In this document: positions 1-64,000 of the stretch, one piece after another
How positions within the stretch are numbered: the first letter of the stretch is position 1
Layout: every line of letters starts with the position of its first letter
Origin: Moheibacter sediminis
GTDB lineage: Bacteria > Bacteroidota > Bacteroidia > Flavobacteriales > Weeksellaceae
Direction of reading: 5' to 3'
Assembly: GCF_900176425.1 (NCBI RefSeq)
Contig: NZ_FWXS01000005.1
Coordinates: 186,001 to 250,000 of the forward strand
DNA: 64,000 bases
Notes under the pieces: model-generated
Database searches by the model: none
What the model saw: the letters and a program-made list of their open reading frames with translations, nothing else
What the model was told of the DNA's origin: nothing
Program-made: the position numbers and the translations under genes

Positions 1-2
1 AT

Positions 3-404
3 TTTCATCGTGCTGCGAATAAAGCTTTGAAACAAATTAAAATTTTGAATGATGGATTGAATAATTCTTCTGCAAAAGCCGAAGAAGAAAGTTTCATTTA
101 TTTAAACATCCAACACCAAAAAGTAAAAGTCAATACCAAAGACATTTTGCACATCGAAGGTTTCAAAGACTATGCAAAGGTTTTTGTGAAAAATGCAGAC
201 AAACCGTTGATGTCTATCATTACTTTGAAATCTTTGGAAGAACAGTTGCCCGAAGGGAAATTTATGCGCGTGCATAAATCTTTCATCATTTCTCTCGATA
301 AAATTTCCGCTGTAGGAAAAAGTACAGTCAAAATCGGTGACACACTGATTGATGTGAGCAAACCTTATGCAGATGATTTCAACGAATTTTTAAAAAACTG
401 GTAA
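3..404 (+). CDS. LytTR-family response regulator, C-terminal part (5' end outside window)
   Basis: The frame is open from the left edge; the TTG at 27 is only an internal Leu codon, so this is the tail of a longer gene. The first residues (FHRAANKAL) look like the last helix of a receiver domain and its linker. They are followed by a LytTR DNA-binding domain of about 100 residues with the typical core IEGFKDYAKVF and the FMRVHKSFIISL segment. LytTR regulators in this phylum usually pair with a membrane histidine kinase of the LytS/YehU type, probably encoded to the left. The gene ends 21 nt before the RND efflux operon on the same strand, so it may be co-transcribed with the pump or regulate it; that link is inference. 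Confidence 0.88.
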   Translation, partial: FHRAANKALKQIKILNDGLNNSSAKAEEESFIYLNIQHQKVKVNTKDILHIEGFKDYAKVFVKNADKPLMSIITLKSLEEQLPEGKFMRVHKSFIISLDKISAVGKSTVKIGDTLIDVSKPYADDFNEFLKNW

Positions 405-425
405 TATAAATTCCGCCCACACAAT

Positions 426-1499
426 ATGAAATTCAAATTTATCCTTTATTTAGTAGTAACCTTGGGACTCGCTGCCATGGCTTATTTTTTATTTTTTCAT
501 GATTCGGACAAACCGAAAGAAGAGAAAAAAAATGGCGGCGGAGGTCCCGCTAAGGTTGAAGCAATTATCGTTAAACCTCAGTTTGCGGCAGACACTTTGA
601 CTTTGACAGGAAGTATTGATGCGGATGAAAAAGTCGAAATCAGAAGTGAAGTTTCAGGAATAGTAGAGAAAATTTACTTCAGCGAAGGCACAAGAGTAGG
701 ACAGGGACAAACATTGTTGAAAATCAACGACATTGAACTGCAGGCACAACTAAGATCCGCCGAAACCCGCCGACAATTAACTTCAGAAAATGAAAGAAGA
801 GCACGATTGCTTCTGGAAAAAGGAGCCATCAGTCAAGAAGAATATGACATTGCAAGTGCCGATTTCAAAACGGCTCAAGCACAGATTCAGTTAATTAAAG
901 CACAGATTTCCAAAACTTCGGTGAGAGCTCCATTTTCAGGGGTTATCGGTTTGCGGAATATTTCGCCGGGCGCATACATTTCTCCCGACATTTTGATTAC
1001 GAGTTTGGTGAAAAGCAGTCAGGTGAAAATTACGTTTTCGATTCCTGAAAAATATGCAAGTACTGTAAAACTCAATTCAAAAATATATTTCACGGTGGCC
1101 AATAGTTCAGAAAAATTTCCTGCAACCATTTATGCCATTCAACCTGAAATTGAAATCAATACAAGAACCCTTTCTGTGAGAGCAAAAGCAGATAACTCCA
1201 AAGGAAATTTGATTCCCGGAACTTTTGCCAACATTGCTTTTGATTTAAACGAAGTTGATGACGCGATTATGGTTCCGACAGAAGCGATAGTTCCGGTGCA
1301 GGATGGCAAAAAAGTTTTTATTTATAAAAATGGAAAAGCGAAAGAAGTCATGGTGCAAACGGGAAGCAGAAGTCAATCAGACGTAATTGTTTTGTCCGGG
1401 TTAAATCCTTCCGATACTGTAATCACAACCGGAGTCTTGAGTTTGAAAGACGGTGCTGATGTTAAAATTACGCTCAAAAATAAACCTGCGAAGTCATGA
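426..1499 (+). CDS. RND efflux periplasmic adaptor (HlyD/AcrA family)
   Basis: Membrane fusion protein that links an inner-membrane RND pump to a TolC-like channel. A single N-terminal hydrophobic segment (about residues 4-23) anchors it; there is no lipobox cysteine, so it is probably membrane-anchored rather than a lipoprotein. A short Gly-rich linker leads to the split biotinyl-lipoyl/barrel-sandwich domain (VEIRSEVSGIVEKIYFSEG and TSVRAPFSGVIGLRNISPG). These halves flank a helical hairpin at about 95-160, followed by beta-barrel and membrane-proximal domains. At 357 aa it has the usual length. Its stop overlaps the start of the pump gene (ATGA), so the two are translationally coupled. Confidence 0.95.
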   Translation: MKFKFILYLVVTLGLAAMAYFLFFHDSDKPKEEKKNGGGGPAKVEAIIVKPQFAADTLTLTGSIDADEKVEIRSEVSGIVEKIYFSEGTRVGQGQTLLKINDIELQAQLRSAETRRQLTSENERRARLLLEKGAISQEEYDIASADFKTAQAQIQLIKAQISKTSVRAPFSGVIGLRNISPGAYISPDILITSLVKSSQVKITFSIPEKYASTVKLNSKIYFTVANSSEKFPATIYAIQPEIEINTRTLSVRAKADNSKGNLIPGTFANIAFDLNEVDDAIMVPTEAIVPVQDGKKVFIYKNGKAKEVMVQTGSRSQSDVIVLSGLNPSDTVITTGVLSLKDGADVKITLKNKPAKS

Positions 1500-4400
1500 G
1501 TTTACCGTCACTTTCGATAAAAAGACCGGTTTTGACCATCGTGATGAATGTGACCATCATTCTATTTGGTTACATTGGATTTAATTTTTTGGGGATTCGT
1601 GAATATCCTTCCATTGATCCCGCAATTGTTTCCGTTCAGACGAATTATGCGGGTGCCAATGCCGATATCATCGAATCTCAAATCACTGAACCTTTGGAAA
1701 AATCCATTAATTCAATTGATGGAATTAAAAATATTTCTTCTTCAAGTAACCAAGGTTCGAGTAGAATTACGGTTGAATTTGAACTGGAAAAAGATTTGGA
1801 AGAAGCTGCAAATGATGTTCGTGATAAAGTTTCCCAAGCCGTAAGAAATCTTCCGCAAGACATCGATGCGCCGCCTGTAGTTTCCAAAGCAGATGCGGAT
1901 TCAGACCCAATCATTGTGATGTCGGTTCAGAGTTCATCCCGAAATAAATTAGAGCTGAGCGATTATGCTGAAAATGTAATCAGTGAAAGACTACAGACAA
2001 TTCCCGGCGTGAGCGGCGTTCAGATTTGGGGGCAGCAACGGTATGCGATGCGTTTGTGGTTTGATCCGATCAAAATGGCTGCTTATGGAATTACAGTGAG
2101 CGATGTCAGAGATGCTTTGAATACCCAGAACGTTGAATTACCAACAGGGAAATTAGTTGGTGCAAATACAGAACTCACAGTTAAAACTTTAGGTAATTTA
2201 TCCAATGAAACGGAATTCAACAACATTATCATCAAAACCAATGGCGATAAAATTGTCCGTTTCAGCGATGTAGGTTATGCCAGCTTACAATCTGAAAACC
2301 TCGAAACCAAAATGGTGAGTGACGGAAAACAATTGGTCGGTGTAGCGGTGATTCCGCAACCGGGAACCAATTACATCGACATTGCCAACTCATTTTATGA
2401 AGTTTTTGATCAATTAAAAGAAGAAGTTCCGGAAGATATCATTTTAGATGTTTCAGCTGACAATACGCTTTTCATCAAAAAATCAGTGATAGAAGTAGTC
2501 GAAACTTTAGCCATTGCAATCATTTTAGTGGTATTGATTATTTATGTTTTTTTTCGGGATTGGTCGATTTCATTGCGTCCGTTGCTGGACATTCCGGTTT
2601 CATTGATTGCGACTTTTTTTATCATGTACTTGTTTGGTTTTTCGATCAACGTACTCACGCTTCTCGCAATCGTTTTAGCAACCGGATTAGTAGTTGACGA
2701 CGGAATTGTAGTGACTGAAAATATTTATAAAAAAGTAGAAGAAGGCATGTCGCCAATGGAAGCCGCGATCAAAGGTTCGAACGAAATTATGTTTGCTGTG
2801 ATTTCCATTTCGATCACTTTGGCTGCTGTATTTTTACCTGTTATTTTCTTGGAAGGATTTGTTGGAAGATTGTTCAGGGAATTCGGAGTCGTCATCGCTT
2901 CGGCTGTTCTCGTATCTGCCTTTGTATCTTTGACTTTGACACCGATGTTGAATGCTTATTTAATGAAAGGAGGTAAGCAGAAACAATCTAAAATGTACCG
3001 TTTGACAGAACCTTATTTTGAAAAAATGAACAGTGGTTACGCCAAATCATTGACAAGATTTGTTCATAATAAATGGCTCAGCTTTCCGATTTTGATTGCT
3101 TGTTTCATGTTAATCGCATATTTCTTTACAACCATCAAAAAAGAAACGGCACCATATGACGACAGAAGTAACGTATCGATGAGTATTGCAGGTCCTGAAG
3201 GTGCGTCATTTGAATATATGGACCGCTACATGAAGGAATTAGACAAACTCGTTCACGATTCCGTTCCTGAAACCAAAGTGGCTTTGGTCATCACTTCGCC
3301 CGGATTTGGTTCTGCTTCGGTAAACAGCGGAAGGGTTCGGATAACTTTGGTAGAAACAGATGAAAGAGAACGTTCACAAGCAGATGTTGCAGATGAGCTG
3401 ACCAAATGGACAAAAGCTTATAATGGAGTCAGAGTAAATGTTTCACAGCAGCCTACAATTGCAGTGAACAGGCGTGGAGGCATGCCGATTCAATACATCA
3501 TTCAGGCACCGAATTTTGAAAAGTTAAGAGAAAAAATTCCATTGTTCATGGAAGAAATCAATAATGATCCGACTTTTTCCAATACCGATATTAATTTAAA
3601 ATTCAACAAACCCGAAATCAATGTCACCATTGACCGCTCCAAAGCGCAATCTATGGGTGTGTCGATGCTCGATATCGCGCAGACTTTGCAGCTTTCATTG
3701 AGCGGACAGCGTTTCGGATATTTCATGCGCGACGGAAAACAGTACCAGGTCATCGGGCAGTTTGAGGACAAAGACCGCGATGCACCCATTGATTTGACAT
3801 CGCTTTTTGTAAAAAATAATGTGGGACAATTAATTCAATTGGATAATATAGTTCAAACACACGAAGAAAGCAGTCCACCGCAGTTGTATCACAACAATCG
3901 TTTTATGGCAGCTACGGTTTCTGCAGGATTGTCTCCAGGAAAAAGTATCAGCGATGGAATTGAAGCGATGGACAGAGCCAAAGAAAAAATTCTTGATGAA
4001 ACATTTACGACCGATTTAAGTGGTGAATCCCGTGATTTTGTGGAAAGTAGTTCTAATACTTTATTTGCATTTGCATTGGCTTTGGTTTTGATTTATTTAA
4101 TTCTGGCAGCACAATTCGAAAGTTTCATCGATCCGTTTATCATCATTTTGACCGTGCCGATGGCAGTTGCAGGAGCGTTCATTTCCTTATGGATTTTTGG
4201 ACAGACTTGGAACATTTTCAGCCAGATCGGAACCATCATGCTCATCGGGCTAGTTACGAAAAACGGAATTCTCATTGTGGAATTTGCCAATCAATTGCGT
4301 GAAAAGGGAATGTCAAAATACGAAGCCACTATCAAAGCTTCTGAATCTCGCTTGCGTCCGATTTTGATGACAAGTTTGGCAATTGCTTTGGGGGCATTGC

Positions 4401-4588
4401 CGATTGCAATGTCATTGGGCGCTGCTTCTGTAAGCCGTATGGGGATGGGAATTGTAATCGTAGGTGGAACGATTTTTTCCTTGATTCTGACACTTTTTGT
4501 AATTCCTGCAATTTACCTCATGTGGTCAAGACCCAAAAAAGTGCACAAAGAATTGGTTGAATTAAATAAAAATGACAATGAAATATAG
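1496..4588 (+). CDS. RND multidrug efflux transporter permease (AcrB/MexB type, HAE-1)
   Basis: Proton-driven inner-membrane pump of 1030 aa, full length for the HAE-1 family. It shows the expected duplicated plan: TM1 near residue 10-30, a large periplasmic porter loop, TM2-6, then a repeat of this plan. TM4 carries the proton-relay aspartates in ATGLVVDDGIVVTENIYKK, and TM10 has the matching lysine in GLVTKNGILIVEFANQ. The start overlaps the adaptor stop by 4 nt and the end overlaps the TolC-like gene by 11-17 nt, giving a tight three-gene operon. The substrate cannot be read from sequence; drugs, dyes, detergents or fatty acids are typical for relatives. Confidence 0.96.
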   Translation: MSLPSLSIKRPVLTIVMNVTIILFGYIGFNFLGIREYPSIDPAIVSVQTNYAGANADIIESQITEPLEKSINSIDGIKNISSSSNQGSSRITVEFELEKDLEEAANDVRDKVSQAVRNLPQDIDAPPVVSKADADSDPIIVMSVQSSSRNKLELSDYAENVISERLQTIPGVSGVQIWGQQRYAMRLWFDPIKMAAYGITVSDVRDALNTQNVELPTGKLVGANTELTVKTLGNLSNETEFNNIIIKTNGDKIVRFSDVGYASLQSENLETKMVSDGKQLVGVAVIPQPGTNYIDIANSFYEVFDQLKEEVPEDIILDVSADNTLFIKKSVIEVVETLAIAIILVVLIIYVFFRDWSISLRPLLDIPVSLIATFFIMYLFGFSINVLTLLAIVLATGLVVDDGIVVTENIYKKVEEGMSPMEAAIKGSNEIMFAVISISITLAAVFLPVIFLEGFVGRLFREFGVVIASAVLVSAFVSLTLTPMLNAYLMKGGKQKQSKMYRLTEPYFEKMNSGYAKSLTRFVHNKWLSFPILIACFMLIAYFFTTIKKETAPYDDRSNVSMSIAGPEGASFEYMDRYMKELDKLVHDSVPETKVALVITSPGFGSASVNSGRVRITLVETDERERSQADVADELTKWTKAYNGVRVNVSQQPTIAVNRRGGMPIQYIIQAPNFEKLREKIPLFMEEINNDPTFSNTDINLKFNKPEINVTIDRSKAQSMGVSMLDIAQTLQLSLSGQRFGYFMRDGKQYQVIGQFEDKDRDAPIDLTSLFVKNNVGQLIQLDNIVQTHEESSPPQLYHNNRFMAATVSAGLSPGKSISDGIEAMDRAKEKILDETFTTDLSGESRDFVESSSNTLFAFALALVLIYLILAAQFESFIDPFIIILTVPMAVAGAFISLWIFGQTWNIFSQIGTIMLIGLVTKNGILIVEFANQLREKGMSKYEATIKASESRLRPILMTSLAIALGALPIAMSLGAASVSRMGMGIVIVGGTIFSLILTLFVIPAIYLMWSRPKKVHKELVELNKNDNEI

Positions 4589-5876
4589 TTTCATTTTATC
4601 CCTAGTATTAATTTCGGTTTTTGCGCAAGCACAAAATTATCTAACGCCCGAAGATGCCGTTTCGACAGCAATAGAAAATAATTTCGACATCAAAATTGCC
4701 AAAAACAATTTAGAAATTGATCAAATCAATGTCAACCGTGGAAATGCTGGGATGTTGCCTTCATTGACCGGAGAATTTAACATGAACAACAGCATTCTCA
4801 ATTCCAAACAAGAAAGAGCGGACGGTACCATTCAGGAACTCAACGGTGCCCGAAACAATGCGTTGAATTACGGCGTCAACCTCAATTGGACAATTTTTGA
4901 CGGTTTTTCCATGTTTGCCCGATATGACCAACTTAAAGAATTTCAAAAACAAGGTGAAGCCGAACTGAAAACAAGTGTTGTTACTCTAGCAAGTCAGGTT
5001 TTGGCAACATATTTTGATTTAATCCAGCAGCACCAGATTTTGGAAGCTTACCGCGAAGCGATTGATTTGTCACAGTTTCGTTTGACTTTGGCAGAAACAA
5101 GATTTGAAATTGGGAAAGCAGCTAAACTGGAAGTTTTAAATGCGAAAGTAGATTTGAATACAGACCAAACAAATTTACTGCGTCAATTGGAATTAATTGA
5201 AAATACAAAAACATACCTCAATCTTTTGATGGCAGAAGATTTGAAAACGCCCATTGTCGTTCAGTCCGAATGGGAAATCAACCAGGAATTGGTTTTAGAT
5301 GAATTGATTTCACTTGCTGAACAACAAAATCCAATAATCCAAACGGCTTTGATCAACCAAACCATTGCAGAACAAGAGTTGAAAAGAATTAAAGGGAACC
5401 GCTATCCACAGATTGCGCTCAATACGGGATATAATTTCACACACAGTGAAAATACATTGGGTTTTGCACGGGTAAATGATGGCAGAGGTTTCAATTATGG
5501 TGTTTCAGTTTCACTCAATATTTTCAATGGATTGATTCAGAAAAGAAATGAAAGTATAGCCAAAATTCAGATTGAAAATTCACAGGTTTTGATTGACCAG
5601 CAAAGACAAAATATCCAGTCGCAAATTATCTCCAATTACCAAACTTATCAGACCAATTTGGAACTGATTACTTTGGAATTGAGTAACGAAGAGATTGCCA
5701 AAGAAAACTTAGACATCACGCTCGAAAAATTCCGCATCGGAACCATTACCACTTTGGAAGTAAGAACTGCACAGCAGAATTACATCGATGCGATGACCCG
5801 TGTGAGTGATGCGAAATTCCAAGCGAAAATCTCCGAAATCCGCTTGCGCGAATTGGCAGGAAATGTTTTGAATTAA
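4578..5876 (+). CDS. TolC-family outer membrane efflux channel
   Basis: Outer-membrane channel that completes the tripartite pump. Two in-frame ATGs (4572, 4578) are possible; I prefer 4578 because it begins directly with a signal peptide (MKYSFILSLVLISVFAQAQ, cleavage after AQA). The longer form has 434 aa. The mature part shows the internal duplication of OEP proteins: two long helical coiled-coil segments (about 40-200 and 230-420), including the motif LEVRTAQQNYIDAMTRVSDAK near the end. It overlaps the pump gene and shares its transcript. Downstream, at 5884-5996, lies a degenerate intergenic repeat that may act as the 3' end of the operon. Confidence 0.93.
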   Translation: MKYSFILSLVLISVFAQAQNYLTPEDAVSTAIENNFDIKIAKNNLEIDQINVNRGNAGMLPSLTGEFNMNNSILNSKQERADGTIQELNGARNNALNYGVNLNWTIFDGFSMFARYDQLKEFQKQGEAELKTSVVTLASQVLATYFDLIQQHQILEAYREAIDLSQFRLTLAETRFEIGKAAKLEVLNAKVDLNTDQTNLLRQLELIENTKTYLNLLMAEDLKTPIVVQSEWEINQELVLDELISLAEQQNPIIQTALINQTIAEQELKRIKGNRYPQIALNTGYNFTHSENTLGFARVNDGRGFNYGVSVSLNIFNGLIQKRNESIAKIQIENSQVLIDQQRQNIQSQIISNYQTYQTNLELITLELSNEEIAKENLDITLEKFRIGTITTLEVRTAQQNYIDAMTRVSDAKFQAKISEIRLRELAGNVLN

Positions 5877-5883
5877 TTTAGCG

Positions 5884-5996
5884 TTTGTCATTTGAAGAAG
5901 GAGGAATCTCATTATAATCGGTAGAGATTCTTCCTCCCGTTTCACGAGATTCAGAAGGACTTGCACATATTATTTAGAGGTGCGAGGAATCTTTAA
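5884..5996. repeat. Degenerate intergenic repeat, copy A (GTCATT...GAATCTC type)
   Basis: It begins TGTCATTTGAAGAAGGAGGA, followed by ATCTC. GGAGGAATCTC at about 5899-5910 is complementary, with small bulges, to GAGATTCTTCCTCC at about 5924-5938, so a hairpin can form. A second, weaker GAGGAATCTTT follows near 5982. It lies between the convergent ends of the TolC-like gene and the META lipoprotein. Related copies are at 13121, 18905, 43409 and 61340. Confidence 0.6.
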
Positions 5997-6008
5997 AACA
6001 AATCTCAT

Positions 6009-6446
6009 TTACTTCACGATTGAATTCCTTGTGTAGCGCAAAAGCTCCAAACCTTTGTCATCAAAGAAACTCAATTTGTCATTATCAAATCGGTAAGAAG
6101 CAACTTTCTCCAAATTTTTGGTGTAGGCACTTTCGTTTACGCCTTCACAAAACATTTTGGTCATTCCCAATCCGCTGAAACTGATTTTGTTTTGATCAGT
6201 GCTGAAGTTTCCAAACATTTGGTTACAGCCGGTATTTCCGGTTAATTTTTTAGAAACAGATTCCAGAGTGAGAGATGGTCTTTTGTTAGGAAAGCCTTCA
6301 TCTATATTGACTTCGTTGATGAACTCGAGGGTATAACTTCCGGAAAGTTCGAGGTTGAGAGTTTGTGGATCGTTCATAGTTTGTGTAGAGCAGGACTGGA
6401 AAATTCCAAATGCTGAAATGACTAAAATTGCAATTAAATTTTTCAT
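6009..6446 (-). CDS. META/HslJ-domain lipoprotein
   Basis: Small envelope lipoprotein of 145 aa. The N-terminus is a lipoprotein signal peptide with lipobox FQSC, so the mature protein starts at Cys19. The rest is one META domain (about 30-140) with the typical GNTGCNQMFGNF motif and two further features, KMFC and LEKVASYRFDNDKLSFFDDKG, that match HslJ-like proteins. E. coli HslJ is heat-inducible and linked to novobiocin resistance, but the biochemical role of the domain is unknown. It stands alone on the minus strand, converging with the efflux operon; nothing here ties it to the pump. Confidence 0.85.
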   Translation of the reverse strand: MKNLIAILVISAFGIFQSCSTQTMNDPQTLNLELSGSYTLEFINEVNIDEGFPNKRPSLTLESVSKKLTGNTGCNQMFGNFSTDQNKISFSGLGMTKMFCEGVNESAYTKNLEKVASYRFDNDKLSFFDDKGLELLRYTRNSIVK

Positions 6447-6535
6447 AATCGATTAATTTAATTGAAGTTTTTGCAAATGATGTGCCACTTACTTTTCAAA
6501 AATAATCAAATCAAGTATTGGATGGCAAAAATTGT

Positions 6536-6575
6536 AAAAAAAATCTGCGACTCAATATTCCGAGCCACAGATTTT
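6536..6575 (-). terminator. Rho-independent terminator after cphA
   Basis: Read on the minus strand, AAAATCTGTGGCTC and GAGTCGCAGATTTT form a 14-bp stem with two G-T pairs around an 8-nt loop, followed by a run of T. It lies 25 nt past the cphA stop codon. Confidence 0.85.
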
Positions 6576-6599
6576 CCTCATGTGTATAATTGTGTATTT

Positions 6600-9227
6600 T
6601 TATCCTGAAATTACGCTTTCATTTTCTTTGTCCAAATAGCTTTGTACGATTTCTATAGCATTTGTAACCACGTCACTCAATGCTGTAATGAAAGTTCCGT
6701 CTTTTGCATTATTGATAGCATGTTTGATGGCTTCGACTTCTTTCGGGATGATTTCATAAGTGATTTCTTTGTTCGACGAATGAATTCCTTCCAAAATCAA
6801 ATCAATGATTTCTTGTTCAGTTCTTCCACGCAAATGTTTTTCTTGTCGGATGATGATATGGTCAAACATCCTTCCTGCAATCCGCCCGCATTCTTTGATG
6901 TCTTCATCTCGTCTGTCACCTACACCGGCAATGATTCCGATTTTGTGTGGAGAATCTATATTTCCTAAGAAATCTTCAATAGCCATGTATCCTTTTGGGT
7001 TATGAGCAAAATCAATCATTACCTGGAAATTTTTGAAATTAAATATGTTCAATCTTCCCGGAGTTTGTGCAGCACTTGGAATAAATGTCTGCAAAGATAA
7101 ACTCAAATCTTCCGAATTAAATCCTGATAAATAGCCCGCTAAAGTTGCTGCCAAAGCATTTGCAATCATGAATTTCGCTTTACCGCCTACAGTAATTGGA
7201 ACTTGGGTTACACGTTCAATTCTGATTTTCCAGTCTCCTTTTTTGATGGTAATGTATCCGTTTTCAAAAACCGCCAAAGTTTTGCCAGCTTTTGAAAGTG
7301 CCTGTACATGCGGCTGATTTTCATCCATACTGAAATAAGCAATGTTACATTCCAGGTCTTTAGAGATTTTCATACAATGTTCATCATCCGCATTCAGAAT
7401 TGCCCACCCGTCATTTTTGATGCTGTGTACGACAACTCTTTTTACTTTAGCCAAATCTTCCAGATCATGGATGTCATTTAATCCCAAATGATCTTCTTGG
7501 ATATTGGTGATAATTCCAATGTCACATCGGCTAAAACCCAATCCTGCTCTCAAAATTCCACCACGAGCCGTTTCTAAAACAGCAAATTCAACTGTCGGAT
7601 CTTTCAATATATATTCCGCACTAAATGGTCCGGTTGTGTCGCCTTTTTCCAACAGATGATTTTGAATGTAAATTCCATCTGAGGTCGTAAAACCAACACG
7701 GTAACCTTTGTTTTTAACCATGTGAGCCAAAAGCCTCGTAGTGGTAGTTTTCCCATTGGTTCCTGTAACAGCAATAATCGGAATACGGCTTGGTTTTCCC
7801 GGAGGATAAAGCATATCGATTACCGGAGCGGCTACGTTTCTTGGCAATCCCTCGGAAGGAGCCAAGTGCATTCTGAATCCCGGAGCGGCATTTACTTCTA
7901 AAATAACGCCACCGTTTTCCTGTAAAGGCTGCGTAAGATTTTCTGCCATGATATCGATCCCACAAACGTCTAATCCTATGATTCTTGAAATTCTTTCAGC
8001 AAGGAAAATATTTTCCGGATGAATCATATCTGTGACATCGATGGAAGTTCCACCTGTACTCAGATTTGCAGTAGACTTCAAATAAACAATTTCTCCTCTT
8101 TTGGGAACTGATTCTTCTGTATATCCCAATTTATCTAATAAATCCAAAGAATCACGGTCGATATTGATTTCGGTCAAAACATTTTCATGACCATATCCAC
8201 GGCGTGGGTCTTGATTTTCGGTGTCAATTAATTCTCTAACTGTATTTTCTCCGTTTCCGATGACGTGTGCAGGAACTCTTTGTGCTGCTGCAACCATTTT
8301 GTGATTAATTACTAAAATACGGAAGTCGTGTCCTGTAATGAATTTTTCTACAATAACTCTTCTGCCATATTTTTGTGCATGTTCCAATCCTGCTTTGGCA
8401 TCCTCAAAATTGGTTACATTAATGGAAGCACCTTTCCCGTGATTTCCACCCAAAGGTTTGATTACAATCGGATACCCGATTTTATTAATTGTAGCAACCA
8501 AATCTTCTTCGTCAACACAAATAGAACCTGAAGCGACTGGCACTGAAGAATTCTCCAGCATTTTTTTGGTTTCTTCTTTGTCGCATGCAATATCAACGGC
8601 TATATTGCTCGTGTTACAAGTAATTGTTGCCTGAAAACGCATTTGATTGATTCCATAACCCAATTGAACTAAAGAATTTGTTCCCAAACGAATCCATGGA
8701 ATATCACGCGCAACTGCCTCTTCCACAATGCTTCCCGTACTCGGTCCTAAACGAACTCGTTCGCGGATTTCGCGCATGCGCTGAATGTCGGCCTCTAAAT
8801 CATATTCTGTTCCGTCAACCAAAGCCTGCGCAATTCTTACTGAAGCTTCAGCTGCAAACATCCCAACACTTTCTTCCACATAACTGAAAACCACATTATA
8901 AACACCTGGTGTTTTGGTAACACGTGTGCGGCCAAATCCCGTATCCATTCCTGCAAGTGTTTGAATTTCAAGTGCGATGTGTTCTATTACGTGACCCATC
9001 CAGGTTCCGTTTTCAATTCGCATAAAAAAACCGCCACGCACACCTTCCGAACATCTGTGTTCAATAAGGGTAGGCATCATGGCTTCGATTCTTTCACGGA
9101 AACCTTCTATTTTATTGGTTGGTAATTCTTCTAATTCTTGTAAATCCAAACGCATCTGGATTAATTTTTTTCTTCTTACACTCCAAATATTTGGACCTCT
9201 CAGCGCCTGAATTTTCAATATTTCCAT
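6600..9227 (-). CDS. cphA: Cyanophycin synthetase
   Basis: Non-ribosomal synthesis of cyanophycin (a poly-Asp backbone with Arg side chains) as a nitrogen and carbon store in cytoplasmic granules. The 875-aa length matches CphA1 enzymes. An N-terminal domain (1-160) is followed by an ATP-grasp domain (about 220-475; IGYPIVIKPLGGNHGKGAS and VILEVNAAPGFRMHLAPSEG), which adds Asp. A Mur-ligase-like domain (about 480-870; P-loop VTGTNGKTTTTRLL at 487-500, TNIQEDHLG) adds Arg. Both active-site signatures are intact, so this should be a complete two-step enzyme. It is divergent from cyanophycinase and isoaspartyl peptidase genes. CphA2 enzymes, which polymerise the dipeptide, lack one functional site, so CphA1 fits better. 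Confidence 0.95.
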   Translation of the reverse strand: MEILKIQALRGPNIWSVRRKKLIQMRLDLQELEELPTNKIEGFRERIEAMMPTLIEHRCSEGVRGGFFMRIENGTWMGHVIEHIALEIQTLAGMDTGFGRTRVTKTPGVYNVVFSYVEESVGMFAAEASVRIAQALVDGTEYDLEADIQRMREIRERVRLGPSTGSIVEEAVARDIPWIRLGTNSLVQLGYGINQMRFQATITCNTSNIAVDIACDKEETKKMLENSSVPVASGSICVDEEDLVATINKIGYPIVIKPLGGNHGKGASINVTNFEDAKAGLEHAQKYGRRVIVEKFITGHDFRILVINHKMVAAAQRVPAHVIGNGENTVRELIDTENQDPRRGYGHENVLTEINIDRDSLDLLDKLGYTEESVPKRGEIVYLKSTANLSTGGTSIDVTDMIHPENIFLAERISRIIGLDVCGIDIMAENLTQPLQENGGVILEVNAAPGFRMHLAPSEGLPRNVAAPVIDMLYPPGKPSRIPIIAVTGTNGKTTTTRLLAHMVKNKGYRVGFTTSDGIYIQNHLLEKGDTTGPFSAEYILKDPTVEFAVLETARGGILRAGLGFSRCDIGIITNIQEDHLGLNDIHDLEDLAKVKRVVVHSIKNDGWAILNADDEHCMKISKDLECNIAYFSMDENQPHVQALSKAGKTLAVFENGYITIKKGDWKIRIERVTQVPITVGGKAKFMIANALAATLAGYLSGFNSEDLSLSLQTFIPSAAQTPGRLNIFNFKNFQVMIDFAHNPKGYMAIEDFLGNIDSPHKIGIIAGVGDRRDEDIKECGRIAGRMFDHIIIRQEKHLRGRTEQEIIDLILEGIHSSNKEITYEIIPKEVEAIKHAINNAKDGTFITALSDVVTNAIEIVQSYLDKENESVISG

Positions 9228-9403
9228 AATGGTTAAGTAATTTTTAGTGTAATTAAGTTTAACAAATAATTAAACTCATATTTTGATAAAATTAACAATT
9301 ATTTTGAATTAACTGTATTTTATCATGAAAAAAAATAAAAAATAGTCAGTTTATAATCCATTTTAAATTACAAAATGAAATTAGGGAGTTATAAAAATAT
9401 TCT

Positions 9404-9411
9404 TAGTTTTG
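9404..9411 (+). promoter_or_regulatory. -7 promoter box of cphB (TAnnTTTG)
   Basis: TAGTTTTG matches the Bacteroidota -7 consensus TAnnTTTG and ends only 4 nt before the cphB ATG at 9416. Transcription would start at or next to the start codon, implying a leaderless or near-leaderless mRNA. I found no clear -33 TTG at the expected distance. Confidence 0.55.
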
Positions 9412-9415
9412 TCGC

Positions 9416-10297
9416 ATGAGTATTAAAGGAAAACTAATTATTATCGGTGGAGCTGTAGACAAAGGCAGTTTTACTGAAGTAAGTTTTGACGAAAATGTTG
9501 CCAACAACCTAAACTTTTTCGAAAAGGGAATTCTTAAGCGTTTAATCAACGAGTCAAAACATAAAAATGAATCCCGAATTGAAGTAATTACAACTGCTTC
9601 GACGATACCATTGGAAGTGGGAGCGGAATATATAAAGGCGTTCAATTATTTGGGTGCGACAGAGGTAGATGTATTACATATTCAAAAACGTGAGCAAGCT
9701 ATGCAGCCTGAAGTTCTCGAAAGAGTAAGAAAAGCTGATGTTGTAATGTTCACGGGTGGAGACCAACTTCGTTTGACTTCTATTTTGGGAGGAACAGAAT
9801 TTCAGGATATCCTTTTGGATAAATATCATAACGAAGATTTCATTTATGCAGGAACTTCCGCAGGAGCAGCCGCAGCTTCGAGCAGTATGATTTACCAAGG
9901 TTCTAGCAAAGAAGCCTTGTTGAAAGGTGAAGTGAAAATCACAAGCGGATTAGGTTTTATTGAAGATGTGATTGTTGATACGCATTTTGTGCAGAGAGGA
10001 CGCATCGGGCGTTTGTTTCAGGCGGTTGTAGGAAATCCAAAAGTTTTGGGGATCGGTTTGGGAGAAGATACCGGATTATTGATAAAGGACGGAACGAAAA
10101 TGGAAGCCATCGGTTCCGGATTGGTAATTTTGGTGGACGGAAGACAAATCAAAAATACAAATCTTACCGATGTTTCGTTGGGTAAACCTGTTTCTATCAG
10201 CAATTTGATTGTCCATGTAATGAGTCAGACCGATACATATGATTTGAATACTTCTGAATTAATCATCCACGGCGAATCTGTACAAGAAGTTGAATAA
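9416..10297 (+). CDS. cphB: Cyanophycinase (peptidase family S51)
   Basis: Serine exopeptidase that cuts cyanophycin into beta-Asp-Arg dipeptides in the cytoplasm. At 293 aa it has the usual length. The nucleophile elbow AGTSAGAAAASS is present, with the catalytic Ser at about 148, as is the upstream FTGGDQ motif near 113-117 that is typical of S51 family CphB. There is no signal peptide, which separates it from secreted CphE-type enzymes and fits recycling of internal granules. The next gene starts at the base after its stop codon and encodes the enzyme that splits the dipeptide. Confidence 0.94.
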   Translation: MSIKGKLIIIGGAVDKGSFTEVSFDENVANNLNFFEKGILKRLINESKHKNESRIEVITTASTIPLEVGAEYIKAFNYLGATEVDVLHIQKREQAMQPEVLERVRKADVVMFTGGDQLRLTSILGGTEFQDILLDKYHNEDFIYAGTSAGAAAASSSMIYQGSSKEALLKGEVKITSGLGFIEDVIVDTHFVQRGRIGRLFQAVVGNPKVLGIGLGEDTGLLIKDGTKMEAIGSGLVILVDGRQIKNTNLTDVSLGKPVSISNLIVHVMSQTDTYDLNTSELIIHGESVQEVE

Positions 10298-11140
10298 ATG
10301 AAGATCATCATTCATGGTGGATTTTTCAGTGAATCCCATACCAATCAGGAAACCAAAATCGCAAAGCAGGAAGCGCTGAAAAGAATTGCTTCCAAATCTT
10401 TTGAATTTTTGAAAAATCATTCCGCTTTGGAAACAGTAGTTTATGCTGTTTCTCTTTTGGAAGATGACGAATTGTTCAATGCCGGAATCGGTTCCCAAAT
10501 CCAAAGTGACGGCGAAATCCGTATGAGTGCTTCTTTGATGGATGGAACTACAGAAAAAATGAGTGGTGTCATAAACATTCAAAATGTAAAAAACCCAATT
10601 CAGGTTGCAGAAAAATTGTTGAGTTATGATGATAAAGTCTTGGGTGGAGAAGGGGCAACTAAATTTGCGAGAAAAAACGGATTTGAATTTTTCTCAACTG
10701 AAATCCCGCAACGAAAAGAAGAGTATTTGGCCAAAGCAAAATCAAACGGTTCGGGAACTGTTGGTTGTGTAGCTTTAGATACCAATGGGAAATTAGCTGT
10801 TGCAACTTCCACAGGTGGAAAAGGTTTTGAAATTCCGGGAAGAATTTCAGACTCTGCAACGGTTGCCGGAAATTATGCCAATCAAAACTGTGCGGTGAGC
10901 TGCACAGGAGTAGGAGAGGATATCGTGAGCGGAGCAGTCGCAGCTAAAATCGTTACGCGAGTAACAGATGGATTAAAAATTGAAAAAGCATTTTCCAGAA
11001 CTTTTGATGAATTGAAACCTTTTGACGGTTTTGCGGGTGCGATCGCGATTGATAAATCAGGAAATATTTACCACCAAGATTCGCATCCTTCTATGGTTTA
11101 TGCTTCTTTTGATGGGGAGAATTTTGAGGTTTTTAATTGA
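10298..11140 (+). CDS. iaaA: Isoaspartyl peptidase / plant-type L-asparaginase
   Basis: N-terminal nucleophile hydrolase that hydrolyses beta-aspartyl dipeptides. Here the likely substrate is beta-Asp-Arg from cyanophycin, giving Asp and Arg. Family motifs are clear: FNAGIGS (60-66), the autocleavage site GSGTVG with catalytic Thr154, the STGG motif (171-174) and GRISDS (181-186). The ATG directly follows the cphB TAA, so the two are surely co-transcribed. At 280 aa it is somewhat shorter than E. coli IaaA (about 320), with a compact N-terminus (HGGF in place of HGGAG) and a compact C-terminus. Asparaginase or general isoaspartyl-repair activity remains possible. Confidence 0.92.
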   Translation: MKIIIHGGFFSESHTNQETKIAKQEALKRIASKSFEFLKNHSALETVVYAVSLLEDDELFNAGIGSQIQSDGEIRMSASLMDGTTEKMSGVINIQNVKNPIQVAEKLLSYDDKVLGGEGATKFARKNGFEFFSTEIPQRKEEYLAKAKSNGSGTVGCVALDTNGKLAVATSTGGKGFEIPGRISDSATVAGNYANQNCAVSCTGVGEDIVSGAVAAKIVTRVTDGLKIEKAFSRTFDELKPFDGFAGAIAIDKSGNIYHQDSHPSMVYASFDGENFEVFN

Positions 11141-11146
11141 TATATC

Positions 11147-11740
11147 GTGAGATTCAGAATTTCTATATTTTTAACTATCTTTTTTTTATTTGCAGCTTGC
11201 AAAAAACAAAATTCCGATTATAGAGAAATTAAATTCAAAAGATTTAATTGGACTCTTAATATTCCTAAAAGTTTTGAGGCTGTTAGTAAACAGGATTGGG
11301 AAAAACATCAAAATAGAGGAACTCAAGCAATAGAAAATACTCTTGGAGAAACAATAGAAAACAATTCTAAAATAATTTTCATTTTTAAGAAATCTAATTT
11401 AAATATATTTGAAGCAAGTTTTCAACCATTTGATGAAAGCATTGATGGAAATCATTCTGATTCTTTTGATATGGTTAATGAAATTTTAACTGAAACATTC
11501 AATAATCAGATTCCAGATATTATTATAGATGAAGAAAGATCTGTAGAAATGATTGATGGATTAAAGTTTCAGGTTAATAAAATCAAATTGACATATCCTA
11601 ACAATACTAAGTTCTATAATGAAATGCATAGTACTCTCATTGGGAAGGAAGAATTAACTGTAAACATAATGTATACCGATGAAAAACTTGGAGAAATTAT
11701 GAGAGAATCATTTCTTTCCTCAAAATTTGGCAATAATTAA
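11147..11740 (+). CDS. Uncharacterised lipoprotein
   Basis: I do not recognise this family. The frame begins at GTG 11147, 6 nt after the isoaspartyl peptidase stop. The N-terminus (FRISIFLTIFFLFAACKK) is a lipoprotein signal with lipobox FAAC, which supports that start. The mature part, about 180 aa, is charged and soluble, with a beta-rich pattern (RFNWTLNIPKSFEAVSKQDW, then two strands near the end) resembling other Bacteroidota lipoproteins of unknown role. It is visibly more AT-rich than the cyanophycin genes before it. It could be read through from that operon, but a functional link is not shown. Confidence 0.7.
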   Translation: MRFRISIFLTIFFLFAACKKQNSDYREIKFKRFNWTLNIPKSFEAVSKQDWEKHQNRGTQAIENTLGETIENNSKIIFIFKKSNLNIFEASFQPFDESIDGNHSDSFDMVNEILTETFNNQIPDIIIDEERSVEMIDGLKFQVNKIKLTYPNNTKFYNEMHSTLIGKEELTVNIMYTDEKLGEIMRESFLSSKFGNN

Positions 11741-11877
11741 ATTGTTTATTTTATAAACACCCTCATGATTGATATCATAATTCAATAAATTTAAATTATT
11801 AAAACACTAAAAATCAATTAGATAAATTTATCATAAATCCCCTAAATTCCACGATTACATTTAGCTATTGAGTTCTT

Positions 11878-11908
11878 TTCTATCCTGAATTTGTCAGACA
11901 TAATTTTG
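11878..11908 (+). promoter_or_regulatory. Promoter of the peroxiredoxin operon
   Basis: TTG (11878-11880), a 20-nt spacer, then TAATTTTG (11901-11908): a good match to the Bacteroidota housekeeping promoter TTG-N17-23-TAnnTTTG. It gives a leader of about 20 nt before the ATG at 11933. Confidence 0.7.
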
Positions 11909-11932
11909 CCTTGAATTTAAAACCAAAAGATT

Positions 11933-12571
11933 ATGTCATTAGTAGGAAAAAAAGCCCCACAATTTATCGCTCCGGCAGTTTTGGACGGAGAAGAAATCGT
12001 TTCAGACTTCGCATTGCCAATCGGCGAGAAAAATATAGTTTTATTCTTTTATCCAAAAGATTTCACATTTGTTTGTCCAACAGAATTGCACGCATTTCAA
12101 GCTAAGTTAGCTGAATTTGAAAAAAGAGATGCCGTTGTGGTAGCAGTTTCTACTGATTCGGAAGAAACACACTTAGCTTGGTTAAATACTGAAAAAGACA
12201 ACGGAGGCATACAAGGTGTAACTTATCCGGTAGTTGCTGACTTAGCAAAAACAATTTCTATGGATTACGGTGTTTTGGCAGGAGAATATGTAAATGATTA
12301 TGAAACGGACAGAATCGTTTTCCAAGGTCTTCCGGTAGCTTACCGTGGAACTTTCATCATCGACAAAAACGGTGTAGTTCGCCACGAAACTATCAACGAT
12401 TTGCCATTGGGAAGAAATATCGAAGAGTATGTACGTTTGTTGGATGCTATTCTTCATGTAGAGAAATTCGGAGAAGTTTGTCCTGCAAACTGGGAAGAAG
12501 GAAAAGCTGCGATGAACGCAACCAAAGACGGTGTTGCTGAATATTTATCAACTAACGTTAATTTGAACTAA
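11933..12571 (+). CDS. 2-Cys peroxiredoxin (AhpC/Prx1 type)
   Basis: Thiol peroxidase that reduces hydrogen peroxide and organic peroxides. The peroxidatic Cys48 sits in FYPKDFTFVCPTE, and the resolving Cys183 lies in FGEVCPANWEEGK, so this is a typical 2-Cys enzyme active as a dimer or decamer. At 212 aa it has the usual length. It is followed after 3 nt by a thioredoxin-like gene, probably its reductant, and by a DUF6952-like gene; I know this trio as a recurrent one in flavobacteria. A good TTG-N20-TAATTTTG promoter lies just upstream, so the operon is probably strongly and constitutively expressed. Confidence 0.95.
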   Translation: MSLVGKKAPQFIAPAVLDGEEIVSDFALPIGEKNIVLFFYPKDFTFVCPTELHAFQAKLAEFEKRDAVVVAVSTDSEETHLAWLNTEKDNGGIQGVTYPVVADLAKTISMDYGVLAGEYVNDYETDRIVFQGLPVAYRGTFIIDKNGVVRHETINDLPLGRNIEEYVRLLDAILHVEKFGEVCPANWEEGKAAMNATKDGVAEYLSTNVNLN

Positions 12572-12574
12572 ATC

Positions 12575-12889
12575 ATGTTCGTAGAAATTTCAGAAGATAA
12601 TTTACCCGAAATATTGAACCAAAATCCAAAAGTTTTGGTTCAGTTCGGAGCGACCTGGTGCGGAAACTGCCGCTTGCTCAAACCAAAAGTAAAACGTTTG
12701 GCAGAAGCAAATCCTGATATTCAGTTCATTTACGTTGATGCCGAAAAATTCCCAGAAAGCCGTAAGCTAGCCGAAGTTACCAACCTTCCTACGTTCGCAA
12801 TTTATAATCAGGGAACTTTTGTCAATCAGGTAGTGACATCGAAAGAAGAACATTTAAAAGAGATTACAAATGAAATTGCCGGTTTATAA
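12575..12889 (+). CDS. Thioredoxin-family protein, CGNC active site
   Basis: Compact thioredoxin-fold protein of 104 aa without signal peptide. The redox motif is WCGNC (Cys29 and Cys32) instead of the classic WCGPC, which usually shifts the redox potential. The cis-proline segment NLPTFAIYNQG is present. It lies 3 nt after the peroxiredoxin stop and overlaps the next gene by 20 nt, so all three are one translational unit. The likely role is reduction of the resolving disulfide of the neighbouring peroxiredoxin; that partner assignment is inferred from the operon. Confidence 0.9.
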   Translation: MFVEISEDNLPEILNQNPKVLVQFGATWCGNCRLLKPKVKRLAEANPDIQFIYVDAEKFPESRKLAEVTNLPTFAIYNQGTFVNQVVTSKEEHLKEITNEIAGL

Positions 12890-13118
12890 AAATTTAGCAA
12901 AATCAGTTTCCAACGAAGCCATGGAAAATGCTTTGGAAGTATTGGAAATCTATGCCGATTCGCCTGCTGTAAAGGAAGAGGAAAGGGAAGCCATCGGCGA
13001 AATCATCTCAAACATCTGCGGAGCGATGGAAATGAAAGCAATGGTTGATGACGGAATGAGCGAACGCGATGCAGCCAACCATTTCATGAAAAGAGTTTTA
13101 GGCTCGATTGATAGATAA
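12870..13118 (+). CDS. Small conserved protein, DUF6952-like
   Basis: A predicted helical, acidic protein of 82 aa that overlaps the thioredoxin gene by 20 nt. It resembles a flavobacterial family I know as DUF6952 (pattern EREAIGEIISNICGAMEM...HFMKRVLGSI), found right after peroxiredoxin and thioredoxin genes. No catalytic residues, cysteines for redox work (only one Cys) or membrane segments are seen. The position suggests an accessory role in peroxide defence, but the function is unknown. It could bind the peroxiredoxin or the thioredoxin. Confidence 0.75.
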   Translation: MKLPVYKNLAKSVSNEAMENALEVLEIYADSPAVKEEEREAIGEIISNICGAMEMKAMVDDGMSERDAANHFMKRVLGSIDR

Positions 13119-13120
13119 AA

Positions 13121-13150
13121 AGGTCATTCAGAACGAAGTGAAGAACCTGA
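13121..13150. repeat. Degenerate intergenic repeat, copy B
   Basis: GGTCATTCAGAACGAAGTGA followed by AGAACCTG, a half-unit of the same family as 5884, 18905, 43409 and 61340. It starts 3 nt after the DUF6952-like stop codon. Confidence 0.55.
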
Positions 13151-13200
13151 ATTTAGCTAATAAAAATAAAGAGATTTTTTTTCATAATAGATTGATTTTA

Positions 13201-13229
13201 GACCCGAGGACGAAAGTTTTCGGGTTTTT
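13201..13229 (+). terminator. Rho-independent terminator of the peroxiredoxin operon
   Basis: ACCCGAGGAC and GTTTTCGGGT pair over 10 bp (two G-T pairs) around a GAAA tetraloop, followed by TTTTT. It separates the peroxiredoxin operon from dnaK. Confidence 0.85.
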
Positions 13230-13345
13230 GATTTAGTAATACAATTTGTATTTTTTTCTTAAGCGGTAAATGGATAATTATTACACTTTAATTCAAAATC
13301 TGTCATTCTGTCATTAAATTCTGACAATTAATTCCAAAAATTCTG

Positions 13346-13363
13346 TTGGCACAATCATTGACT
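13346..13363 (+). promoter_or_regulatory. Sigma-54-like promoter of dnaK
   Basis: TTGGCACAATCATTGAC contains GG (13348-13349), ten bases, then GA (13360-13361). Sigma-54 promoters need GG-N10-GC, so this is a near match with a C-to-A change at -12. The predicted start near 13373 leaves a 30-nt leader. Upstream are TGTCA (13301), TGTCA (13309) and inverted TGACA (13322), which could bind an activator. A similar GG-N10-GA element precedes the DUF2383 gene at 31557. Confidence 0.45.
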
Positions 13364-13402
13364 ATTGAATTGAAAAATTAATCTACAATAAAATTATATA
13401 AA

Positions 13403-15301
13403 ATGAGTAAAATAATAGGAATTGACTTAGGTACTACAAACTCCTGCGTTGCAGTGATGGAGGGTAGCGAACCTGTTGTAATCCCAAATGCAGAAGGTAA
13501 AAGAACTACTCCTTCGATCGTAGCTTTCGTAGAAGGTGGTGAAAGAAAAGTGGGAGATTCGGCAAAAAGACAAGCCGTGACCAACCCGCACAAAACTATT
13601 TATTCGATTAAAAGATTCATGGGAAGCACATTCTCAGAAGCAAACAAAGAAACAGAACATGTTCCGTACAAAATTGTCAAAGGTGACAATGACACCCCGC
13701 GCGTAGAAATTGACGGACGCAATTATACACCGCAAGAAATCTCTGCAATGGTACTTCAAAAAATGAAGAAAACAGCAGAAGATTATTTAGGACATGAAGT
13801 AACGCAAGCCGTTATTACGGTTCCTGCATATTTTAACGATGCACAGCGTCAGGCTACAAAAGAAGCCGGAGAAATTGCAGGTTTGAAAGTAGAAAGAATT
13901 ATCAATGAGCCGACTGCAGCAGCATTGGCTTATGGTTTGGATAAAGCAAACAGCGACAAAAAAATAGCAGTTTATGACTTGGGTGGGGGAACTTTTGATA
14001 TTTCAATCCTTGAATTAGGAGACGGAGTTTTTGAAGTACTTTCTACAAATGGTGACACACATTTGGGTGGAGATGATTTTGACAATGCAATCATCAAATG
14101 GCTGGCTGACGAATTCCAGTCAGAAGAAAATGTAGATTTGAGAAAAGATGCGATGGCACTTCAACGTTTGAGAGAAGCAGCTGAAAAAGCAAAAATCGAA
14201 TTATCTTCTTCTGCACAAACTGAAATAAATTTGCCATATATCACAGCAAATGAAACAGGTCCTAAGCACTTGGTAAAAACTTTGACTCGCGCAAAATTTG
14301 AACAATTGACAGACGATTTGGTTCGTCGTTCGATGGATCCATGTAAAAAAGCATTAAGTGATGCAGGTTTGTCTGCTTCGCAAATTGATGAAGTGATTTT
14401 GGTAGGGGGTTCTACACGTATCCCGAAAATTCAGGAAGAAGTAGAAAAATTCTTTGGTAAAGTTCCTTCAAAAGGAGTAAATCCTGACGAAGTTGTAGCG
14501 ATTGGAGCAGCAATCCAAGGTGGAGTTTTGACCGGTGATGTGAAAGATGTATTGTTGTTAGACGTTACACCGCTTTCATTGGGTATTGAAACTTTAGGTG
14601 GTGTTTTCACTAAATTGATTGAATCCAACACAACCATTCCCACGAAAAAATCTGAAACTTTCTCAACAGCAGCTGACAACCAACCTGCAGTAACTTTGAG
14701 AATCGGTCAGGGTGAGCGTTCTATGTTCAATGACAACAAAGAAATCGGAAGATTTGACTTGATTGACATTCCGCCTGCACCACGTGGTGTTCCACAAATC
14801 GAAGTAACTTTTGATATCGATGCAAACGGTATCTTACACGTTTCTGCGAAGGACAAAGGAACAGGAAAAGAGCAGTCTATCAAAATTGAAGCTTCTTCAG
14901 GTTTGAGCGATGAAGACATCCAGAGAATGAAACGAGAAGCGGAGGAAAATGCATCAAAAGATGCTGAAGCCAAAGAAAAAATCGAAAAAATTAATGGCGC
15001 TGACGCTTTAATTTTCCAAACGGAGAAACAATTGAAAGAATACGGAGAGAAAATTCCGGCTGACAAAAAAGAACCGATTGAAACTGCTTTGGCAGAACTG
15101 AAAACGGCACATTCAACTCAGGAAGTTTCACAAATCGACCCAGCTGTTGAGAAGTTAAATGAAGCTTGGGCAGCGGCATCCCAGGAATTGTACGCTGCGA
15201 TGAACGAGCAACAAGCTGCAGCAAATCCGGCAGATTCTGCAGAAACAACTGCAAAAGCCGATGGCGAAGTGGAAGATGTAGATTTCGAAGAAGTGAAATA
15301 A
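13403..15301 (+). CDS. dnaK: Chaperone DnaK (Hsp70)
   Basis: ATP-dependent cytoplasmic chaperone. The N-terminal actin-like ATPase carries [17 protein letters not shown], the phosphate-2 loop [17 protein letters not shown] and the adenosine motif [11 protein letters not shown]. The beta-sandwich substrate-binding domain starts after the conserved linker [19 protein letters not shown] helical lid and a tail ending EDVDFEEVK complete the 632-aa, full-length protein. Neither grpE nor dnaJ is next to it, as is usual for flavobacteria. It is a single-gene unit with a terminator behind it and a sigma-54-like element in front, so stress control through an activator is possible. Confidence 0.98.
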
Positions 15302-15320
15302 TTAAATTTTCATATAAAAG

Positions 15321-15350
15321 AAAACCCCGGCAGAAATGTCGGGGTTTTTG
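15321..15350 (+). terminator. Rho-independent terminator of dnaK
   Basis: CCCCGGCA and TGTCGGGG form an 8-bp GC-rich stem (one G-T pair) around a short A-rich loop, preceded by A-rich sequence and followed by TTTTT. It begins about 20 nt after the dnaK stop. Confidence 0.92.
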
Positions 15351-15396
15351 GTTTTATAACTTATTAAACTTTGTCAAGGTAATTTAGAGTGAATTT

Positions 15397-15876
15397 TTAC
15401 TCCACTTTCATATTCTGTTTCAAGTAAAAAGCTTCGATGATTTCAGTCATTGGATAATCAAACCAATCGGTTTGCTTTTTGATTTTTAAATCTTTGTCCA
15501 ATTCCAGCCAAATAACGAAACGCATTTCTTCCACTGCTCGGTTATTATAGCTGTGCGGCATAAATTTTCCTTTGGCAACAATGGTAGAATCGCTTGTTAC
15601 GATTTCATCTAATTTGATGGTTTCAGGATTTGAAAAAATAAAGCCTTGGTCAGTCCATCCATAAAAATCTTTGTACAAAAAATTTGGATCATCAGCTTCC
15701 GATTCAAATCCGATGTTTTCATAATGGAAATCTTTGGCATAAAAAGAAACCATCTTATCAATTTCTTTTCTTTTGGAATAATTTTCAAAAAAACGCTCTC
15801 CGATTTCTTGGGTTTTGTTTTGCTTTCCGCAGGAAATTAAAACTGTTGCGGTTAAGAGAAGTATAAATTTTTTCAT
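15397..15876 (-). CDS. NTF2-like (SnoaL-type) lipoprotein
   Basis: Lipoprotein of 159 aa with signal peptide and lipobox LISC (Cys16). The mature part has the outline of an NTF2-like fold: a helical start (IGERFFENYSKRKEIDKMVSF), the segment YAKDFHYENIGF and terminal strands with MRFVIWLELDKDLKIKKQTDW. Such folds serve as enzymes or binding modules; the function here is unknown. Its ATG overlaps the TAA of the upstream lipoprotein by one base (TAATG), so the two lipoproteins form an operon. It converges with dnaK. Confidence 0.72.
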   Translation of the reverse strand: MKKFILLLTATVLISCGKQNKTQEIGERFFENYSKRKEIDKMVSFYAKDFHYENIGFESEADDPNFLYKDFYGWTDQGFIFSNPETIKLDEIVTSDSTIVAKGKFMPHSYNNRAVEEMRFVIWLELDKDLKIKKQTDWFDYPMTEIIEAFYLKQNMKVE

Positions 15877-16286
15877 TAGTCAGGAATGCGTTTTAAATAT
15901 TCTTCAATTTCCGGTAATGTAGCGTCATCATTCATTGCAACCCAAGTGTCGTTGTCCGAATATCCGTAAACTTTTACGGAAACTGTACCACCTTTGGGCT
16001 CTAGTTCGATGCTAGTGCCATCACCTAGTTTTGCCCAGCTGCCATGTGCTCTTTTTCCGTTTTCGGTCAATTCAAAAGCATCTCCATCTATCTTTAATTC
16101 AACGTCTTTTCCTTTGATTTTTCCTTTGAAAGTTCCTTCGTATTCTATATTTTCAGAATTAATTTGTGAAGTTTCTTCCATGTTTTCTATATCGGTTTCA
16201 GATAGTTCTCCGGGAGCAGTATTTTCTTTTTTTCCGCAGGAAACAATCATCATTCCTATGCTTAAAAGAATCAATAATTTTTTCAT
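15876..16286 (-). CDS. Small lipoprotein with an NlpE-like domain
   Basis: 136 aa with lipobox IVSC (Cys17). After an acidic linker, the segment EGTFKGKIKGKDVELKIDGD with a GSWAKLGDGTSIEL strand resembles the N-terminal barrel of NlpE (YxGTYxG...L.L..dg.F.L...G.W), a family linked to envelope-stress sensing in E. coli. The CxxC motif of NlpE is absent, so a sensor or copper role should not be assumed. It is the first gene of a two-lipoprotein operon. Confidence 0.6.
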   Translation of the reverse strand: MKKLLILLSIGMMIVSCGKKENTAPGELSETDIENMEETSQINSENIEYEGTFKGKIKGKDVELKIDGDAFELTENGKRAHGSWAKLGDGTSIELEPKGGTVSVKVYGYSDNDTWVAMNDDATLPEIEEYLKRIPD

Positions 16287-16348
16287 GTATAATTAATTTT
16301 TGATTGAATTTTAACGTATTCAATCTTCAGTTTAGTATAGGGATTGAA

Positions 16349-17533
16349 TTATTTCTTAACGAACATTTCGACATCTTCTTTCGAAACCGGATTTCCCCCT
16401 AAAATAAGAAGACGTTCAACAACATTTCTCAATTCTCGAATGTTTCCTGTCCAGTCTATATTTTCTAGCAACTTAATTGCTTCATCAGAAAAATCTTTCA
16501 CTATCATTCCTGAAGATTCTGCAACCTGCACAGCGAAATGATTGACCAAATGTTTAATGTCCTCTCTACGGTTATTTAACGAAGGAACTTCGATTACGAT
16601 GACCGCCAAACGGTGGTACAAATCCTCTCTGAACCTGCCTTCATCGATTTCTTTGCGCAAATCTTTATTGGTCGCGGCAAGCACCCGTACATCCACTTTA
16701 ATCTCTTTGTCACCACCCACGCGGATGATTTTTCCTTCTTGAAGTGCACGTAAAACTTTTGCCTGAGCCGGAAGACTCATGTCTCCAATTTCATCTAAGA
16801 AAATAGTTCCTCCATGTGCCAGTTCAAATTTCCCTTCCTTGTCTTTGTGTGCACCTGTAAATGATCCCTTTACGTGCCCGAATAATTCACTTTCAATTAA
16901 TTCAGAAGGAATTGCGGCACAGTTCACTTCGATCAAAGCCTTGCGGTTTCTTGAACTTTTTTCATGAACATGATGCGCTACTAATTCTTTTCCTGTACCA
17001 TTTGGACCCGTAATCAAAACGCGGGCATCGGTATCAGCCACTTTGTCGATGATGTCCTGAATGTGGGAAAGAGCGGGAGAAGAACCCACCATTTCATATT
17101 GTTTAGCTACTTTTCTTTTGAGCGCTTTGTTTTCTGTGGTTAATTCTTTGTTTTTGGTAATCAATACTTTTTTGTCCAGGGCATTTCTTACAGTCATCAA
17201 AAATCTGTTCAAATCCGGTGGTTTTGCGATGTAATCAAAAGCGCCTTTTTTGATACAATCTACTGCGGTATCAATGTCGCCATGACCAGAAATCATCAGG
17301 AAAGACAAATCAGGATTGGCTTCCAAAGATTCAACCAAAACCTGAACGCCATCTTTTTTGGGCATTTTTATATCGCTGATAATTAAATCATAATCATTCT
17401 CTGAAATCATTTTCACACCAACTTCACCATCTTCTGCAAGATCAACTTCATAGGATTTATCTTCATCCAATAAAATATTTTTGATTACGTTTCTGATCGC
17501 GGCTTCGTCTTCTATGATGAGTATTTTTGACAT
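16349..17533 (-). CDS. NtrC-type sigma-54 response regulator lacking a DNA-binding domain
   Basis: Two-component activator of sigma-54 RNA polymerase, 394 aa. The receiver domain (1-120) has the phospho-acceptor Asp54 in IISDIKMPKKDG. The AAA+ domain (about 146-380) has Walker A GPNGTGKE (176-183; the usual form is GESGTGKE), the sigma-54 contact loop GSFTGA (223-228; usually GAFTGA), Walker B GTIFLDEIGD and an arginine-finger region FREDLYHRLAV. The protein ends soon after the GNIRELRNVVERL helix, so the usual Fis-type helix-turn-helix is missing. The frame ends cleanly, with no sign of truncation; I know similar short forms from other flavobacteria. It may activate from solution, as proposed for H. 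pylori FlgR. No kinase gene is adjacent. Confidence 0.9.
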   Translation of the reverse strand: MSKILIIEDEAAIRNVIKNILLDEDKSYEVDLAEDGEVGVKMISENDYDLIISDIKMPKKDGVQVLVESLEANPDLSFLMISGHGDIDTAVDCIKKGAFDYIAKPPDLNRFLMTVRNALDKKVLITKNKELTTENKALKRKVAKQYEMVGSSPALSHIQDIIDKVADTDARVLITGPNGTGKELVAHHVHEKSSRNRKALIEVNCAAIPSELIESELFGHVKGSFTGAHKDKEGKFELAHGGTIFLDEIGDMSLPAQAKVLRALQEGKIIRVGGDKEIKVDVRVLAATNKDLRKEIDEGRFREDLYHRLAVIVIEVPSLNNRREDIKHLVNHFAVQVAESSGMIVKDFSDEAIKLLENIDWTGNIRELRNVVERLLILGGNPVSKEDVEMFVKK

Positions 17534-17645
17534 ATTATTAATTTAGTTTTTTCAAATATAGTTTTAAAAATGAAATGTTAAAATTTCAAAAGATTCTTTA
17601 AGCTAAAAGCAGACCAAAGTTGTTTTTGCCAATTAAGAATTCAAA

Positions 17646-18014
17646 TTATTTTTTAAATATGAAGTAAACTGCCAAAACCAAAAATATAAATCCGATCAAA
17701 TGATTCATTTTCAACGATTCATTTTTAAATGCAATCAACGTAAATGCTGTAAAAACAACTAAAGTGATAACTTCTTGAATTACTTTTAATTGCCAGATGG
17801 TAAAAGGGCCTCCATTTCCTTCAAATCCGATTTTATTAGCGGGAATCATAGCACAATATTCAAATAATGCAATCATCCAGCTGAACAAGATGATTTTGAC
17901 CAAACCCATGTTGGCAAACCAAGTATATTCTTTAAATTTCAAATGTCCGTACCACGCAATGGTCATGAAAACATTGGACAAAACCAATAATGAAATGGTG
18001 TAAACAATTTTCAT
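17646..18014 (-). CDS. DUF486 (DMT superfamily) membrane protein
   Basis: Small integral membrane protein of 122 aa with four hydrophobic helices, a conserved motif in the first (SNVFMTIAWYGHLKF) and the segment FEYCAMIPANKIGFE that marks DUF486. The family belongs to the drug/metabolite transporter clan (EmrE-like), but no substrate is known. Its ATG lies one base after the tesB stop codon, so it is co-transcribed with tesB; any functional link is unclear. Confidence 0.87.
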   Translation of the reverse strand: MKIVYTISLLVLSNVFMTIAWYGHLKFKEYTWFANMGLVKIILFSWMIALFEYCAMIPANKIGFEGNGGPFTIWQLKVIQEVITLVVFTAFTLIAFKNESLKMNHLIGFIFLVLAVYFIFKK

Positions 18015-18015
18015 C

Positions 18016-18882
18016 TTACTTAACTTTTTGGCGCATCAAACCTTCTTGTGCAACCGAAGCAATGAGTTTTCCATCTTGGGAAAATATTTTTCCATTGGTC
18101 AATCCACGTGAATTGGAAGTGCTTGGAACTTCGATGCTGTACAAAAACCAACCTGAAAAATCATCCGGTTTTCGGTGAAACCACATCGCATGGTCGAGAC
18201 TCGCCATCTGCGTATTTCCAAAATGGGCTTTGGAAGCATGCGGTTGCAAAGCAGTAACCAAAATGTTGTAATCGGATGTGTAAGCCAAAATTTCGTGAAA
18301 ATGCTGAATAGTGACTCCCTCATTCATTTCCTTAAATTTAAACCAAACATTTTGCATAGGTGGTAGATCTATTTTTTCTAAAGGGTTATTGATCACAGTA
18401 GGTTTGAAAATAACAGGTCTTTCCAAAGAAAGAAATTCTCCGAAACTTTTTGGTAAAAATTCTTTGGTCTGTTCATAAATTTCTTCCCAACTAAAAAGCG
18501 TTTCCGGCAAAGGAACTTCAGGCATATTGCCTTGAAAATCAAATCCTGATTCCTCTTTCTGAAAGGAAGCAGCCAACACAAAAATTGAATTTCCGTCTTG
18601 CTCTGCGGTTACATAACGTGTCGTAAAACTTCCGCCGTCACGCACGAGCTGAACTTTGTAAACGATGTCTTTTTCCAGATTTCCCGGCAAGATGAAATAA
18701 CCGTGCAGCGAATGACAAAATCGATCTTCGGCAACCGTTCTGTAAGCAGCATTTAAAGCTTGCGCCAAAACTTGTCCGCCAAAAACATTGAGACTGCCGA
18801 CAGATTCACTTTTTCCGATAAATAATTGTGTGTCAATTTCTCTTAGGTGGATTAAATCTATGAGTTGTTTTGTGTTTTTCAT
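18016..18882 (-). CDS. tesB: Acyl-CoA thioesterase II
   Basis: Hydrolyses acyl-CoA to free fatty acid and CoA. At 288 aa it is the usual double-hotdog length. The first hotdog contains VFGGQVLAQALNAAYRTV and HSLHGYFILPGN; the second has the catalytic-Asp segment MASLDHAMWFHR and the closing motif with the Gln region FSQDGKLIASVAQEGLMR. It is a soluble cytoplasmic protein. It is followed within one base by a DUF486 gene. A degenerate repeat separates it from the upstream 3' end of the nitronate monooxygenase-like gene. Confidence 0.93.
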   Translation of the reverse strand: MKNTKQLIDLIHLREIDTQLFIGKSESVGSLNVFGGQVLAQALNAAYRTVAEDRFCHSLHGYFILPGNLEKDIVYKVQLVRDGGSFTTRYVTAEQDGNSIFVLAASFQKEESGFDFQGNMPEVPLPETLFSWEEIYEQTKEFLPKSFGEFLSLERPVIFKPTVINNPLEKIDLPPMQNVWFKFKEMNEGVTIQHFHEILAYTSDYNILVTALQPHASKAHFGNTQMASLDHAMWFHRKPDDFSGWFLYSIEVPSTSNSRGLTNGKIFSQDGKLIASVAQEGLMRQKVK

Positions 18883-18904
18883 TCTATAAAATTAACTAAT
18901 TCCT

Positions 18905-18981
18905 TTGCCATTTCGATTGAAGCGAAGGGGAGTGAGAAATCTTAAAATTTATATAGATTTCTCGTTCCTCGTAATGATAAT
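18905..18981. repeat. Degenerate intergenic repeat, copy C (both arms present)
   Basis: The left arm, TTGCCATTTCGATTGAAGCG ... GAGAAATCT, is partly complementary to the right arm, AGATTTCTCGTTCCTCGTAA followed by TGATAA, so the unit can form a hairpin. It lies just past the stop codon of the minus-strand nitronate monooxygenase-like gene (18985). Confidence 0.6.
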
Positions 18982-18984
18982 TCA

Positions 18985-19947
18985 TTAAAACTTCAAATTG
19001 TTTTTAATTTCTAAATTTTTATCCAAAGCCGATTTGTATTCAGATTTTAGTCTTTCGATCAATTCATGAACAGTTGGAACGTCTTTGATTTCTGCAACAC
19101 CGTGTCCAGCTGACCAAATATCTTTCCAAGCTTTGGCGTGTTCACCCGTGAGTTTGGAAAAATCTTCTTGTTTCTTTTCGATTGTGTCGATGCCGGCTTG
19201 TTCGATGCTTTTTTTGAGAAAATTGGCATTAACACCCGAAACGCCATCGGTGTACATCACATCATCGATTCCCGAATTCACAATCATATTTTTGTATTCA
19301 TCTGAAGCCAAACATTCTTGCGTGGCGATGAAACGCGTTCCCATGTACGCGAAGTCAGCACCGATAGTTTGTGCAGCGAGGATTTCTTTTCCGGAATTGA
19401 TGCTTCCTGCCAGGACAATTGCACCGTTGTAAAAATTTTTGATTTCGGCTGCTAAAGCAAATGGGCTGGCCGTTCCGGCATGTCCTCCCGCTCCGGCGGC
19501 GACACAGATAATTCCATCCACTCCGGCTTCGGCAGCTTTTTCGGCGTGTCGCTTTTTAATGACATCGTGGAAAATTAATCCGCCGTATTCGTGAATGGCA
19601 TCGACAATTTCTTTTACGGCACCGAGTGAAGTGATGATAATCGGAACTTTGTATTTGGCACAAATCTGCAAATCTGGTAAAACTCGAGGATTGGTATGAT
19701 TGACGATGATATTTACGCCGTAAGGTGCTGGCTTGATTCCTGTTTCGAATTCGAATTTTTCGAGTTCGGAAGTGATTTCTTTGAGCATTTCTTCGAATGC
19801 CTCGGAAGTTCTCCCGTTGAGGGCAGGGAAGGTGCCGACAATTCCGTTTTTGCAGCATTCGATGACGAGTTTCGTTCCGGAAACGATAAACATCGGCGAA
19901 GCTATTATGGGAAGTGTGATTTGTGATTTAAGTTCTTGTATTGTCAT
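18985..19947 (-). CDS. Nitronate monooxygenase-like flavin oxidoreductase
   Basis: FMN-dependent TIM-barrel enzyme of 320 aa in the 2-nitropropane dioxygenase/NMO family. Typical features are PIIASPMFIVSGTKLVIECC at the N-terminus and the phosphate-binding segment VAAGAGGHAG followed by an APGSINSG-like loop (VLAGSINSGKEIL) and AYMGTRFIATQE. The substrate is uncertain because the family includes nitronate monooxygenases, enoyl reductases and others. A TAAATTTG box at 19973-19980 on the minus strand, 25 nt before the ATG, is the likely -7 promoter element. Confidence 0.88.
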   Translation of the reverse strand: MTIQELKSQITLPIIASPMFIVSGTKLVIECCKNGIVGTFPALNGRTSEAFEEMLKEITSELEKFEFETGIKPAPYGVNIIVNHTNPRVLPDLQICAKYKVPIIITSLGAVKEIVDAIHEYGGLIFHDVIKKRHAEKAAEAGVDGIICVAAGAGGHAGTASPFALAAEIKNFYNGAIVLAGSINSGKEILAAQTIGADFAYMGTRFIATQECLASDEYKNMIVNSGIDDVMYTDGVSGVNANFLKKSIEQAGIDTIEKKQEDFSKLTGEHAKAWKDIWSAGHGVAEIKDVPTVHELIERLKSEYKSALDKNLEIKNNLKF

Positions 19948-20410
19948 TTTTATTTTTACTATGCGTGAATAACAAATTTAAAATAAATGTATGATTTAAA
20001 TTCTTTAGAAAATTAAAACATTCTTATTTAATTGAAATTTGGTCAAGAAATATTATTGTTTGGAATAATTACATGTTTCTTTATAAATATCAAATACGTT
20101 AAATACTTGCTTGATTTAATCCGCGATTTAACTGTAAACTATTTTTTCTCTAACTTAGGAATTAGGTTTTTTTATTATCTTTCATTATTAATAACAATCT
20201 AACCAATTTAATCATAAATGAAGAATTTGGTAATCAAGAAAAAGAGCAGGAGAAAGGAGACATAAAAAAGGAATTGATGGCTGGATGGCGTGTGGAAATT
20301 GTCGAAAATGTGAAAATGCAAAATGCAAAAGAATTTCGAGCAGATTATTACAGGAAGAATTCTCAATGGAGAACCGGGGGATTGGAATTTTAATTACAAA
20401 TACTTAAATA
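19948..20410. other. Gene-poor interval with a short open frame
   Basis: This long interval lies between the start of one minus-strand gene and the end of another. It holds the promoter region of the NMO-like gene (TAAATTTG at 19973-19980). It also has a plus-strand frame open from 20166 to the TAA at 20391-20393; its first ATG (20277) would give only 38 aa, including MAGWRVEIVENVKMQNAKEF. An overlapping frame (20285-20407) encodes a Cys-rich peptide, CGNCRKCENAKC. Neither has a convincing ribosome site or a recognised homologue, so this may be a decayed gene or chance. Confidence 0.35.
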
Positions 20411-20472
20411 AAAAAGCTCTTAATTCAATGAATCTTCTACAAGTTTTTCTTTTCCATAATTAAGGGCTTTTT
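20411..20472. terminator. Terminator hairpin overlapping the symporter 3' end
   Basis: AAAAAGCTCTTAATT (20411-20425) and AATTAAGGGCTTTTT (20458-20472) are 15-nt inverted arms with one mismatch. On the minus strand the hairpin ends in GAGCTTTTTTATTT, as expected for a terminator. The far arm lies within the last codons of the symporter gene, which ends at 20420. Confidence 0.7.
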
Positions 20473-21877
20473 CCTGATCAAATTCTTTTTCCCATTTGGC
20501 TACAACAACCGAAGCCAGACAGTTTCCGATTACATTGACAGAAGTCCTTGCCATGTCCATCAATTCATCAATCCCCAGAATGGCAGCGATTATGAACAGC
20601 GGTAATCCAAATTGGTCAGCCGTTGCAATCAAGATAATTAATGAAGCACGCGGAACCGCTGCAACACCTTTGCTCGTTACCATCAACGTCAAACAGATTA
20701 ACAATTGCTGCCCGATGCTAAGATCCATTCCTGCCGCCTGCGCGACAAATATCGAAGCCAGTGAAAGGTACAATGTCGTTCCGTCCAGATTAAAACTATA
20801 ACCCGTCGGCACCACAAAAGAGACAATTTTTCTCGGCACTCCAAAAGCTTCCATGTTACTCATCACTTTCGGCAAAGCAGCGTCTGAACTCGTCGTTGCA
20901 AACGCAATCGAAACCGGTTCTTTCAATGCATTGACGAATTGTTTGATGGGAACTTTCATGTACAAAGCAATCGGAAGCAAAACACCTAGTAAAAATACCA
21001 TCAATGCACCATACAAAGTCAGCAAAAGCATCAATAAATTTTTCAGGATTTCAACACCCATATGTCCAACCGTATAAGCCATCGCAGCACCTACACCGAT
21101 AGGTGCAAAATACATGATGATGTTGGTGTATTTGAACATCGTTTCGGCCAGGCTTTCTACAAAGTTGACCAAAGGTTTTCTCTTCTTTTCTTCGACCATT
21201 GCCAATCCAATTCCGAAAATAACTGCAAACACAACGATTTGGAGTACTGAATTTTCAAACATAGATTTCACAATATTTTCCGGAAAGACATCTCTGAAAA
21301 ACGCAGTAGTTTTATACAACCAATGCACATTTTCAGGCAGATCTTCCAATGCTGAAATGTCATTGGCTTTCAAGCCTGCAGAACTCGGAGGTAATTCTTC
21401 CTGCGGAAATTTACTCGCGTCAATTCCTTTTCCCGCTTGGGTAATGTTTATGGCTCCCAATCCTATGAACAAAGCCAGTGTGGTGGCACAATAAAAATAA
21501 AGCAAAGATTTCCAGGCCATCCTTCCGACTTGTTTCAGGTCAGAATGTCCCGCAATTCCATACACTAAAGTCGCGAAGATGATAGGACCGACAATTGTTT
21601 TTACCAATCGGATAAATCCACTGCTCAACGGTTGTAAAGATTTTGCAACAGATGGGAAATCATATCCGATAACAGCGCCTGCCACAATTCCAAATAAAAT
21701 CCATGAAGTCAATGATTTTTTCTTGATACAATAAAGCACCAAACTCAAAATTGAAAGCCATCTCGCTACCATCAAAATACCATCCGGAACAATTTTGAAA
21801 ATGAAATCTAATCCAATTAAAATAGCTGTAATTGTGATGATTACAAAAGGGATGATATAATAGAATCTTGTCTTCAT
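20420..21877 (-). CDS. Dicarboxylate/glutamate:cation symporter (DAACS family, GltP/DctA-like)
   Basis: Inner-membrane secondary transporter for glutamate, aspartate or C4-dicarboxylates, 485 aa from the chosen start, with about eight helices plus re-entrant loops. Family hallmarks are the Ser-rich loop FATTSSDAALPKVM, the segment VVPTGYSFNLDGTTLYLS and, near the end, a GIDELMDMARTSVNVIGNC helix with the conserved substrate-binding DxxR-TxxN pattern. The frame extends upstream to 21925, but a promoter (TTG 21923-21925, N19, TATTTTTG 21896-21903) lies inside that extension. Translation therefore starts at 21877 (MKTRFYYIIPF). It is a single-gene unit with a terminator. Confidence 0.9.
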   Translation of the reverse strand: MKTRFYYIIPFVIITITAILIGLDFIFKIVPDGILMVARWLSILSLVLYCIKKKSLTSWILFGIVAGAVIGYDFPSVAKSLQPLSSGFIRLVKTIVGPIIFATLVYGIAGHSDLKQVGRMAWKSLLYFYCATTLALFIGLGAINITQAGKGIDASKFPQEELPPSSAGLKANDISALEDLPENVHWLYKTTAFFRDVFPENIVKSMFENSVLQIVVFAVIFGIGLAMVEEKKRKPLVNFVESLAETMFKYTNIIMYFAPIGVGAAMAYTVGHMGVEILKNLLMLLLTLYGALMVFLLGVLLPIALYMKVPIKQFVNALKEPVSIAFATTSSDAALPKVMSNMEAFGVPRKIVSFVVPTGYSFNLDGTTLYLSLASIFVAQAAGMDLSIGQQLLICLTLMVTSKGVAAVPRASLIILIATADQFGLPLFIIAAILGIDELMDMARTSVNVIGNCLASVVVAKWEKEFDQEKALNYGKEKLVEDSLN

Positions 21878-21895
21878 TTGTGATGTGTATGGGAG

Positions 21896-21925
21896 CAAAA
21901 ATAAACAATTGAAAATAATGCGCAA
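21896..21925 (-). promoter_or_regulatory. Promoter of the symporter gene
   Basis: On the minus strand, TTG (21925-21923), a 19-nt spacer, then TATTTTTG (21903-21896): a full match to the Bacteroidota consensus. It places the transcription start near 21890 and excludes the longer upstream reading frame as coding sequence. Confidence 0.7.
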
Positions 21926-21937
21926 TTAAATGTGATT

Positions 21938-22735
21938 CTATGTATGAAAAAATCCCGAAATGATGGATTGTATTTGCAGGATTCCGTCGGTCAAAGCAGC
22001 AGGCCCCGGCTGTAATATTATTTCAGATTTGATTTCGTAAAGGTGGTTATTTTTCACTGCGCTGATTTCTTCCCAACCTTTTCTGGCTTTCACTTTTTCT
22101 GGCTTAAATTTCTTTCCGCACCATGAGCCGATGATGATGTCGGGATTTTTATCAATCACCAAATCTGGATGGACGATTCTGTCTTTTGCCATCGATTCTT
22201 TTGCTAATTCGGGAAAAATCAAATCGCCTCCACAGATTTCAACCAATTCACTTACCCATTGGATAGATGAAATTAAAGGATCATTCCATTCTTCAAAAAA
22301 TACTTTTGGTCGAAATGGGAATGATTTACTCATTTCCAAAGCATTATTTAAATTTAAAATATAATTTTGAACTAATTCTTTTCCTTCCAATTCATTTCCA
22401 ATTAATGAACAAAACTGAAGAATCATGCTCAACGTCTCATCTATACTTCTGTGGTTAAAAATGAAAACATTAATTCCGTTTTTGATTAATTCTGAAGCAA
22501 TATCGCGCTGCAAATCCGAATATCCGATTACCAGATCCGGCTTCAGTTCCAGAATCGCATCAAAATTTGCATCAATGAAATTAGAAACTTTCGGTTTTTC
22601 TTTTCGTGCTTGTTTGGGTCTTCGCGTAAATCCGCTTATGCCGACCAAACGGTGCTGCTGGTTGATTGCGTAAAGAATTTCAGTTCCTTCTTCGGTCAGA
22701 CAAATGATTCGTTGTGGATATTGCGCTTTGAACAT
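21938..22735 (-). CDS. BtuF-like cobalamin/iron-chelate binding protein, without signal peptide
   Basis: 265 aa with the two-lobed class III solute-binding fold of BtuF/FhuD proteins: RIICLTEEGTEILYAI, LVGISGFTRRP, LKPDLVIGYSDLQRDIASEL and PDIIIGSWCGKKF. Such proteins deliver vitamin B12 or siderophores to an ABC importer in the periplasm. No signal peptide or lipobox is visible and no upstream start would add one, so this copy appears cytoplasmic or is exported by an unrecognised route. No ABC permease or ATPase is nearby. A link to B12 would fit the B12-dependent methionine synthase at 51.6 kb, but this is only suggestive. Confidence 0.8.
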   Translation of the reverse strand: MFKAQYPQRIICLTEEGTEILYAINQQHRLVGISGFTRRPKQARKEKPKVSNFIDANFDAILELKPDLVIGYSDLQRDIASELIKNGINVFIFNHRSIDETLSMILQFCSLIGNELEGKELVQNYILNLNNALEMSKSFPFRPKVFFEEWNDPLISSIQWVSELVEICGGDLIFPELAKESMAKDRIVHPDLVIDKNPDIIIGSWCGKKFKPEKVKARKGWEEISAVKNNHLYEIKSEIILQPGPAALTDGILQIQSIISGFFHT

Positions 22736-22855
22736 AGCGCTAATTTAAGCTGAATTTTATGAATCAATTTTAATTTACAAAAATCGTTGATAAAATTATC
22801 TCTCGACCCTACATACATAAATGAAAGTAATTAAATTTGCACTTCGTTTAAAAAT

Positions 22856-23899
22856 ATGAATTGGCGTAGAATTTTACTTCCTTTTTCGGGAATTTTTTGG
22901 ATTGGAGTTACTTTTAGAAATTTGTCCTATAAAACTGGGCTTTTCAGGTCTAAAAAGTTTAAAACTCCAGTGATTTGTATTGGAAATTTATCGGTGGGTG
23001 GCACCGGAAAATCTCCACACGTGATGCACGTGGCTGATATTCTGAAAGATGAATTTCAAACTGCGATGCTCAGCCGTGGTTATGGCAGAAAAACATCCGG
23101 ACTCAAAATCGCAAATTACAGTTCCAAAGTATATGACATCGGCGACGAACCTTTGCAGTTTTTCAACCGTTTCAAAAATAAAATTGTAGTTGCGGTTTCA
23201 GAAAACAGAATTATCGGTATCAATCATTTGATCAACAATTTTAAATCTGAAGTGATTTTGATGGACGATGGATTTCAGCACCGACAAGTAAAACCCGGAT
23301 TTTCGATTTTATTGACTGATTTTAACGAGCCTTATACATCAGATTTTTTATTACCGGGCGGAAATTTACGTGAGCCTAGATCTGCTGCCAGACGCGCAGA
23401 TGTGATTGTGATTACAAAATGTCCCGATGCATTTACGGTGAAACAAAGAGATGAATTGCTGTCGAAAATAAAACCAAAGTCTTATCAGAAAATTTTCTTT
23501 TCTAAGATTATTTATTCAAATGCGGTTTTGCACCATCGATACAATATTGATTCGGATGAGTGGAAAGATTATGATGTGGTTTTGGTAACGGGAATCGCAA
23601 AATCTAAAATTTTGGCTGATTATACCAAATCAAAATTCAAATCCGTTCAACACATAGAATTCCCCGATCACCACAATTTTTCAAGTTCAGATGTACAGAA
23701 AATTGATGCTGAATTTGAGAAAATCAAATCCACTCACAAGATGATAGTTACAACAGAAAAAGACTATATGCGTCTGAAAGATGAACGCTCATTGATAGAA
23801 AATTTATTTTATTTACCGATTCAAGTAGAATTGAATGACGAAGCTTCATTCAGAGAAACCATTTTAAATTATGTTAGAAAAAATCACACAAGCCGTTGA
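22856..23899 (+). CDS. lpxK: Tetraacyldisaccharide 4'-kinase (lipid A)
   Basis: Phosphorylates the 4' position of the lipid A precursor at the inner membrane. The 347-aa length is typical. An N-terminal membrane-associated helix (LLPFSGIFWIGVTF) is followed by the P-loop NLSVGGTGKSPHV and the conserved motifs LSRGYGRKTSG and LMDDGFQHRQVKPG, then LLPGGNLREPRSAARRADV. A TAAATTTG box at 22832-22839 gives a leader of roughly 10 nt. Its 3' end overlaps the purine nucleoside phosphorylase gene by 29 nt, so the two are co-expressed although unrelated in function. Confidence 0.95.
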   Translation: MNWRRILLPFSGIFWIGVTFRNLSYKTGLFRSKKFKTPVICIGNLSVGGTGKSPHVMHVADILKDEFQTAMLSRGYGRKTSGLKIANYSSKVYDIGDEPLQFFNRFKNKIVVAVSENRIIGINHLINNFKSEVILMDDGFQHRQVKPGFSILLTDFNEPYTSDFLLPGGNLREPRSAARRADVIVITKCPDAFTVKQRDELLSKIKPKSYQKIFFSKIIYSNAVLHHRYNIDSDEWKDYDVVLVTGIAKSKILADYTKSKFKSVQHIEFPDHHNFSSSDVQKIDAEFEKIKSTHKMIVTTEKDYMRLKDERSLIENLFYLPIQVELNDEASFRETILNYVRKNHTSR

Positions 23900-24686
23900 A
23901 TACATAAAACCATTTTTGACAGAAACACCTGAATATGCCATTGTATTAGGTTCAGGATTGGGAAAACTTCAGGATGAAGTTCAGGACAAAGTTGTCATCG
24001 ATTATACTGACATTCCGCATTTCCCGAAATCTACCGTTGTAGGTCACAAAGGGAAATTGATTTTCGGAAAAATTGAAGGCAAACCTGTATTGATGATGGC
24101 CGGAAGATTTCACTATTACGAAGGTTACAATATGCAGGAAGTGACTTTCCCGATGCGCGTTTTCAAAGGATTGGGAATCGAAAAATTATTGCTTTCAAAT
24201 GCGAGTGGCGGTGTAAATGCTGATTATGAAGTAGGGGATGCGGTTGTCATCAAAGACCATATTAATATGATGCCTGAGCATCCGTTGCGCGGAAAGAACA
24301 TTGACGAATTAGGACCTCGTTTTGTTGACATGTCTGAACCATATGATAAAAAAATGCGTGAATTCGTGATCAATTTCGGAAATGAAAACGGAATTGAAGT
24401 GAAAGAAGGAATTTACATGGGATTGCAAGGACCAACTTTTGAAACACCTTCAGAATATGGAATGGTAAGAAAATTAGGCGCAGATTGTGTGGGAATGAGT
24501 ACTGTTCCAGAAGTGATTGTGGCTCGACACATGGGCGTTCGCGTTTTCTGTATTTCTGTGATTACCGATTTGGGTGGACCCGAAATTGCAATTCCGGTTT
24601 CACACGAAGAAGTTTTAAATGCTGCCAATACAGCTATGCCAACCGTTGTTAAATTGGTGAAAGGCTTGATTGGGAGCAACGTTTAA
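23871..24686 (+). CDS. punA: Purine nucleoside phosphorylase (PNP-I family, trimeric type)
   Basis: Cleaves purine nucleosides with phosphate to the free base and (deoxy)ribose-1-phosphate in purine salvage. At 271 aa it matches the trimeric, mammalian-like PNP. Key motifs are the phosphate loop VLGSGLGKLQDE, the His-containing GRFHYYEGY, SNASGGVN, and GLQGPTFETPSEYGM followed by GADCVGMSTVPEV. It overlaps lpxK by 29 nt; the ATG at 23871 is the only one that gives the complete N-terminal helix. Confidence 0.94.
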   Translation: MLEKITQAVEYIKPFLTETPEYAIVLGSGLGKLQDEVQDKVVIDYTDIPHFPKSTVVGHKGKLIFGKIEGKPVLMMAGRFHYYEGYNMQEVTFPMRVFKGLGIEKLLLSNASGGVNADYEVGDAVVIKDHINMMPEHPLRGKNIDELGPRFVDMSEPYDKKMREFVINFGNENGIEVKEGIYMGLQGPTFETPSEYGMVRKLGADCVGMSTVPEVIVARHMGVRVFCISVITDLGGPEIAIPVSHEEVLNAANTAMPTVVKLVKGLIGSNV

Positions 24687-24771
24687 GAATATTATAAATT
24701 TTTAATGTTGAATTTTATATGAATTAATTTCATTTAAAATTTAGCATACAACATTCAAAATAATAAAAGAA

Positions 24772-25086
24772 GTGTTTGAAAAACTAAAAAAACATTGGCA
24801 GATTGAAAGCAATTTTCAATTGATTTTGATCTTGATTGTCTTTTCTATTACAGGTTCCGCGTCAGCTTGGGTTTCAAAACCTTTTGTTGAATGGTTCGGA
24901 CTCAATGATGAAATCATGCCGACGTGGTTGTTCACGATTTTGAGATTGATTCTGATTTTCCCGATTTACAATGTGATTTTGCTTGTAGTGGGAACTATTT
25001 TTGGACAGTTTAAATTTTTCTGGGCATTTGAAAAGAAAATGTTTTCCAGATTTGCACCAAAGAAAAAAGTTGCTGAGGAAGTTTAA
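24772..25086 (+). CDS. Two-helix membrane protein, DUF6787-like
   Basis: 104 aa from a GTG start at 24772. Two transmembrane helices (about 17-37 and 55-80) are flanked by basic termini (FEKLKKHW and RFAPKKK). The pattern, FQLILILIVFSITGSASAW and then KPFVEWFGL, matches a small flavobacterial family I know as DUF6787, which has no known role. It sits between purine nucleoside phosphorylase and another small conserved gene on the same strand, 18 nt apart. Confidence 0.75.
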   Translation: MFEKLKKHWQIESNFQLILILIVFSITGSASAWVSKPFVEWFGLNDEIMPTWLFTILRLILIFPIYNVILLVVGTIFGQFKFFWAFEKKMFSRFAPKKKVAEEV

Positions 25087-25104
25087 TTTGAGTAAATTGT
25101 TCAA

Positions 25105-25338
25105 GTGAAAAAAGAACATGAAAATCTCAAATTCGTAACACTTGAAACTTTCTCCAATCTTTGGACAGCGGAAGTGGTAAAAAACCGTTTGATGGAAGAG
25201 GGAATTCGTGCTCATATCGCGAATCCTTATGTCAATTATTCATTTGGCCCGACAGTTTTGGAGGGATTTCGATTGCAAGTAGAACAGGATCAGTTTTTAA
25301 AAGCATTAAATATTTATAAAAATACTTTGCAGGATTAG
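25105..25338 (+). CDS. DUF2007-type small protein
   Basis: 77 aa from a GTG start at 25105. The segment TFSNLWTAEVVKNRLMEEGI followed by a Phe-Gly-rich beta hairpin and LQVEQDQFLKALNIYKN matches the DUF2007 fold (labelled putative signal-transducing), often found fused to or near zinc ribbons. It is a soluble protein with no catalytic residues visible. It follows the DUF6787-like gene by 18 nt. The promoter of rplS starts inside its last codons. Confidence 0.78.
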   Translation: MKKEHENLKFVTLETFSNLWTAEVVKNRLMEEGIRAHIANPYVNYSFGPTVLEGFRLQVEQDQFLKALNIYKNTLQD

Positions 25339-25356
25339 GAATTATTTTTAATTTTG
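25326..25356 (+). promoter_or_regulatory. Promoter of rplS
   Basis: TTTG (25326-25329), a 19-nt spacer, then TAATTTTG (25349-25356): a textbook Bacteroidota promoter. The -33 element lies inside the final codons of the preceding gene, and the leader before the ATG at 25426 is about 60 nt. Confidence 0.75.
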
Positions 25357-25425
25357 CGCACCATTGTAAAACCTCTGACGAGATCCGTGTATGTTTTTCA
25401 TTGTTAATTCATTAAATTCCAAAAG

Positions 25426-25785
25426 ATGGAAAGTATCGTAAAATACGTACAAGACAAATTTGTAGCAAAAAAAGATTTCCCTGCCTTTTCTGCAGGTGAC
25501 ACAATCACAGTTTATTATGAAATTACCGAGGGTGCAAAGACACGTACTCAGTTTTTCAAAGGTGTTGTAATCCAACGCAAAGGACAAGGAACTACTGAAA
25601 CATTTACCATCCGTAAAATGAGCGGTGAGGTAGGTGTAGAAAGAATTTTCCCGGTTAATTTACCTGCGATTCAAAAAATAGAAATGAACAAAAAAGGTAA
25701 AGTTAGACGCGCGAGAATCTATTACTTCAGAGACCTTAGAGGTAAAAAAGCACGTATCAAAGAAACACGTCACAAAGAAGCTTAA
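25426..25785 (+). CDS. rplS: 50S ribosomal protein L19
   Basis: Structural ribosomal protein at the subunit interface, 119 aa. It shows the L19 signatures [52 protein letters not shown] and a basic C-terminus [20 protein letters not shown]. Here it is a single-gene unit rather than part of the rpsP-rimM-trmD-rplS operon of proteobacteria. It has its own strong promoter and a terminator hairpin that runs into the convergent HTTM gene. Confidence 0.98.
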
Positions 25786-25808
25786 GATTTTAAGTTTAAA
25801 TAATACAG

Positions 25809-25846
25809 AAACTTCCAGATCAATTTCGATTTGGAAGTTTTTCTTT
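25809..25846. terminator. Bidirectional terminator after rplS, inside the HTTM gene end
   Basis: AAACTTCCAGATC and GATTTGGAAGTTT form a 13-bp stem with one G-T pair and a 6-nt loop, followed by TTCTTTTT on the plus strand. The HTTM gene ends at 25820 on the minus strand, so most of the hairpin encodes that protein's last residues. Confidence 0.85.
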
Positions 25847-27208
25847 TTCAGCAACTTTCGTATAATCAGCTGGTGCCTGACGCAACCATTCCTGATGTCC
25901 AAAATAATTCCATTTGGTATTTGCCAAATCGGCCTTTTCGTCTGTATATTCGAAGTAAGGTCCGCCATTGATGGAAATTCGGGCTTTGGTATAGACTTCA
26001 ATTTCTTTCCCTTTTTTTGCATATTCCTTTCTCAAATATTGTGCAAACTGCCACATCATATCGGGTTTTCCTGTAATTCGACTTCGCTGTAAATGCGTTA
26101 AGTAATCATTCAGATTGACAGTTTCTCTTTTTCCATTTGATTTGTCAACCACATAAAAATAAGTCGTTGCAGATTTTGTTCTGAGCATCATTCGCCATGA
26201 AAGTCTATGCCCTTCTTCCGTCCAGAGTACATCACCCGGAATTTGCCAATGTCTCAGAGGAAGATAAATCTGCCATGAAATATAAATAAAGAAAATAACG
26301 GTGAAAACGGTTTGGTTTTTATGTCTTGGACCAAATTCGTTTGAACCCGGTAAAAAAGTAGATTTTTTTGGAAAAAATATTTTTCTGATGGTTTCCGGCG
26401 GGAAACAAAATACTGCCAATGCCAGCGCGAAATATGGGAAAATCCCGATGTGCAGCGTCACCGAATTAAACAAATGGAAAAACAACGCTGAGAAAAAAGC
26501 AATCACTCTTGTTTTTTTCCATAACAACGCTGGAATGATAATTAAGTCAAATCCAAATCCTAACCAAGAGAATATTTGTGCAAATTCTCTTGTTTGCACA
26601 AATTGCGTCAGCGGATCCCATTGTATATGTTTATCTGCCCATCTTCCAAATCCCATGTAACGAGCCATTAGGAAATCTCCATTCATCCAGCCCGGATAAA
26701 GTTTTGCAACAGCGGCGTATGTATAAACAATCAATAATTGTAAAATGAACAATAATCTCGTCCAGTAAAATGTATAAGTCGAACGAATTTGTGGCCAAAT
26801 CCAAACATCTACAGCTCTGTAGCGGTTTGCGGGAATGAATACCATGAACCAGGCAATCAGCATCACAAGGTAATAATGGTTGTTGTAATGTTCCTTTTGC
26901 ATAAAATAAACCAATGACCAGCCTAATGCAAATATCACAGTAGAAATTCTGTAAAATGCACCCAGACAAATGAGTAATCCTATCAATCCCAGGAATCCAA
27001 AGATATAATACATCGGTGTGCCCAATAGAAAATTAGTCCATTCAAAACCAATGAATGTAAATGTAATGGTGGGTTCGACAAAGGTTTCTTTGACCCAGCC
27101 TGTTGCAATTGCGCCCCAACATTCTGCAACCATCAGCAATCCAAAAAATATTCTGAATGCTATGATTTGTGAATTATCAATTCTGTGAAACAGAAAATTA
27201 CCAAACAT
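25820..27208 (-). CDS. HTTM-domain membrane protein (vitamin K-dependent carboxylase-like)
   Basis: Polytopic membrane protein of 462 aa. The N-terminal two thirds form the HTTM domain of several hydrophobic helices, beginning with NSQIIAFRIFFGLLMVAEC and including the family segment YFMQKEHYNNHYYLVMLIAW and HLFNSVTLHIGIFPYF. A soluble C-terminal part (about 330-462) contains WRMMLRTKSATTYFYV, as in bacterial gamma-carboxylase-like proteins. Human VKGC carboxylates glutamate using vitamin K; bacterial relatives are mostly uncharacterised. It is a monocistronic gene, convergent with rplS. Confidence 0.85.
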   Translation of the reverse strand: MFGNFLFHRIDNSQIIAFRIFFGLLMVAECWGAIATGWVKETFVEPTITFTFIGFEWTNFLLGTPMYYIFGFLGLIGLLICLGAFYRISTVIFALGWSLVYFMQKEHYNNHYYLVMLIAWFMVFIPANRYRAVDVWIWPQIRSTYTFYWTRLLFILQLLIVYTYAAVAKLYPGWMNGDFLMARYMGFGRWADKHIQWDPLTQFVQTREFAQIFSWLGFGFDLIIIPALLWKKTRVIAFFSALFFHLFNSVTLHIGIFPYFALALAVFCFPPETIRKIFFPKKSTFLPGSNEFGPRHKNQTVFTVIFFIYISWQIYLPLRHWQIPGDVLWTEEGHRLSWRMMLRTKSATTYFYVVDKSNGKRETVNLNDYLTHLQRSRITGKPDMMWQFAQYLRKEYAKKGKEIEVYTKARISINGGPYFEYTDEKADLANTKWNYFGHQEWLRQAPADYTKVAEKEKLPNRN

Positions 27209-27313
27209 ATTCTATCAATAGGTTTCCAAAGCTATTAAAAATTTAGGTTTAGAAAAATCCAAACATTTAATTCCATCAAAAATTTATATCTTGTACATTC
27301 ATTTGATCAAAAA

Positions 27314-28216
27314 ATGCAATATAAAATTCACACACTCGATTTACATTTTCTTCAGGAAAATTCAGCAATCGCTTCTTTTTTAATTGAAACTTCAGATGGG
27401 CTAGTTTTGATAGAGTCAGGACCTGAAACGACTTTTAATTATTTAGTTCAAGAAATTGAAAAAATAGGATTTGACTGGAAAGAAATTAAACATCTTTTTC
27501 TTTCACACATTCATTTTGACCATGCGGGAGCTGCTTGGAAATTAGCACAAAACGGAACCAGAGTGTATGTTCATCCCATCGGCTTGCCGCATTTGCAAAA
27601 TCCTGAAAAACTTTGGAATTCAGCAGCCATGATTTACGGGGACGATATGGGCAGATTGTGGGGAAAGATGGAGCCGATTGATGAAAATCTTTTGGTGGGC
27701 GTAGATGACGGAGACGAAATTCAAATTGGAAATTCAAGTTTCAAAGCTTGGTATACTCCTGGGCATGCCATTCACCACAATGCTTATCAATTGGGAAATG
27801 TGATGTTTACTGGGGATGCAGCAGGAGTGAAGATAGAAAACGGGCCAGTTGTTCCGCCATGTCCACCGCCGGACATCAATATCGATTTGTGGAAATCTTC
27901 TATTCAAAAAATGAAAGAAATAAACCCTGAATTTATTTATTTAACCCATTTTGGAAGAATTGATAATCCTCAAAAACATTTTAAAGAATTAGAATTAATC
28001 CTCGATGATTGGGCAAATTGGATGAAACCGCATTTCGATGTACAGGCTTCTCCAGATGAAATTACACCTAAATTTATGGAATATACAAAACAACAATTAC
28101 TAAACGCTGGCGTTTCACAAGAGAATGTCCAGAAATATGAATACGCAAACCCAAGCTGGATGTCAGTCGCTGGGTTGCTTCGTTATTGGAAACTCAAAGA
28201 ACAAGGTAGAATTTAA
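27314..28216 (+). CDS. MBL-fold metallo-hydrolase
   Basis: 300 aa. The metallo-beta-lactamase signature is SHIHFDHAGAAW (metal-binding HxHxDH), with further ligands in WYTPGHAIHHN and FTGDAAGV, and a late TH motif in IYLTHFGRI. No signal peptide is present. The C-terminal 80 residues form a helical domain (FKELELILDDWANWMKPHFD onward). The substrate is unknown; the fold covers glyoxalase II, lactonases and related hydrolases. It is followed after 18 nt by a secreted CAP-domain gene on the same strand. Confidence 0.9.
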   Translation: MQYKIHTLDLHFLQENSAIASFLIETSDGLVLIESGPETTFNYLVQEIEKIGFDWKEIKHLFLSHIHFDHAGAAWKLAQNGTRVYVHPIGLPHLQNPEKLWNSAAMIYGDDMGRLWGKMEPIDENLLVGVDDGDEIQIGNSSFKAWYTPGHAIHHNAYQLGNVMFTGDAAGVKIENGPVVPPCPPPDINIDLWKSSIQKMKEINPEFIYLTHFGRIDNPQKHFKELELILDDWANWMKPHFDVQASPDEITPKFMEYTKQQLLNAGVSQENVQKYEYANPSWMSVAGLLRYWKLKEQGRI

Positions 28217-28234
28217 TTAAAACAATATAAATCT

Positions 28235-29059
28235 ATGAAAACAGACCATCTCTTACTATTCATTGTTATTTTTTTAATTCAAATTGAAATTTCAAAAGCG
28301 GCAGATTTTCATTTTATCCAAAAAGAAAAATTTACAGGAAAAATTGACAACAGCCGTGAGCAGAATTATATGGACTCTGAAGAATGTCTCAATTATCCCA
28401 CTCATTATTTCATTACAAATGAAGGCGAAAATTTACTGGTTGTTTTCCTCAATAAAACTCCTGAAAACGGAAGCATCAGCATCGAAGGTTTCTTTCAGGA
28501 AATAAATAACGTTTGTACAAAAGGTGGCAGCAATCAGCTTTTTATGGTTTCCAATTTCACAAAAGCTAAACAAGAATCGAATCACACGAACCAACCCAAT
28601 ACCAAATTGTCCGATATAGGCTCTGAATTGACCCCAAAACAAGCCCAGGAAGCACTTGATGTTCATAATGAAGCACGTGCAGAAGTAGGTGTTCCTTTGC
28701 TTACCTGGTCGGTTGAACTTTCTCAAATTGCTCAGCAATGGGCTGATTATCTTGCGCAAAACGGTTGCAACATGAAGCACAGCGAAAGTTCCGAGACTGG
28801 AGAAAACTTATATTGGACTTCCCGTGGCAGCGAATCAACACCATCAGATGCTGTACGTGCATGGTACAGTGAGAAAAAAGATTTTAAAAATGTACCGCTC
28901 AAAGGAAATGCTTGGTATGAAACCGGACATTATTCACAAATGGTATGGAAAAGCACCACTCATGTTGGAATGGCTTCTGCGAAATGTTCAAAAGGAGAAA
29001 CCATAGTCGTAGCAAATTATAGTCCTCCAGGAAATTATATGGGAGATAAGGCGTATTGA
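28235..29059 (+). CDS. Secreted CAP-domain (SCP/PR-1) protein
   Basis: 274 aa with an N-terminal signal peptide (LLLFIVIFLIQIEISKA). After a unique 100-residue region containing two cysteines, the CAP domain spans about 135-270: LDVHNEARAEVGVPLLTWS, QWADYLAQNGCNMKHS, the motif GENLYWTS, GHYSQMVWKSTTHVGMA and VVANYSPPGNYMGD. Conserved His and Glu residues of the CAP cavity are present. CAP proteins bind lipids or act in the cell envelope; the bacterial role is poorly known. The gene is probably co-transcribed with the MBL hydrolase. After its stop there are about 200 nt without a recognisable gene before mgtE. Confidence 0.9.
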   Translation: MKTDHLLLFIVIFLIQIEISKAADFHFIQKEKFTGKIDNSREQNYMDSEECLNYPTHYFITNEGENLLVVFLNKTPENGSISIEGFFQEINNVCTKGGSNQLFMVSNFTKAKQESNHTNQPNTKLSDIGSELTPKQAQEALDVHNEARAEVGVPLLTWSVELSQIAQQWADYLAQNGCNMKHSESSETGENLYWTSRGSESTPSDAVRAWYSEKKDFKNVPLKGNAWYETGHYSQMVWKSTTHVGMASAKCSKGETIVVANYSPPGNYMGDKAY

Positions 29060-29261
29060 TTCTAAATTGGATACGTTGTTATAGAATGAAAAGAGATAGT
29101 GAACGCAATTTTGAATAATAGAAATTAAATATTATAAGAACTCGTTATTACTGGCATTAGAAAATTAAATAAAGGTTATGATGAAGAGAATTTTGAGGAA
29201 ATTTTAAAAGAGAAAAATATACAGTAGTTACTATTTACAAAAATAGATTTAAGGATTTTTA

Positions 29262-30617
29262 TTAAAACCCCAACAACATTTTGGCAATCATAAAGTAAAT
29301 AAATACTCCAAAAATGTCATTGCTTGTAGTGATGAATGGTCCTGTAGAAACCGCAGGATCTAACCCGCGTTTGCTCAAAAAGAGTGGTATAAATGTTCCG
29401 ATAGTTGCAGCGATGATAATCACAGTAACCAAAGCCACACAAATGGTAGCCGAAACAAGATAAGGCGTCCCAAACCAAAAATGACTAAAAAAAAGCACAA
29501 TGATTGCGATACCCAATCCGTTTAATAAGCCTAGTAAAAATTCTTTCCAAAGCAGTTTCCAAACTTCGCCTTTGATTGTTCCGTTGGCAAGTCCCTGTAC
29601 GATGATTGCGGAAGATTGGATGCCGACATTTCCAGCCGTAGACTGTATGAGTGGAACGAAAAGTAAAAGCACTTTGTATTTTTCCAAAACAACCGTAAAA
29701 CCATTGATAATGCTAGCAGCGCAGAGTCCGCCAAACATTCCGATCAACAACCAAGGCAAACGTGCTTTGGTCAAAGTCCAGATACTGTCATCTGCATCAA
29801 CATTTCGGGTGATACCCGCTGCCAACTGATAATCTTCCTCAGCTTCTTCACGCATCACATCTATGATGTCATCAACAGTTATAATTCCTTGAAGGCGCAT
29901 CAGTTCATCTACTACAGGAATTTCCATCAAGTCATATTTCTGAATAATTTTGGCCACATCTTCGTCGTTGGCACCTGCTTTTACGTAGTGAACATTTTTA
30001 TTATAAAGTTCTTCCAATTTAGTGCTGGAAGAGGTAGTCAATAATTTCTTTAAACTTAAAGTTCCTAAAAGCTCATTGTCATCATTCACAACATAAATGG
30101 AATAAACTTCTTCTAAGTCCTCAGCCTGCCTACGCATTTCACGCACGGCTGTGATTACGTTCCAGTTCTTATTAACTTTGACAAATTCCTTGCGCATCAA
30201 ACCACCCGCGGTGTCTTCATCATAACGAAGCAAATCAACAATGTCTTGCGCATGTTCTTTATCCTCGAGCTGTGCAATAACTTCATCTTTTTTTGCCTCA
30301 GATAATTCACTGATTACATCCACAGCATCGTCCGTGTCCATTTCGGTGATTAAATCTTCAGCAATTTCTTTTGGAGAAAGGAGTCGGAGTAACTTTTTAC
30401 GGTCGTCTTCTTCAAGTTCCAGCATGACCGCAGCCGAAACTTCATTATCCAGTAGTGAAATCAGATAAGATTGTTCTTCCAGCTCTAATTGTGGGAAAAA
30501 CTCCGCTATGTCAGCAGGGTGCAAGTCAACCAGCATCTCATGAGCAGATTTAGAATTTTGCTCACGGATGCAGTCGGCTAGTGCCGAAAGAAAATCTTTG
30601 TTGATTTCGATGCTCAT
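29262..30617 (-). CDS. mgtE: Magnesium transporter MgtE
   Basis: Mg2+ channel of 451 aa. A cytoplasmic N domain of helical repeats ([17 protein letters not shown] and the following [11 protein letters not shown]) leads to two CBS domains (about 130-260; [19 protein letters not shown] and [20 protein letters not shown]). A five-helix pore domain (about 285-450) contains [21 protein letters not shown] and a [17 protein letters not shown] segment that carries the conserved pore Asp. The N and CBS domains gate the pore by Mg2+ binding. Its start codon overlaps the rsmA stop by 4 nt, so the two are coupled. Confidence 0.96.
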
Positions 30618-31372
30618 CCACTTATTTTACCTGTTAATTCTATGAATTGCTGTACAGACAGCTGTTCGGGACGCAAGTTAAGCAAATTCTCATCAATAGA
30701 GTGTTGAGAAATGTTTAAACTTTTGAGTGCGTTTCTGAGTGTTTTTCTTCTTTGGTTAAATGCAGTTTTTACGATATTGAAAAATAGTCTTTCATCTACT
30801 TCCAATTCAGTTTTGATTCTTTTCATGCGCATCACGCCTGATTTTACTTTAGGGGGCGGCGAAAAAACGTGTTCATCAACGGTAAACAGATATTCTGTTT
30901 CATAGTAAGCCTGAGCGAGTACAGATGTGATTCCGTAAACTTTAGAGCCGTGTTTTGCGCAGATGCGTTCCGCAACTTCTTTTTGGAACATTCCAACCAT
31001 TTCGGGAACCTGCGTTCTGTCTTCAATAATTTTAAAAACAATTTGGGTGGAAATGTTATAAGGAAAATTGCCTAGTACAGTAATCTGTTCGTTGTTGAAT
31101 TTCTCCTTTAAATTCATTCGCAGGAAATCTTCACCGTAAATTTTTAGGTTTAAATAATTTGCTTGTAAATATTCAACTGATTCACTATCAATTTCCACAA
31201 CGGAAATATTTTTCTTTTCGTGAATCAAATATTTAGTCAAAACACCCATTCCCGGACCGATTTCTAAAACCTGATTGTAGCCTTTCCAAGTGAGTGCATC
31301 AACGATGTCTTTCGCCACGGATTCGTCAAGGAGAAAGTGCTGACCTAAATGTTTTTTGGCTTTTACGCTCAT
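30614..31372 (-). CDS. rsmA: 16S rRNA dimethyladenosine transferase RsmA/KsgA
   Basis: Dimethylates two adjacent adenines in the 3' hairpin of 16S rRNA during small-subunit assembly. I place the start at 31372, where the sequence begins [18 protein letters not shown], the invariant N-terminus of the family; the 26 codons upstream are not conserved-looking. Other motifs are [15 protein letters not shown] (SAM binding) and the catalytic [12 protein letters not shown]. The result is 252 aa, normal length. TACCTTCG lies just upstream and may be a weak -7 box giving an almost leaderless mRNA. It forms an operon with mgtE. Confidence 0.96.
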
Positions 31373-31485
31373 GCTGCGAAGGTAATGATTTCTAAAATAA
31401 AAATTTTTCCAGGTGAATTTGTGACTATTTTTTAATTGTTGTAAAAACATTCCACTTCCTGATTAAATCATTAATAACCTCCTTT

Positions 31486-31500
31486 GGTATGCTATTTGAA
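31486..31500 (+). promoter_or_regulatory. Sigma-54-like promoter of the DUF2383 gene
   Basis: TTTGGTATGCTATTTGAA contains GG (31486-31487), ten bases, then GA (31498-31499). This is the same GG-N10-GA layout as at dnaK. Predicted transcription start near 31511, leaving a leader of about 46 nt. It differs from the sigma-54 consensus at the -12 cytosine. Confidence 0.4.
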
Positions 31501-31556
31501 ATTTTATTATATGAAGCTAAGCCTAAATATTTTTTAATAACTTAAAAACGAAAAAG

Positions 31557-32009
31557 ATGGAACACAAAGCTTGTATTGAGGCACTGAATGACCTCATTAA
31601 AATCAACAACGACAGAATTGAAGGATATCAACGTGCAATCAATGAACTACCGGATGGTCAGGACACGGATTTGAAAGCGTTATTTACCGGTATGGTCAGT
31701 GAAAGTAATGGTTATAAAAGAGAATTACAGCAATTGGTTACTGAGTATGGAGGAGAAACTGCTGACGGAACAACGGCTTCAGGAGCCCTTTACAGAGCGT
31801 GGATGGATGTAAAAGCACTGTTCACGGGTGGTGATAGAAAAACCATTCTAAGCAATTGTGAAGCTGGTGAAGATGCTGCTCAAAAAGCATATAAGACAGC
31901 ATTAGATGATGAAAATATTATGACCAAAACAAAAGATTTGATTTACCAGCAAAAATCATCGATGAGAACTTCTCATGATAAAATCAAAGCGTTGCGTGAC
32001 GCAGCCTAA
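31557..32009 (+). CDS. DUF2383 / PA2169-family four-helix-bundle protein
   Basis: 150-aa soluble, predicted all-helical, ferritin-like protein. The N-terminal helices (EALNDLIKINNDRIEGYQRA and ESNGYKRELQQLV) and the sequence ALYRAWMDVKALFTGGDRK match the PA2169/DUF2383 family. Homologues appear among general-stress or stationary-phase genes, but no activity is known. The gene stands alone between a sigma-54-like element and a terminator, which suggests conditional expression. Confidence 0.87.
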   Translation: MEHKACIEALNDLIKINNDRIEGYQRAINELPDGQDTDLKALFTGMVSESNGYKRELQQLVTEYGGETADGTTASGALYRAWMDVKALFTGGDRKTILSNCEAGEDAAQKAYKTALDDENIMTKTKDLIYQQKSSMRTSHDKIKALRDAA

Positions 32010-32032
32010 GAATTGATTTTAAAGTATATTAG

Positions 32033-32069
32033 AAAAGCGGAAAATTTATTTGACCGCTTTTGTTTTTTT
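32033..32069 (+). terminator. Rho-independent terminator after the DUF2383 gene
   Basis: AAAAGCGG and CCGCTTTT form an 8-bp stem with a 13-nt loop, followed by GTTTTTTT. It begins about 23 nt after the stop codon. Confidence 0.8.
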
Positions 32070-32161
32070 AATTAAAATTATTTCATAAACTTTCCCTAAA
32101 TCTTTTAACATAATCCTATCAAAAAAAGTTTTTTTATACCTTAGCCCAAAATTAAGTTTGA

Positions 32162-33052
32162 ATGTCAAAATCGAGCGATAAATTTAACCAGGGACGACTT
32201 CGATCTTCCAACATCACAGTTGTTATCAGCATTGCGCTGGTACTTTTTTTATTGGGACTTTTCGGATTGATTGTCATCAATGCACAGAGTTATGCAGCTT
32301 ACATCAAAGAGCAGTTGAAACTCGAAGCATTTTTTAATGATGAATACGATCCGAGAGAACAAGATACAGAACTTGCTCGACAGCAGACATTTATCGATTC
32401 TTTGAAAATCAAACACGTTTTTGTAAAAAGTACAGAATACATTTCAAAAGACAAAGCCTCTGAAATTGCCAAACAAGAATTAGGCATCGATGACAATGCA
32501 ATTTTTGAAGCTAATATTTTCCCGGCATCCGTTCAGATTACTTTGAATCCAGACTATGTAAATCCAAAACAAGTAGATAGTATCAAGCAAATCATTTCAG
32601 CAAATCCAATTGTAAATGAAGTAGTTAACGATGATGAATTGATGACGACAGTTTACAATAATATCGATCGAATTACTTTCTGGTTAATGGTTTTGGCAGC
32701 AATTTTCTTAGTTATCGTAATGGTTTTAATCAACAATTCTATTCGACTCCGAATTTATGCCAAACGTTTTAGCATCAAGACTATGCAGTTGGTAGGAGCG
32801 AGGAGAAGATTCATCATTCAGCCATTTTTGGTGCAAAGTGCAGTACTTGGATTTTTTGGCGCATTGATAGCAGTTTTGGCTTTGGGTGGATTGTGGTATT
32901 ATTTTTCTTCCATGGTTTTATTGCCATTTTGGAACGACGATTATTACTTACTAATCGGGGCTATATTCATTGTAGGAATCGTAATTGCGCTCATCAGTAC
33001 CGGCATTTCAACTTGGAGGTATTTACGATTGAGAACCGATCAGTTATATTAA
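32162..33052 (+). CDS. ftsX: Cell division permease FtsX
   Basis: Inner-membrane component of the FtsEX complex that activates peptidoglycan hydrolysis at the septum. 296 aa with four transmembrane helices: TM1 near 23-43 (VVISIALVLFLLGLFGLIVI), a periplasmic loop, then TM2-4 at about 175-285. The cytoplasmic N-terminus and the segment IYAKRFSIKTMQLVGARRRF between TM2 and TM3 are characteristic. The ATPase gene ftsE is not adjacent. It leads the operon ftsX-DUF3098-uppP-truB, which combines division, wall-lipid recycling and tRNA modification and is widespread in Bacteroidota. Confidence 0.94.
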   Translation: MSKSSDKFNQGRLRSSNITVVISIALVLFLLGLFGLIVINAQSYAAYIKEQLKLEAFFNDEYDPREQDTELARQQTFIDSLKIKHVFVKSTEYISKDKASEIAKQELGIDDNAIFEANIFPASVQITLNPDYVNPKQVDSIKQIISANPIVNEVVNDDELMTTVYNNIDRITFWLMVLAAIFLVIVMVLINNSIRLRIYAKRFSIKTMQLVGARRRFIIQPFLVQSAVLGFFGALIAVLALGGLWYYFSSMVLLPFWNDDYYLLIGAIFIVGIVIALISTGISTWRYLRLRTDQLY

Positions 33053-33120
33053 CTCTGCATTAACCATAAAATTCAATTTGATTTCTAATTTTTGAAGTCT
33101 CAATTTTAAATAATAAATCA

Positions 33121-33399
33121 ATGTCAAAAATTAAAATAGACAATTCCCGTTTTTCACTTCTTTTTGGAAAGAAAAATTATATGTTCATGGGAATCGGACT
33201 GGCTTTCATCTTGGTAGGATTTCTGTTGATGATGGGGCAGGATGCCAACACACGCCCTGACGGAACTTTCGATACCAATTATTGGAACGATGGAATTTTT
33301 TCTTGGAGAAGAATCCGTTTAGCCCCTTTTTTAATTTTAGTTGGATTTGCGATTGAAGTTTACGCTATTATGCTCAATCCGGAAAAATCAACAAAATAA
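33121..33399 (+). CDS. DUF3098 membrane protein
   Basis: 92 aa with two transmembrane helices (about 22-39 and 66-86), separated by a loop with NYWNDGIFSWRRIRLAP. The sequence LLFGKKNYMFMGIGLAFILV followed by GFLLMMGQD is characteristic of DUF3098, a Bacteroidota family almost always found between ftsX and uppP. Its context suggests a role at the cell envelope or division site; no biochemical function is known. Confidence 0.92.
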   Translation: MSKIKIDNSRFSLLFGKKNYMFMGIGLAFILVGFLLMMGQDANTRPDGTFDTNYWNDGIFSWRRIRLAPFLILVGFAIEVYAIMLNPEKSTK

Positions 33400-33453
33400 A
33401 TTGTTTTCAAGTTCATCAATAAAACTTTGAACTTAAAATTTTAAAAATCTTAA

Positions 33454-34329
33454 ATGAATACACTCGAAGCGATTATCATTGCAATCATTGAAGGACTTAC
33501 CGAATATTTACCCATTTCCTCAACTGCTCATATGGGATTTGTAGCGAATTTAATGGGAATGGAAAACTCTGAATTTTTAAAGATGTTTCAGGTTTCTATT
33601 CAGTTTGGAGCAATTCTTTCGATTGTAGCTTTGTATTGGAAGAAATTTTTTGATTTTTCTAATTTTAATTTTTACCTCAAATTAGGATTCGCAGTAATTC
33701 CGGCATTGGCTTTAGGATATTTGTTAGATGACAAAATCGAAGCCGTTCTAGGAAACCAAATTGCAATTTCTTCGGTTTTGGTTTTGGGCGGAATTATTTT
33801 GATTTTCGTAGACAAATGGTTCAAAAATCCAAAAATAGAAGACGAAAAAGAAATCACTTTCAAAACTGCTATTACTATTGGATTTTTCCAATGTCTGGCA
33901 ATGATGCCGGGTACAAGCCGTTCTGCAGCATCGATCATTGGTGGAATGACACAAGGTTTGAGCAGAAAAGCTGCAGCGGAATTTTCATTTTTCCTAGCCG
34001 TTCCGACGATGCTTGCAGTTACCGTTTACTCCGTTTTTGTAAAAACTTGGGGCAAAGGAACTGTAAATGAAATGAAAGGTTACGAAATGATTTTGCAGGA
34101 CAATCAGCACATCATGCTTTTTCTGATTGGAAACGTGGTTGCATTCATCGTAGCGATGATTGCGGTTAAATTTTTCATATCAATTTTGACGAAATTCGGA
34201 TTCAAAGTTTGGGGCTGGTACAGAATCATCATTGGAATACTTTTGTTAATTTATTTCTGGAACAATCCAAAAGTAGAATCGACAGATTCAACAGAAATCA
34301 CTTCCATTCAGGTTTCAGCAAATGATTAA
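33454..34329 (+). CDS. uppP: Undecaprenyl-diphosphate phosphatase
   Basis: Removes one phosphate from undecaprenyl diphosphate so the lipid carrier can be reused for peptidoglycan and O-antigen synthesis; overexpression gives bacitracin resistance (BacA). 291 aa with about eight membrane helices. Catalytic motifs are EGLTEYLPISSTAHMGF near the N-terminus and MMPGTSRSAASIIGGM at about 150. The 3' end overlaps truB by 8 nt, so translation of the two is coupled. Confidence 0.96.
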   Translation: MNTLEAIIIAIIEGLTEYLPISSTAHMGFVANLMGMENSEFLKMFQVSIQFGAILSIVALYWKKFFDFSNFNFYLKLGFAVIPALALGYLLDDKIEAVLGNQIAISSVLVLGGIILIFVDKWFKNPKIEDEKEITFKTAITIGFFQCLAMMPGTSRSAASIIGGMTQGLSRKAAAEFSFFLAVPTMLAVTVYSVFVKTWGKGTVNEMKGYEMILQDNQHIMLFLIGNVVAFIVAMIAVKFFISILTKFGFKVWGWYRIIIGILLLIYFWNNPKVESTDSTEITSIQVSAND

Positions 34330-35017
34330 TGTTGAAGAAATTCAGGAAGGAAAAGTTTTCCTGATTGATAAACCGTTAGATTGGACTTCATTTGATGTTG
34401 TCAACAAAGTACGTTGGAACATTAAAAAATCATATAATCTAAAGAAAATAAAGGTCGGTCATGCGGGGACGCTCGATCCGAAAGCTACAGGTTTGCTGAT
34501 TTTGTGTACCGGAAAATTTACCAAAAGAATTGATGAAATTCAGGCTGAATCAAAAGTTTATACCGGAACTTTTAAACTAGGAGTGACTACACCGACTTAC
34601 GATACTGAATCTGATGAAAATGAAACTTTTGCCATTGAGCATATTTCTGAAGAATTAATTCACGAAGCCACGAAACAGTTCATCGGCGACATCGATCAAT
34701 TTCCTCCCGCACATTCAGCTATAAAAATAGATGGAAAAAGATTGTACGAATTGGCTCGCGCCGGCAAAGAAGTTGAATTAAAACCAAGACAAATTTCTAT
34801 TTACGATTTCAAAATTACTAAAATTGAAATGCCTTTTTTAGAGTTTGAAGTGCATTGCGGCAAAGGAACTTATATTCGTTCACTTGCGCATGATTTTGGT
34901 AAAGCATTAAATTCAGGAGCCTATCTGACCGAATTAAGAAGAACCAAAATCGGAGATTTTTCTGTAGAAAATGCAGAGAATGATCCGCTTAATTTAGAAT
35001 ATTTTTCTGAGCAATAA
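34322..35017 (+). CDS. truB: tRNA pseudouridine(55) synthase TruB
   Basis: Converts U55 of the T-loop of tRNAs to pseudouridine. 231 aa, a short form without the extra C-terminal PUA-like domain. The catalytic aspartate lies in KVGHAGTLDPKATGLLILC. Other family motifs are GDIDQFPPAHSAIKIDGKRL, YELARAG and CGKGTYIRSLAHDFGKAL. It overlaps uppP by 8 nt and ends the operon. The intergenic space behind it holds the DinB operator. Confidence 0.96.
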   Translation: MINVEEIQEGKVFLIDKPLDWTSFDVVNKVRWNIKKSYNLKKIKVGHAGTLDPKATGLLILCTGKFTKRIDEIQAESKVYTGTFKLGVTTPTYDTESDENETFAIEHISEELIHEATKQFIGDIDQFPPAHSAIKIDGKRLYELARAGKEVELKPRQISIYDFKITKIEMPFLEFEVHCGKGTYIRSLAHDFGKALNSGAYLTELRRTKIGDFSVENAENDPLNLEYFSEQ

Positions 35018-35024
35018 ATCCTCC

Positions 35025-35040
35025 TGACATACTGTTGTCA
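35025..35040 (+). promoter_or_regulatory. Putative WYL-regulator operator, site 1 (upstream of DinB gene 1)
   Basis: TGACATACTGTTGTCA has TGACA/TGTCA arms separated by 6 nt. It differs at only one base from the site at 38351-38366 read on the other strand. It is followed by TTTTCAGATTTTAGTTTTAC, in which TAGTTTTA may be the -7 box. The gene starts at 35078, and the second gene of this operon encodes a WYL-domain regulator. Confidence 0.6.
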
Positions 35041-35077
35041 TTTTCAGATTTTAGTTTTACATCATAAAATTATATAA

Positions 35078-35626
35078 ATGTTAAAACTAATGATTATGAA
35101 AAGTACAAAACCAATTCAAAAGTCTGCATTTCAAACTTTAATCGAAGACCAGATTCATTATCAGCTTTGGGCAAATCAGTCAATGATTGATTCTCTTAAA
35201 GCTCATCCCGCTCAAAAATTAACAGCAAAGATTCCTTCCAGTTACGAAACCATTTATGATACTGTAAAACACATTTATCAGGTTCAGGATTTTTGGTTCA
35301 AAATGATTCAGGGAAAATCGTATGATTTTACCGAAAAGGAATATTCAACCGATGAATTATTTGAAAAATTAATTCAGAATTCGAACGAATTAAATGATTT
35401 CGTTTGCCAATTGGACGAATTTGAACTGCAGGAAAAAATGGAAATCATCACGCCTTGGTTTACTTCACATCAGCCTCGTTACGAATTGATTCAACAGATT
35501 GTGACGCACACCGCTTATCACCGCGGACAAATTGTAACAATGGGGCGAAATCTGGATATTACAAACGCTGCCAACACCGATTTCAATTTTTATTTATTGA
35601 TGGCAAAACCAAAATCAGAGATTTGA
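35078..35626 (+). CDS. DinB-family protein 1
   Basis: Four-helix-bundle protein of the DinB/YfiT superfamily, 182 aa. The C-terminal metal site IVTHTAYHRGQIVTMGR (H-x3-HRGQ) matches the third conserved His of the family, and the N-terminal QIHYQLWANQSMIDSLK helix includes another. Members act as metal-dependent S-transferases, for example with bacillithiol or mycothiol; the substrate here is unknown. ATG 35096 (MKSTKPIQ) is an alternative start. It lies behind an inverted-repeat operator and directly ahead of a WYL regulator gene. Confidence 0.88.
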   Translation: MLKLMIMKSTKPIQKSAFQTLIEDQIHYQLWANQSMIDSLKAHPAQKLTAKIPSSYETIYDTVKHIYQVQDFWFKMIQGKSYDFTEKEYSTDELFEKLIQNSNELNDFVCQLDEFELQEKMEIITPWFTSHQPRYELIQQIVTHTAYHRGQIVTMGRNLDITNAANTDFNFYLLMAKPKSEI

Positions 35627-35670
35627 TTTCCGTTTTGAAAGATTATCTTTGGGAAAATGTAATTTCCAGA

Positions 35671-36636
35671 ATGTACCAAGACGAATCACCCAAACGTTTC
35701 GACAGGATTGTTTCCATTTTGATTCAGCTGCAATCCAAAAAAATTGTTAAAGCGCAGGAAATGGCTGACCGTTTCGATGTCAGTCTGCGCACCATTTACC
35801 GGGACATTCGCACGTTAGAAGCATCTGGTGTTCCTATCTATAGTGAAGCAGGAGTGGGGTATTCGCTCGTCGATGGCTATCGTTTGCCCCCCGTTATGTT
35901 TACGCAGGAAGAAGCAGGAAGTTTCGTCGCGGCAGAAAAACTCATGCAGAAATTTACAGATAAAAATCTCGGAAATCATTTCCAGTCTGCAATGTTCAAA
36001 ATTAAATCTGTTTTGCGAGGCTCGCAAAAAGACTGGATCGAAGCCATCGAATCTAAAATTCAAATTTCGCCCGCACAGGATTTATTCAATCATAAAATAC
36101 CTGATGTCCTCGAAATCCTTTTTGAGAGTATTGCCGAAAAGCAGCAAATTATTGTTCTTTACCAATCTTTAGAAGCGGAAAATCCAGTGAAAAGAATTCT
36201 CGAACCGGTTGGTATTTTCCATGAAAACAATCATTGGTATATTTTGGGATATTGTCATTTGCGAAAAGATTACAGACAGTTTCGTACAGATAGAATTCAA
36301 AATATTCAACGAACAAATAATGCTTTTGAGCTTCAACACAAGGATTTGGATTTTTATTTAACCAAAGAAAATCAATCCGAAAAAGTAAAAATCAGAATTT
36401 TGATTGACCGTAAAATATCAAAATACCTCAGTTCAGACCGTAAATATTATGGATTTGTTTCAGAAAAGATTCTCGGCGACAAAGTAGAAATGACTTTCGA
36501 AACACATTCTCTCCAAAACGGATTTCCTAGATGGTACATGATGTTTGGTGATTATGCAGAAATCATCGAACCCGAAGATTTAAAATTTCAGGTCAAAGAG
36601 CTTTTGATAAATTTGGAAAACAAGTTAAATTCCTGA
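35671..36636 (+). CDS. HTH-WYL transcriptional regulator (YafY type)
   Basis: 321 aa from ATG 35671. The frame extends further upstream, but it runs in another frame through the DinB gene and lacks conserved features there. The N-terminus has a DeoR-like winged helix (RFDRIVSILIQLQSKKIVKA, EMADRFDVSLRTIYRDIRTL). A WYL domain (about 140-230; RILEPVGIFHENNHWYILGY with C, LRKDYRQFRTDRIQ) and a WCX extension follow. WYL proteins sense ligands, often single-stranded nucleic acids or cofactors. It probably controls its own operon through the site at 35025 and the DinB gene at 37819 through the site at 38351. Confidence 0.92.
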   Translation: MYQDESPKRFDRIVSILIQLQSKKIVKAQEMADRFDVSLRTIYRDIRTLEASGVPIYSEAGVGYSLVDGYRLPPVMFTQEEAGSFVAAEKLMQKFTDKNLGNHFQSAMFKIKSVLRGSQKDWIEAIESKIQISPAQDLFNHKIPDVLEILFESIAEKQQIIVLYQSLEAENPVKRILEPVGIFHENNHWYILGYCHLRKDYRQFRTDRIQNIQRTNNAFELQHKDLDFYLTKENQSEKVKIRILIDRKISKYLSSDRKYYGFVSEKILGDKVEMTFETHSLQNGFPRWYMMFGDYAEIIEPEDLKFQVKELLINLENKLNS

Positions 36637-36638
36637 AA

Positions 36639-37043
36639 ATGCATACCACCAATTACTACAATACATTTATAGAAGTTTCAGAAGACTGCCCCGTTTTTGA
36701 ATCGGAAATTCCCCAGCAAAAAGGAGATAACAAATCCGTTGCTTTACTCCAATTCGAAATGATTTCCCATAATCCGTATAAATATACTTCAGATGAAGTT
36801 TTGTTTAATATTTATGTGTTACGAAATAACTTATCACCCAATCAGAAAGAAAAGGAAAAATTTTTCTCAAAAGGACAAGCCTGTCTCAGAGCTTCGCCTT
36901 TAGGAAAACGCTACGGTTGGGGAATTCACTTTGACGAAAATGGGAGAATGGCACTCTACAATCTGGATTCTCCCGAATATCAGAAATTAAAAGGTGATAT
37001 CAGTTTAACGCATCTGAAAGCTATGCGGAATAAGAGAAGATAA
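36639..37043 (+). CDS. DUF6157-family protein
   Basis: 134-aa soluble protein, 2 nt after the WYL gene stop, so part of its operon. It has the family outline NYYNTFIEVSEDCPV, QFEMISHNPYKYTSDEVLF and the Cys-containing KGQACLRASPLGKRYGWGIH. The family is widespread in bacteria and has no assigned function; the conserved Ser-Pro-Leu-Gly-Lys-Arg-Tyr-Gly-Trp-Gly stretch could be a binding surface. Its link to DinB and WYL genes recurs in Bacteroidota. Confidence 0.85.
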   Translation: MHTTNYYNTFIEVSEDCPVFESEIPQQKGDNKSVALLQFEMISHNPYKYTSDEVLFNIYVLRNNLSPNQKEKEKFFSKGQACLRASPLGKRYGWGIHFDENGRMALYNLDSPEYQKLKGDISLTHLKAMRNKRR

Positions 37044-37095
37044 AACTTTAACAGAAAATATTGATTAAAAATAGATTATATATAGTTTTTTGAAA

Positions 37096-37671
37096 TTAAT
37101 TTTCCATTTGTCTAATAAAATCGTCTGCTACAACTTTAAGTCTTTCTTCTGTTGTACTAACTTCTTTAATCTGATTTAAAGATTGTAGCCCTAAATGTCT
37201 CAGGTATACAATTCTTACATTATGATTCAATTTATCACTCTTAAACTTTTGAATATGATTCAATGCTTCTTTTGCTTTTTTTCCAAAACAAATTATAGCA
37301 TCTTCAATATCATATAATTCTCCAATTAATCTATCAATGTTATCAACATTTTTTATTTCAGAAGTCTTTGCTTCAGTTCTGCCATTCCAAATTTTGTAAT
37401 GAACAAAATTACTTGCATTTGTTATTCTAAAGAAATATCTCAACCCTTTAGGATTTTTATGTTTGTATTTTTTCCAATTATTAATTTCTTCTTTATCAAA
37501 TATTTTTGACAATACCTTGTCCTCATTTTTTTCGATTAATAAATCAAGATTTTCTCCCGTTTTTCCATTAACCAATTTTTTAGATTTTTGCTCTTCTTGA
37601 CCCGGACAACTAAATACAAAGGCAATTTTTTTAGTTTCCCCTTTCATATAATCAACTATATCCCTTTTCAT
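37096..37671 (-). CDS. Uracil-DNA-glycosylase-like protein of unknown function
   Basis: 191 aa, visibly more AT- and Lys/Asn-rich than its neighbours. The N-terminal FVFSCPGQEEQKSKKLVNGK followed by TGENL resembles motif 1 of family 4/5 uracil-DNA glycosylases (APG..E..G.P..G..G..L). The middle DAIICFGKKAKEALN resembles the conserved (V/I)ALG..A...L strand. The usual HPS motif is replaced by YLRHLGLQSLN. The fold assignment is therefore tentative, and base-excision activity cannot be assumed. No partner gene is evident. An AT-rich accessory gene, possibly acquired. Confidence 0.6.
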   Translation of the reverse strand: MKRDIVDYMKGETKKIAFVFSCPGQEEQKSKKLVNGKTGENLDLLIEKNEDKVLSKIFDKEEINNWKKYKHKNPKGLRYFFRITNASNFVHYKIWNGRTEAKTSEIKNVDNIDRLIGELYDIEDAIICFGKKAKEALNHIQKFKSDKLNHNVRIVYLRHLGLQSLNQIKEVSTTEERLKVVADDFIRQMEN

Positions 37672-37757
37672 AAGAATTATTATAGAGTCTATAAAAATAC
37701 AGTTTAATTTCTAAATAGTTATTTCATTTTTTATGGATTAGATAAATTAAATGAAAA

Positions 37758-37790
37758 AACTTTGACAAAGTTCAAAACTTTGTCAAAGTT
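37758..37790. repeat. Perfect inverted repeat (AACTTTGACAAAGTT type)
   Basis: AACTTTGACAAAGTT (37758-37772), spacer CAA, then its exact complement AACTTTGTCAAAGTT (37776-37790). Each arm is itself a near palindrome. It is flanked by A-rich and T-rich runs and lies 29 nt after the stop of DinB gene 2 (minus strand), so it may act as a terminator in either direction. A half-site, AAACTTTGTCAAGGT, occurs at 15365-15379 after dnaK. Confidence 0.75.
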
Positions 37791-37818
37791 AATTTTTCAT
37801 TCAAAATTTAAAATAATT

Positions 37819-38295
37819 TTATCTCTCCCAAAAGAAAGGCGGTTCTATCCCTAAAGCTCTCAGATAAACGAAACCTTGTCCGCGATGGTGGATTTCGTTG
37901 TCAATGAAATACTGAATGTTTTGAATTGCCGGAAATTTATATTGTCCGAACAAATTCACTTCTTCGTGAAATCTTTCCGGAGAAATTTGACTCCATAGAG
38001 TGTTGATTTCTTCCGTTTGTTTGTCCCAGGCATTGAGTAAATCCTGCTTGTTTTTCCATTCACTTCGTGTTTCGTCAAATTCAACATTATTGTCATTTAC
38101 GATTTGAGTTAATCCCGGAACGGCTATTGCCAAAAATTCTTTGACCATTTCAGAAAACGGGCGCATTCCGCCAACGGAAAATTCAAACAATTCTTTTTCA
38201 GGAAAAGTTTCGATGACTCTTCTTGTCAGTCTTCTGTGGCCCTGCCAGCTTTCCAATAATTCTTCTTGTGAAATGATCGGTCTTGTGTTGCTCAT
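37819..38295 (-). CDS. DinB-family protein 2
   Basis: 158-aa four-helix-bundle protein. The metal-site motif DNEIHHRGQGFVYLRALGIE is at the C-terminus and EELLESWQGHRRLTRRVIE at the N-terminus. An SVGGMRPFSEMVKEFLAI segment in helix 2 completes the usual DinB pattern. It is probably a metal-dependent thiol S-transferase-like protein with unknown substrate. Its promoter region contains an operator nearly identical to that of DinB gene 1, and a TAATTTTG -7 box (38332-38339) follows the operator at the same distance as the TAGTTTTA of the other. Confidence 0.88.
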   Translation of the reverse strand: MSNTRPIISQEELLESWQGHRRLTRRVIETFPEKELFEFSVGGMRPFSEMVKEFLAIAVPGLTQIVNDNNVEFDETRSEWKNKQDLLNAWDKQTEEINTLWSQISPERFHEEVNLFGQYKFPAIQNIQYFIDNEIHHRGQGFVYLRALGIEPPFFWER

Positions 38296-38331
38296 AATTT
38301 TTTGTTTTTGAGTTAAATATTATTTCTGATA

Positions 38332-38366
38332 CAAAATTAAAATGAGAAAGTGACAGCAGTATGTCA
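38332..38366 (-). promoter_or_regulatory. Putative WYL operator site 2 with promoter of DinB gene 2
   Basis: On the minus strand, TGACATACTGCTGTCA (38366-38351), then CTTTCTCATTTTAATTTTG with TAATTTTG (38339-38332) as the -7 box. The operator matches site 1 (35025-35040) in 15 of 16 bases. The following 23 bases match it in about 17, and the two sites are equally oriented relative to their genes. Confidence 0.65.
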
Positions 38367-38390
38367 GTAGTGAAATCGAAAAAGAAAAAT

Positions 38391-38834
38391 TTAATTTCTT
38401 TTATAAATAATATAATCTGAAATCAGAGGCTCTATTCCACTTTCCCGGAACAGCAAAGCGATTTGTCCCCGATGATAAGTCGAATGATTAATTATATGAA
38501 ATAGAATATCTTCTATTTTATTTTCAAATTTTTCACCTTTTGTGTTTTGGTATAAAATAGTTTGGTTCAGGTCAAATCCTTGTAAGATGATTTTGGTATT
38601 TGTGAAATTGGTTTCGTTAATTGGATTTAAATTCGAAAATTCATTCATCTGCCATGGGAGAAAAGGAATTTGATTCAGGATTCTGGAATTCCAAACCTGA
38701 TGTGCATTTAAAATATGATTCATCAATTTCAGACTTTTCTCAGGAACTAAGGCTAAGTCTTTTTCAAACAAAAGAACTAATTCCTGATTGAAGTGAAAAT
38801 TATATTCAAAAGGTTCCCGAAATTTAGATGTCAT
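38391..38834 (-). CDS. DinB-family protein 3
   Basis: 147 aa, a third DinB-type four-helix protein. It has the C-terminal motif HIINHSTYHRGQIALLFRES and the N-terminal FNFHFNQELVLLFEK-like helix. It shares little sequence with the other two apart from the motif, so it is not a recent duplicate. It follows the M48 peptidase gene by 25 nt on the same strand, so it may be expressed with it rather than from the WYL operator, which lies behind its stop codon. Confidence 0.85.
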   Translation of the reverse strand: MTSKFREPFEYNFHFNQELVLLFEKDLALVPEKSLKLMNHILNAHQVWNSRILNQIPFLPWQMNEFSNLNPINETNFTNTKIILQGFDLNQTILYQNTKGEKFENKIEDILFHIINHSTYHRGQIALLFRESGIEPLISDYIIYKRN

Positions 38835-38859
38835 TTATTTAGAAATTAAAACTTTAGAA

Positions 38860-39639
38860 TCATTTTTTGTACTTCTCAATTGCTTCCTTGATTTGTTGTC
38901 TTCTGTTTTCCGGCGCCGGATGCGTCCTTTGAAATTCAGGAACATTGCTTCCGCCAGAAGCTGCTTCCAAAATGTCCATCACACCAATCAATGCTTCCGG
39001 ATTGTAGCCCGCTTCGATCATAAAACGCACACCCAAATCGTCACTTTCCAGTTCATCTTCACGGCCATATTTCATATTGACCATATTGGCAACGACTTGC
39101 GCATAATAAGCAGAATTGGCATCACCACCTGCAACACCTGCTGCGCCGGCAATTCCTTGTGACAATTCTTGTTTTGCCATTTGTTGCGCGCTGTGTCTTG
39201 CAATTACGTGTCCCACTTCATGTCCCAAAACGCCGGCAAGCTGGTCGATATTTTCAAGTCTTGCCAAAAGAGCTTCTGTGATAAATATTTGCCCGCCCGG
39301 CAGTGCGAAAGCATTTACGGTTCTCTGATCCGCCAAGACATGAAAATCAAACGGATAACCGGATTTTCCGGCAGCGCTTTTTTTGACGATATCATTTCCA
39401 ATAGAATCCACTAAATTTCTGATTTGTGCATTTTTGCTCAAGCCTCCAAACTCAGCCGCCATTTGTGGCGCACTGTTCATGCCGAGTGCAATTTCTTCTT
39501 GTTTGTTTAAACTGATGTATTGTTTTTCGCCCGTAATTTCATTCATTTCAGAAGATGAATAAAATTTAACCAGGGAAAAAATTACGATTCCTGCTGCAAT
39601 CAACAGTCTAAGGTAAAAACCGGTACTTTTATTTCTCAT
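38860..39639 (-). CDS. M48-family zinc metallopeptidase (BepA/LoiP-like)
   Basis: 259 aa with an N-terminal hydrophobic segment (LLIAAGIVIFSLVKFY), without a lipobox, so it is a membrane-anchored or exported protein. Catalytic zinc site HEVGHVIARHS (HExxH), with the third ligand in GREDELESDDLGVRFM. The segments FALPGGQIFITEALLARL and THPAPENRRQQI are typical of the M48 periplasmic proteases that control outer-membrane protein quality. A TACATTTG box at 39663-39670 on the minus strand is a likely promoter element, divergent from the next gene's. Confidence 0.92.
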   Translation of the reverse strand: MRNKSTGFYLRLLIAAGIVIFSLVKFYSSSEMNEITGEKQYISLNKQEEIALGMNSAPQMAAEFGGLSKNAQIRNLVDSIGNDIVKKSAAGKSGYPFDFHVLADQRTVNAFALPGGQIFITEALLARLENIDQLAGVLGHEVGHVIARHSAQQMAKQELSQGIAGAAGVAGGDANSAYYAQVVANMVNMKYGREDELESDDLGVRFMIEAGYNPEALIGVMDILEAASGGSNVPEFQRTHPAPENRRQQIKEAIEKYKK

Positions 39640-39723
39640 AATAAGGTTAGGATTAACTCTATCAAATGTACAAAAATTTAGGTATGAAATTTGTAAATTT
39701 GATTTTCAAAAAACTTCTATATT

Positions 39724-40215
39724 ATGTCAAGTGAAATCATAGGTCTCGTGTTCTTTTTCGGAATGTTTATCATTCTGATTGGAGGAATTCTACTCATTGC
39801 ATTTGTCGCTGCACGCAGCCGTAAATCCAAACAAAATAAATTACTTAAAGAACTTCCTTCCGCAGCTGAATTTCATTCTTTCGTACGATACAACAGAGCG
39901 AGTGTCCAAGGGCAATTTCTGAAATTAAAAGCATTTGAAGGCAGCGGCGTATTTTATATTGTTGGAACGAAAGCTATTTTCAAAAGCACAAAAGGATATT
40001 ATCATGAATTTGATATTTTGAATTCAAAAATTTTATGGGAAGGTGAAAATCTTGTAAATGGTTTGTTGAAATGGTTCAGTATCAATGACGGAACTGAAAA
40101 ATTATTCCTCAATGTAGAAACCGGAATGTTTATCTTCCATACAGGAGATGCCGGGAAAGCCACAACCAGAACCATATTTGATAAATTAATGCTCATTCAG
40201 GCAGGTCATAAATAA
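39724..40215 (+). CDS. Uncharacterised single-pass membrane protein
   Basis: I do not recognise this family. 163 aa with one N-terminal transmembrane helix (about 5-28, IGLVFFFGMFIILIGGILLI) followed by a basic stretch (ARSRKSKQNK) and a soluble domain of about 120 residues with alternating beta strands (GSGVFYIVGTKAIFKSTKGY). This topology puts the domain in the cytoplasm. A TAAATTTG box (39694-39701) lies upstream, divergent from the M48 gene promoter. It precedes the ribosomal protein operon by 70 nt but has no shared motif with it. Confidence 0.75.
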   Translation: MSSEIIGLVFFFGMFIILIGGILLIAFVAARSRKSKQNKLLKELPSAAEFHSFVRYNRASVQGQFLKLKAFEGSGVFYIVGTKAIFKSTKGYYHEFDILNSKILWEGENLVNGLLKWFSINDGTEKLFLNVETGMFIFHTGDAGKATTRTIFDKLMLIQAGHK

Positions 40216-40254
40216 TTTTTTCAAATTTAATTAGGTAAAAAGATGTATAAACAC

Positions 40255-40262
40255 TACATTTG
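40255..40262 (+). promoter_or_regulatory. -7 box of the rpsF operon
   Basis: TACATTTG matches the TAnnTTTG consensus, 24 nt before the rpsF ATG at 40287. No clear -33 TTG at the expected spacing. Confidence 0.6.
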
Positions 40263-40286
40263 CAACCCAAATTAAAAATTATATAA

Positions 40287-40637
40287 ATGACTCATTACGA
40301 AACTGTTTTCATTTTGACTCCCGTTCTATCTGATGCTCAGGTGGAGGAAGCAGTTAAAAAAGTAGAAGATTTCCTAAAAGAAAACAACGCGGAAATCGTA
40401 ACCAAAGAGAATTGGGGCTTGAAAAAATTAGCTTACTCAATTCAGAACAAAAGAAATGGTTTTTACCATTTAACAGAATTCAAAACTGAAAACCATGATT
40501 TGGTTGCAGGTTTGGAATTGATGTACAAACGCGACGAGCGCATGCTTCGTTACCTTACTGTAAAGTTAGATAAGCACGGTGTTGACTGGGCTGAAAAACG
40601 CAGAACAAAATTAAAATCACAAAAATCTAACGCTTAA
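40287..40637 (+). CDS. rpsF: 30S ribosomal protein S6
   Basis: Ribosomal protein of the small-subunit platform, 116 aa. It starts MTHYETVFILTPVLSDAQVE, with the later conserved LAYSIQNKRNGFYHLTEF and YKRDERMLRYLTVKLDKH. It forms a heterodimer with S18 on 16S rRNA. First gene of rpsF-rpsR-rplI; there is no priB or ssb in between, as is usual outside proteobacteria. Confidence 0.97.
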   Translation: MTHYETVFILTPVLSDAQVEEAVKKVEDFLKENNAEIVTKENWGLKKLAYSIQNKRNGFYHLTEFKTENHDLVAGLELMYKRDERMLRYLTVKLDKHGVDWAEKRRTKLKSQKSNA

Positions 40638-40649
40638 AAATTTAGAGAT

Positions 40650-40952
40650 ATGGCTATAGATGACTTAGCAAAAAAAGCAGCAGAAGGTGGTGAAAGCGAA
40701 ATTCGTTATTTATCACAATTAGATATACAGACACAAACGACTAAAAAATTCTGTCGTTTTAAAAAATACGGAATCAAATACGTTGATTATAAAGATCCAG
40801 ATTTCTTATTGCAATTCGTAAACGAACAAGGGAAAATTCTTCCAAGAAGATACACAGGAACTTCTTTGAAATACCAGCGTAAAGTTTCAACAGCTATCAA
40901 ACGTGCTCGTCACTTAGCTTTGATGCCGTTTATAGGTGACCAGTTAAAATAA
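40650..40952 (+). CDS. rpsR: 30S ribosomal protein S18
   Basis: 100 aa, 12 nt after rpsF. The core matches S18: [40 protein letters not shown] and [11 protein letters not shown]. An N-terminal extension of about 25 residues ([18 protein letters not shown]) precedes it, as in other Bacteroidota. Partner of S6. Confidence 0.97.
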
Positions 40953-40976
40953 TAAAAAACCTAAAAGAGAAATAAA

Positions 40977-41624
40977 ATGGACATTATATTAAAACAAGAT
41001 GTAGAAAATTTAGGTTTTGAATTTGAAATCGTTTCTGTAAAACCTGGATTCGCTCGTAACTTCTTGATTCCTCAAGGAAAAGCTGTTATTGCAACTGCAA
41101 AACAGAGAGAAGAATTGAACAAAACTTTAGAAACACGTAAAGCAGATGAAGCAGCTCTAATCGCAACAGCTACTGAAAAATCAGCAAAATTGACTGGTTT
41201 GGAAGTTAAAATCGAAGCTAAAGTAGGTGCGGGAGATAAATTATTTGGTTCTGTAAACAACGGAGATTTGGCAGACGCTTTGAACAAAGCAGGTGTTGAA
41301 ATCGAAAAGAAAAACATCAAAATCCCTGGAAATACTATCAAAAGAATCGGAAAAAACTCTGCTAAAATCCGTTTCCACAGAGAAGTTGAAGTTGATTTTG
41401 ATTTTGAGGTTGTTGCTGACAAAGAATCTATTGAGCGTGCGGAAGCTGCTGCAAAAGCAAAAGCTGAAGTTGCAAGAATGGATGCTGAAAGACAAGCTAA
41501 CGCTAACAAGTCTGAGGAATCTTCATTTAATTATGACAATCCTTTGTATGCAAAACCAAAAGAAGTAAAAGTTGAAGAAGAAGCTGCTCCGGCTGCTGAT
41601 GCTCCAACTACTGAAGAAGCTTAA
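40977..41624 (+). CDS. rplI: 50S ribosomal protein L9 with a long C-terminal tail
   Basis: 215 aa instead of the usual 148 or so. The normal L9 fold covers about 1-148: MDIILKQDVENLGFEFEIVS, VKPGFARNFLIPQGKA, the long connecting helix and the C-terminal domain with GDKLFGSVNNGDLADAL. The last 67 residues are an added Ala/Glu/Lys-rich helix (ERAEAAAKAKAEVARMDAE) followed by a disordered acidic tail ending AAPAADAPTTEEA. There is no frameshift; the tail is in frame and ends just before a terminator. Confidence 0.96.
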   Translation: MDIILKQDVENLGFEFEIVSVKPGFARNFLIPQGKAVIATAKQREELNKTLETRKADEAALIATATEKSAKLTGLEVKIEAKVGAGDKLFGSVNNGDLADALNKAGVEIEKKNIKIPGNTIKRIGKNSAKIRFHREVEVDFDFEVVADKESIERAEAAAKAKAEVARMDAERQANANKSEESSFNYDNPLYAKPKEVKVEEEAAPAADAPTTEEA

Positions 41625-41648
41625 TTTTAAGTTTTCAATATAAATTTA

Positions 41649-41675
41649 AAGCCGCTCATTGAGTGGCTTTTTTAT
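41649..41675 (+). terminator. Rho-independent terminator of the rpsF operon
   Basis: AAGCCGCTC and GAGTGGCTT pair with one G-T pair around a short loop, followed by a run of seven T. It lies 25 nt after the rplI stop. Confidence 0.88.
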
Positions 41676-41719
41676 TTAAATTATATTTATATTTGAACTC
41701 AATAACTAACCTCAATAAT

Positions 41720-43339
41720 ATGAAAAAAATTAAAGTGTTGCTGTTGTTTCTTTTTATAGGAATAGCCAACGGGCAGGTAACCAACAAAACCAATCCAAAA
41801 AGCTGGTCAAAAAACAACATTCCTCAGGCAGAAGTAAAAATCATGCCTTCATTTGATTTAGAACAAATTCACAATGAAGACTTACAAAGACAAAACGAAA
41901 TCACAAAACCTTATCGTTTCGGATATGGTTTCGAAACAAATTATGATTTGCAAAATTCAGGTTCATGGACAGATTTGCCAAATGGAGATAGAATTTGGCA
42001 ATTGACGGTCAAATCAGAAAATGCTTTGACATTAAATTTTGTTTTGGAAAATTTCAATTTGGCTGAGGGAGCGGAATTATATGTCTTCAATAAAACAAGA
42101 AATTCTAAATTAGGACCATTCACTTCTGTAGTTAACAATGACATCAAAACATTGAATACCTGGCCGGTTGAAGGTGAAGAAGTAACCCTCGAATTGTACG
42201 AACCTAAATCAGTAAAAGGATTGTCAACACTATCCGTCGCAAAGGTAGTCCACGGATACCGTTCAAAAGCTATTCAAAGATCTCCGGGCGATTCAGGTAA
42301 CTGTAATTTCGATGTAGATTGTGCTATTGGTGATAATTTTGAATTCCAAAAGAAAGCTGTAGCAGAAATATTAGTTTCAGGAGGGACTGAATGGTGTACC
42401 GGAACTTTGTTGAACAATACTTCCGAAGACAAAACCCCTTACCTGATGACGGCAGATCATTGTTTTTCAAACTCTGTGGGTTCAACAGCCAATCTTGCAT
42501 TTAGGTTTAACTGGAAATCTGACGAGCCGGAATGTCCTGGAAATACTACGAGTGTAGCACCTGATTTCTTACAAACTTCTTACGGGGCTGTCGTGAAAGC
42601 AAAGAATTCTGATACTGACTTTTTCTTGGTTGAATTGGTCAATCCGATTCCGGAAGACTGGGATGTTGTTTTCGCAGGTTGGAGTAGAGCAGATAGCGCG
42701 CCGGAAGGTGTTACGGTGGGCATCAGTCATCCAAGTGGAGATTTGATGAAAATTGCTTTGAATGAAGACCCTGTTTTTCCAAGTACAAGTATGGATGAGA
42801 ATTTCTGGGAGGTATCAGAGTGGGAATTGGGTGTAACTGAAGGTGGTTCTTCAGGCTCCGTATTGTTCAATGCGGAAGGGAAATTCATTGGAAACCTTTA
42901 TGGGGGTTGGGCTGCTTGTAATGGAAGTACAACTAATGATGAATGGGATGCTTACGGACGTTTTGACCTTTCATGGACAGGTGGCGGAACTAACAATAAT
43001 CGTGTGAGTAATTGGTTAGATCCACAAAATACCGACGTGATGGAATTGGATTATTTGTCTAACATTGATGAAATGTCTGTTTCTGATTTGAACGCTCAAT
43101 CTTCTTATTTTAAAATTTATCCAAATCCGGCAACTGATTTTGTAAATGTAGAATTATTGGAAAGTGACAAAGCCAATTATCAATTAATAGATATTGCCGG
43201 AAGACTGATCAAACAAGGGAAAATTGAAGCTAAGAAAAGTATGGTTTCATTATCAGGTTTATCAAAAGGAATTTATATTTTGAAATTAACGGACGTAAAT
43301 TCTAAAAAACAAACCTCAGCTAAAATAGTTGTAAAGTAA
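41720..43339 (+). CDS. Secreted trypsin-like (lysyl endopeptidase-type) protease with T9SS sorting domain
   Basis: 539 aa from the ATG at 41720, where a signal peptide starts (KKIKVLLLFLFIGIANGQ); the frame extends upstream to 41663 but without a signal. A propeptide of about 190 residues precedes a serine protease domain with catalytic His247 (LMTADHC), Asp300 (SDTDFFLVEL) and Ser378 (TEGGSSGSV). Paired cysteines as in Achromobacter protease I (GNCNFDVDC, EWCTG) support S1 lysyl endopeptidase similarity; the lysine-binding pocket cannot be proven by eye. The last 70 residues (IYPNPATDFVNVELL ... GIYILKLTD) are a type A T9SS sorting domain for surface export. Confidence 0.9.
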   Translation: MKKIKVLLLFLFIGIANGQVTNKTNPKSWSKNNIPQAEVKIMPSFDLEQIHNEDLQRQNEITKPYRFGYGFETNYDLQNSGSWTDLPNGDRIWQLTVKSENALTLNFVLENFNLAEGAELYVFNKTRNSKLGPFTSVVNNDIKTLNTWPVEGEEVTLELYEPKSVKGLSTLSVAKVVHGYRSKAIQRSPGDSGNCNFDVDCAIGDNFEFQKKAVAEILVSGGTEWCTGTLLNNTSEDKTPYLMTADHCFSNSVGSTANLAFRFNWKSDEPECPGNTTSVAPDFLQTSYGAVVKAKNSDTDFFLVELVNPIPEDWDVVFAGWSRADSAPEGVTVGISHPSGDLMKIALNEDPVFPSTSMDENFWEVSEWELGVTEGGSSGSVLFNAEGKFIGNLYGGWAACNGSTTNDEWDAYGRFDLSWTGGGTNNNRVSNWLDPQNTDVMELDYLSNIDEMSVSDLNAQSSYFKIYPNPATDFVNVELLESDKANYQLIDIAGRLIKQGKIEAKKSMVSLSGLSKGIYILKLTDVNSKKQTSAKIVVK

Positions 43340-43351
43340 CTAGAATGCAAT

Positions 43352-43384
43352 AAGAAAGCCACTCATCAAGTGGCTTTCTTATTT
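43352..43384. terminator. Bidirectional terminator after the T9SS protease
   Basis: AGAAAGCCACT and AGTGGCTTTCT form an 11-bp perfect stem with a CATCA loop, with A runs before and T runs after. It separates convergent genes. Confidence 0.88.
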
Positions 43385-43408
43385 AGAAAATTCAATTTTG
43401 GATTACTC

Positions 43409-43434
43409 TTGTCATTCGAAGAAGGATGAATCTC
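43409..43434. repeat. Degenerate intergenic repeat, copy D
   Basis: TTGTCATTCGAAGAAGGATG followed by AATCTC. It ends one base before the clpS stop codon on the minus strand, between convergent genes, just past the hairpin at 43352. Confidence 0.6.
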
Positions 43435-43435
43435 T

Positions 43436-43723
43436 TTATACGATTTCTGCGCTCAAACCGCGGTGTAGCAATTCCACACACATCGGTTCAAGGAAATCAA
43501 AACTTCCGGATTTCACGTCGCATTTTCCTTTGTAATGAATGAGCCAGGTACACTGTTCCGCTTGTTCCACTGTATGGTCACAGATTTCAATCAAAGATTC
43601 GATCACAAAATCAAAAGTATTTACATCGTCATTGTGCAAAATAAGAACTCTTTTTTCCTCTTCCGCAACCATCACATTTACTTCATTTTCCTCTTTCCAA
43701 AGAGGTTTTACTGAAAAATTCAT
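43436..43723 (-). CDS. clpS: ClpS, adaptor of the ClpAP protease (N-end rule)
   Basis: Binds N-degron substrates and delivers them to ClpA/ClpC. The start is placed at 43723 (MNFSVKPLWKEEN), 5 nt after the prmA stop; the longer frame overlaps prmA without conserved features. The result is 95 aa, normal length. The ClpS core is present: VLILHNDDVNTFDFVIESLI, HTVEQAEQCTWLIHYKGKC and LCVELLHRGLSAEI-like end (MCVELLHRGLSAEIV). Third gene of the tpiA-prmA-clpS cluster common in Bacteroidota. Confidence 0.93.
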   Translation of the reverse strand: MNFSVKPLWKEENEVNVMVAEEEKRVLILHNDDVNTFDFVIESLIEICDHTVEQAEQCTWLIHYKGKCDVKSGSFDFLEPMCVELLHRGLSAEIV

Positions 43724-43728
43724 TGGTA

Positions 43729-44559
43729 TTAATTTTTTATAAATCGGAGCGCAATCCATTCATTACGTTGTTTTTTTGAAACAAATTCTAAACCGTTTTG
43801 AGTACAAACTTCAACGATATCATCAAAATCAGTATCCAGTAAACCACTCAAAATCAATTCTCCTCCTGCAAAGTTAAGTACTTTTATGTATTGGGGAATG
43901 TCTGCAATCAAGATATTTCTGTTGATGTTGGCTATAATTGTATCAAACATCCTATCTCCCAACAGGCTTACATCGCCCAATCGGATGTTCAATTCAACAC
44001 CATTTCTTTCTGCATTTTCATGCGAATTTTCAGTTGACCATTCATCGATGTCAATCGCTTCTGCATATTTTGCACCGCGTTTTTTGGCAAGAATTGCTAA
44101 GATGGAAGTACCGCAGCCCATATCCAAAATAGCCTTTCCTTCAAAATCCAATTCCAAAATGTATTCCACCATTAAATGCGTGGTTTCATGGTGTCCGGTT
44201 CCAAAAGACATTTTCGGCTGGATGATAATTTCGTAAGGAATTTCAGGTTTTATCGGATGAAATTCAGCACGGATATAACATTCATCATTGACTATAATTG
44301 GCTGGAAACCTGATTCCCAAACCTGATTCCAATTGACTTGTTCGATTTCTGTTTTGATGTATTCAATTTTCGATTCATGCAGGACTTCAATCCTTTCCAA
44401 AACTTCATTTTCATCATCCAGATTCTTTCTCACATACGCATTCATACCATTGGTAGTGTCTTCAAAGCTTTCAAATTCACATTCCGACAAAAGCGCTAAA
44501 AAAATATCACGCCAGGGTTCAACTGGCGTGATAGTAAATTTATATTCGATATAATTCAT
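43729..44559 (-). CDS. prmA: Ribosomal protein L11 methyltransferase
   Basis: SAM-dependent methyltransferase that trimethylates L11. 276 aa. The N-terminal substrate-recognition domain is followed by the SAM-binding core: IQPKMSFGTGHHETTHLMVE, LDMGCGTSILAILAKKRGAK and the catalytic-loop motif IIANINRNIL. A TAAATTTG box (44580-44587, minus strand) lies in the 36-nt gap after tpiA, 20 nt before the ATG, so prmA probably has its own promoter besides readthrough from tpiA. Confidence 0.95.
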   Translation of the reverse strand: MNYIEYKFTITPVEPWRDIFLALLSECEFESFEDTTNGMNAYVRKNLDDENEVLERIEVLHESKIEYIKTEIEQVNWNQVWESGFQPIIVNDECYIRAEFHPIKPEIPYEIIIQPKMSFGTGHHETTHLMVEYILELDFEGKAILDMGCGTSILAILAKKRGAKYAEAIDIDEWSTENSHENAERNGVELNIRLGDVSLLGDRMFDTIIANINRNILIADIPQYIKVLNFAGGELILSGLLDTDFDDIVEVCTQNGLEFVSKKQRNEWIALRFIKN

Positions 44560-44579
44560 TTCTGATTTTGATTATGGTG

Positions 44580-44587
44580 CAAATTTA
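44580..44587 (-). promoter_or_regulatory. -7 box of prmA
   Basis: TAAATTTG on the minus strand, 20 nt before the prmA ATG. It sits in the loop of an inverted repeat TTATGG...CCATAA. No clear -33 element. Confidence 0.45.
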
Positions 44588-44595
44588 CTCCATAA

Positions 44596-45354
44596 TTAAT
44601 AACGGGCTTTGATAATCGTAGTGAAATCATCTAAATTTAATGAAGCTCCACCCACTAGCGCACCGTCGATGTCGTATTGTTCAAAAAGATCGCGAGCATT
44701 TCCTGCATTCACACTCCCTCCATAAAGGATGCTCGTGGTGTTAGCAATAGAAATTCCATGTTCTGCACCGATGGTTTTACGGATGAAATCATGCATTTCC
44801 TGCGCTTGGTCAGGCGTGGCAGTTTTTCCCGTTCCGATTGCCCAAACAGGTTCGTAAGCAACAATCAAATCTTTCAGTTTATCAGGATCCTGGCGTTCCA
44901 AAGCCACTGTAACTTGCTCTTTTACTACGTCAAAATGTTTTCCAGCCTCTCTGTCTTCCAATTTTTCCCCGATACAAAGAATCGGAGTCATCCCATGCTC
45001 GTAAAGATGCGTGATTTTTTTACCGATGTATTTGTCCTGTTCGTTGTGGTATTGTCTGCGTTCAGAATGACCCACAATGCTGCAATTAATACCTATTGAT
45101 TGAAGCTGTTCAGTTGAAACATCTCCGGTATAAGCTCCGTTTTCCATCGCAGAAACATTTTGTGAAGCTACACGGATTTTACTGTTTTTCAAATCTTTTC
45201 CGATTTGATCCAAGTACAAATGCGTAGGTGCAATGATGATTTCGACAGATGGTTTATTGGCGTGAACCCACGTATTTAAACGAAGTGCCAACTCTTTTGC
45301 TTGTGGAAATGTAAGGTTCATTTTCCAGTTTCCGGCAACGATTTTTCTTCTCAT
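44596..45354 (-). CDS. tpiA: Triosephosphate isomerase
   Basis: Interconverts dihydroxyacetone phosphate and glyceraldehyde-3-phosphate in glycolysis. 252 aa TIM barrel. Substrate-binding Lys in VAGNWKMNL, catalytic His in IVGHSERRQYH, catalytic Glu in VAYEPVWAIGTGKTATPDQA and the phosphate loop ILYGGSVNAGNAR with GALVGGASL. It begins the tpiA-prmA-clpS cluster. In other Bacteroidota it often follows the BT_3928-type gene; here a serine hydrolase and a permease gene lie in between. Confidence 0.98.
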   Translation of the reverse strand: MRRKIVAGNWKMNLTFPQAKELALRLNTWVHANKPSVEIIIAPTHLYLDQIGKDLKNSKIRVASQNVSAMENGAYTGDVSTEQLQSIGINCSIVGHSERRQYHNEQDKYIGKKITHLYEHGMTPILCIGEKLEDREAGKHFDVVKEQVTVALERQDPDKLKDLIVAYEPVWAIGTGKTATPDQAQEMHDFIRKTIGAEHGISIANTTSILYGGSVNAGNARDLFEQYDIDGALVGGASLNLDDFTTIIKARY

Positions 45355-45490
45355 AAAATTGTATAATTTTTAGGTTTAACTATCTAATTTGAACAGTCTA
45401 AATTTAGATGAATTTTATATGTTAAAAAAATCTAAATTGTAAATTTTTCAAAAGAAATGATAAAAATCTCTTTGTTAGTTACGGGCATCA

Positions 45491-46933
45491 TTATTCTATT
45501 TTTAATGTCAAATTATTATCCGGTGTTTGGTCGTTGTTCAATGCGTGTTTTGGTGATGTTATCCATCTAGAATTGTTGATTACAAATTTGAACTGGTATT
45601 CTTTATTTTTTTCAAATTGTGATTTTGGCAATTCAAGTTCAAATAAATTATTGCCTTTCACTACCATTTGAAATTTACTGTTTTCAGGATTCCAATCATT
45701 GAATGAACCTGCAACTGAAATATGATTTATCAAATCTGCATTTGCTTTTTGGTTATGTTGATATGTGAAAATTACTTTGTCATTTGTTAATCTATAACCA
45801 TAAACATTTTTTCTACTATTATTATTAGTTAGTAAATCATTAGCGATATGAAAAGTTGAATTGCTAAGAATTCTGTGTGTTTCCGGTCCGCTGATGTTCA
45901 CCACTATACAAACTCCCAGATTTTGCTCCGGAAATACAGAAAACATAACCTGATTGCCATAAGCTCCTCCGTGTTTGTAAGCATATTTACCTAACTCGGA
46001 AATATAAATATTGTCCCAAAAATAACCAAACCAATTTTGTTTGCTGTTTTTAACGTTTCGTTGTGTTTCTTGTACCGTTTTATTTTGACTTTCCAATTCA
46101 AATTGCAGAAATTGCATCAAATCACCCAAAGTTGATTTTGTTTGTAAACCTGATGAACCCCACAAATTACTAACAAAATGAGGCATTAAAATGTGATTGC
46201 TGTTATAACCATTAGCTAACTGCTCATTGGCATTTAAAGCAAATTTTGTATGGTTCATTTTTAGTTTTGACCAAAGATTTTCCCTTAGTAATTCTTCAAA
46301 AGGTTTTTCGTAAATATTTTCCAATATCAATCCCGTCAACTCAAGACTAGGATTACTATAAAGATACTTTGTTCCGGGAAGTGAGTCTAATTTTATTTTT
46401 TTAAGGTCTCTCAAAAAGTCAGGCTTAGTATAGTTTTTAGTTAATTCCACAAGTTTGAATGTTGTGCTATCATCAAAAGTTTTCATAATTTCTCTGTCAT
46501 CCGGTAAAACGCTTGGAATTGCAGATTCATAAGAAATTAAATCATTGATGTGTATTGATTTTTCGTTAAATTCTAAATTCCTATAATCTCCTTTCAAATA
46601 TTTCCTAATATCATCATTCAGATTGACCTTCTTTTCCAGAACAGCTTTTGCCAGTAAATACCCTGTCATAACTTTTGTGACTGAGGCTATTTCAAAGTAA
46701 GTATCATTATTGGCTTTGTTGGCTTTTCCTTTGTCAATTTCGCCATAATGTTTGGTGTAAATTTTCCCATTTTTTACGATACCAATAGAAACCGAATATG
46801 CTTTTGATTCTAGAAGCAATGTTTCTGCATTTCCATCAATGATCGAATATATATCCTTATCTAGGTGTTTATTATTTTGACTAAAAGTTGCTGTACTTAT
46901 TAAAACCAAAAAGAAAAGGATTGTTTTACTCAT
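45491..46933 (-). CDS. Class C beta-lactamase-like serine hydrolase with a carbohydrate-binding-like C-terminus
   Basis: 480 aa with a signal peptide (ILFFLVLISTATFSQ). The catalytic domain (about 30-365) has SVTK (Ser84, Lys87), YSN (Tyr192, Asn194) and KHGGAYGN (HxG), the three serine beta-lactamase/esterase motifs. Such proteins are esterases, peptidases or D-aminopeptidases more often than true beta-lactamases. The last 80 residues (INHISVAGSFNDWNPENSKF, KEYQFKFVINNSRW) look like an AMPK/CBM48-type starch-binding beta sandwich, an unusual partner. A TATCTTTG box at 46983-46990 indicates its own promoter. It interrupts a conserved gene order. Confidence 0.85.
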   Translation of the reverse strand: MSKTILFFLVLISTATFSQNNKHLDKDIYSIIDGNAETLLLESKAYSVSIGIVKNGKIYTKHYGEIDKGKANKANNDTYFEIASVTKVMTGYLLAKAVLEKKVNLNDDIRKYLKGDYRNLEFNEKSIHINDLISYESAIPSVLPDDREIMKTFDDSTTFKLVELTKNYTKPDFLRDLKKIKLDSLPGTKYLYSNPSLELTGLILENIYEKPFEELLRENLWSKLKMNHTKFALNANEQLANGYNSNHILMPHFVSNLWGSSGLQTKSTLGDLMQFLQFELESQNKTVQETQRNVKNSKQNWFGYFWDNIYISELGKYAYKHGGAYGNQVMFSVFPEQNLGVCIVVNISGPETHRILSNSTFHIANDLLTNNNSRKNVYGYRLTNDKVIFTYQHNQKANADLINHISVAGSFNDWNPENSKFQMVVKGNNLFELELPKSQFEKNKEYQFKFVINNSRWITSPKHALNNDQTPDNNLTLKIE

Positions 46934-46982
46934 TTTGTTCTGGTTTAATTTTTAGGTTGTTTTTCTATGCTTACTGTTAGTG

Positions 46983-46990
46983 CAAAGATA
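46983..46990 (-). promoter_or_regulatory. -7 box of the serine hydrolase gene
   Basis: TATCTTTG on the minus strand, 49 nt before the ATG. A TTTG lies 25 nt upstream of it, slightly beyond the usual spacing. Confidence 0.5.
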
Positions 46991-47040
46991 ACCGCAAAAT
47001 GCAAAATTGACAGTACAAAGTTTGTGTTCGTAGTATAAAA

Positions 47041-48117
47041 TCAGTTCAACCTTACTTTCGGATCCAGAATCCCATACAATATATCCACCAATATATTAAT
47101 GAATATAAAAACAGTAGCAATCACCAAAACCGCACCCATCACAACAGGTAGATCCAAAGTATTCAATGCGTTGACGATTTCTTTGCCCAATCCGTTCCAA
47201 CCAAAAATAAACTCAATGAAAACCGCTCCGGCAAGCATTGACGCAAACCATCCTGAAGTCGCAGTAATCACAGGATTCAAGGAATTTTTCAAAGCATGTT
47301 TCCAAATTACTTTCCTCGAACTCAAACCTTTTGCATAAGCCGTTCTGATGTAATCCTGATTCAAGACTTCCAATAAAGAATTTCGCGTCAACTGCGTAAT
47401 TACCGCCAGTGGACGAATCCCTAAAGTAAAAGCGGGCAGCACCAGATTTTTCAAAGTCAAATGTTTTCCTGCGCCTAAATCATCGATTTCATATAGACTT
47501 CCCGTCATCGAAAACCCGGTTATATCATGCAGCAAATACGCAAAGATATAAGCCACTATGATTGCCGAAAAAAACGAAGGAATACTCATCCCAAAACTCG
47601 TGATTACCAAAAGACTTCTGTCAATCCAACTGTCCTTCACCAACGCAGACCAAATCCCTAAAAGGATTCCGATGATAATCGCAAACGTAATCGCCGAAAC
47701 TGCCAAAAGAATCGTATTGGGCAAAGTTTCTTTGATTATATCTGTAACCGTTTTTCCTTGTTTCTGAAATGAAGTCCGCATGTATGGATATTTCAACAAA
47801 ACGGTTGCTTTTCCAACACTGAATAAATTTGCACCTTCATATTTTTCCGATTCAATCGATGTATAAGAATTTTCCGATTTGGAATGAATCGAAACAGGCG
47901 AGAGGTCATTTAGATAAAATAAATATTGTTTCCAAAGAGGTTGGTCGAGTCCCAGACTTTTTCGGATTTGTGCCAATTGTTCAGGGTCTTCTTTCTGGTC
48001 GAGCATCATACGTGCAGGATCGCCGGGAAGCACTGTGAACAGGAAAAAGATAATCGTTATCACACCAAAAAGTGTAATCAATCCATAAAAAATTTTATTG
48101 GTGAGGTAACGTAACAC
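47041..48117 (-). CDS. ABC transporter permease, DppB/OppB type
   Basis: 358 aa inner-membrane permease of the peptide/nickel ABC import class. TM1 (ITIIFFLFTVLPGDPARMML) is followed by a longer than usual periplasmic insert (about 40-120). Five more helices follow, including the EAA-like loop RTAYAKGLSSRKVIWKHALKNSLNPVI. No partner permease (DppC), ATPase or binding protein is nearby, so the rest of the transporter must be encoded elsewhere; stand-alone copies are common in flavobacteria. It follows the BT_3928-type gene by 28 nt. Confidence 0.92.
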   Translation of the reverse strand: MLRYLTNKIFYGLITLFGVITIIFFLFTVLPGDPARMMLDQKEDPEQLAQIRKSLGLDQPLWKQYLFYLNDLSPVSIHSKSENSYTSIESEKYEGANLFSVGKATVLLKYPYMRTSFQKQGKTVTDIIKETLPNTILLAVSAITFAIIIGILLGIWSALVKDSWIDRSLLVITSFGMSIPSFFSAIIVAYIFAYLLHDITGFSMTGSLYEIDDLGAGKHLTLKNLVLPAFTLGIRPLAVITQLTRNSLLEVLNQDYIRTAYAKGLSSRKVIWKHALKNSLNPVITATSGWFASMLAGAVFIEFIFGWNGLGKEIVNALNTLDLPVVMGAVLVIATVFIFINILVDILYGILDPKVRLN

Positions 48118-48145
48118 TTATTTATTTTGAATTAAGAATGATAAA

Positions 48146-49267
48146 TTAAAACGAACTCAAAATCTCTTCCGAGCTTGGAATCGGATTGTCATGGAATTTT
48201 TTTACAACCGTTCCTTTTTTCACAGTCATAATTCCCGGATTGTTTCTGATAATTGTTTTCAACTGCGTTTGATCTACATAACAATAAGCAAATCCTGCAT
48301 TTTCAATGTCTGAATTGGTTAAAACCGCAACATTTGCTTTTCCTTCCAATTCCTTATATAATTTATTCAAAATATTGATTTCTTCAGCAGTCAATTTTTC
48401 TGCAAATGGAATCAGGAAAAACACAACTTTCTGCTCATTTAAGTAAAATTCCGTTTTGTCTTCGCCGTCACAATCCAAAATAAAATCGTGAATTGGCGGC
48501 TCATAACCGGCAGAAATTTGTTTACTTTCGGTTTTTTCTGAGTCCATTTCCCAAGGCGTTCCTTCCTCGTACCATTTCACGTTGTCGGTATATTCAGTAT
48601 CCGTAATTTGAACTACTTCTCCTGTTTTTTTATTTTTCATCGTATAAAGCACTTGGTATTTGGGTGGATCCAATCCCAATTCCTCCGCAGATTTCATCCC
48701 TTCCGTGATATTTTTTCCTTCTGCATAAGCTCTGAAATCGATGATAGGCAAATATTTAATTCCCGTAAATGCAAGCCATCCACACAAAAACAAAACCACC
48801 GCACTGATGGCAAAACTGACTTTAGATTTTTCAATCAGAGGTTTGATGTGTTTCTGTCCGATGAAAATAATGATAATTAAAATTAACAAGAAAATGTCTT
48901 TCCAGAAGGATTGCCAAGGTGTCAATTTCATTGCATCTCCGAAACATCCGCAATCGGTAACTTTGTTGAAATAAGCCGAGTAAAACGTTAGGAAGGTGAA
49001 GAATACAATTAAAATCAACAAACTCCAATTCGTGAATTTCTTGAAAATTCCCAACAATAAAAATACCCCCAAAATGATTTCAAAAATGCTGAAAAACGTA
49101 GCCTGAGGCAAAGCTAGATCATGTAAAAACTGAATGTTGAAAACGTCTGGCGCGAAATATTCTTCCAGTTTATAACTAAATCCAATCGGATCAATTGCCT
49201 TTACAAATCCGGAAAGGATGAATATAATTCCGACAATTACTCTGCAAATCTGTACGATGTATTTCAT
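48146..49267 (-). CDS. BT_3928-type DoxX/MauE-like membrane protein
   Basis: 373 aa. The N-terminal four-helix DoxX/MauE-like domain (RVIVGIIFILSGFVKAIDPI, a KVTDCGCFGDAMKLTPWQSF loop with a CxC pair) is followed by a fifth helix (about 147-165). A periplasmic C-terminal domain with a thioredoxin-like outline (EQKVVFFLIPFAEKLTAEE, NPGIMTVKKGTVVKKFHDN) ends the protein. I know this family from its annotation as BT_3928-like; it is widespread in Bacteroidota and may handle redox or disulfide chemistry. It lies in the operon DUF1599-lipoprotein-BT_3928-permease. Confidence 0.85.
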   Translation of the reverse strand: MKYIVQICRVIVGIIFILSGFVKAIDPIGFSYKLEEYFAPDVFNIQFLHDLALPQATFFSIFEIILGVFLLLGIFKKFTNWSLLILIVFFTFLTFYSAYFNKVTDCGCFGDAMKLTPWQSFWKDIFLLILIIIIFIGQKHIKPLIEKSKVSFAISAVVLFLCGWLAFTGIKYLPIIDFRAYAEGKNITEGMKSAEELGLDPPKYQVLYTMKNKKTGEVVQITDTEYTDNVKWYEEGTPWEMDSEKTESKQISAGYEPPIHDFILDCDGEDKTEFYLNEQKVVFFLIPFAEKLTAEEINILNKLYKELEGKANVAVLTNSDIENAGFAYCYVDQTQLKTIIRNNPGIMTVKKGTVVKKFHDNPIPSSEEILSSF

Positions 49268-49272
49268 TTTTA

Positions 49273-49875
49273 TTATTTAATGTGAAGTGTATCCTTTCTA
49301 ATTGTTTCTGGATTAACTTTTACGTTAGGATAGATTTTTTTTAATTCTTCAATATCTCTTTCAAAATTGTTTCTATAAGCAACCCCATATTCATCTTTAC
49401 CTGAATATTCATCAATTATTAAATTTCCAATATAGGTGATTTTTCCTTCTTCAGCTTCAAAAGGAATAGAAAAACCACTGTAAACAGAGGAGAAGGAAGT
49501 GTAAGCACCTTGACCAAATAAATTAATATGGTAAATCTCATAAGATCCTTTTGGTCTTTTAAAAACTACCAAATATGTTAAACCGTTATCCAGTTCACCT
49601 TTGTGTTTTGGTTTCCAAAGTAAATTGGGAACTAATGTGATTGTAGTACTATTACGTTCAACAATATCAGCATTAGTACTCATATTCGTAATTTCTACTT
49701 TATAATTTCCAAATCTTGCTCTTTCATTGAGAAATGTAATTGTTCCCACAATCAATCCAGATTGATTATTTTCAGAGAATGTCATGGGATTAGGTTGTAC
49801 AATAATAGGTTGATTAGATGATGCACAGCTTTGAATCAAGAAAACAAGAATTAATAATGTGCTGATGATTTTCAT
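49273..49875 (-). CDS. Uncharacterised lipoprotein
   Basis: 200 aa with lipobox IQSC (Cys17). I do not recognise the family. The mature part is predicted beta-rich (GLIVGTITFLNERARFGNYK, LTYLVVFKRPKGSYEIYHIN) and visibly AT-rich. Its start overlaps the end of the DUF1599 gene by 4 nt, and it ends 5 nt before the BT_3928-type gene, so it is an added member of a conserved operon. Confidence 0.75.
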   Translation of the reverse strand: MKIISTLLILVFLIQSCASSNQPIIVQPNPMTFSENNQSGLIVGTITFLNERARFGNYKVEITNMSTNADIVERNSTTITLVPNLLWKPKHKGELDNGLTYLVVFKRPKGSYEIYHINLFGQGAYTSFSSVYSGFSIPFEAEEGKITYIGNLIIDEYSGKDEYGVAYRNNFERDIEELKKIYPNVKVNPETIRKDTLHIK

Positions 49876-50417
49876 TTTCTTATTTTTTTAAGTAATATCA
49901 ACGCAAAAACCCCATAATTAACCATGTCTAAATAATTGGCATCCAGTCCTTCAGAAACGATTGTTTTACCTTTGTTATCTTCAATTTGTTTGATGCGCAA
50001 AACTTTCTGCAAAATCAAATCCGTAATGGAACTCACACGCATTTCGCGCCAGGCTTCGCCGTAATCGTGGTTCTTGTTTTGCATTAATTGAATCGCTATA
50101 TTTACTTGTTTATCAAATTCTTGCAATGATTTTTCTACATTGAAATCAATCTGATTGGCAATGCCACATTCTAATTGAATCAATGCAATCAAGGAATAAT
50201 TGATGATGCCGATGAATTCACTTTCTTCGCCTTCATCTATTTTTCGTTCAGAATTTTCTTGTAAACTTCTTATTCTGTTGGCTTTTATGTAAATTTGGTC
50301 GGTCAGAGAACTCATCCTCAAAATCCGCCATGCAGCACCATAATCCTGTAATTTCTTCTCAAACAATGTTCTGCATTCAGAAATAACAGATTGATATTGC
50401 TCTAATGTTTTTTCCAT
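49872..50417 (-). CDS. DUF1599 protein with an internal duplication
   Basis: 181-aa soluble helical protein. Two copies of the same unit are visible: KLQDYGAAWRILRMSSLTDQ (about 19-45) and KNHDYGEAWREMRVSSITDL (about 112-140), each followed by a helix with K-x-x-R-I. DUF1599 has been proposed to belong to nucleotide-processing (MazG-like) domains, but its activity is unknown. It is divergent from folP, a pairing seen in many Bacteroidota genomes. Confidence 0.88.
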   Translation of the reverse strand: MEKTLEQYQSVISECRTLFEKKLQDYGAAWRILRMSSLTDQIYIKANRIRSLQENSERKIDEGEESEFIGIINYSLIALIQLECGIANQIDFNVEKSLQEFDKQVNIAIQLMQNKNHDYGEAWREMRVSSITDLILQKVLRIKQIEDNKGKTIVSEGLDANYLDMVNYGVFALILLKKIRK

Positions 50418-50470
50418 AACTTCGTTTCCGAACCAAAAATAGGGCTTACGTTTTAAATTACCATAAGATT

Positions 50471-51292
50471 ATGCAAATTAACTGCAAAGGAAAACTCGTA
50501 GATTTATCACAACCCAAAGTGATGGGAATTCTCAATATAACTCCTGATTCTTTCTATGATGGCGGAAAAAATATTGAAATCCAAAATGCTTTGAACCAAG
50601 TTGAAACTATGTTAAATCAAAGTGCAGATTTTGTAGATATTGGAGGAATTTCTACACGTCCCGGTTCAACTGAAGTTTCTGAAAATGAAGAATTGAACAG
50701 AGTCATTCCCATCGTTGAATCAATTTTAAAAGAATTTCCGGAAATTTTGATTTCCGTTGATACATATCGCTCCAAAGTTGCCAAAGAATCCATTCAAGCC
50801 GGAGCTGCAATTATTAATGATATTTCAGCCGGAAATCTGGATGAACATTTATTACAAACCGTTGTAGAATTGAAAGTTCCATACGTTTTGATGCACATGC
50901 AGGGAAAGCCGAAAACGATGCAGCAGAATCCGATATATGAAAATGTTGCGATTGAAGTCAATCAATTTTTTTCTGAGAAAATCAATGAATTGAAACAATT
51001 GGGAATCAACGACATCATTCTAGATCCCGGATTTGGATTTGGAAAAACGGTGGAACACAATTATGAATTGATGAAAAATTTAGATTTAATTGGATTCGAT
51101 GAATTTCCTTTACTGGTTGGTGTTTCAAGAAAATCTATGGTCACCAGATTACTGGATTTAAAACCCTCAGAAGCACTCAACGGAACGAGTTTGTTGAATT
51201 TTTACGCCCTTCAAAAAGGTGCAAAAATCCTGCGTGTTCATGATGTGAAAGAAGCAAAAGAAGCTATCAAAATTTGGGAAATGTTGCAGTAA
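50471..51292 (+). CDS. folP: Dihydropteroate synthase
   Basis: Condenses dihydropterin pyrophosphate and p-aminobenzoate in folate synthesis; target of sulfonamides. 273 aa. Motifs GILNITPDSFYDGG, DIGGISTRPGSTEVSENEEL, VDTYRSKVA and FGFGKTVEHNYELM are all intact. It is monocistronic, ends before the methionine synthase riboswitch and feeds the same one-carbon pathway as metF and metH downstream. Confidence 0.97.
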   Translation: MQINCKGKLVDLSQPKVMGILNITPDSFYDGGKNIEIQNALNQVETMLNQSADFVDIGGISTRPGSTEVSENEELNRVIPIVESILKEFPEILISVDTYRSKVAKESIQAGAAIINDISAGNLDEHLLQTVVELKVPYVLMHMQGKPKTMQQNPIYENVAIEVNQFFSEKINELKQLGINDIILDPGFGFGKTVEHNYELMKNLDLIGFDEFPLLVGVSRKSMVTRLLDLKPSEALNGTSLLNFYALQKGAKILRVHDVKEAKEAIKIWEMLQ

Positions 51293-51365
51293 TTCAAAAA
51301 AAACTTGCATTTTCTATTATTCTTAACCGATATTTGCAACTGAAAAGTTCAATGACTTACTGATA

Positions 51366-51475
51366 TGTTATCAAGAAAGGTGGAGGGAATAGACCCTGTG
51401 AAACCTTAGCAACCCTTTGCCAGTCAGAGAAGGTGCTAAATTCTACTCTTAATTTTTAAGTTGAGATAGATAGCG
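51366..51475 (+). ncRNA. SAM-I (S-box) riboswitch
   Basis: The stretch starting GTTATCAAGAAAGGTGGAGG, the following GAATAGACCC, then GTGAAACCTTAGCAACC and GAAGGTGCTAAATTCTACTC match the conserved S-box core. TATC and GATA near the ends form P1. SAM binding should lower expression of the downstream metH-metH-metF operon. I see no clear intrinsic terminator after it, so control could be at translation or through an unclear structure at 51480-51520. Confidence 0.9.
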
Positions 51476-51530
51476 AAAAATAATTTTCCATGCGGAGAAT
51501 TTCCAATTTTCTTTTTAATATTTTGATTAA

Positions 51531-51580
51531 ACCTCTGTGCACTTTGTATAAAACTTCGTGTCCATTGTGGTGAAGTTTTA
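51531..51580 (+). repeat. Tandem imperfect repeat in the metH leader
   Basis: CCTCTGTGCACTTTGTATAA and the following AACTTCGTGTCCATTGTGGT are two imperfect copies of a unit of about 22 nt (CTnTGTGnnCnTTGTnnTnA). It resembles a dispersed flavobacterial intergenic repeat (CTCTGTG...CTTCGTGTCC...TTGTGGT). It sits between the riboswitch and the start codon at 51600. Confidence 0.55.
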
Positions 51581-51599
51581 TTGATTTAATTAATTGAAA

Positions 51600-52607
51600 A
51601 TGAAGAAACCAAATATTGAATCCGAATTAGAAAAAAGGATTTTGATTCTCGACGGTGCGATGGGAACCATGTTACAACGTTATAATTTTTCCGAAGAAGA
51701 TTTCCGTGGAGAACGCTTTGCAGATTATCATTTATTCCTAAAAGGAAATAACGATTTGCTGTCCCTGACGCAGCCACAAGCGATAGCGGAAGTTCATCGA
51801 GCTTACCTCGAAGCCGGAGCAGACATTCTCGAAACCAATACTTTTTCCGGAACGACAATCGCTATGGCGGATTATGATATGCAGGATTTGGTATATGAAT
51901 TGAATTTTGAATCGGCAAAAATTGCTAAAAAAGTAGCAGACGAATTTACTCAGTTAAATCCATCCAAACCCAGATTCATAGCTGGAAGCATTGGACCGAC
52001 CAATAAAACTGCAAGTTTATCGCCCGATGTAAATCGTCCAGAATTCCGAGGGGTTACTTTTGATGAATTGAGAATTGCTTACAAACAACAAACGGAAGCT
52101 TTGATTGACGGTGGAATAGACATCATTTTGGTGGAAACGATTTTCGATACACTCAATGCCAAAGCAGCTTTGTTTGCGATTGATGAAGTTTTTGAAGAAA
52201 GAAATATCCAACTTCCAATCATGGTTTCAGGAACAATTACAGATGCCTCCGGACGTACACTTTCCGGACAAACGGTAGAAGCATTTTTGATTTCAATTTC
52301 GCACATTCCATTATTGAGCGTCGGTTTCAACTGCGCTTTAGGTGCGGATCAGTTAAAACCTTATTTGAAAAGATTATCTGAAAATACAGAGTTTTTTGTT
52401 TCCGCTTATCCAAATGCAGGTTTGCCCAACGCTTTTGGAGAATATGACCAGACTGCAAAAGAAATGCAGGAATTGGTAAAAGAATATTTGGAAGAAGGAT
52501 TAATCAACATTATCGGAGGTTGTTGTGGGACAACTCCGGAACACATAAAATTCATGGCTGAAGTCGCTGAACAATTTCAACCACGAATTAAAAATCTCAC
52601 CATTTAA
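51600..52607 (+). CDS. metH: Methionine synthase, homocysteine-binding subunit (split MetH)
   Basis: 335 aa from ATG 51600 (the TTG at 51594 adds only two residues). It has the homocysteine domain of Met[55 protein letters not shown] and the zinc-binding cysteines in [11 protein letters not shown] and [13 protein letters not shown]. The second gene begins 1 nt after the stop with its own ATG and carries the folate, B12 and activation domains. Split MetH is normal in flavobacteria, so this is not a frameshift. Controlled by the SAM riboswitch upstream. Confidence 0.94.
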
Positions 52608-52608
52608 A

Positions 52609-55299
52609 ATGCAAAATAAACCCAATAGATATTTAAAACTTTCCGGTTTAGAACCTTTGGTTTTTACGCCCGATAAAAATTTCATCAATGTCGGTGAACG
52701 AACCAACGTTACCGGTTCACGCAAGTTTTTGAGATTAATTCGTGAAGAACAATACGAAGAAGCGCTAGAGATTGCGCGTGGACAAGTAGAGGGTGGTGCG
52801 CAAATCATCGACATCAATATGGATGAAGGGATGCTCGACGGTGTTCACTCCATGGTTACTTTTCTGAATTTAATTGTTTCAGAACCCGACATTTCCCGCG
52901 TTCCGATCATGATTGACAGTTCCAAATGGGAAATTATCGAGGCAGGATTACAAGTTGTTCAGGGGAAATGCGTTGTGAATTCCATCAGTTTAAAAGGTGG
53001 CGAAAAAGAATTTATTCACCAGGCAAAATTGGTCAGACGATATGGTGCAGCAGTGATTGTCATGGCATTTGATGAAGACGGACAGGCCGATACTTACCAA
53101 AGAAGAATTGAAATTTGTAAACGTTCCTATGACATCTTGGTCGATGTGGTAAAATTTCCACCTGAAGACATTATTTTCGATCCGAATATATTTCCCGTTG
53201 CGACCGGAATGGAGGAGCACCGCCGAAATGCGCTTGATTTTTTCGAAGCAACCAAATGGATTAGGGAAAATTTACCTTATGCAAATATTTCGGGAGGTGT
53301 GAGCAACGTATCTTTTTCTTTTCGGGGAAATGATGTAGTGCGCGAATCCATTAATTCTGCATTTCTTTATCATGCGATTCAGCATGGAATGACAATGGGG
53401 ATTGTAAATCCTGAAATGCTGGAAGTTTATGATGACATTCCCAAAGACCTTTTGGGTTACATCGAAGATGTTTTATTCGACAGAAATGACGATGCTACTG
53501 AAAAATTATTGGAACATGCCGAAAGCATCAAAGACCAGAAAAAAGAAGGTGCTTCAGAAAATGAACTGTTGGCTTGGCGCCAATTGCCGCTTCAGGAAAG
53601 AATTACACATGCTTTGGTAAAAGGAGTTGACAGTTTTATCATAGAAGATACAGAAGAAGCACGTTTAGAAGCAACGAAACCGATAGAAGTCATCGAAGGA
53701 AATTTAATGACAGGAATGGGAGTAGTCGGAGATTTATTCGGAAGCGGAAAAATGTTTCTTCCGCAAGTCGTAAAATCTGCACGTGTTATGAAAAAAGCCG
53801 TTGCTTATCTGCAGCCTTTCATTGAAGCGGAAAAGAGTGGAAAGAAAGAATTTGCTGGGAAAGTCTTGATGGCAACCGTAAAAGGTGACGTACATGACAT
53901 CGGTAAAAACATTGTCAGCGTAGTTTTGGGTTGTAATAATTATGAGATTGTGGATTTAGGTGTGATGGTTCCACCGGAAAAGATCATCGCAGCAGCAAAA
54001 GAGCACAATGTCGATATCATCGGTTTGAGCGGATTGATTACACCTTCATTAGATGAAATGGTAACGCTTTCCAAAGAATTAGAAAAAAACAACATCCATG
54101 TTCCTTTGTTGATTGGTGGTGCGACTACTTCCAAAGCACATACTGCAGTGAAAATTGCTCCGAATTACCATTCTGTTGTTCATATTAATGATGCCTCCAA
54201 AGCGGTAACCGTTGTAGGAGATTTATTGAATGGAAATAACCAAACCTTCAAAGCACAAATCCGTGAGGAATATGAAAAACTTCGCGAACAGTTCCTCAAA
54301 CGTGGTAAACAAAAAGATTATGTATCCATCGAAGATGCCAGGACTAACAAAACTCAAATTGATTGGAACAATTCAAAAATTACCAAACCCAATCATTTAG
54401 GAATTCAAATCATTGAAGATTTTGACATTACTCAATTGGAAGAATACATCGACTGGTCGCCATTTTTCAGAAGCTGGGACTTGCATGGAAGGTATCCTGA
54501 TATTTTAAATGATGAATTGGTAGGTGAGAATGCAAGAGAATTATTCAAAGATGCACAGACCTTATTAAAGAAAATTTTCGATGAAAAATTATTGCAAGCC
54601 AAAGCCATTTACGGTTTATTTCCTGCGAATTCAATCAATGATGATGACATTGAAATTTATGACGAATCCGGAAAAATTTTAACCAAATTTCTGACATTGC
54701 GCCAGCAATCTAAAAAAGCAAAAGAAGGAATTCCCAACATTGCGCTTGCAGATTTCATTGCACCCAAAGCCACCGGAATCTCTGATTATATAGGCTGTTT
54801 CTGTGTTTGTACAGGATTCGGAACTGAAGAACTTGCCAAAGCTTACGAAGCCGCACACGACGATTACAATTCTATTATGATCAAAGCACTTTCAGATCGT
54901 TTGGCGGAAGCATTTGCAGAATATTTACATAAAAAAATCCGTAAAGAAGATTGGGGTTACGATTCAGATGAAAATTTATCGAACGAAGATTTGATTTCCG
55001 AAAGCTACAAAGGAATTCGTCCTGCGCCCGGTTATCCGGCTTGTCCTGATCATTTGGAAAAGAAAACCATTTGGAAATTATTAAAAGTTGAAGAAAACAT
55101 AGGGGTTCAGCTTACAGAAAGTCTTGCCATGTGGCCTGCATCCAGCGTCAGCGGATATTATTTCGGAAATGAAGAAGCCAAATATTTCGGACTCGGAAAA
55201 ATTACTTTTGACCAATTAAAAGATTACGCAAAACGAAGAAATATAAGCGAACAGGAAGCCGAAAAATGGCTAGCACCCAACTTAGCAGATAACTTATAA
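52609..55299 (+). CDS. metH: Methionine synthase, folate/B12/activation subunit (split MetH)
   Basis: 896 aa. Pterin-binding domain ([52 protein letters not shown]), B12-binding cap (about 325-415), the Rossmann B12 domain with the base-off motif [14 protein letters not shown] and [17 protein letters not shown], and an activation domain (about 580-896; [40 protein letters not shown]) that accepts SAM for reactivation. With the homocysteine subunit it makes a complete cobalamin-dependent enzyme. It is followed by metF after 26 nt. Confidence 0.95.
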
Positions 55300-55325
55300 C
55301 ACAAAGTGTATAACGCTCAACGCAA

Positions 55326-56282
55326 ATGAAAGTAACAGAACATATAAAAAACGCAAACGGTAAAACTCAATTTTCATTTGAAATTTTACCTCCATTGAAA
55401 GGACAAAACATCCAGTCAATTTTCGATCATATTGATCCTTTGATGGAATTCAATCCGCCGTTCATTGACGTTACTTATCACCGTGAAGAATACATTTACA
55501 AAGAACAGGAAAATGGATTACTTAAAAAACACATCGTTAAAAAACGCCCGGGTACAGTTGGGATTTGTGCTGCAATTCAAAATAAATACAAGGTAGATGC
55601 CATTCCGCACATACTTTGTGGCGGATTTACAAAAGAAGATACTGAGAATTTTCTGATTGATTTAGACTTTTTAGGGATTGAAAACGTTATGGCACTCCGT
55701 GGAGATGCCGTCAAAAATGAAACTTATTTCCGTCCCGAAAAAGAAGGAAATGCTTACGCAGGTGATTTGGTGGCACAAATTCAAAGTATGAATCAAGGAA
55801 TTTACCTCGATGACGAAATGCAAAATCCATGTCCAACCAATTTTTGCATCGGTGTGGCAGGTTATCCCGAAAAACATATGGAAGCACCCAATCTTGACAA
55901 TGATTTACATTTCCTCAAAAAGAAAATCCAAAACGGAGCAACTTACATCGTTACACAAATGTTTTTTGATAATCAGAAATTCTTTGATTTTGTTGAAAAA
56001 TGCCGCAAAGAAGGCATCGAAGTACCTATCATTCCGGGGCTTAAACCCATTACAACCAAATCACAAATCAATATGATTCCACATCGTTTTCACATCGATT
56101 TGCCCGATGAATTACTCATAGAAGTTATCAAATGCAAAGACAACAAAGCGGTTCAAGAAGTAGGAGTTGAGTGGGCTATTCAGCAATCTAAAGAATTACA
56201 ACAAGCAGGAATTCCCGTTTTGCATTATTATTCCATGGGTAAAAGCGAAGCTGTTAAAGCTATTGCAAAAGAGATTTTTTAG
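55326..56282 (+). CDS. metF: 5,10-methylenetetrahydrofolate reductase
   Basis: FAD-dependent enzyme that makes 5-methyl-THF, the methyl donor for MetH. 318 aa TIM barrel. Motifs FSFEILPPLKGQ, FIDVTYHREEYIYKEQENG, LGIENVMALRGDAV, FCIGVAGYPEKHMEAPNLDN and YIVTQMFFDNQKFFDFVE match the family; FGxTYxxxG-type NADH contacts lie nearby. It ends the SAM-riboswitch operon, so methionine synthesis and its methyl supply are controlled together. Confidence 0.96.
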   Translation: MKVTEHIKNANGKTQFSFEILPPLKGQNIQSIFDHIDPLMEFNPPFIDVTYHREEYIYKEQENGLLKKHIVKKRPGTVGICAAIQNKYKVDAIPHILCGGFTKEDTENFLIDLDFLGIENVMALRGDAVKNETYFRPEKEGNAYAGDLVAQIQSMNQGIYLDDEMQNPCPTNFCIGVAGYPEKHMEAPNLDNDLHFLKKKIQNGATYIVTQMFFDNQKFFDFVEKCRKEGIEVPIIPGLKPITTKSQINMIPHRFHIDLPDELLIEVIKCKDNKAVQEVGVEWAIQQSKELQQAGIPVLHYYSMGKSEAVKAIAKEIF

Positions 56283-56483
56283 ATAAAAGATTTCTTCTTA
56301 CAAAGAAGCATTTGAACTTTCAGTTTCGGATATGAATGAAAATCTTTATTTTAAATTTATCTAATTCTTTTGAATAAAGATGATTTTAGCAAATGGGTAA
56401 TTAATAATCAATACTAGCTGATTCAAAATCATAATATTATTACGTTTTTTTTGTTTAAATTAGAGCGTCTCTAAAAATAATTT

Positions 56484-57731
56484 ATGAAAACCTTGACAAC
56501 TATTTGTTTACTATTAGTATTCAATATCTTCGCTTATAGTCAATATTCTGAATTTAAAGTTTATGACAATGGTTTAATATATAGCCAACAGGCTATGAAT
56601 AAGCTTGGAAGCATTGTAGATTCCTTGAATTTAAAATTTAAGAGCTGCGACCTCGATAAGAAGTTCTATTCGCAACAACAAACTATAGGATATATAATAA
56701 AGTTGGATAGTGGCAATATAAAACAGGCAAAAAAAGACATTGATAATAAGATTTCAATTGAGGAATTCATAGATAAGTATCCCCAGGCCTCTGTTGAAAA
56801 AAACAATTTAATCATCAAGCGCAATATCGAAAATTATGAAGGTAAAAAAGCTGTTGAATTTGAGCATTTTGATTTGAAAAATAATTATGGATTTAGCATA
56901 GAGATAAGTGACTTATCTGCTTATAAAAATGATAGGATGAATTGGTGGCTTTATCAATATTATGAACAAAGAGATTATATGGACGAGTCACTGGAAGCTT
57001 TTTATTTCCCAAATAAATTTGTTTCCATAGAATTGCCTCAAACCTATGGTATGATGGTTGGGTACAGCGATTGTTTAATTGATACCACTACAACTAAATT
57101 TAAAGAAAATGCTAAACAAGGCTGGGTCGATTTACCTAAAAACTGGACAAAATTATCTGATAAAAAGAAAACTAAACTTCTTGATGAATTTAGGACAACA
57201 CAAGTTATCGGTGGATGCAGCCAAGACACAAGTCCGAGAGATCATGCTATAAATATAGCATTGCTTTCTGCGGAGACTTACAATTGGGGAATATTTTTGA
57301 AAGCACACCTGGATATCATGAATGATCGTTTTGACAGAGTTTCTGATGGAAGCTACGCTTGGGGAAAACGAAATACTTATATAAAAGAATTAGAGGAGTT
57401 AGATATCAATGTACAGGATTTAATTTTAGGAATTTCATTCAGAATTGAAAATCCGGTAAAAAATCATTATTACGGAAGCATTGGCAGGCTTGGCAGGGCA
57501 TTGTCAGAAACTAGAAATAATGAGGAAATAGAACAAACGATTCTATCAATAATTTCAGATAATAAATTAGATGATTATAACCGCTTGTTATTTTTCTTTT
57601 TATTTAAGAATTACAATTATTATCTCGAAGATGAAATCATTAAGGAAAATAATTACCAAAGATTGCTAACAGCCATAAATGATTTCCCTGAGCACTACAG
57701 AGAAAAGTTAAGTTTTCAATACCAAAAATAG
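56484..57731 (+). CDS. Uncharacterised secreted protein, 415 aa
   Basis: I do not recognise the family. It has a signal peptide (LTTICLLLVFNIFAYSQ) and no lipobox or T9SS sorting domain. The mature protein is mixed alpha/beta, with ten or more Tyr in the first third, a Cys-containing GCSQDTSPRDHAINIALLSA segment (about 240-260) and a helical C-terminal third (RLGRALSETRNNEEIEQTIL) resembling helical repeats. It is visibly AT- and Lys/Asn/Ile-rich, unlike metF before it, so it may be a lineage-specific or acquired gene. No neighbours suggest a role. Confidence 0.72.
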   Translation: MKTLTTICLLLVFNIFAYSQYSEFKVYDNGLIYSQQAMNKLGSIVDSLNLKFKSCDLDKKFYSQQQTIGYIIKLDSGNIKQAKKDIDNKISIEEFIDKYPQASVEKNNLIIKRNIENYEGKKAVEFEHFDLKNNYGFSIEISDLSAYKNDRMNWWLYQYYEQRDYMDESLEAFYFPNKFVSIELPQTYGMMVGYSDCLIDTTTTKFKENAKQGWVDLPKNWTKLSDKKKTKLLDEFRTTQVIGGCSQDTSPRDHAINIALLSAETYNWGIFLKAHLDIMNDRFDRVSDGSYAWGKRNTYIKELEELDINVQDLILGISFRIENPVKNHYYGSIGRLGRALSETRNNEEIEQTILSIISDNKLDDYNRLLFFFLFKNYNYYLEDEIIKENNYQRLLTAINDFPEHYREKLSFQYQK

Positions 57732-57770
57732 AATAACAATTGCGATGTAATATTATATCCAGTAAAATTT

Positions 57771-58943
57771 TTACTTCAACCGATTTCTCTCATAAACCCC
57801 TTTCGAATTGAACCAATAAATAAAAAGTGCAACCAGACATGCTCCTGCAGTTATTAAATACATCATCGAAAACCCATAATGGTCAGCCAAATAAGCACCC
57901 AACAGCATCCCGATTCCGATTCCCAAATCAAATCCCGTCAAGTAAGTTGAATTCGCAGTTCCGCGTTTTGAACTCGGTGCCATATTGATGTAAATCGTTT
58001 GCAAGGCAGGAAAAAGGGTTCCGTAACCAATCCCGATTAAAAATGCTGAAACGCAAAATGCATAAATGCTGTGCAGAATTGCAAACCCAAGAAACCCAAT
58101 CGAAATAACAAGCAAAGCAGTCGCCATTACTTTATGGATATGACCTCTGTCCACAAATTTTCCCGAAGTCACTCGCGACAAAACAATTCCTCCCGCTAAA
58201 AACAAAAAGAAAATTCCCGCATTGTGGATTCCTGTTTGTTTTCCATACAACACTGCGAATGCAACCAAAGTTCCCCATCCAAATGAGATGAACAATTGAT
58301 TGAAAAATATCGGCAATCCTTTCAATAATAAAAATCGGTCAAGCGACATCGTCGGGATTTTATCCAGTTTTTGCCTCACAGGAACTTTAATAAAACAAAC
58401 CGCAATAATTGCCAAAAATCCCATGACCAATGCACAATTGATTAAAACCTGAAATCCATAAGAATCATAAATATTGACCGCGACAAAAGGCGCAATTGCC
58501 ATCGCAATATTGGTGTTTACTCCGAAATATCCGATTCCTTCTGCGCGTCTGGATGCCGGAATAATGTCAATCGCAACCGTATTGGCAGAAACTGTTGCCA
58601 AACCCCAAAACAAACCGTGTACAAATCGAAGTACAACAAAAAACATTACTGTCGTCGCAAAATAGTAGCCGAAAAAAGCAGAAATGAAAAGTGAAATTCC
58701 TAATAAAAACAAAGGCTTTCTTGCATATACGTCCACTACAAAACCACAAAATGGTCTGATAATCAGTAATGCAACCGCATAAGAAGAAAGTACAATCCCG
58801 ATTTGTGAAGGCTCAATTCCCAATTCATCGGCAAGGTAAATCGGGATAGTAGGCATCAGCAAATTGAACGAACAGGCAACCAGAAAGTTCCCAATACAGG
58901 CAATTACAAAATTTTTATTCCAGATTTTTTCTTTCTGTGGCAT
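57771..58943 (-). CDS. MFS transporter
   Basis: 390 aa from ATG 58943 (MPQKEKIWNKNFV); the frame extends to 58970 without conserved features. Twelve hydrophobic helices in two halves. The loop between TM2 and TM3 has GFVVDVYARKPLFLLGI, the MFS motif A form (G.lsDr.gRr), and the second half has GKFVDRGHIHKVMA. The family of drug/sugar exporters is too broad for a substrate. It is convergent with the unrecognised secreted protein gene and divergent from the GH92 gene. Confidence 0.9.
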   Translation of the reverse strand: MPQKEKIWNKNFVIACIGNFLVACSFNLLMPTIPIYLADELGIEPSQIGIVLSSYAVALLIIRPFCGFVVDVYARKPLFLLGISLFISAFFGYYFATTVMFFVVLRFVHGLFWGLATVSANTVAIDIIPASRRAEGIGYFGVNTNIAMAIAPFVAVNIYDSYGFQVLINCALVMGFLAIIAVCFIKVPVRQKLDKIPTMSLDRFLLLKGLPIFFNQLFISFGWGTLVAFAVLYGKQTGIHNAGIFFLFLAGGIVLSRVTSGKFVDRGHIHKVMATALLVISIGFLGFAILHSIYAFCVSAFLIGIGYGTLFPALQTIYINMAPSSKRGTANSTYLTGFDLGIGIGMLLGAYLADHYGFSMMYLITAGACLVALFIYWFNSKGVYERNRLK

Positions 58944-59052
58944 TTCTCTAATTCGAAGTAAATTTAACAAGTTTCGGACAGATGAAAATCATTTGAAGTC
59001 CTTAATTTGAAGATATAATTTTTTAGCTAAATTCGTACCATAGTACACTTCT

Positions 59053-61332
59053 ATGAGAAAATTATTTTTGATACTAATTCCTTTCACTTTTATGAATTTG
59101 TCTGCACAGCAAAAAGATTTATTACCATACGTAAATACACTCATCGGAACCGAAAAAATGGGACATACTTATCCCGGCGCGACCGCACCTTTCGGATCGG
59201 TCCAACTCAGCCCCGATACTGATACGATTTCCTACGAATTAAATGGAAAGTATAACAAAGACGTTTATAAATATTGTGCTGGATACCGTTACGAAGACAA
59301 AACCATTGTCGGTTTCAGCCATACGCATTTCAGCGGAACGGGACATTCCGATTTGGGAGACTTTCTCGTGATGCCGACCGTCGGGGAGTTGAAAATGAAT
59401 CCCGGGACAGCTCAAAACCCAGATAGTGGATTTCGTTCCAGATTTTCTCATGATGAAGAAATTGCGCAAGCCGGATATTACAGCGTGAATTTAAAAGATT
59501 ATAAAATTAAAGCAGAATTAACCGCCACCACCCGAACCGGATTTCATCAATATACTTTTCCAAAATCAAATAACGCGCATATTATTTTAGATTTGATGTC
59601 TGGAATTTACAATTATGACGACAAAACAGTTTGGACGTATGTGAGGGTTGTAAATGATTCTTTGATTACAGGTTACAGACAAACAAACGGATGGGCTAGA
59701 ACCAGAACGGTTTATTTTGCGATGAGTTTTTCCAAGCCTTTTAAAAATTATGGTCGAAAAGATTTTGATGCGACACAAGTTTACCGTGGATTCTGGAGAA
59801 AATTTAACCAAAATGAAAATTTCCCTGAAATTGCAGGTAAAAAAATCAGAATGCACTTCGATTTCGATACCGAAGAAGGCGAAAAAATTCAAATCAAATT
59901 CGCTCTATCGCCTGTAAGCCAAAACAATGCTTTAGAAAATATGCAGAGTGAAATTCAGGGTTGGGATTTTGAAGCCGTGAAAAATCAAACACAAGCCGAT
60001 TGGAACAAAGAATTAAACAAAATTCAAATCGAAGCTTCTGAAAATGACAAAACAAATTTCTATACTTCACTTTACCATTCGTTCATCAATCCAACTACTT
60101 ATATGGATGTAAATGGTGAATACAAAGGGCTTGACCAAGAAATCCACAAAGCAGATGGATTTACTCATTACACCACATTCTCACTTTGGGATACTTATCG
60201 TGCTTTGCATCCGTTTTTCAACATCGTTCAGCCTTCGCGCAACAACGACATGGTCAAATCGATGATGAAACATTACGAACAAAATTCACTCAAAATGTTA
60301 CCGATTTGGTCGCATTATGCGAACGATAATTGGTGTATGAGCGGTTACCATAGTGTAACAGTCGTTGCAGACGCAATCATCAAAGGAACTTTTGACGGAG
60401 ATGCAAATATAGCTTTAGATGCTTGTATTGTGACCGCTAACAAAAGAAACTATGAAGGAATCGGCGATTATATCGATTTAGGATTTATACCTGATGAACG
60501 AAACGGAACTTCGGTTTCCAATACTTTGGAATATGCTTATGACGACTGGGCGATTGCACAGGCTGCAATGAAATTAGGACGGATGGATGTTTATAATGAA
60601 TTCATCAAACGTTCACAAAATTGGAGAAATAATTTTGATGAATCCATCACCATGATGCTTCCCAAAAAACTCGATGGAACTTTCAGAAAAGAATTTGACA
60701 TCAATGACACGCACGGACAGGGCTTCATCGAAGGAAACAGCTGGAATTACAGCTTTTTCGTACCTCATGATCCTGAAAATTTAGCAAAAGCAATGGGTGG
60801 TAAAAAGAAATTTACTCAAAAATTAAATACACTTTTTACGATGCATTTGCCGGATGAATTTTTTGCAGATACCGAAGACATCACACGTGAAGGCATCATC
60901 GGCGGTTATGTACACGGAAACGAACCGGCGCACCATGTGGCTTATTTGTACAATTGGTCTTCCGAACCATGGAAAACACAGGAAACAGTAAGACACATTT
61001 TGGAAATGCAATACAAACCTACGCCTGACGGACTCGGCGGAAACGACGATTGCGGACAGATGAGCGCTTGGTATATGTTTTCGGCGATGGGTTTTTATCC
61101 GGTTGCACCGGGAAGTGATTGGTATTCGCTGGGAAGTCCTTTGGTAGATAAAGCATCCATCAATTTAGAAAATGGAAAAACTTTTACGGTAGAATCAATC
61201 AACCAAAGCAAAGAAAATGTTTACGTCAAAAAAGTGGAATTAAACGGAAAGGAAATCAAAGATTATAAATTGAAACATTCAGATATTGTAAATGGTGGGA
61301 AATTGGTTTTTTACATGTCTAAATCTAAATAA
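59053..61332 (+). CDS. GH92 alpha-1,2-mannosidase
   Basis: Exo-acting alpha-mannosidase of glycoside hydrolase family 92 (calcium-dependent, inverting), 759 aa with a signal peptide (RKLFLILIPFTFMNLSAQ). N-terminal beta-sandwich: NTLIGTEKMGHTYPGATAPF, GFSHTHFSGTGHSDLGDF. Catalytic (alpha/alpha)6 barrel: HYTTFSLWDTYRALHPFFN and GNDDCGQMSAWYMFSAMGFY with the catalytic Asp and Glu residues. It probably trims high-mannose N-glycans in the periplasm. There is no SusC/SusD pair or other glycosidase nearby, so it is not in a typical polysaccharide-utilisation locus. Confidence 0.94.
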   Translation: MRKLFLILIPFTFMNLSAQQKDLLPYVNTLIGTEKMGHTYPGATAPFGSVQLSPDTDTISYELNGKYNKDVYKYCAGYRYEDKTIVGFSHTHFSGTGHSDLGDFLVMPTVGELKMNPGTAQNPDSGFRSRFSHDEEIAQAGYYSVNLKDYKIKAELTATTRTGFHQYTFPKSNNAHIILDLMSGIYNYDDKTVWTYVRVVNDSLITGYRQTNGWARTRTVYFAMSFSKPFKNYGRKDFDATQVYRGFWRKFNQNENFPEIAGKKIRMHFDFDTEEGEKIQIKFALSPVSQNNALENMQSEIQGWDFEAVKNQTQADWNKELNKIQIEASENDKTNFYTSLYHSFINPTTYMDVNGEYKGLDQEIHKADGFTHYTTFSLWDTYRALHPFFNIVQPSRNNDMVKSMMKHYEQNSLKMLPIWSHYANDNWCMSGYHSVTVVADAIIKGTFDGDANIALDACIVTANKRNYEGIGDYIDLGFIPDERNGTSVSNTLEYAYDDWAIAQAAMKLGRMDVYNEFIKRSQNWRNNFDESITMMLPKKLDGTFRKEFDINDTHGQGFIEGNSWNYSFFVPHDPENLAKAMGGKKKFTQKLNTLFTMHLPDEFFADTEDITREGIIGGYVHGNEPAHHVAYLYNWSSEPWKTQETVRHILEMQYKPTPDGLGGNDDCGQMSAWYMFSAMGFYPVAPGSDWYSLGSPLVDKASINLENGKTFTVESINQSKENVYVKKVELNGKEIKDYKLKHSDIVNGGKLVFYMSKSK

Positions 61333-61339
61333 TTATATG

Positions 61340-61416
61340 TTGTCATGCCGACAAACGAGGAATCTGTTTAATCATGAATGAAATCATAAATAATTCTCGA
61401 GTTCGCTTGAATTGAC
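61340..61416. repeat. Degenerate intergenic repeat, copy E
   Basis: TTGTCATGCCGACAAACGAG followed by GAATCT, with a right arm at 61396-61416 (CTCGAGTTCGCTTGAATTGA) that recalls the right arm of copy C. It lies between the convergent ends of the GH92 and VOC genes. Confidence 0.55.
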
Positions 61417-61423
61417 TAGGAGA

Positions 61424-61792
61424 TTAAACCGAAGTAATCCACCAAATATTTCCAAACGGATCTTTGATTCCGGCTGAACGGCCATACTCTTTGTCTTCTA
61501 TTTCCATAATGGATTCTGCACCATTGTCTAAAGCATATTGATAAACTTTGTCCGTGTTTTCAACATAGATAAACATTCCGGCGTTGTTGACATTCCAGAT
61601 TTCATTGGCACCGCCCATCATTATGGTTGAATTTCCAATTTTAATTTCTGCATGCATGACGCGGTGGTCTTCGTCCAAATGTTCTTCTAAAATCTGCGCA
61701 TCAAAAACATTCAATGCAAATTTGATGAAACCTCTCACATCTTTCAAGATGAGGTAAGGCATAATTGTTTGGTGATTTTTTGGAATTTCCAT
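61424..61792 (-). CDS. VOC-family protein (PhnB/glyoxalase-like)
   Basis: 122 aa vicinal-oxygen-chelate fold with two beta-alpha-beta-beta-beta modules: PYLILKDVRGFIKFALNVFD, RVMHAEIKIGNSTIMMGGA, VYQYALDNGAESIMEIEDKE and AGIKDPFGNIWWITSV. It resembles PhnB-type proteins and bleomycin-resistance-like folds. The metal ligands (His and Glu) are only partly clear; the function is unknown. Single gene. Confidence 0.88.
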   Translation of the reverse strand: MEIPKNHQTIMPYLILKDVRGFIKFALNVFDAQILEEHLDEDHRVMHAEIKIGNSTIMMGGANEIWNVNNAGMFIYVENTDKVYQYALDNGAESIMEIEDKEYGRSAGIKDPFGNIWWITSV

Positions 61793-61878
61793 AATTGAGA
61801 TTTTAGATATTAGACATAAGAAACAAGAATTCTAAATTTAATTAATTCCAACTAAGAACCATTAACCAACAAGCAGAT

Positions 61879-62610
61879 TTACTTTGCTTTTGTCATTTCA
61901 ATTGTGTTGTAGCCTCCGGTTGTAGTAGTGAAAATCAATTTAGAATTGTCGCCAACCACTGTATAAATTGTATTTTCAGAAGCATCAATATTCAACTGAA
62001 ATTTATCATCTAAAAACCAAGAACCTTCGCTTATCGTTGCACTTTCTCCGCCTGTGTATTCAGATTTTTGATAAGTATTATCCGCATTGAACACGTACCA
62101 AGTTTCTTCTTTTTGTTCGTCCGGTGTTTTTTCTGTGATGTCACCATCGTATCTTTTCAAATTGACCATCCATTTTCCTGAAGTCAAAATGGCTTCCGTT
62201 TGTTCGTTCGATTTTATTTTCGGGATAAAGACATAATGGATAAGTCCGATTTTAAATCCGCCGTTGTCCGCATAATTCAACAAAAGTCCAATGTCACTGA
62301 TTTCCTCAACGATAGCTTTGTAAGTGGAACCTCTTTCGGTAAAAGTGATAGCATTCGTTTCAGGATTATATCTCCATTTTCCTTTATTTCGCCCCGTCAT
62401 TTTATCAGGTGTTTCAAAACTGCCGTCGGCATTAAATTTCACCCAATTGCTTTGTATTGTTTCTTCTGCTTCCTCAGTGCGTTCACCTGCTTCGCTTATT
62501 TTGTAGGCAATGTTCCAAGTGTCGGCGGTGAGAAATTCTTCAACAGTTTGCGCTGATGCAACAATAGAAATAAATATAAATAGAATGAATGAAATAATCT
62601 TTTTTGTCAT
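61879..62610 (-). CDS. Secreted protein with two lipocalin-like domains
   Basis: 243 aa with a signal peptide (FILFIFISIVASAQ). Two repeats of a small beta-barrel unit are visible: DTWNIAYKISEAGERTEEAE to GKWRYNPETNAITFTERGS, and GKWMVNLKRYDGDITEKTP to GSWFLDDKFQLNIDASEN. Each has the W...F..DG.F/Y......G.W pattern of the lipocalin-like Bacteroidota families. A ligand is unknown. A TACCTTTG box (62615-62622, minus strand), 4 nt before the ATG, suggests a nearly leaderless transcript. Confidence 0.72.
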   Translation of the reverse strand: MTKKIISFILFIFISIVASAQTVEEFLTADTWNIAYKISEAGERTEEAEETIQSNWVKFNADGSFETPDKMTGRNKGKWRYNPETNAITFTERGSTYKAIVEEISDIGLLLNYADNGGFKIGLIHYVFIPKIKSNEQTEAILTSGKWMVNLKRYDGDITEKTPDEQKEETWYVFNADNTYQKSEYTGGESATISEGSWFLDDKFQLNIDASENTIYTVVGDNSKLIFTTTTGGYNTIEMTKAK

Positions 62611-62662
62611 AAATCAAAGGTATGGAATTTTGTTTTTGAGTTAGATGAATTTAAATTTAAAC

Positions 62663-62700
62663 AAAAACCTTGTCTGAATTGAAATTCATAACAAGGCTTT
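62663..62700 (-). terminator. Rho-independent terminator of the alcohol dehydrogenase gene
   Basis: On the minus strand, AAAGCCTTGTTATGAATT and AATTCAGACAAGGTTTTT form a long stem with one bulge and a 2-nt apex, followed by T residues. It lies 18 nt after the stop. Confidence 0.85.
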
Positions 62701-62717
62701 AGAATATTAATTTGGAT

Positions 62718-63779
62718 TTAATTTTTCAAACTCTGCATATCAATCACAAAACGATATTTTACATCGCTTTTGAGCATACGTTCGTAAGCTGCATTGATGT
62801 CTTGCATATTTATCATTTCGATATCCGAAACGATGTTATTTTTTCCACAGAAATCAAGCATCTCCTGAGTTTCAGCAATACCGCCTATTACAGAACCCGC
62901 CACAGATTTACGTCCCAAAATCATAGGAACGGTATGCAGCATCGGCTCCAACGGTCCTAAATATCCCACCAAAACCAAAGTTCCATTGATATTCAAAGTT
63001 GAAACATAAGGATTTACATCATGCACATACGGAACGGTATCAATAATCAAGTCAAATTTCCCTTGTACTGATTTCATCTGTGCTGAATCGGTGGATATTA
63101 TAATTTCATCTGTACCCAAAGCTTTTGCATCTTCCATTTTGCCGGGAGTACGTGAGAAAAGTGTAACGGAAGCGCCCAAACCTTTTGCTAATTTAATCGC
63201 CATGTGTCCTAATCCTCCTAATCCCACAACTGCAACTTTACTTCCTTCTTTTACGTTCCAGTAACGAAGCGGAGACCATGTTGTAATTCCTGCACAAAGC
63301 AATGGCGCAGCTGCTGCTGCATCTAAATTTTCAGGAATTCTAAGCACAAACTCATCTCTTACCACAACTTTTTCCGAATAGCCGCCAAATGTGTGTCCAC
63401 CCAAATGTGTGTCAGCACCATTGTAAGTTCCGGTGAAACCGTTGAGGCAATATTGTTCCAAATCCTGTGCGCAGCTGCTACAAGTTTTGCAAGAATCAAC
63501 GATACAACCCACACCGACCAGGTCGCCTGATTTGAATTTATTTACCTGACTTCCTACTGATGTTACGCGTCCCACGATTTCGTGTCCGGGAACGGATGGG
63601 TATTTGGTCCCGCCCCAGTCGTTTCTTGCGGTGTGAAGGTCAGAATGACAAACGCCACAATAAAGGATTTCAATCTCTACATCGTTGGGTGTAATGGTTC
63701 TTCGGTCAATTTGAATTTGTTCTAAATCTGCATCAGGAGCAGAAGTTCCAAATGCTTTTACTGGTATGATGCTGTTCAT
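62718..63779 (-). CDS. Zinc-dependent NAD(P)+ alcohol dehydrogenase
   Basis: 353 aa medium-chain dehydrogenase of the cinnamyl-alcohol/YahK type. Catalytic zinc site CGVCHSDLHTARNDWGGTKY and GHEIVGRV; structural zinc cysteines in DSCKTCSSCAQDLEQYC. Nucleotide fold VVGLGGLGHMAIKLAKGLGA, with an SRTP after the second strand that favours NADP(H). Likely reduces aldehydes, in detoxification or fermentation. The gene is monocistronic, with a terminator. No induction site is recognised. Confidence 0.94.
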   Translation of the reverse strand: MNSIIPVKAFGTSAPDADLEQIQIDRRTITPNDVEIEILYCGVCHSDLHTARNDWGGTKYPSVPGHEIVGRVTSVGSQVNKFKSGDLVGVGCIVDSCKTCSSCAQDLEQYCLNGFTGTYNGADTHLGGHTFGGYSEKVVVRDEFVLRIPENLDAAAAAPLLCAGITTWSPLRYWNVKEGSKVAVVGLGGLGHMAIKLAKGLGASVTLFSRTPGKMEDAKALGTDEIIISTDSAQMKSVQGKFDLIIDTVPYVHDVNPYVSTLNINGTLVLVGYLGPLEPMLHTVPMILGRKSVAGSVIGGIAETQEMLDFCGKNNIVSDIEMINMQDINAAYERMLKSDVKYRFVIDMQSLKN

Positions 63780-63854
63780 TTTTTGATAATTTTGTTTAAA
63801 GGTAAGGAAAATTGCAAATCCCTTTTGCTAAGTTTAAGTTAGGATTTATGAGCA

Positions 63855-63998
63855 TTAATTCTTGTTGATTTGCAGACTCTGTCTGCCTAATAATTGCCAG
63901 CGATTTTCTTCCCAAATCCAAACTTCCATCAGCCTCAAATCTATACTGAAATCATAAATATCATAAATTCCTGAAACCTTGATGAAACGATAAACGAT
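63855..63998 (-). CDS. NTF2-like/DUF4440-type protein, C-terminal end (start outside window)
   Basis: A minus-strand frame runs from the right edge to the TAA at 63857-63855 (48 codons visible). It contains VYRFIKVSGIYDIYDFSIDL and RLMEVWIWEENRWQLLGRQS. The run of strands ending in W...WQLLG.Q is typical of the last strands of DUF4440/SnoaL-type domains. Most of the gene lies outside, so the exact family is uncertain. Confidence 0.6.
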   Translation of the reverse strand: MVYRFIKVSGIYDIYDFSIDLRLMEVWIWEENRWQLLGRQSLQINKN

Positions 63999-64000
63999 GT

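Follow-up and report, generated by a model that had tools for sequence, protein, structure and literature searches.

The locus described here is very probably a cytoplasmic cyanophycin store-and-recycle module, in which cyanophycin synthetase 1 (CphA1) would make cyanophycin, a polymer for nitrogen storage, cyanophycinase (CphB) and an adjacent Ntn-hydrolase of IaaA type would break it down, and the mRNA for degradation is probably leaderless. It lies in the window, a stretch of 64,000 nucleotides from Moheibacter sediminis, and was compared with loci from the window's family and from the wider phylum Bacteroidota.

Layout of the locus

The three open reading frames were found where the original prediction had placed them (Table 1), and its reading of them as a make-and-recycle cycle is supported, at the level of homology and comparative genomics. 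Synthesis is encoded in one direction and both degradation genes in the opposite one, as had been proposed, and this is backed by the window sequence as well as by relatives. The peptidase gene was correctly said to abut the cyanophycinase gene: the iaaA ATG begins at the base right after the cphB TAA stop codon, leaving zero gap. Relatives with solved structures are available for all three products.

Table 1. Features of the cyanophycin locus (positions in the window)
Feature	Position	Strand	Basis
Terminator-like hairpin 3' of cphA1	6535..6580	-	20-pair stem and T run; consensus match only
cphA1, cyanophycin synthetase 1, 875 aa	6600..9227	-	TIGR02068; PDB matches
HxxEH, residues 79-83, putative N-domain primer-making site	8979..8993	-	C-x19-HxxEH pattern
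Cys59 codon, start of C-x19-HxxEH	9051-9053	-	Pattern match
Divergent intergenic region, 188 bp	9228..9415		
TAGTTTTG, flavobacterial -7 promoter element (TAnnTTTG), 4 nt before cphB ATG	9404..9411	+	Consensus
cphB, cyanophycinase, 293 aa	9416..10297	+	TIGR02069; PDB 7uqv, 3en0
iaaA-type isoaspartyl peptidase, 280 aa, candidate beta-Asp-Arg dipeptidase	10298..11140	+	PF01112; site residues; model
Thr154 codon, predicted autocleavage site and catalytic nucleophile (EcIaaA Thr179)	10757..10759	+	Alignment
Glu178 codon; Lys at this position (EcIaaA Lys203) in 22/22 comparators	10829..10831	+	Alignment

Terminator-like sites numbered 9 in the region against 4.4 expected from shuffles, and a scan for sigma-70-type promoters was uninformative (23 sites, 19.5 expected). 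The frame at 11147-11740, 3' of iaaA, was considered as a member of the operon; none of the other loci compared, many of which end soon after iaaA, gave a match to it, and it was therefore excluded from the module. Two further genes each had a single match among the loci compared: the META-domain gene a weak one (locus L050) and the peroxiredoxin gene one directly 3' of iaaA in a genome of the same genus (G050, locus L123). The frames at 426-5876 resemble an efflux set by eye.

Co-occurrence and gene order

From the window's family 197 genomes were compared, 143 with and 54 without CphA1; all counts of genomes and loci given here are raw and were taken over related genomes and loci. A cphB of this type was present in 143/143 of the former and 0/54 of the latter, and iaaA of this clade in 142/143 and 0/54, the single exception being genome G056. 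Within the four genera of mixed content (g9, g16, g17, g19) the peptidase tracks CphA1, again with G056 excepted. The cphB and iaaA genes are adjacent and on the same strand in 141 of the 142 family genomes (match-to-match gaps 4-904 nt, median 129), and the pair is intact in five family genomes with cphA located elsewhere. Divergent cphA and cphB-iaaA are kept in 58 of 80 named CphA1 loci; such conservation across many genomes rules out a chance arrangement. Sixteen named genomes have no iaaA beside cphA, and for 15 it is found elsewhere in the genome; the remaining one (G399) is a 1.9-Mb MAG with no completeness figure.

From the zero gap in the window and the 141/142 same-strand adjacent pairs we infer that cphB and iaaA share one transcript, a reading that is not certain everywhere, since certain genomes have up to 904 nt between the two.

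In the wider phylum sample, clade iaaA was present in only 10/21 genomes with CphA1 and in 2/177 without it. Of the remaining genomes with CphA1, 6/21 have an IaaA closer to the E. coli type within the cluster, and 5/21 have neither kind beside cphA. By the family counts, the cyanophycin gene set is common in relatives and not unusual here. The three genes of the set have been listed together for Dyadobacter linearis, also of the Bacteroidota (PMC11573002), and cphA has been noted in Flavobacteriales of activated sludge (PMC10687191); the excerpts of these two papers that were consulted contain no analysis of the peptidase clade or of the promoter.

A distinct clade of IaaA-type peptidases

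The naming of the third product as an isoaspartyl peptidase stood at family level (Pfam Asparaginase_2, PF01112, 266.4 bits, cut-off 27) and failed for the E. coli-type equivalog: the beta-aspartyl-peptidase model NF007589 gave 132.8 bits, below its cut-off of 567, so the protein is a superfamily relative outside that equivalog. Its predicted structure has the Ntn fold, with a TM-score of 0.90 by query length against EcAIII (2zak). Proteins of this clade are about 280 aa long, share 33-40% identity with E. coli IaaA and form a separate, well-supported group (100/99 and 100/100). The seven substrate and catalytic residues of EcIaaA (T179, T197, R207, D210, S211, T230, G231) are kept in 67/67 clade members. 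A plasmid search with the peptidase returned 121 records, all below 60% identity.

Sharon and Schmeing (2023) state of the isoaspartyl dipeptidases that those belonging to Firmicutes and Bacteroidota "remain undiscovered". As judged from sequence comparison, the clade is a strong candidate for this enzyme across much of Bacteroidota. The genome of M. sediminis itself gave a best score of 25.5 bits for IadA (TIGR01975, cut-off 331.25), and its sole other Asparaginase_2 match is closest to glycosylasparaginase. An identity cut-off was considered as the reason why the 2023 survey missed the clade, given the 33-40% identity to EcIaaA, and is not claimed. No work on this peptidase clade was found in the open-licence literature, searched by titles and openings of abstracts.

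The enzyme could instead be a general isoaspartyl peptidase or asparaginase for the clean-up of protein damage, with cyanophycin only a sideline, and we give this reading considerable weight, a little short of an even chance. The Asp-binding residues are unchanged in the window protein, and RhIaaA and LmIadA, which come from cyanophycin clusters, are described as promiscuous, with no preference for beta-Asp-Arg/Lys (PMC10206079, in part). A housekeeping role, however, fails to predict the co-occurrence with CphA1 (142/143 against 0/54), nor does it sit well with the changes in the clade. In EcIaaA numbering these are M200 to K, K203 to E, G209 to S and V235 to D, and the first three are fixed in the clade against 22 comparators. 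The altered residues lie around the entrance of the active site, and the catalytic residues are intact. K203 to E and E81 to R, both fixed in the clade, may simply have exchanged the two sides of a salt bridge. An interpretation of the altered gate residues from the model was dropped, as its pLDDT is < 50 at residues 174-183 and 207-209. Since a promiscuous peptidase could still serve the cycle, the clean-up reading overlaps with the preferred one, a peptidase of the cyanophycin cycle.

A promoter element at the cphB start

The flavobacterial -7 element has been placed at positions -12 to -5 (PMC9723704 and PMC6847099, both in part). With a relaxed pattern that also accepts TTTA, an element stands 3-6 nt before the start in 70/102 cphB loci, 1/128 cphA and 0/88 iaaA, the starts of cphA and iaaA having been placed by the same procedure as those of cphB, and in 26 of 608 control frames begun at the first ATG. 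This position in 70 of the 102 cphB loci leads us to predict a leaderless degradation mRNA, which would probably start at, or a few bases from, the cphB start codon.

The element may have been misread, the real start codon lying downstream or the match being AT-rich noise. The region is AT-rich, the relaxed pattern is permissive in allowing TTTA, the loci are related, and the first-ATG starts of the 608 control frames can be wrong, which would lower the control rate. We nevertheless regard a misreading as unlikely. Shuffled upstream regions gave a mean of 2.0 and a maximum of 9 matches in 102, against the 70 observed; in a subset of 42 dissimilar representatives there are 20 matches, where 2000 shuffles averaged 0.84 and never exceeded 5. 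The strict TAnnTTTG is found at 40/102 cphB starts and at 0/128 cphA and 0/88 iaaA starts, and the conserved coding stretch KGxLxxIGG of CphB begins soon after the ATG.

In the window, no TTG was found 17-20 nt upstream of the cphB -7 element, and across the 35 loci with a strict element near the start, TTG occurs infrequently at distances of 12-27 nt, the most frequent spacing being 19 (n=5). The -33 motif is likewise described as weak (PMC6847099, in part). Leaderless mRNAs make up only 5.5% of those mapped in Flavobacterium psychrophilum (PMC9723704, in part), and nothing joining cyanophycinase with leaderless mRNA was found in the open-licence literature.

Synthetase and cyanophycinase

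The predicted full-length CphA1-like synthetase was borne out. CphA scored 1266.5 bits against TIGR02068 (cut-off 850) in a profile match over residues 2-863 of 875, and in the PDB its top hits, over residues 1-862, are to cyanophycin synthases (7lg5 and entries identical to it in sequence). The G-domain histidine H263 aligns with H267 of SuCphA1, and D579 and H580 of the M domain with D585 and H586, residues for which catalytic roles are described in PMC9262961 (in part). All of C59, H79, E82 and H83 of the N domain are present. The C-x19-HxxEH motif that they form is tied in the same source to primer independence, which would hence be expected here; it is reported there for 83% of CphA1 and as absent from CphA2, and CphA2 was ruled out as an identity by its presence. 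The genome has one full CphA1, three other matches being 26-31% identical to parts of it. Among named CphA proteins the nearest, at 90%, belongs to an uncultured Moheibacter MAG.

CphB was confirmed as a cyanophycinase by its profile match to TIGR02069 (235.1 bits, cut-off 126.6). Enzymes of CphB type are intracellular and have no signal peptide, unlike CphE; the N-terminus of the window protein is MSIKGKLIIIGG, in which a signal peptide was not seen, as judged by eye only.

It is very unlikely that the synthetase makes another branched polymer, such as one where Lys or some other amino acid substitutes for Arg, and that the peptidases process this instead. Some CphA1 accept Lys at lower efficiency (PMC10206079, in part), and charge changes lie near the site of the peptidase clade; against this, CphA exceeds the CphA1 equivalog cut-off by more than 400 bits and aligns along its length with solved cyanophycin synthases, and CphB is a standard cyanophycinase by family model. 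Still less probable is a locus that mainly scavenges cyanobacterial cyanophycin, with CphA1 secondary: in a genome with no CphA1 over the cut-off (G197), clade iaaA is accompanied by a TIGR02069 cyanophycinase whose signal peptide looks likely by eye, by a carrier of DcuC/YfcC type and by an RpiR regulator, an arrangement like that of scavenging loci mentioned in PMC10206079 (in part), but the window CphB shows no such signal peptide by eye, none of the eight proteins scanned in and next to the locus is an amino-acid or peptide carrier, and a strong cphB match never occurs without CphA1 in the family (0/54).

Proposed cycle and comparison with known systems

In the preferred cyanophycin cycle, CphA1 would put Asp on the poly-Asp backbone and then Arg on each side chain, each step being served by its own ATP site. 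The N domain of the enzyme would probably generate short primers by cleavage, so that an outside primer would not be required. The genome holds argG for the synthesis of Arg. Upon need for nitrogen, carbon or energy, CphB would release beta-Asp-Arg dipeptides from the polymer. The Ntn-hydrolase encoded next to it would cleave itself before Thr154 and hydrolyse these dipeptides to free Asp and Arg; its Bacteroidota clade accompanies cphB and is a candidate for the isoaspartyl dipeptidase of the phylum. Transcription of the degradation mRNA would depend on the sigma factor usual in flavobacteria.

A bolder proposal, which we advance tentatively and hold to be rather more doubtful than probable, is that Bacteroidota evolved a dedicated clade of Ntn-type beta-Asp-Arg peptidases, specific for cyanophycin dipeptides and not promiscuous, with a re-charged active-site entrance, and made with cyanophycinase on a leaderless mRNA that frees degradation from leader-dependent control of translation. 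This clade would then solve in its own way the step that CphZ carries out in Proteobacteria, and would be the phylum's main missing dipeptidase.

The clade offers a concrete and easily tested candidate for the step called undiscovered in Bacteroidota by a specialist paper in 2023, and the results suggest that a large phylum with mostly non-photosynthetic members has widely retained cyanophycin cycling. The enzyme would be a useful reagent too, provided that it is specific for beta-Asp-Arg; the predicted leaderless cphB start, if true, would be an unusual yet conserved design in this group.

Compared with SuCphA1 (TIGR02068, PDB 7lg5), the synthetase matches over its full length, its catalytic residues align and the N-domain motif is at the same numbering, and no difference was found that alters the expected reaction. 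The GTSAGA elbow and the DxHF...RxRxxR stretch of CphB, motifs with roles in cyanophycinases, align with 3en0 and 7uqv; the window protein differs from these in that Thr replaces the Gln which precedes the conserved His. The peptidase has the same Ntn fold and the same seven site residues as EcIaaA/EcAIII (2zak, 2zal) and RhIaaA (8dqm), whereas the span before the nucleophile is 30-31 residues in 67/67 clade members and at least 35 in 20/22 comparators. CphZ, a cyanophycin dipeptide hydrolase of M14/aspartoacylase type, performs the same step, the splitting of beta-Asp-Arg, but its family is unrelated to the Ntn-type peptidase. A CphZ-type enzyme is said to explain alpha- and gamma-Proteobacteria (PMC10206079, in part).

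The locus and its genome

Model matches and reading frames confirmed the three genes of the original prediction at the coordinates given there, including the abutting of the peptidase gene on cphB. The genes are cphA1 (cyanophycin synthetase), cphB (cyanophycinase) and iaaA (an Ntn-type isoaspartyl peptidase and candidate beta-Asp-Arg dipeptidase).

Features of the cyanophycin locus (window positions)
Feature	Position	Strand	Description
cphA1	6600-9227	minus	875 aa; CphA1 equivalog model 1266.5 bits (cut-off 850)
cphB, cyanophycinase	9416-10297	plus	235.1 bits (cut-off 126.6)
iaaA, Asparaginase_2 protein	10298-11140	plus	begins at the first base after the cphB stop codon
Lipoprotein-like frame	11147-11740	plus	GTG start, 6 nt past iaaA; no Pfam match; none among the other loci compared

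One full CphA1 was found in a search of the genome, and the second Asparaginase_2 match was nearest to glycosylasparaginase. IadA gave no match over cut-off in this genome (best 25.5 of 331.25 bits) and the arginase family only matches below cut-off (85 of 227.6 bits); argG, for arginine synthesis, is present.

Co-occurrence and gene order

The family sample comprised 197 genomes, at least 90% complete and evenly drawn from a larger group; these genomes are kin and the counts carry no correction for descent. CphA1 was over cut-off in 143 of them, of which all had cphB and 142 had iaaA of the window's type. Both were absent from the 54 genomes without CphA1, where iaaA matches were weak (E 1e-33 or weaker, 28 genomes) or missing (26), and weak cphB matches (E 1e-19 to 1e-23) occurred in five. 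Within four genera of mixed state (g9, g16, g17 and g19) the peptidase tracks CphA1, save in genome G056, where cphB lies beside cphA with no iaaA there. The pair was adjacent on the same strand in 141 of 142 family genomes, the exception (G010) having both genes near contig ends. It also persisted in five fetched family genomes with cphA elsewhere, and the bond between cphB and the window-type peptidase therefore looks tighter than that between the peptidase and cphA.

Among the named CphA1 loci (the best 80 of at least 580 confirmed stretches, biased to close relatives), the divergent cphA / cphB-iaaA order was seen in 58, some partly visible at contig ends. One other had the pair elsewhere in the stretch, one cphB alone and 15 neither, and five ended too near to judge. 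When the 16 genomes with neither gene or cphB alone were searched, 15 had a window-type iaaA elsewhere (at least 67% identity). The complete cyanophycin cycle originally proposed is supported as a genomic prediction.

In the phylum sample (198 widely spread genomes), CphA1 was over cut-off in 21. Ten of these had the window-type peptidase, six had a longer IaaA within the cluster (50–56% identical to the E. coli enzyme), and five (G239, G319, G289, G359 and G266) had neither type in the stretch round cphA. The candidate is accordingly linked to cphB in nearly all CphA1-positive members of one family and in 10/21 of the phylum sample; the survey in PMC10206079 counted few.

Two of the 177 phylum-sample genomes without CphA1 over cut-off carried the window-type peptidase. 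The neighbours of the G197 copy include a cyanophycinase (159.1 bits, cut-off 126.6), a DcuC/YfcC-type carrier and an RpiR regulator, an arrangement resembling scavenging loci mentioned in PMC10206079; this locus would fit a role in cyanophycin dipeptide use and does not speak against it. In G202 (stretch L129, 6089-12098) the neighbours are a YfcC-type carrier, an RpiR regulator, a MenC-like enolase-superfamily protein and an M14 peptidase, and no cyanophycinase was found in the stretch by BLAST.

The peptidase clade

Maximum-likelihood trees were built with and without the long-branched glycosylasparaginase (22 and 17 window-type proteins sampled). A branch with support of 100/99 and 100/100 set the window-type proteins apart, the bootstrap of the first tree being unsettled. 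The six cluster-linked longer IaaAs formed a separate group near E. coli IaaA (EcIaaA), which suggests that cyanophycin clusters of the phylum acquired IaaA-type enzymes on at least two occasions.

Clade members are 33–40% identical to EcIaaA, and all seven residues named for substrate binding and catalysis in PMC10206079 are kept in 67/67. Five changes are fixed in the clade (EcIaaA numbering): K203 to E and G209 to S (K and G in 22/22 comparators), M200 to K and V235 to D (K and D in none of the 22), and E81 to R (E in 21/22). Met200 is a gate residue at which Lys is among the natural residues, and EcAIII M200K is active on Asn (PMC10204187); Gly209 has been stressed for active-site geometry (PMC11077353). 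It is speculative that the changes make the enzyme favour leaving groups with a positive charge: the peptidase model (mean pLDDT 79.9, TM-score 0.90 to the E. coli structure 2zak) is unreliable exactly at the changed residues, and the clade Glu at position 203 could pair with the new Arg75 (position 81 in EcIaaA).

Completeness of the synthetase

The window CphA aligns with solved cyanophycin synthases along its length. On alignment to the solved SuCphA1, the catalytic G-domain His and M-domain Asp-His, sites of inactivating mutations in SuCphA1 (PMC9262961), are kept. The N domain has C59-x19-H79xxE82H83, with numbering identical to SuCphA1. The enzyme is expected to be self-priming, because this motif is tied to primer-independent synthesis and missing from CphA2 (PMC9262961).

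The motif is present in 121 of 124 CphA sequences of at least 830 aa gathered from loci. Three divergent Bacteroidota CphA proteins lack it (L133, L134 and L135) and may for that reason be primer-dependent; neither cphB nor iaaA was found in their stretches.

Several irregular synthetase genes were also observed. In L141 (G364) CphA appears split into a 171-aa N-domain gene (8840-9355) and a 737-aa G+M-domain gene (11756-13969), 2.4 kb apart. In L128 (G138) the cphA frame is interrupted, giving two overlapping frames (8322-9167 and 9128-10906), real or a sequencing error, and in G169 a second copy of cphA contains a single in-frame TAG. At least seven family-sample genomes (G101, G122, G048, G086, G042, G004 and G113) encode a further CphA, whose open frame spans about 760–780 aa; it lacks the N domain, since matching begins only at profile position 135-149. 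A second cphB-like match adjoins it in G042, G113 and G101. A second, N-less synthetase module is thus possible in these genomes.

Promoter element near cphB and a predicted leaderless message

The flavobacterial -7 element TAnnTTTG lies at -12 to -5 (PMC9723704, PMC6847099), and a 4-nt gap to the start codon therefore places the transcription start at the ATG. The window cphB reads TAGTTTTG-TCGC-ATG, with a gap of exactly 4. Using TAnnTTT[GA], in which the final A is our relaxation of the consensus, the element stands 3–6 nt before 70 of 102 cphB starts (shuffle mean 2.0, max 9) and exactly 4 nt before 47 (mean 0.5, max 4), some starts coming from the same or near-identical genomes; the strict form gives 40/102 and 17/102. 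Restricted to 42 dissimilar upstream regions, 20 match (shuffle mean 0.84, maximum 5 in 2000).

The relaxed element precedes cphA in 1/128 and iaaA in 0/88 cases (strict form, 0 and 0), and 26/608 other ATG-start frames of at least 200 aa in the same loci. These comparison frames were taken to begin at their first ATG, which may misplace some starts. By cphB identity the element was found in 0/8 loci under 60%, 21/34 at 60–72% and 49/60 above; few loci show a TTG at the -33 distance. The degradation mRNA is predicted from these promoter positions to be leaderless. In F. psychrophilum 5.5% of the mRNAs mapped are leaderless (PMC9723704), and leaders exceed 10 nt in 87% of F. johnsoniae transcripts with a probable promoter (PMC6847099), so the cphB mRNA would be a conserved exception.

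Comparison with known systems

The three-gene set has already been published for one Bacteroidota species (PMC11573002), cphA has been noted in activated-sludge Flavobacteriales (PMC10687191), and CphA is reportedly co-expressed with metalloproteases in F. psychrophilum (PMC9723704), of which one record (L073) has a gene arrangement identical to the window's. According to PMC10206079, the isoaspartyl dipeptidases of Firmicutes and Bacteroidota "remain undiscovered", a stated open question that the dedicated-looking peptidase clade makes directly testable. In the Methods of that paper the IadA and IaaA query accession lists look swapped: L. mucor stands with IaaA and R. halodurans with IadA, whereas elsewhere the paper has them the other way round.

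As a type, the cyanophycin system described here is known, and it is common in the phylum. Two features set it apart from the ordinary, the dedicated-looking peptidase clade and the conserved promoter position.
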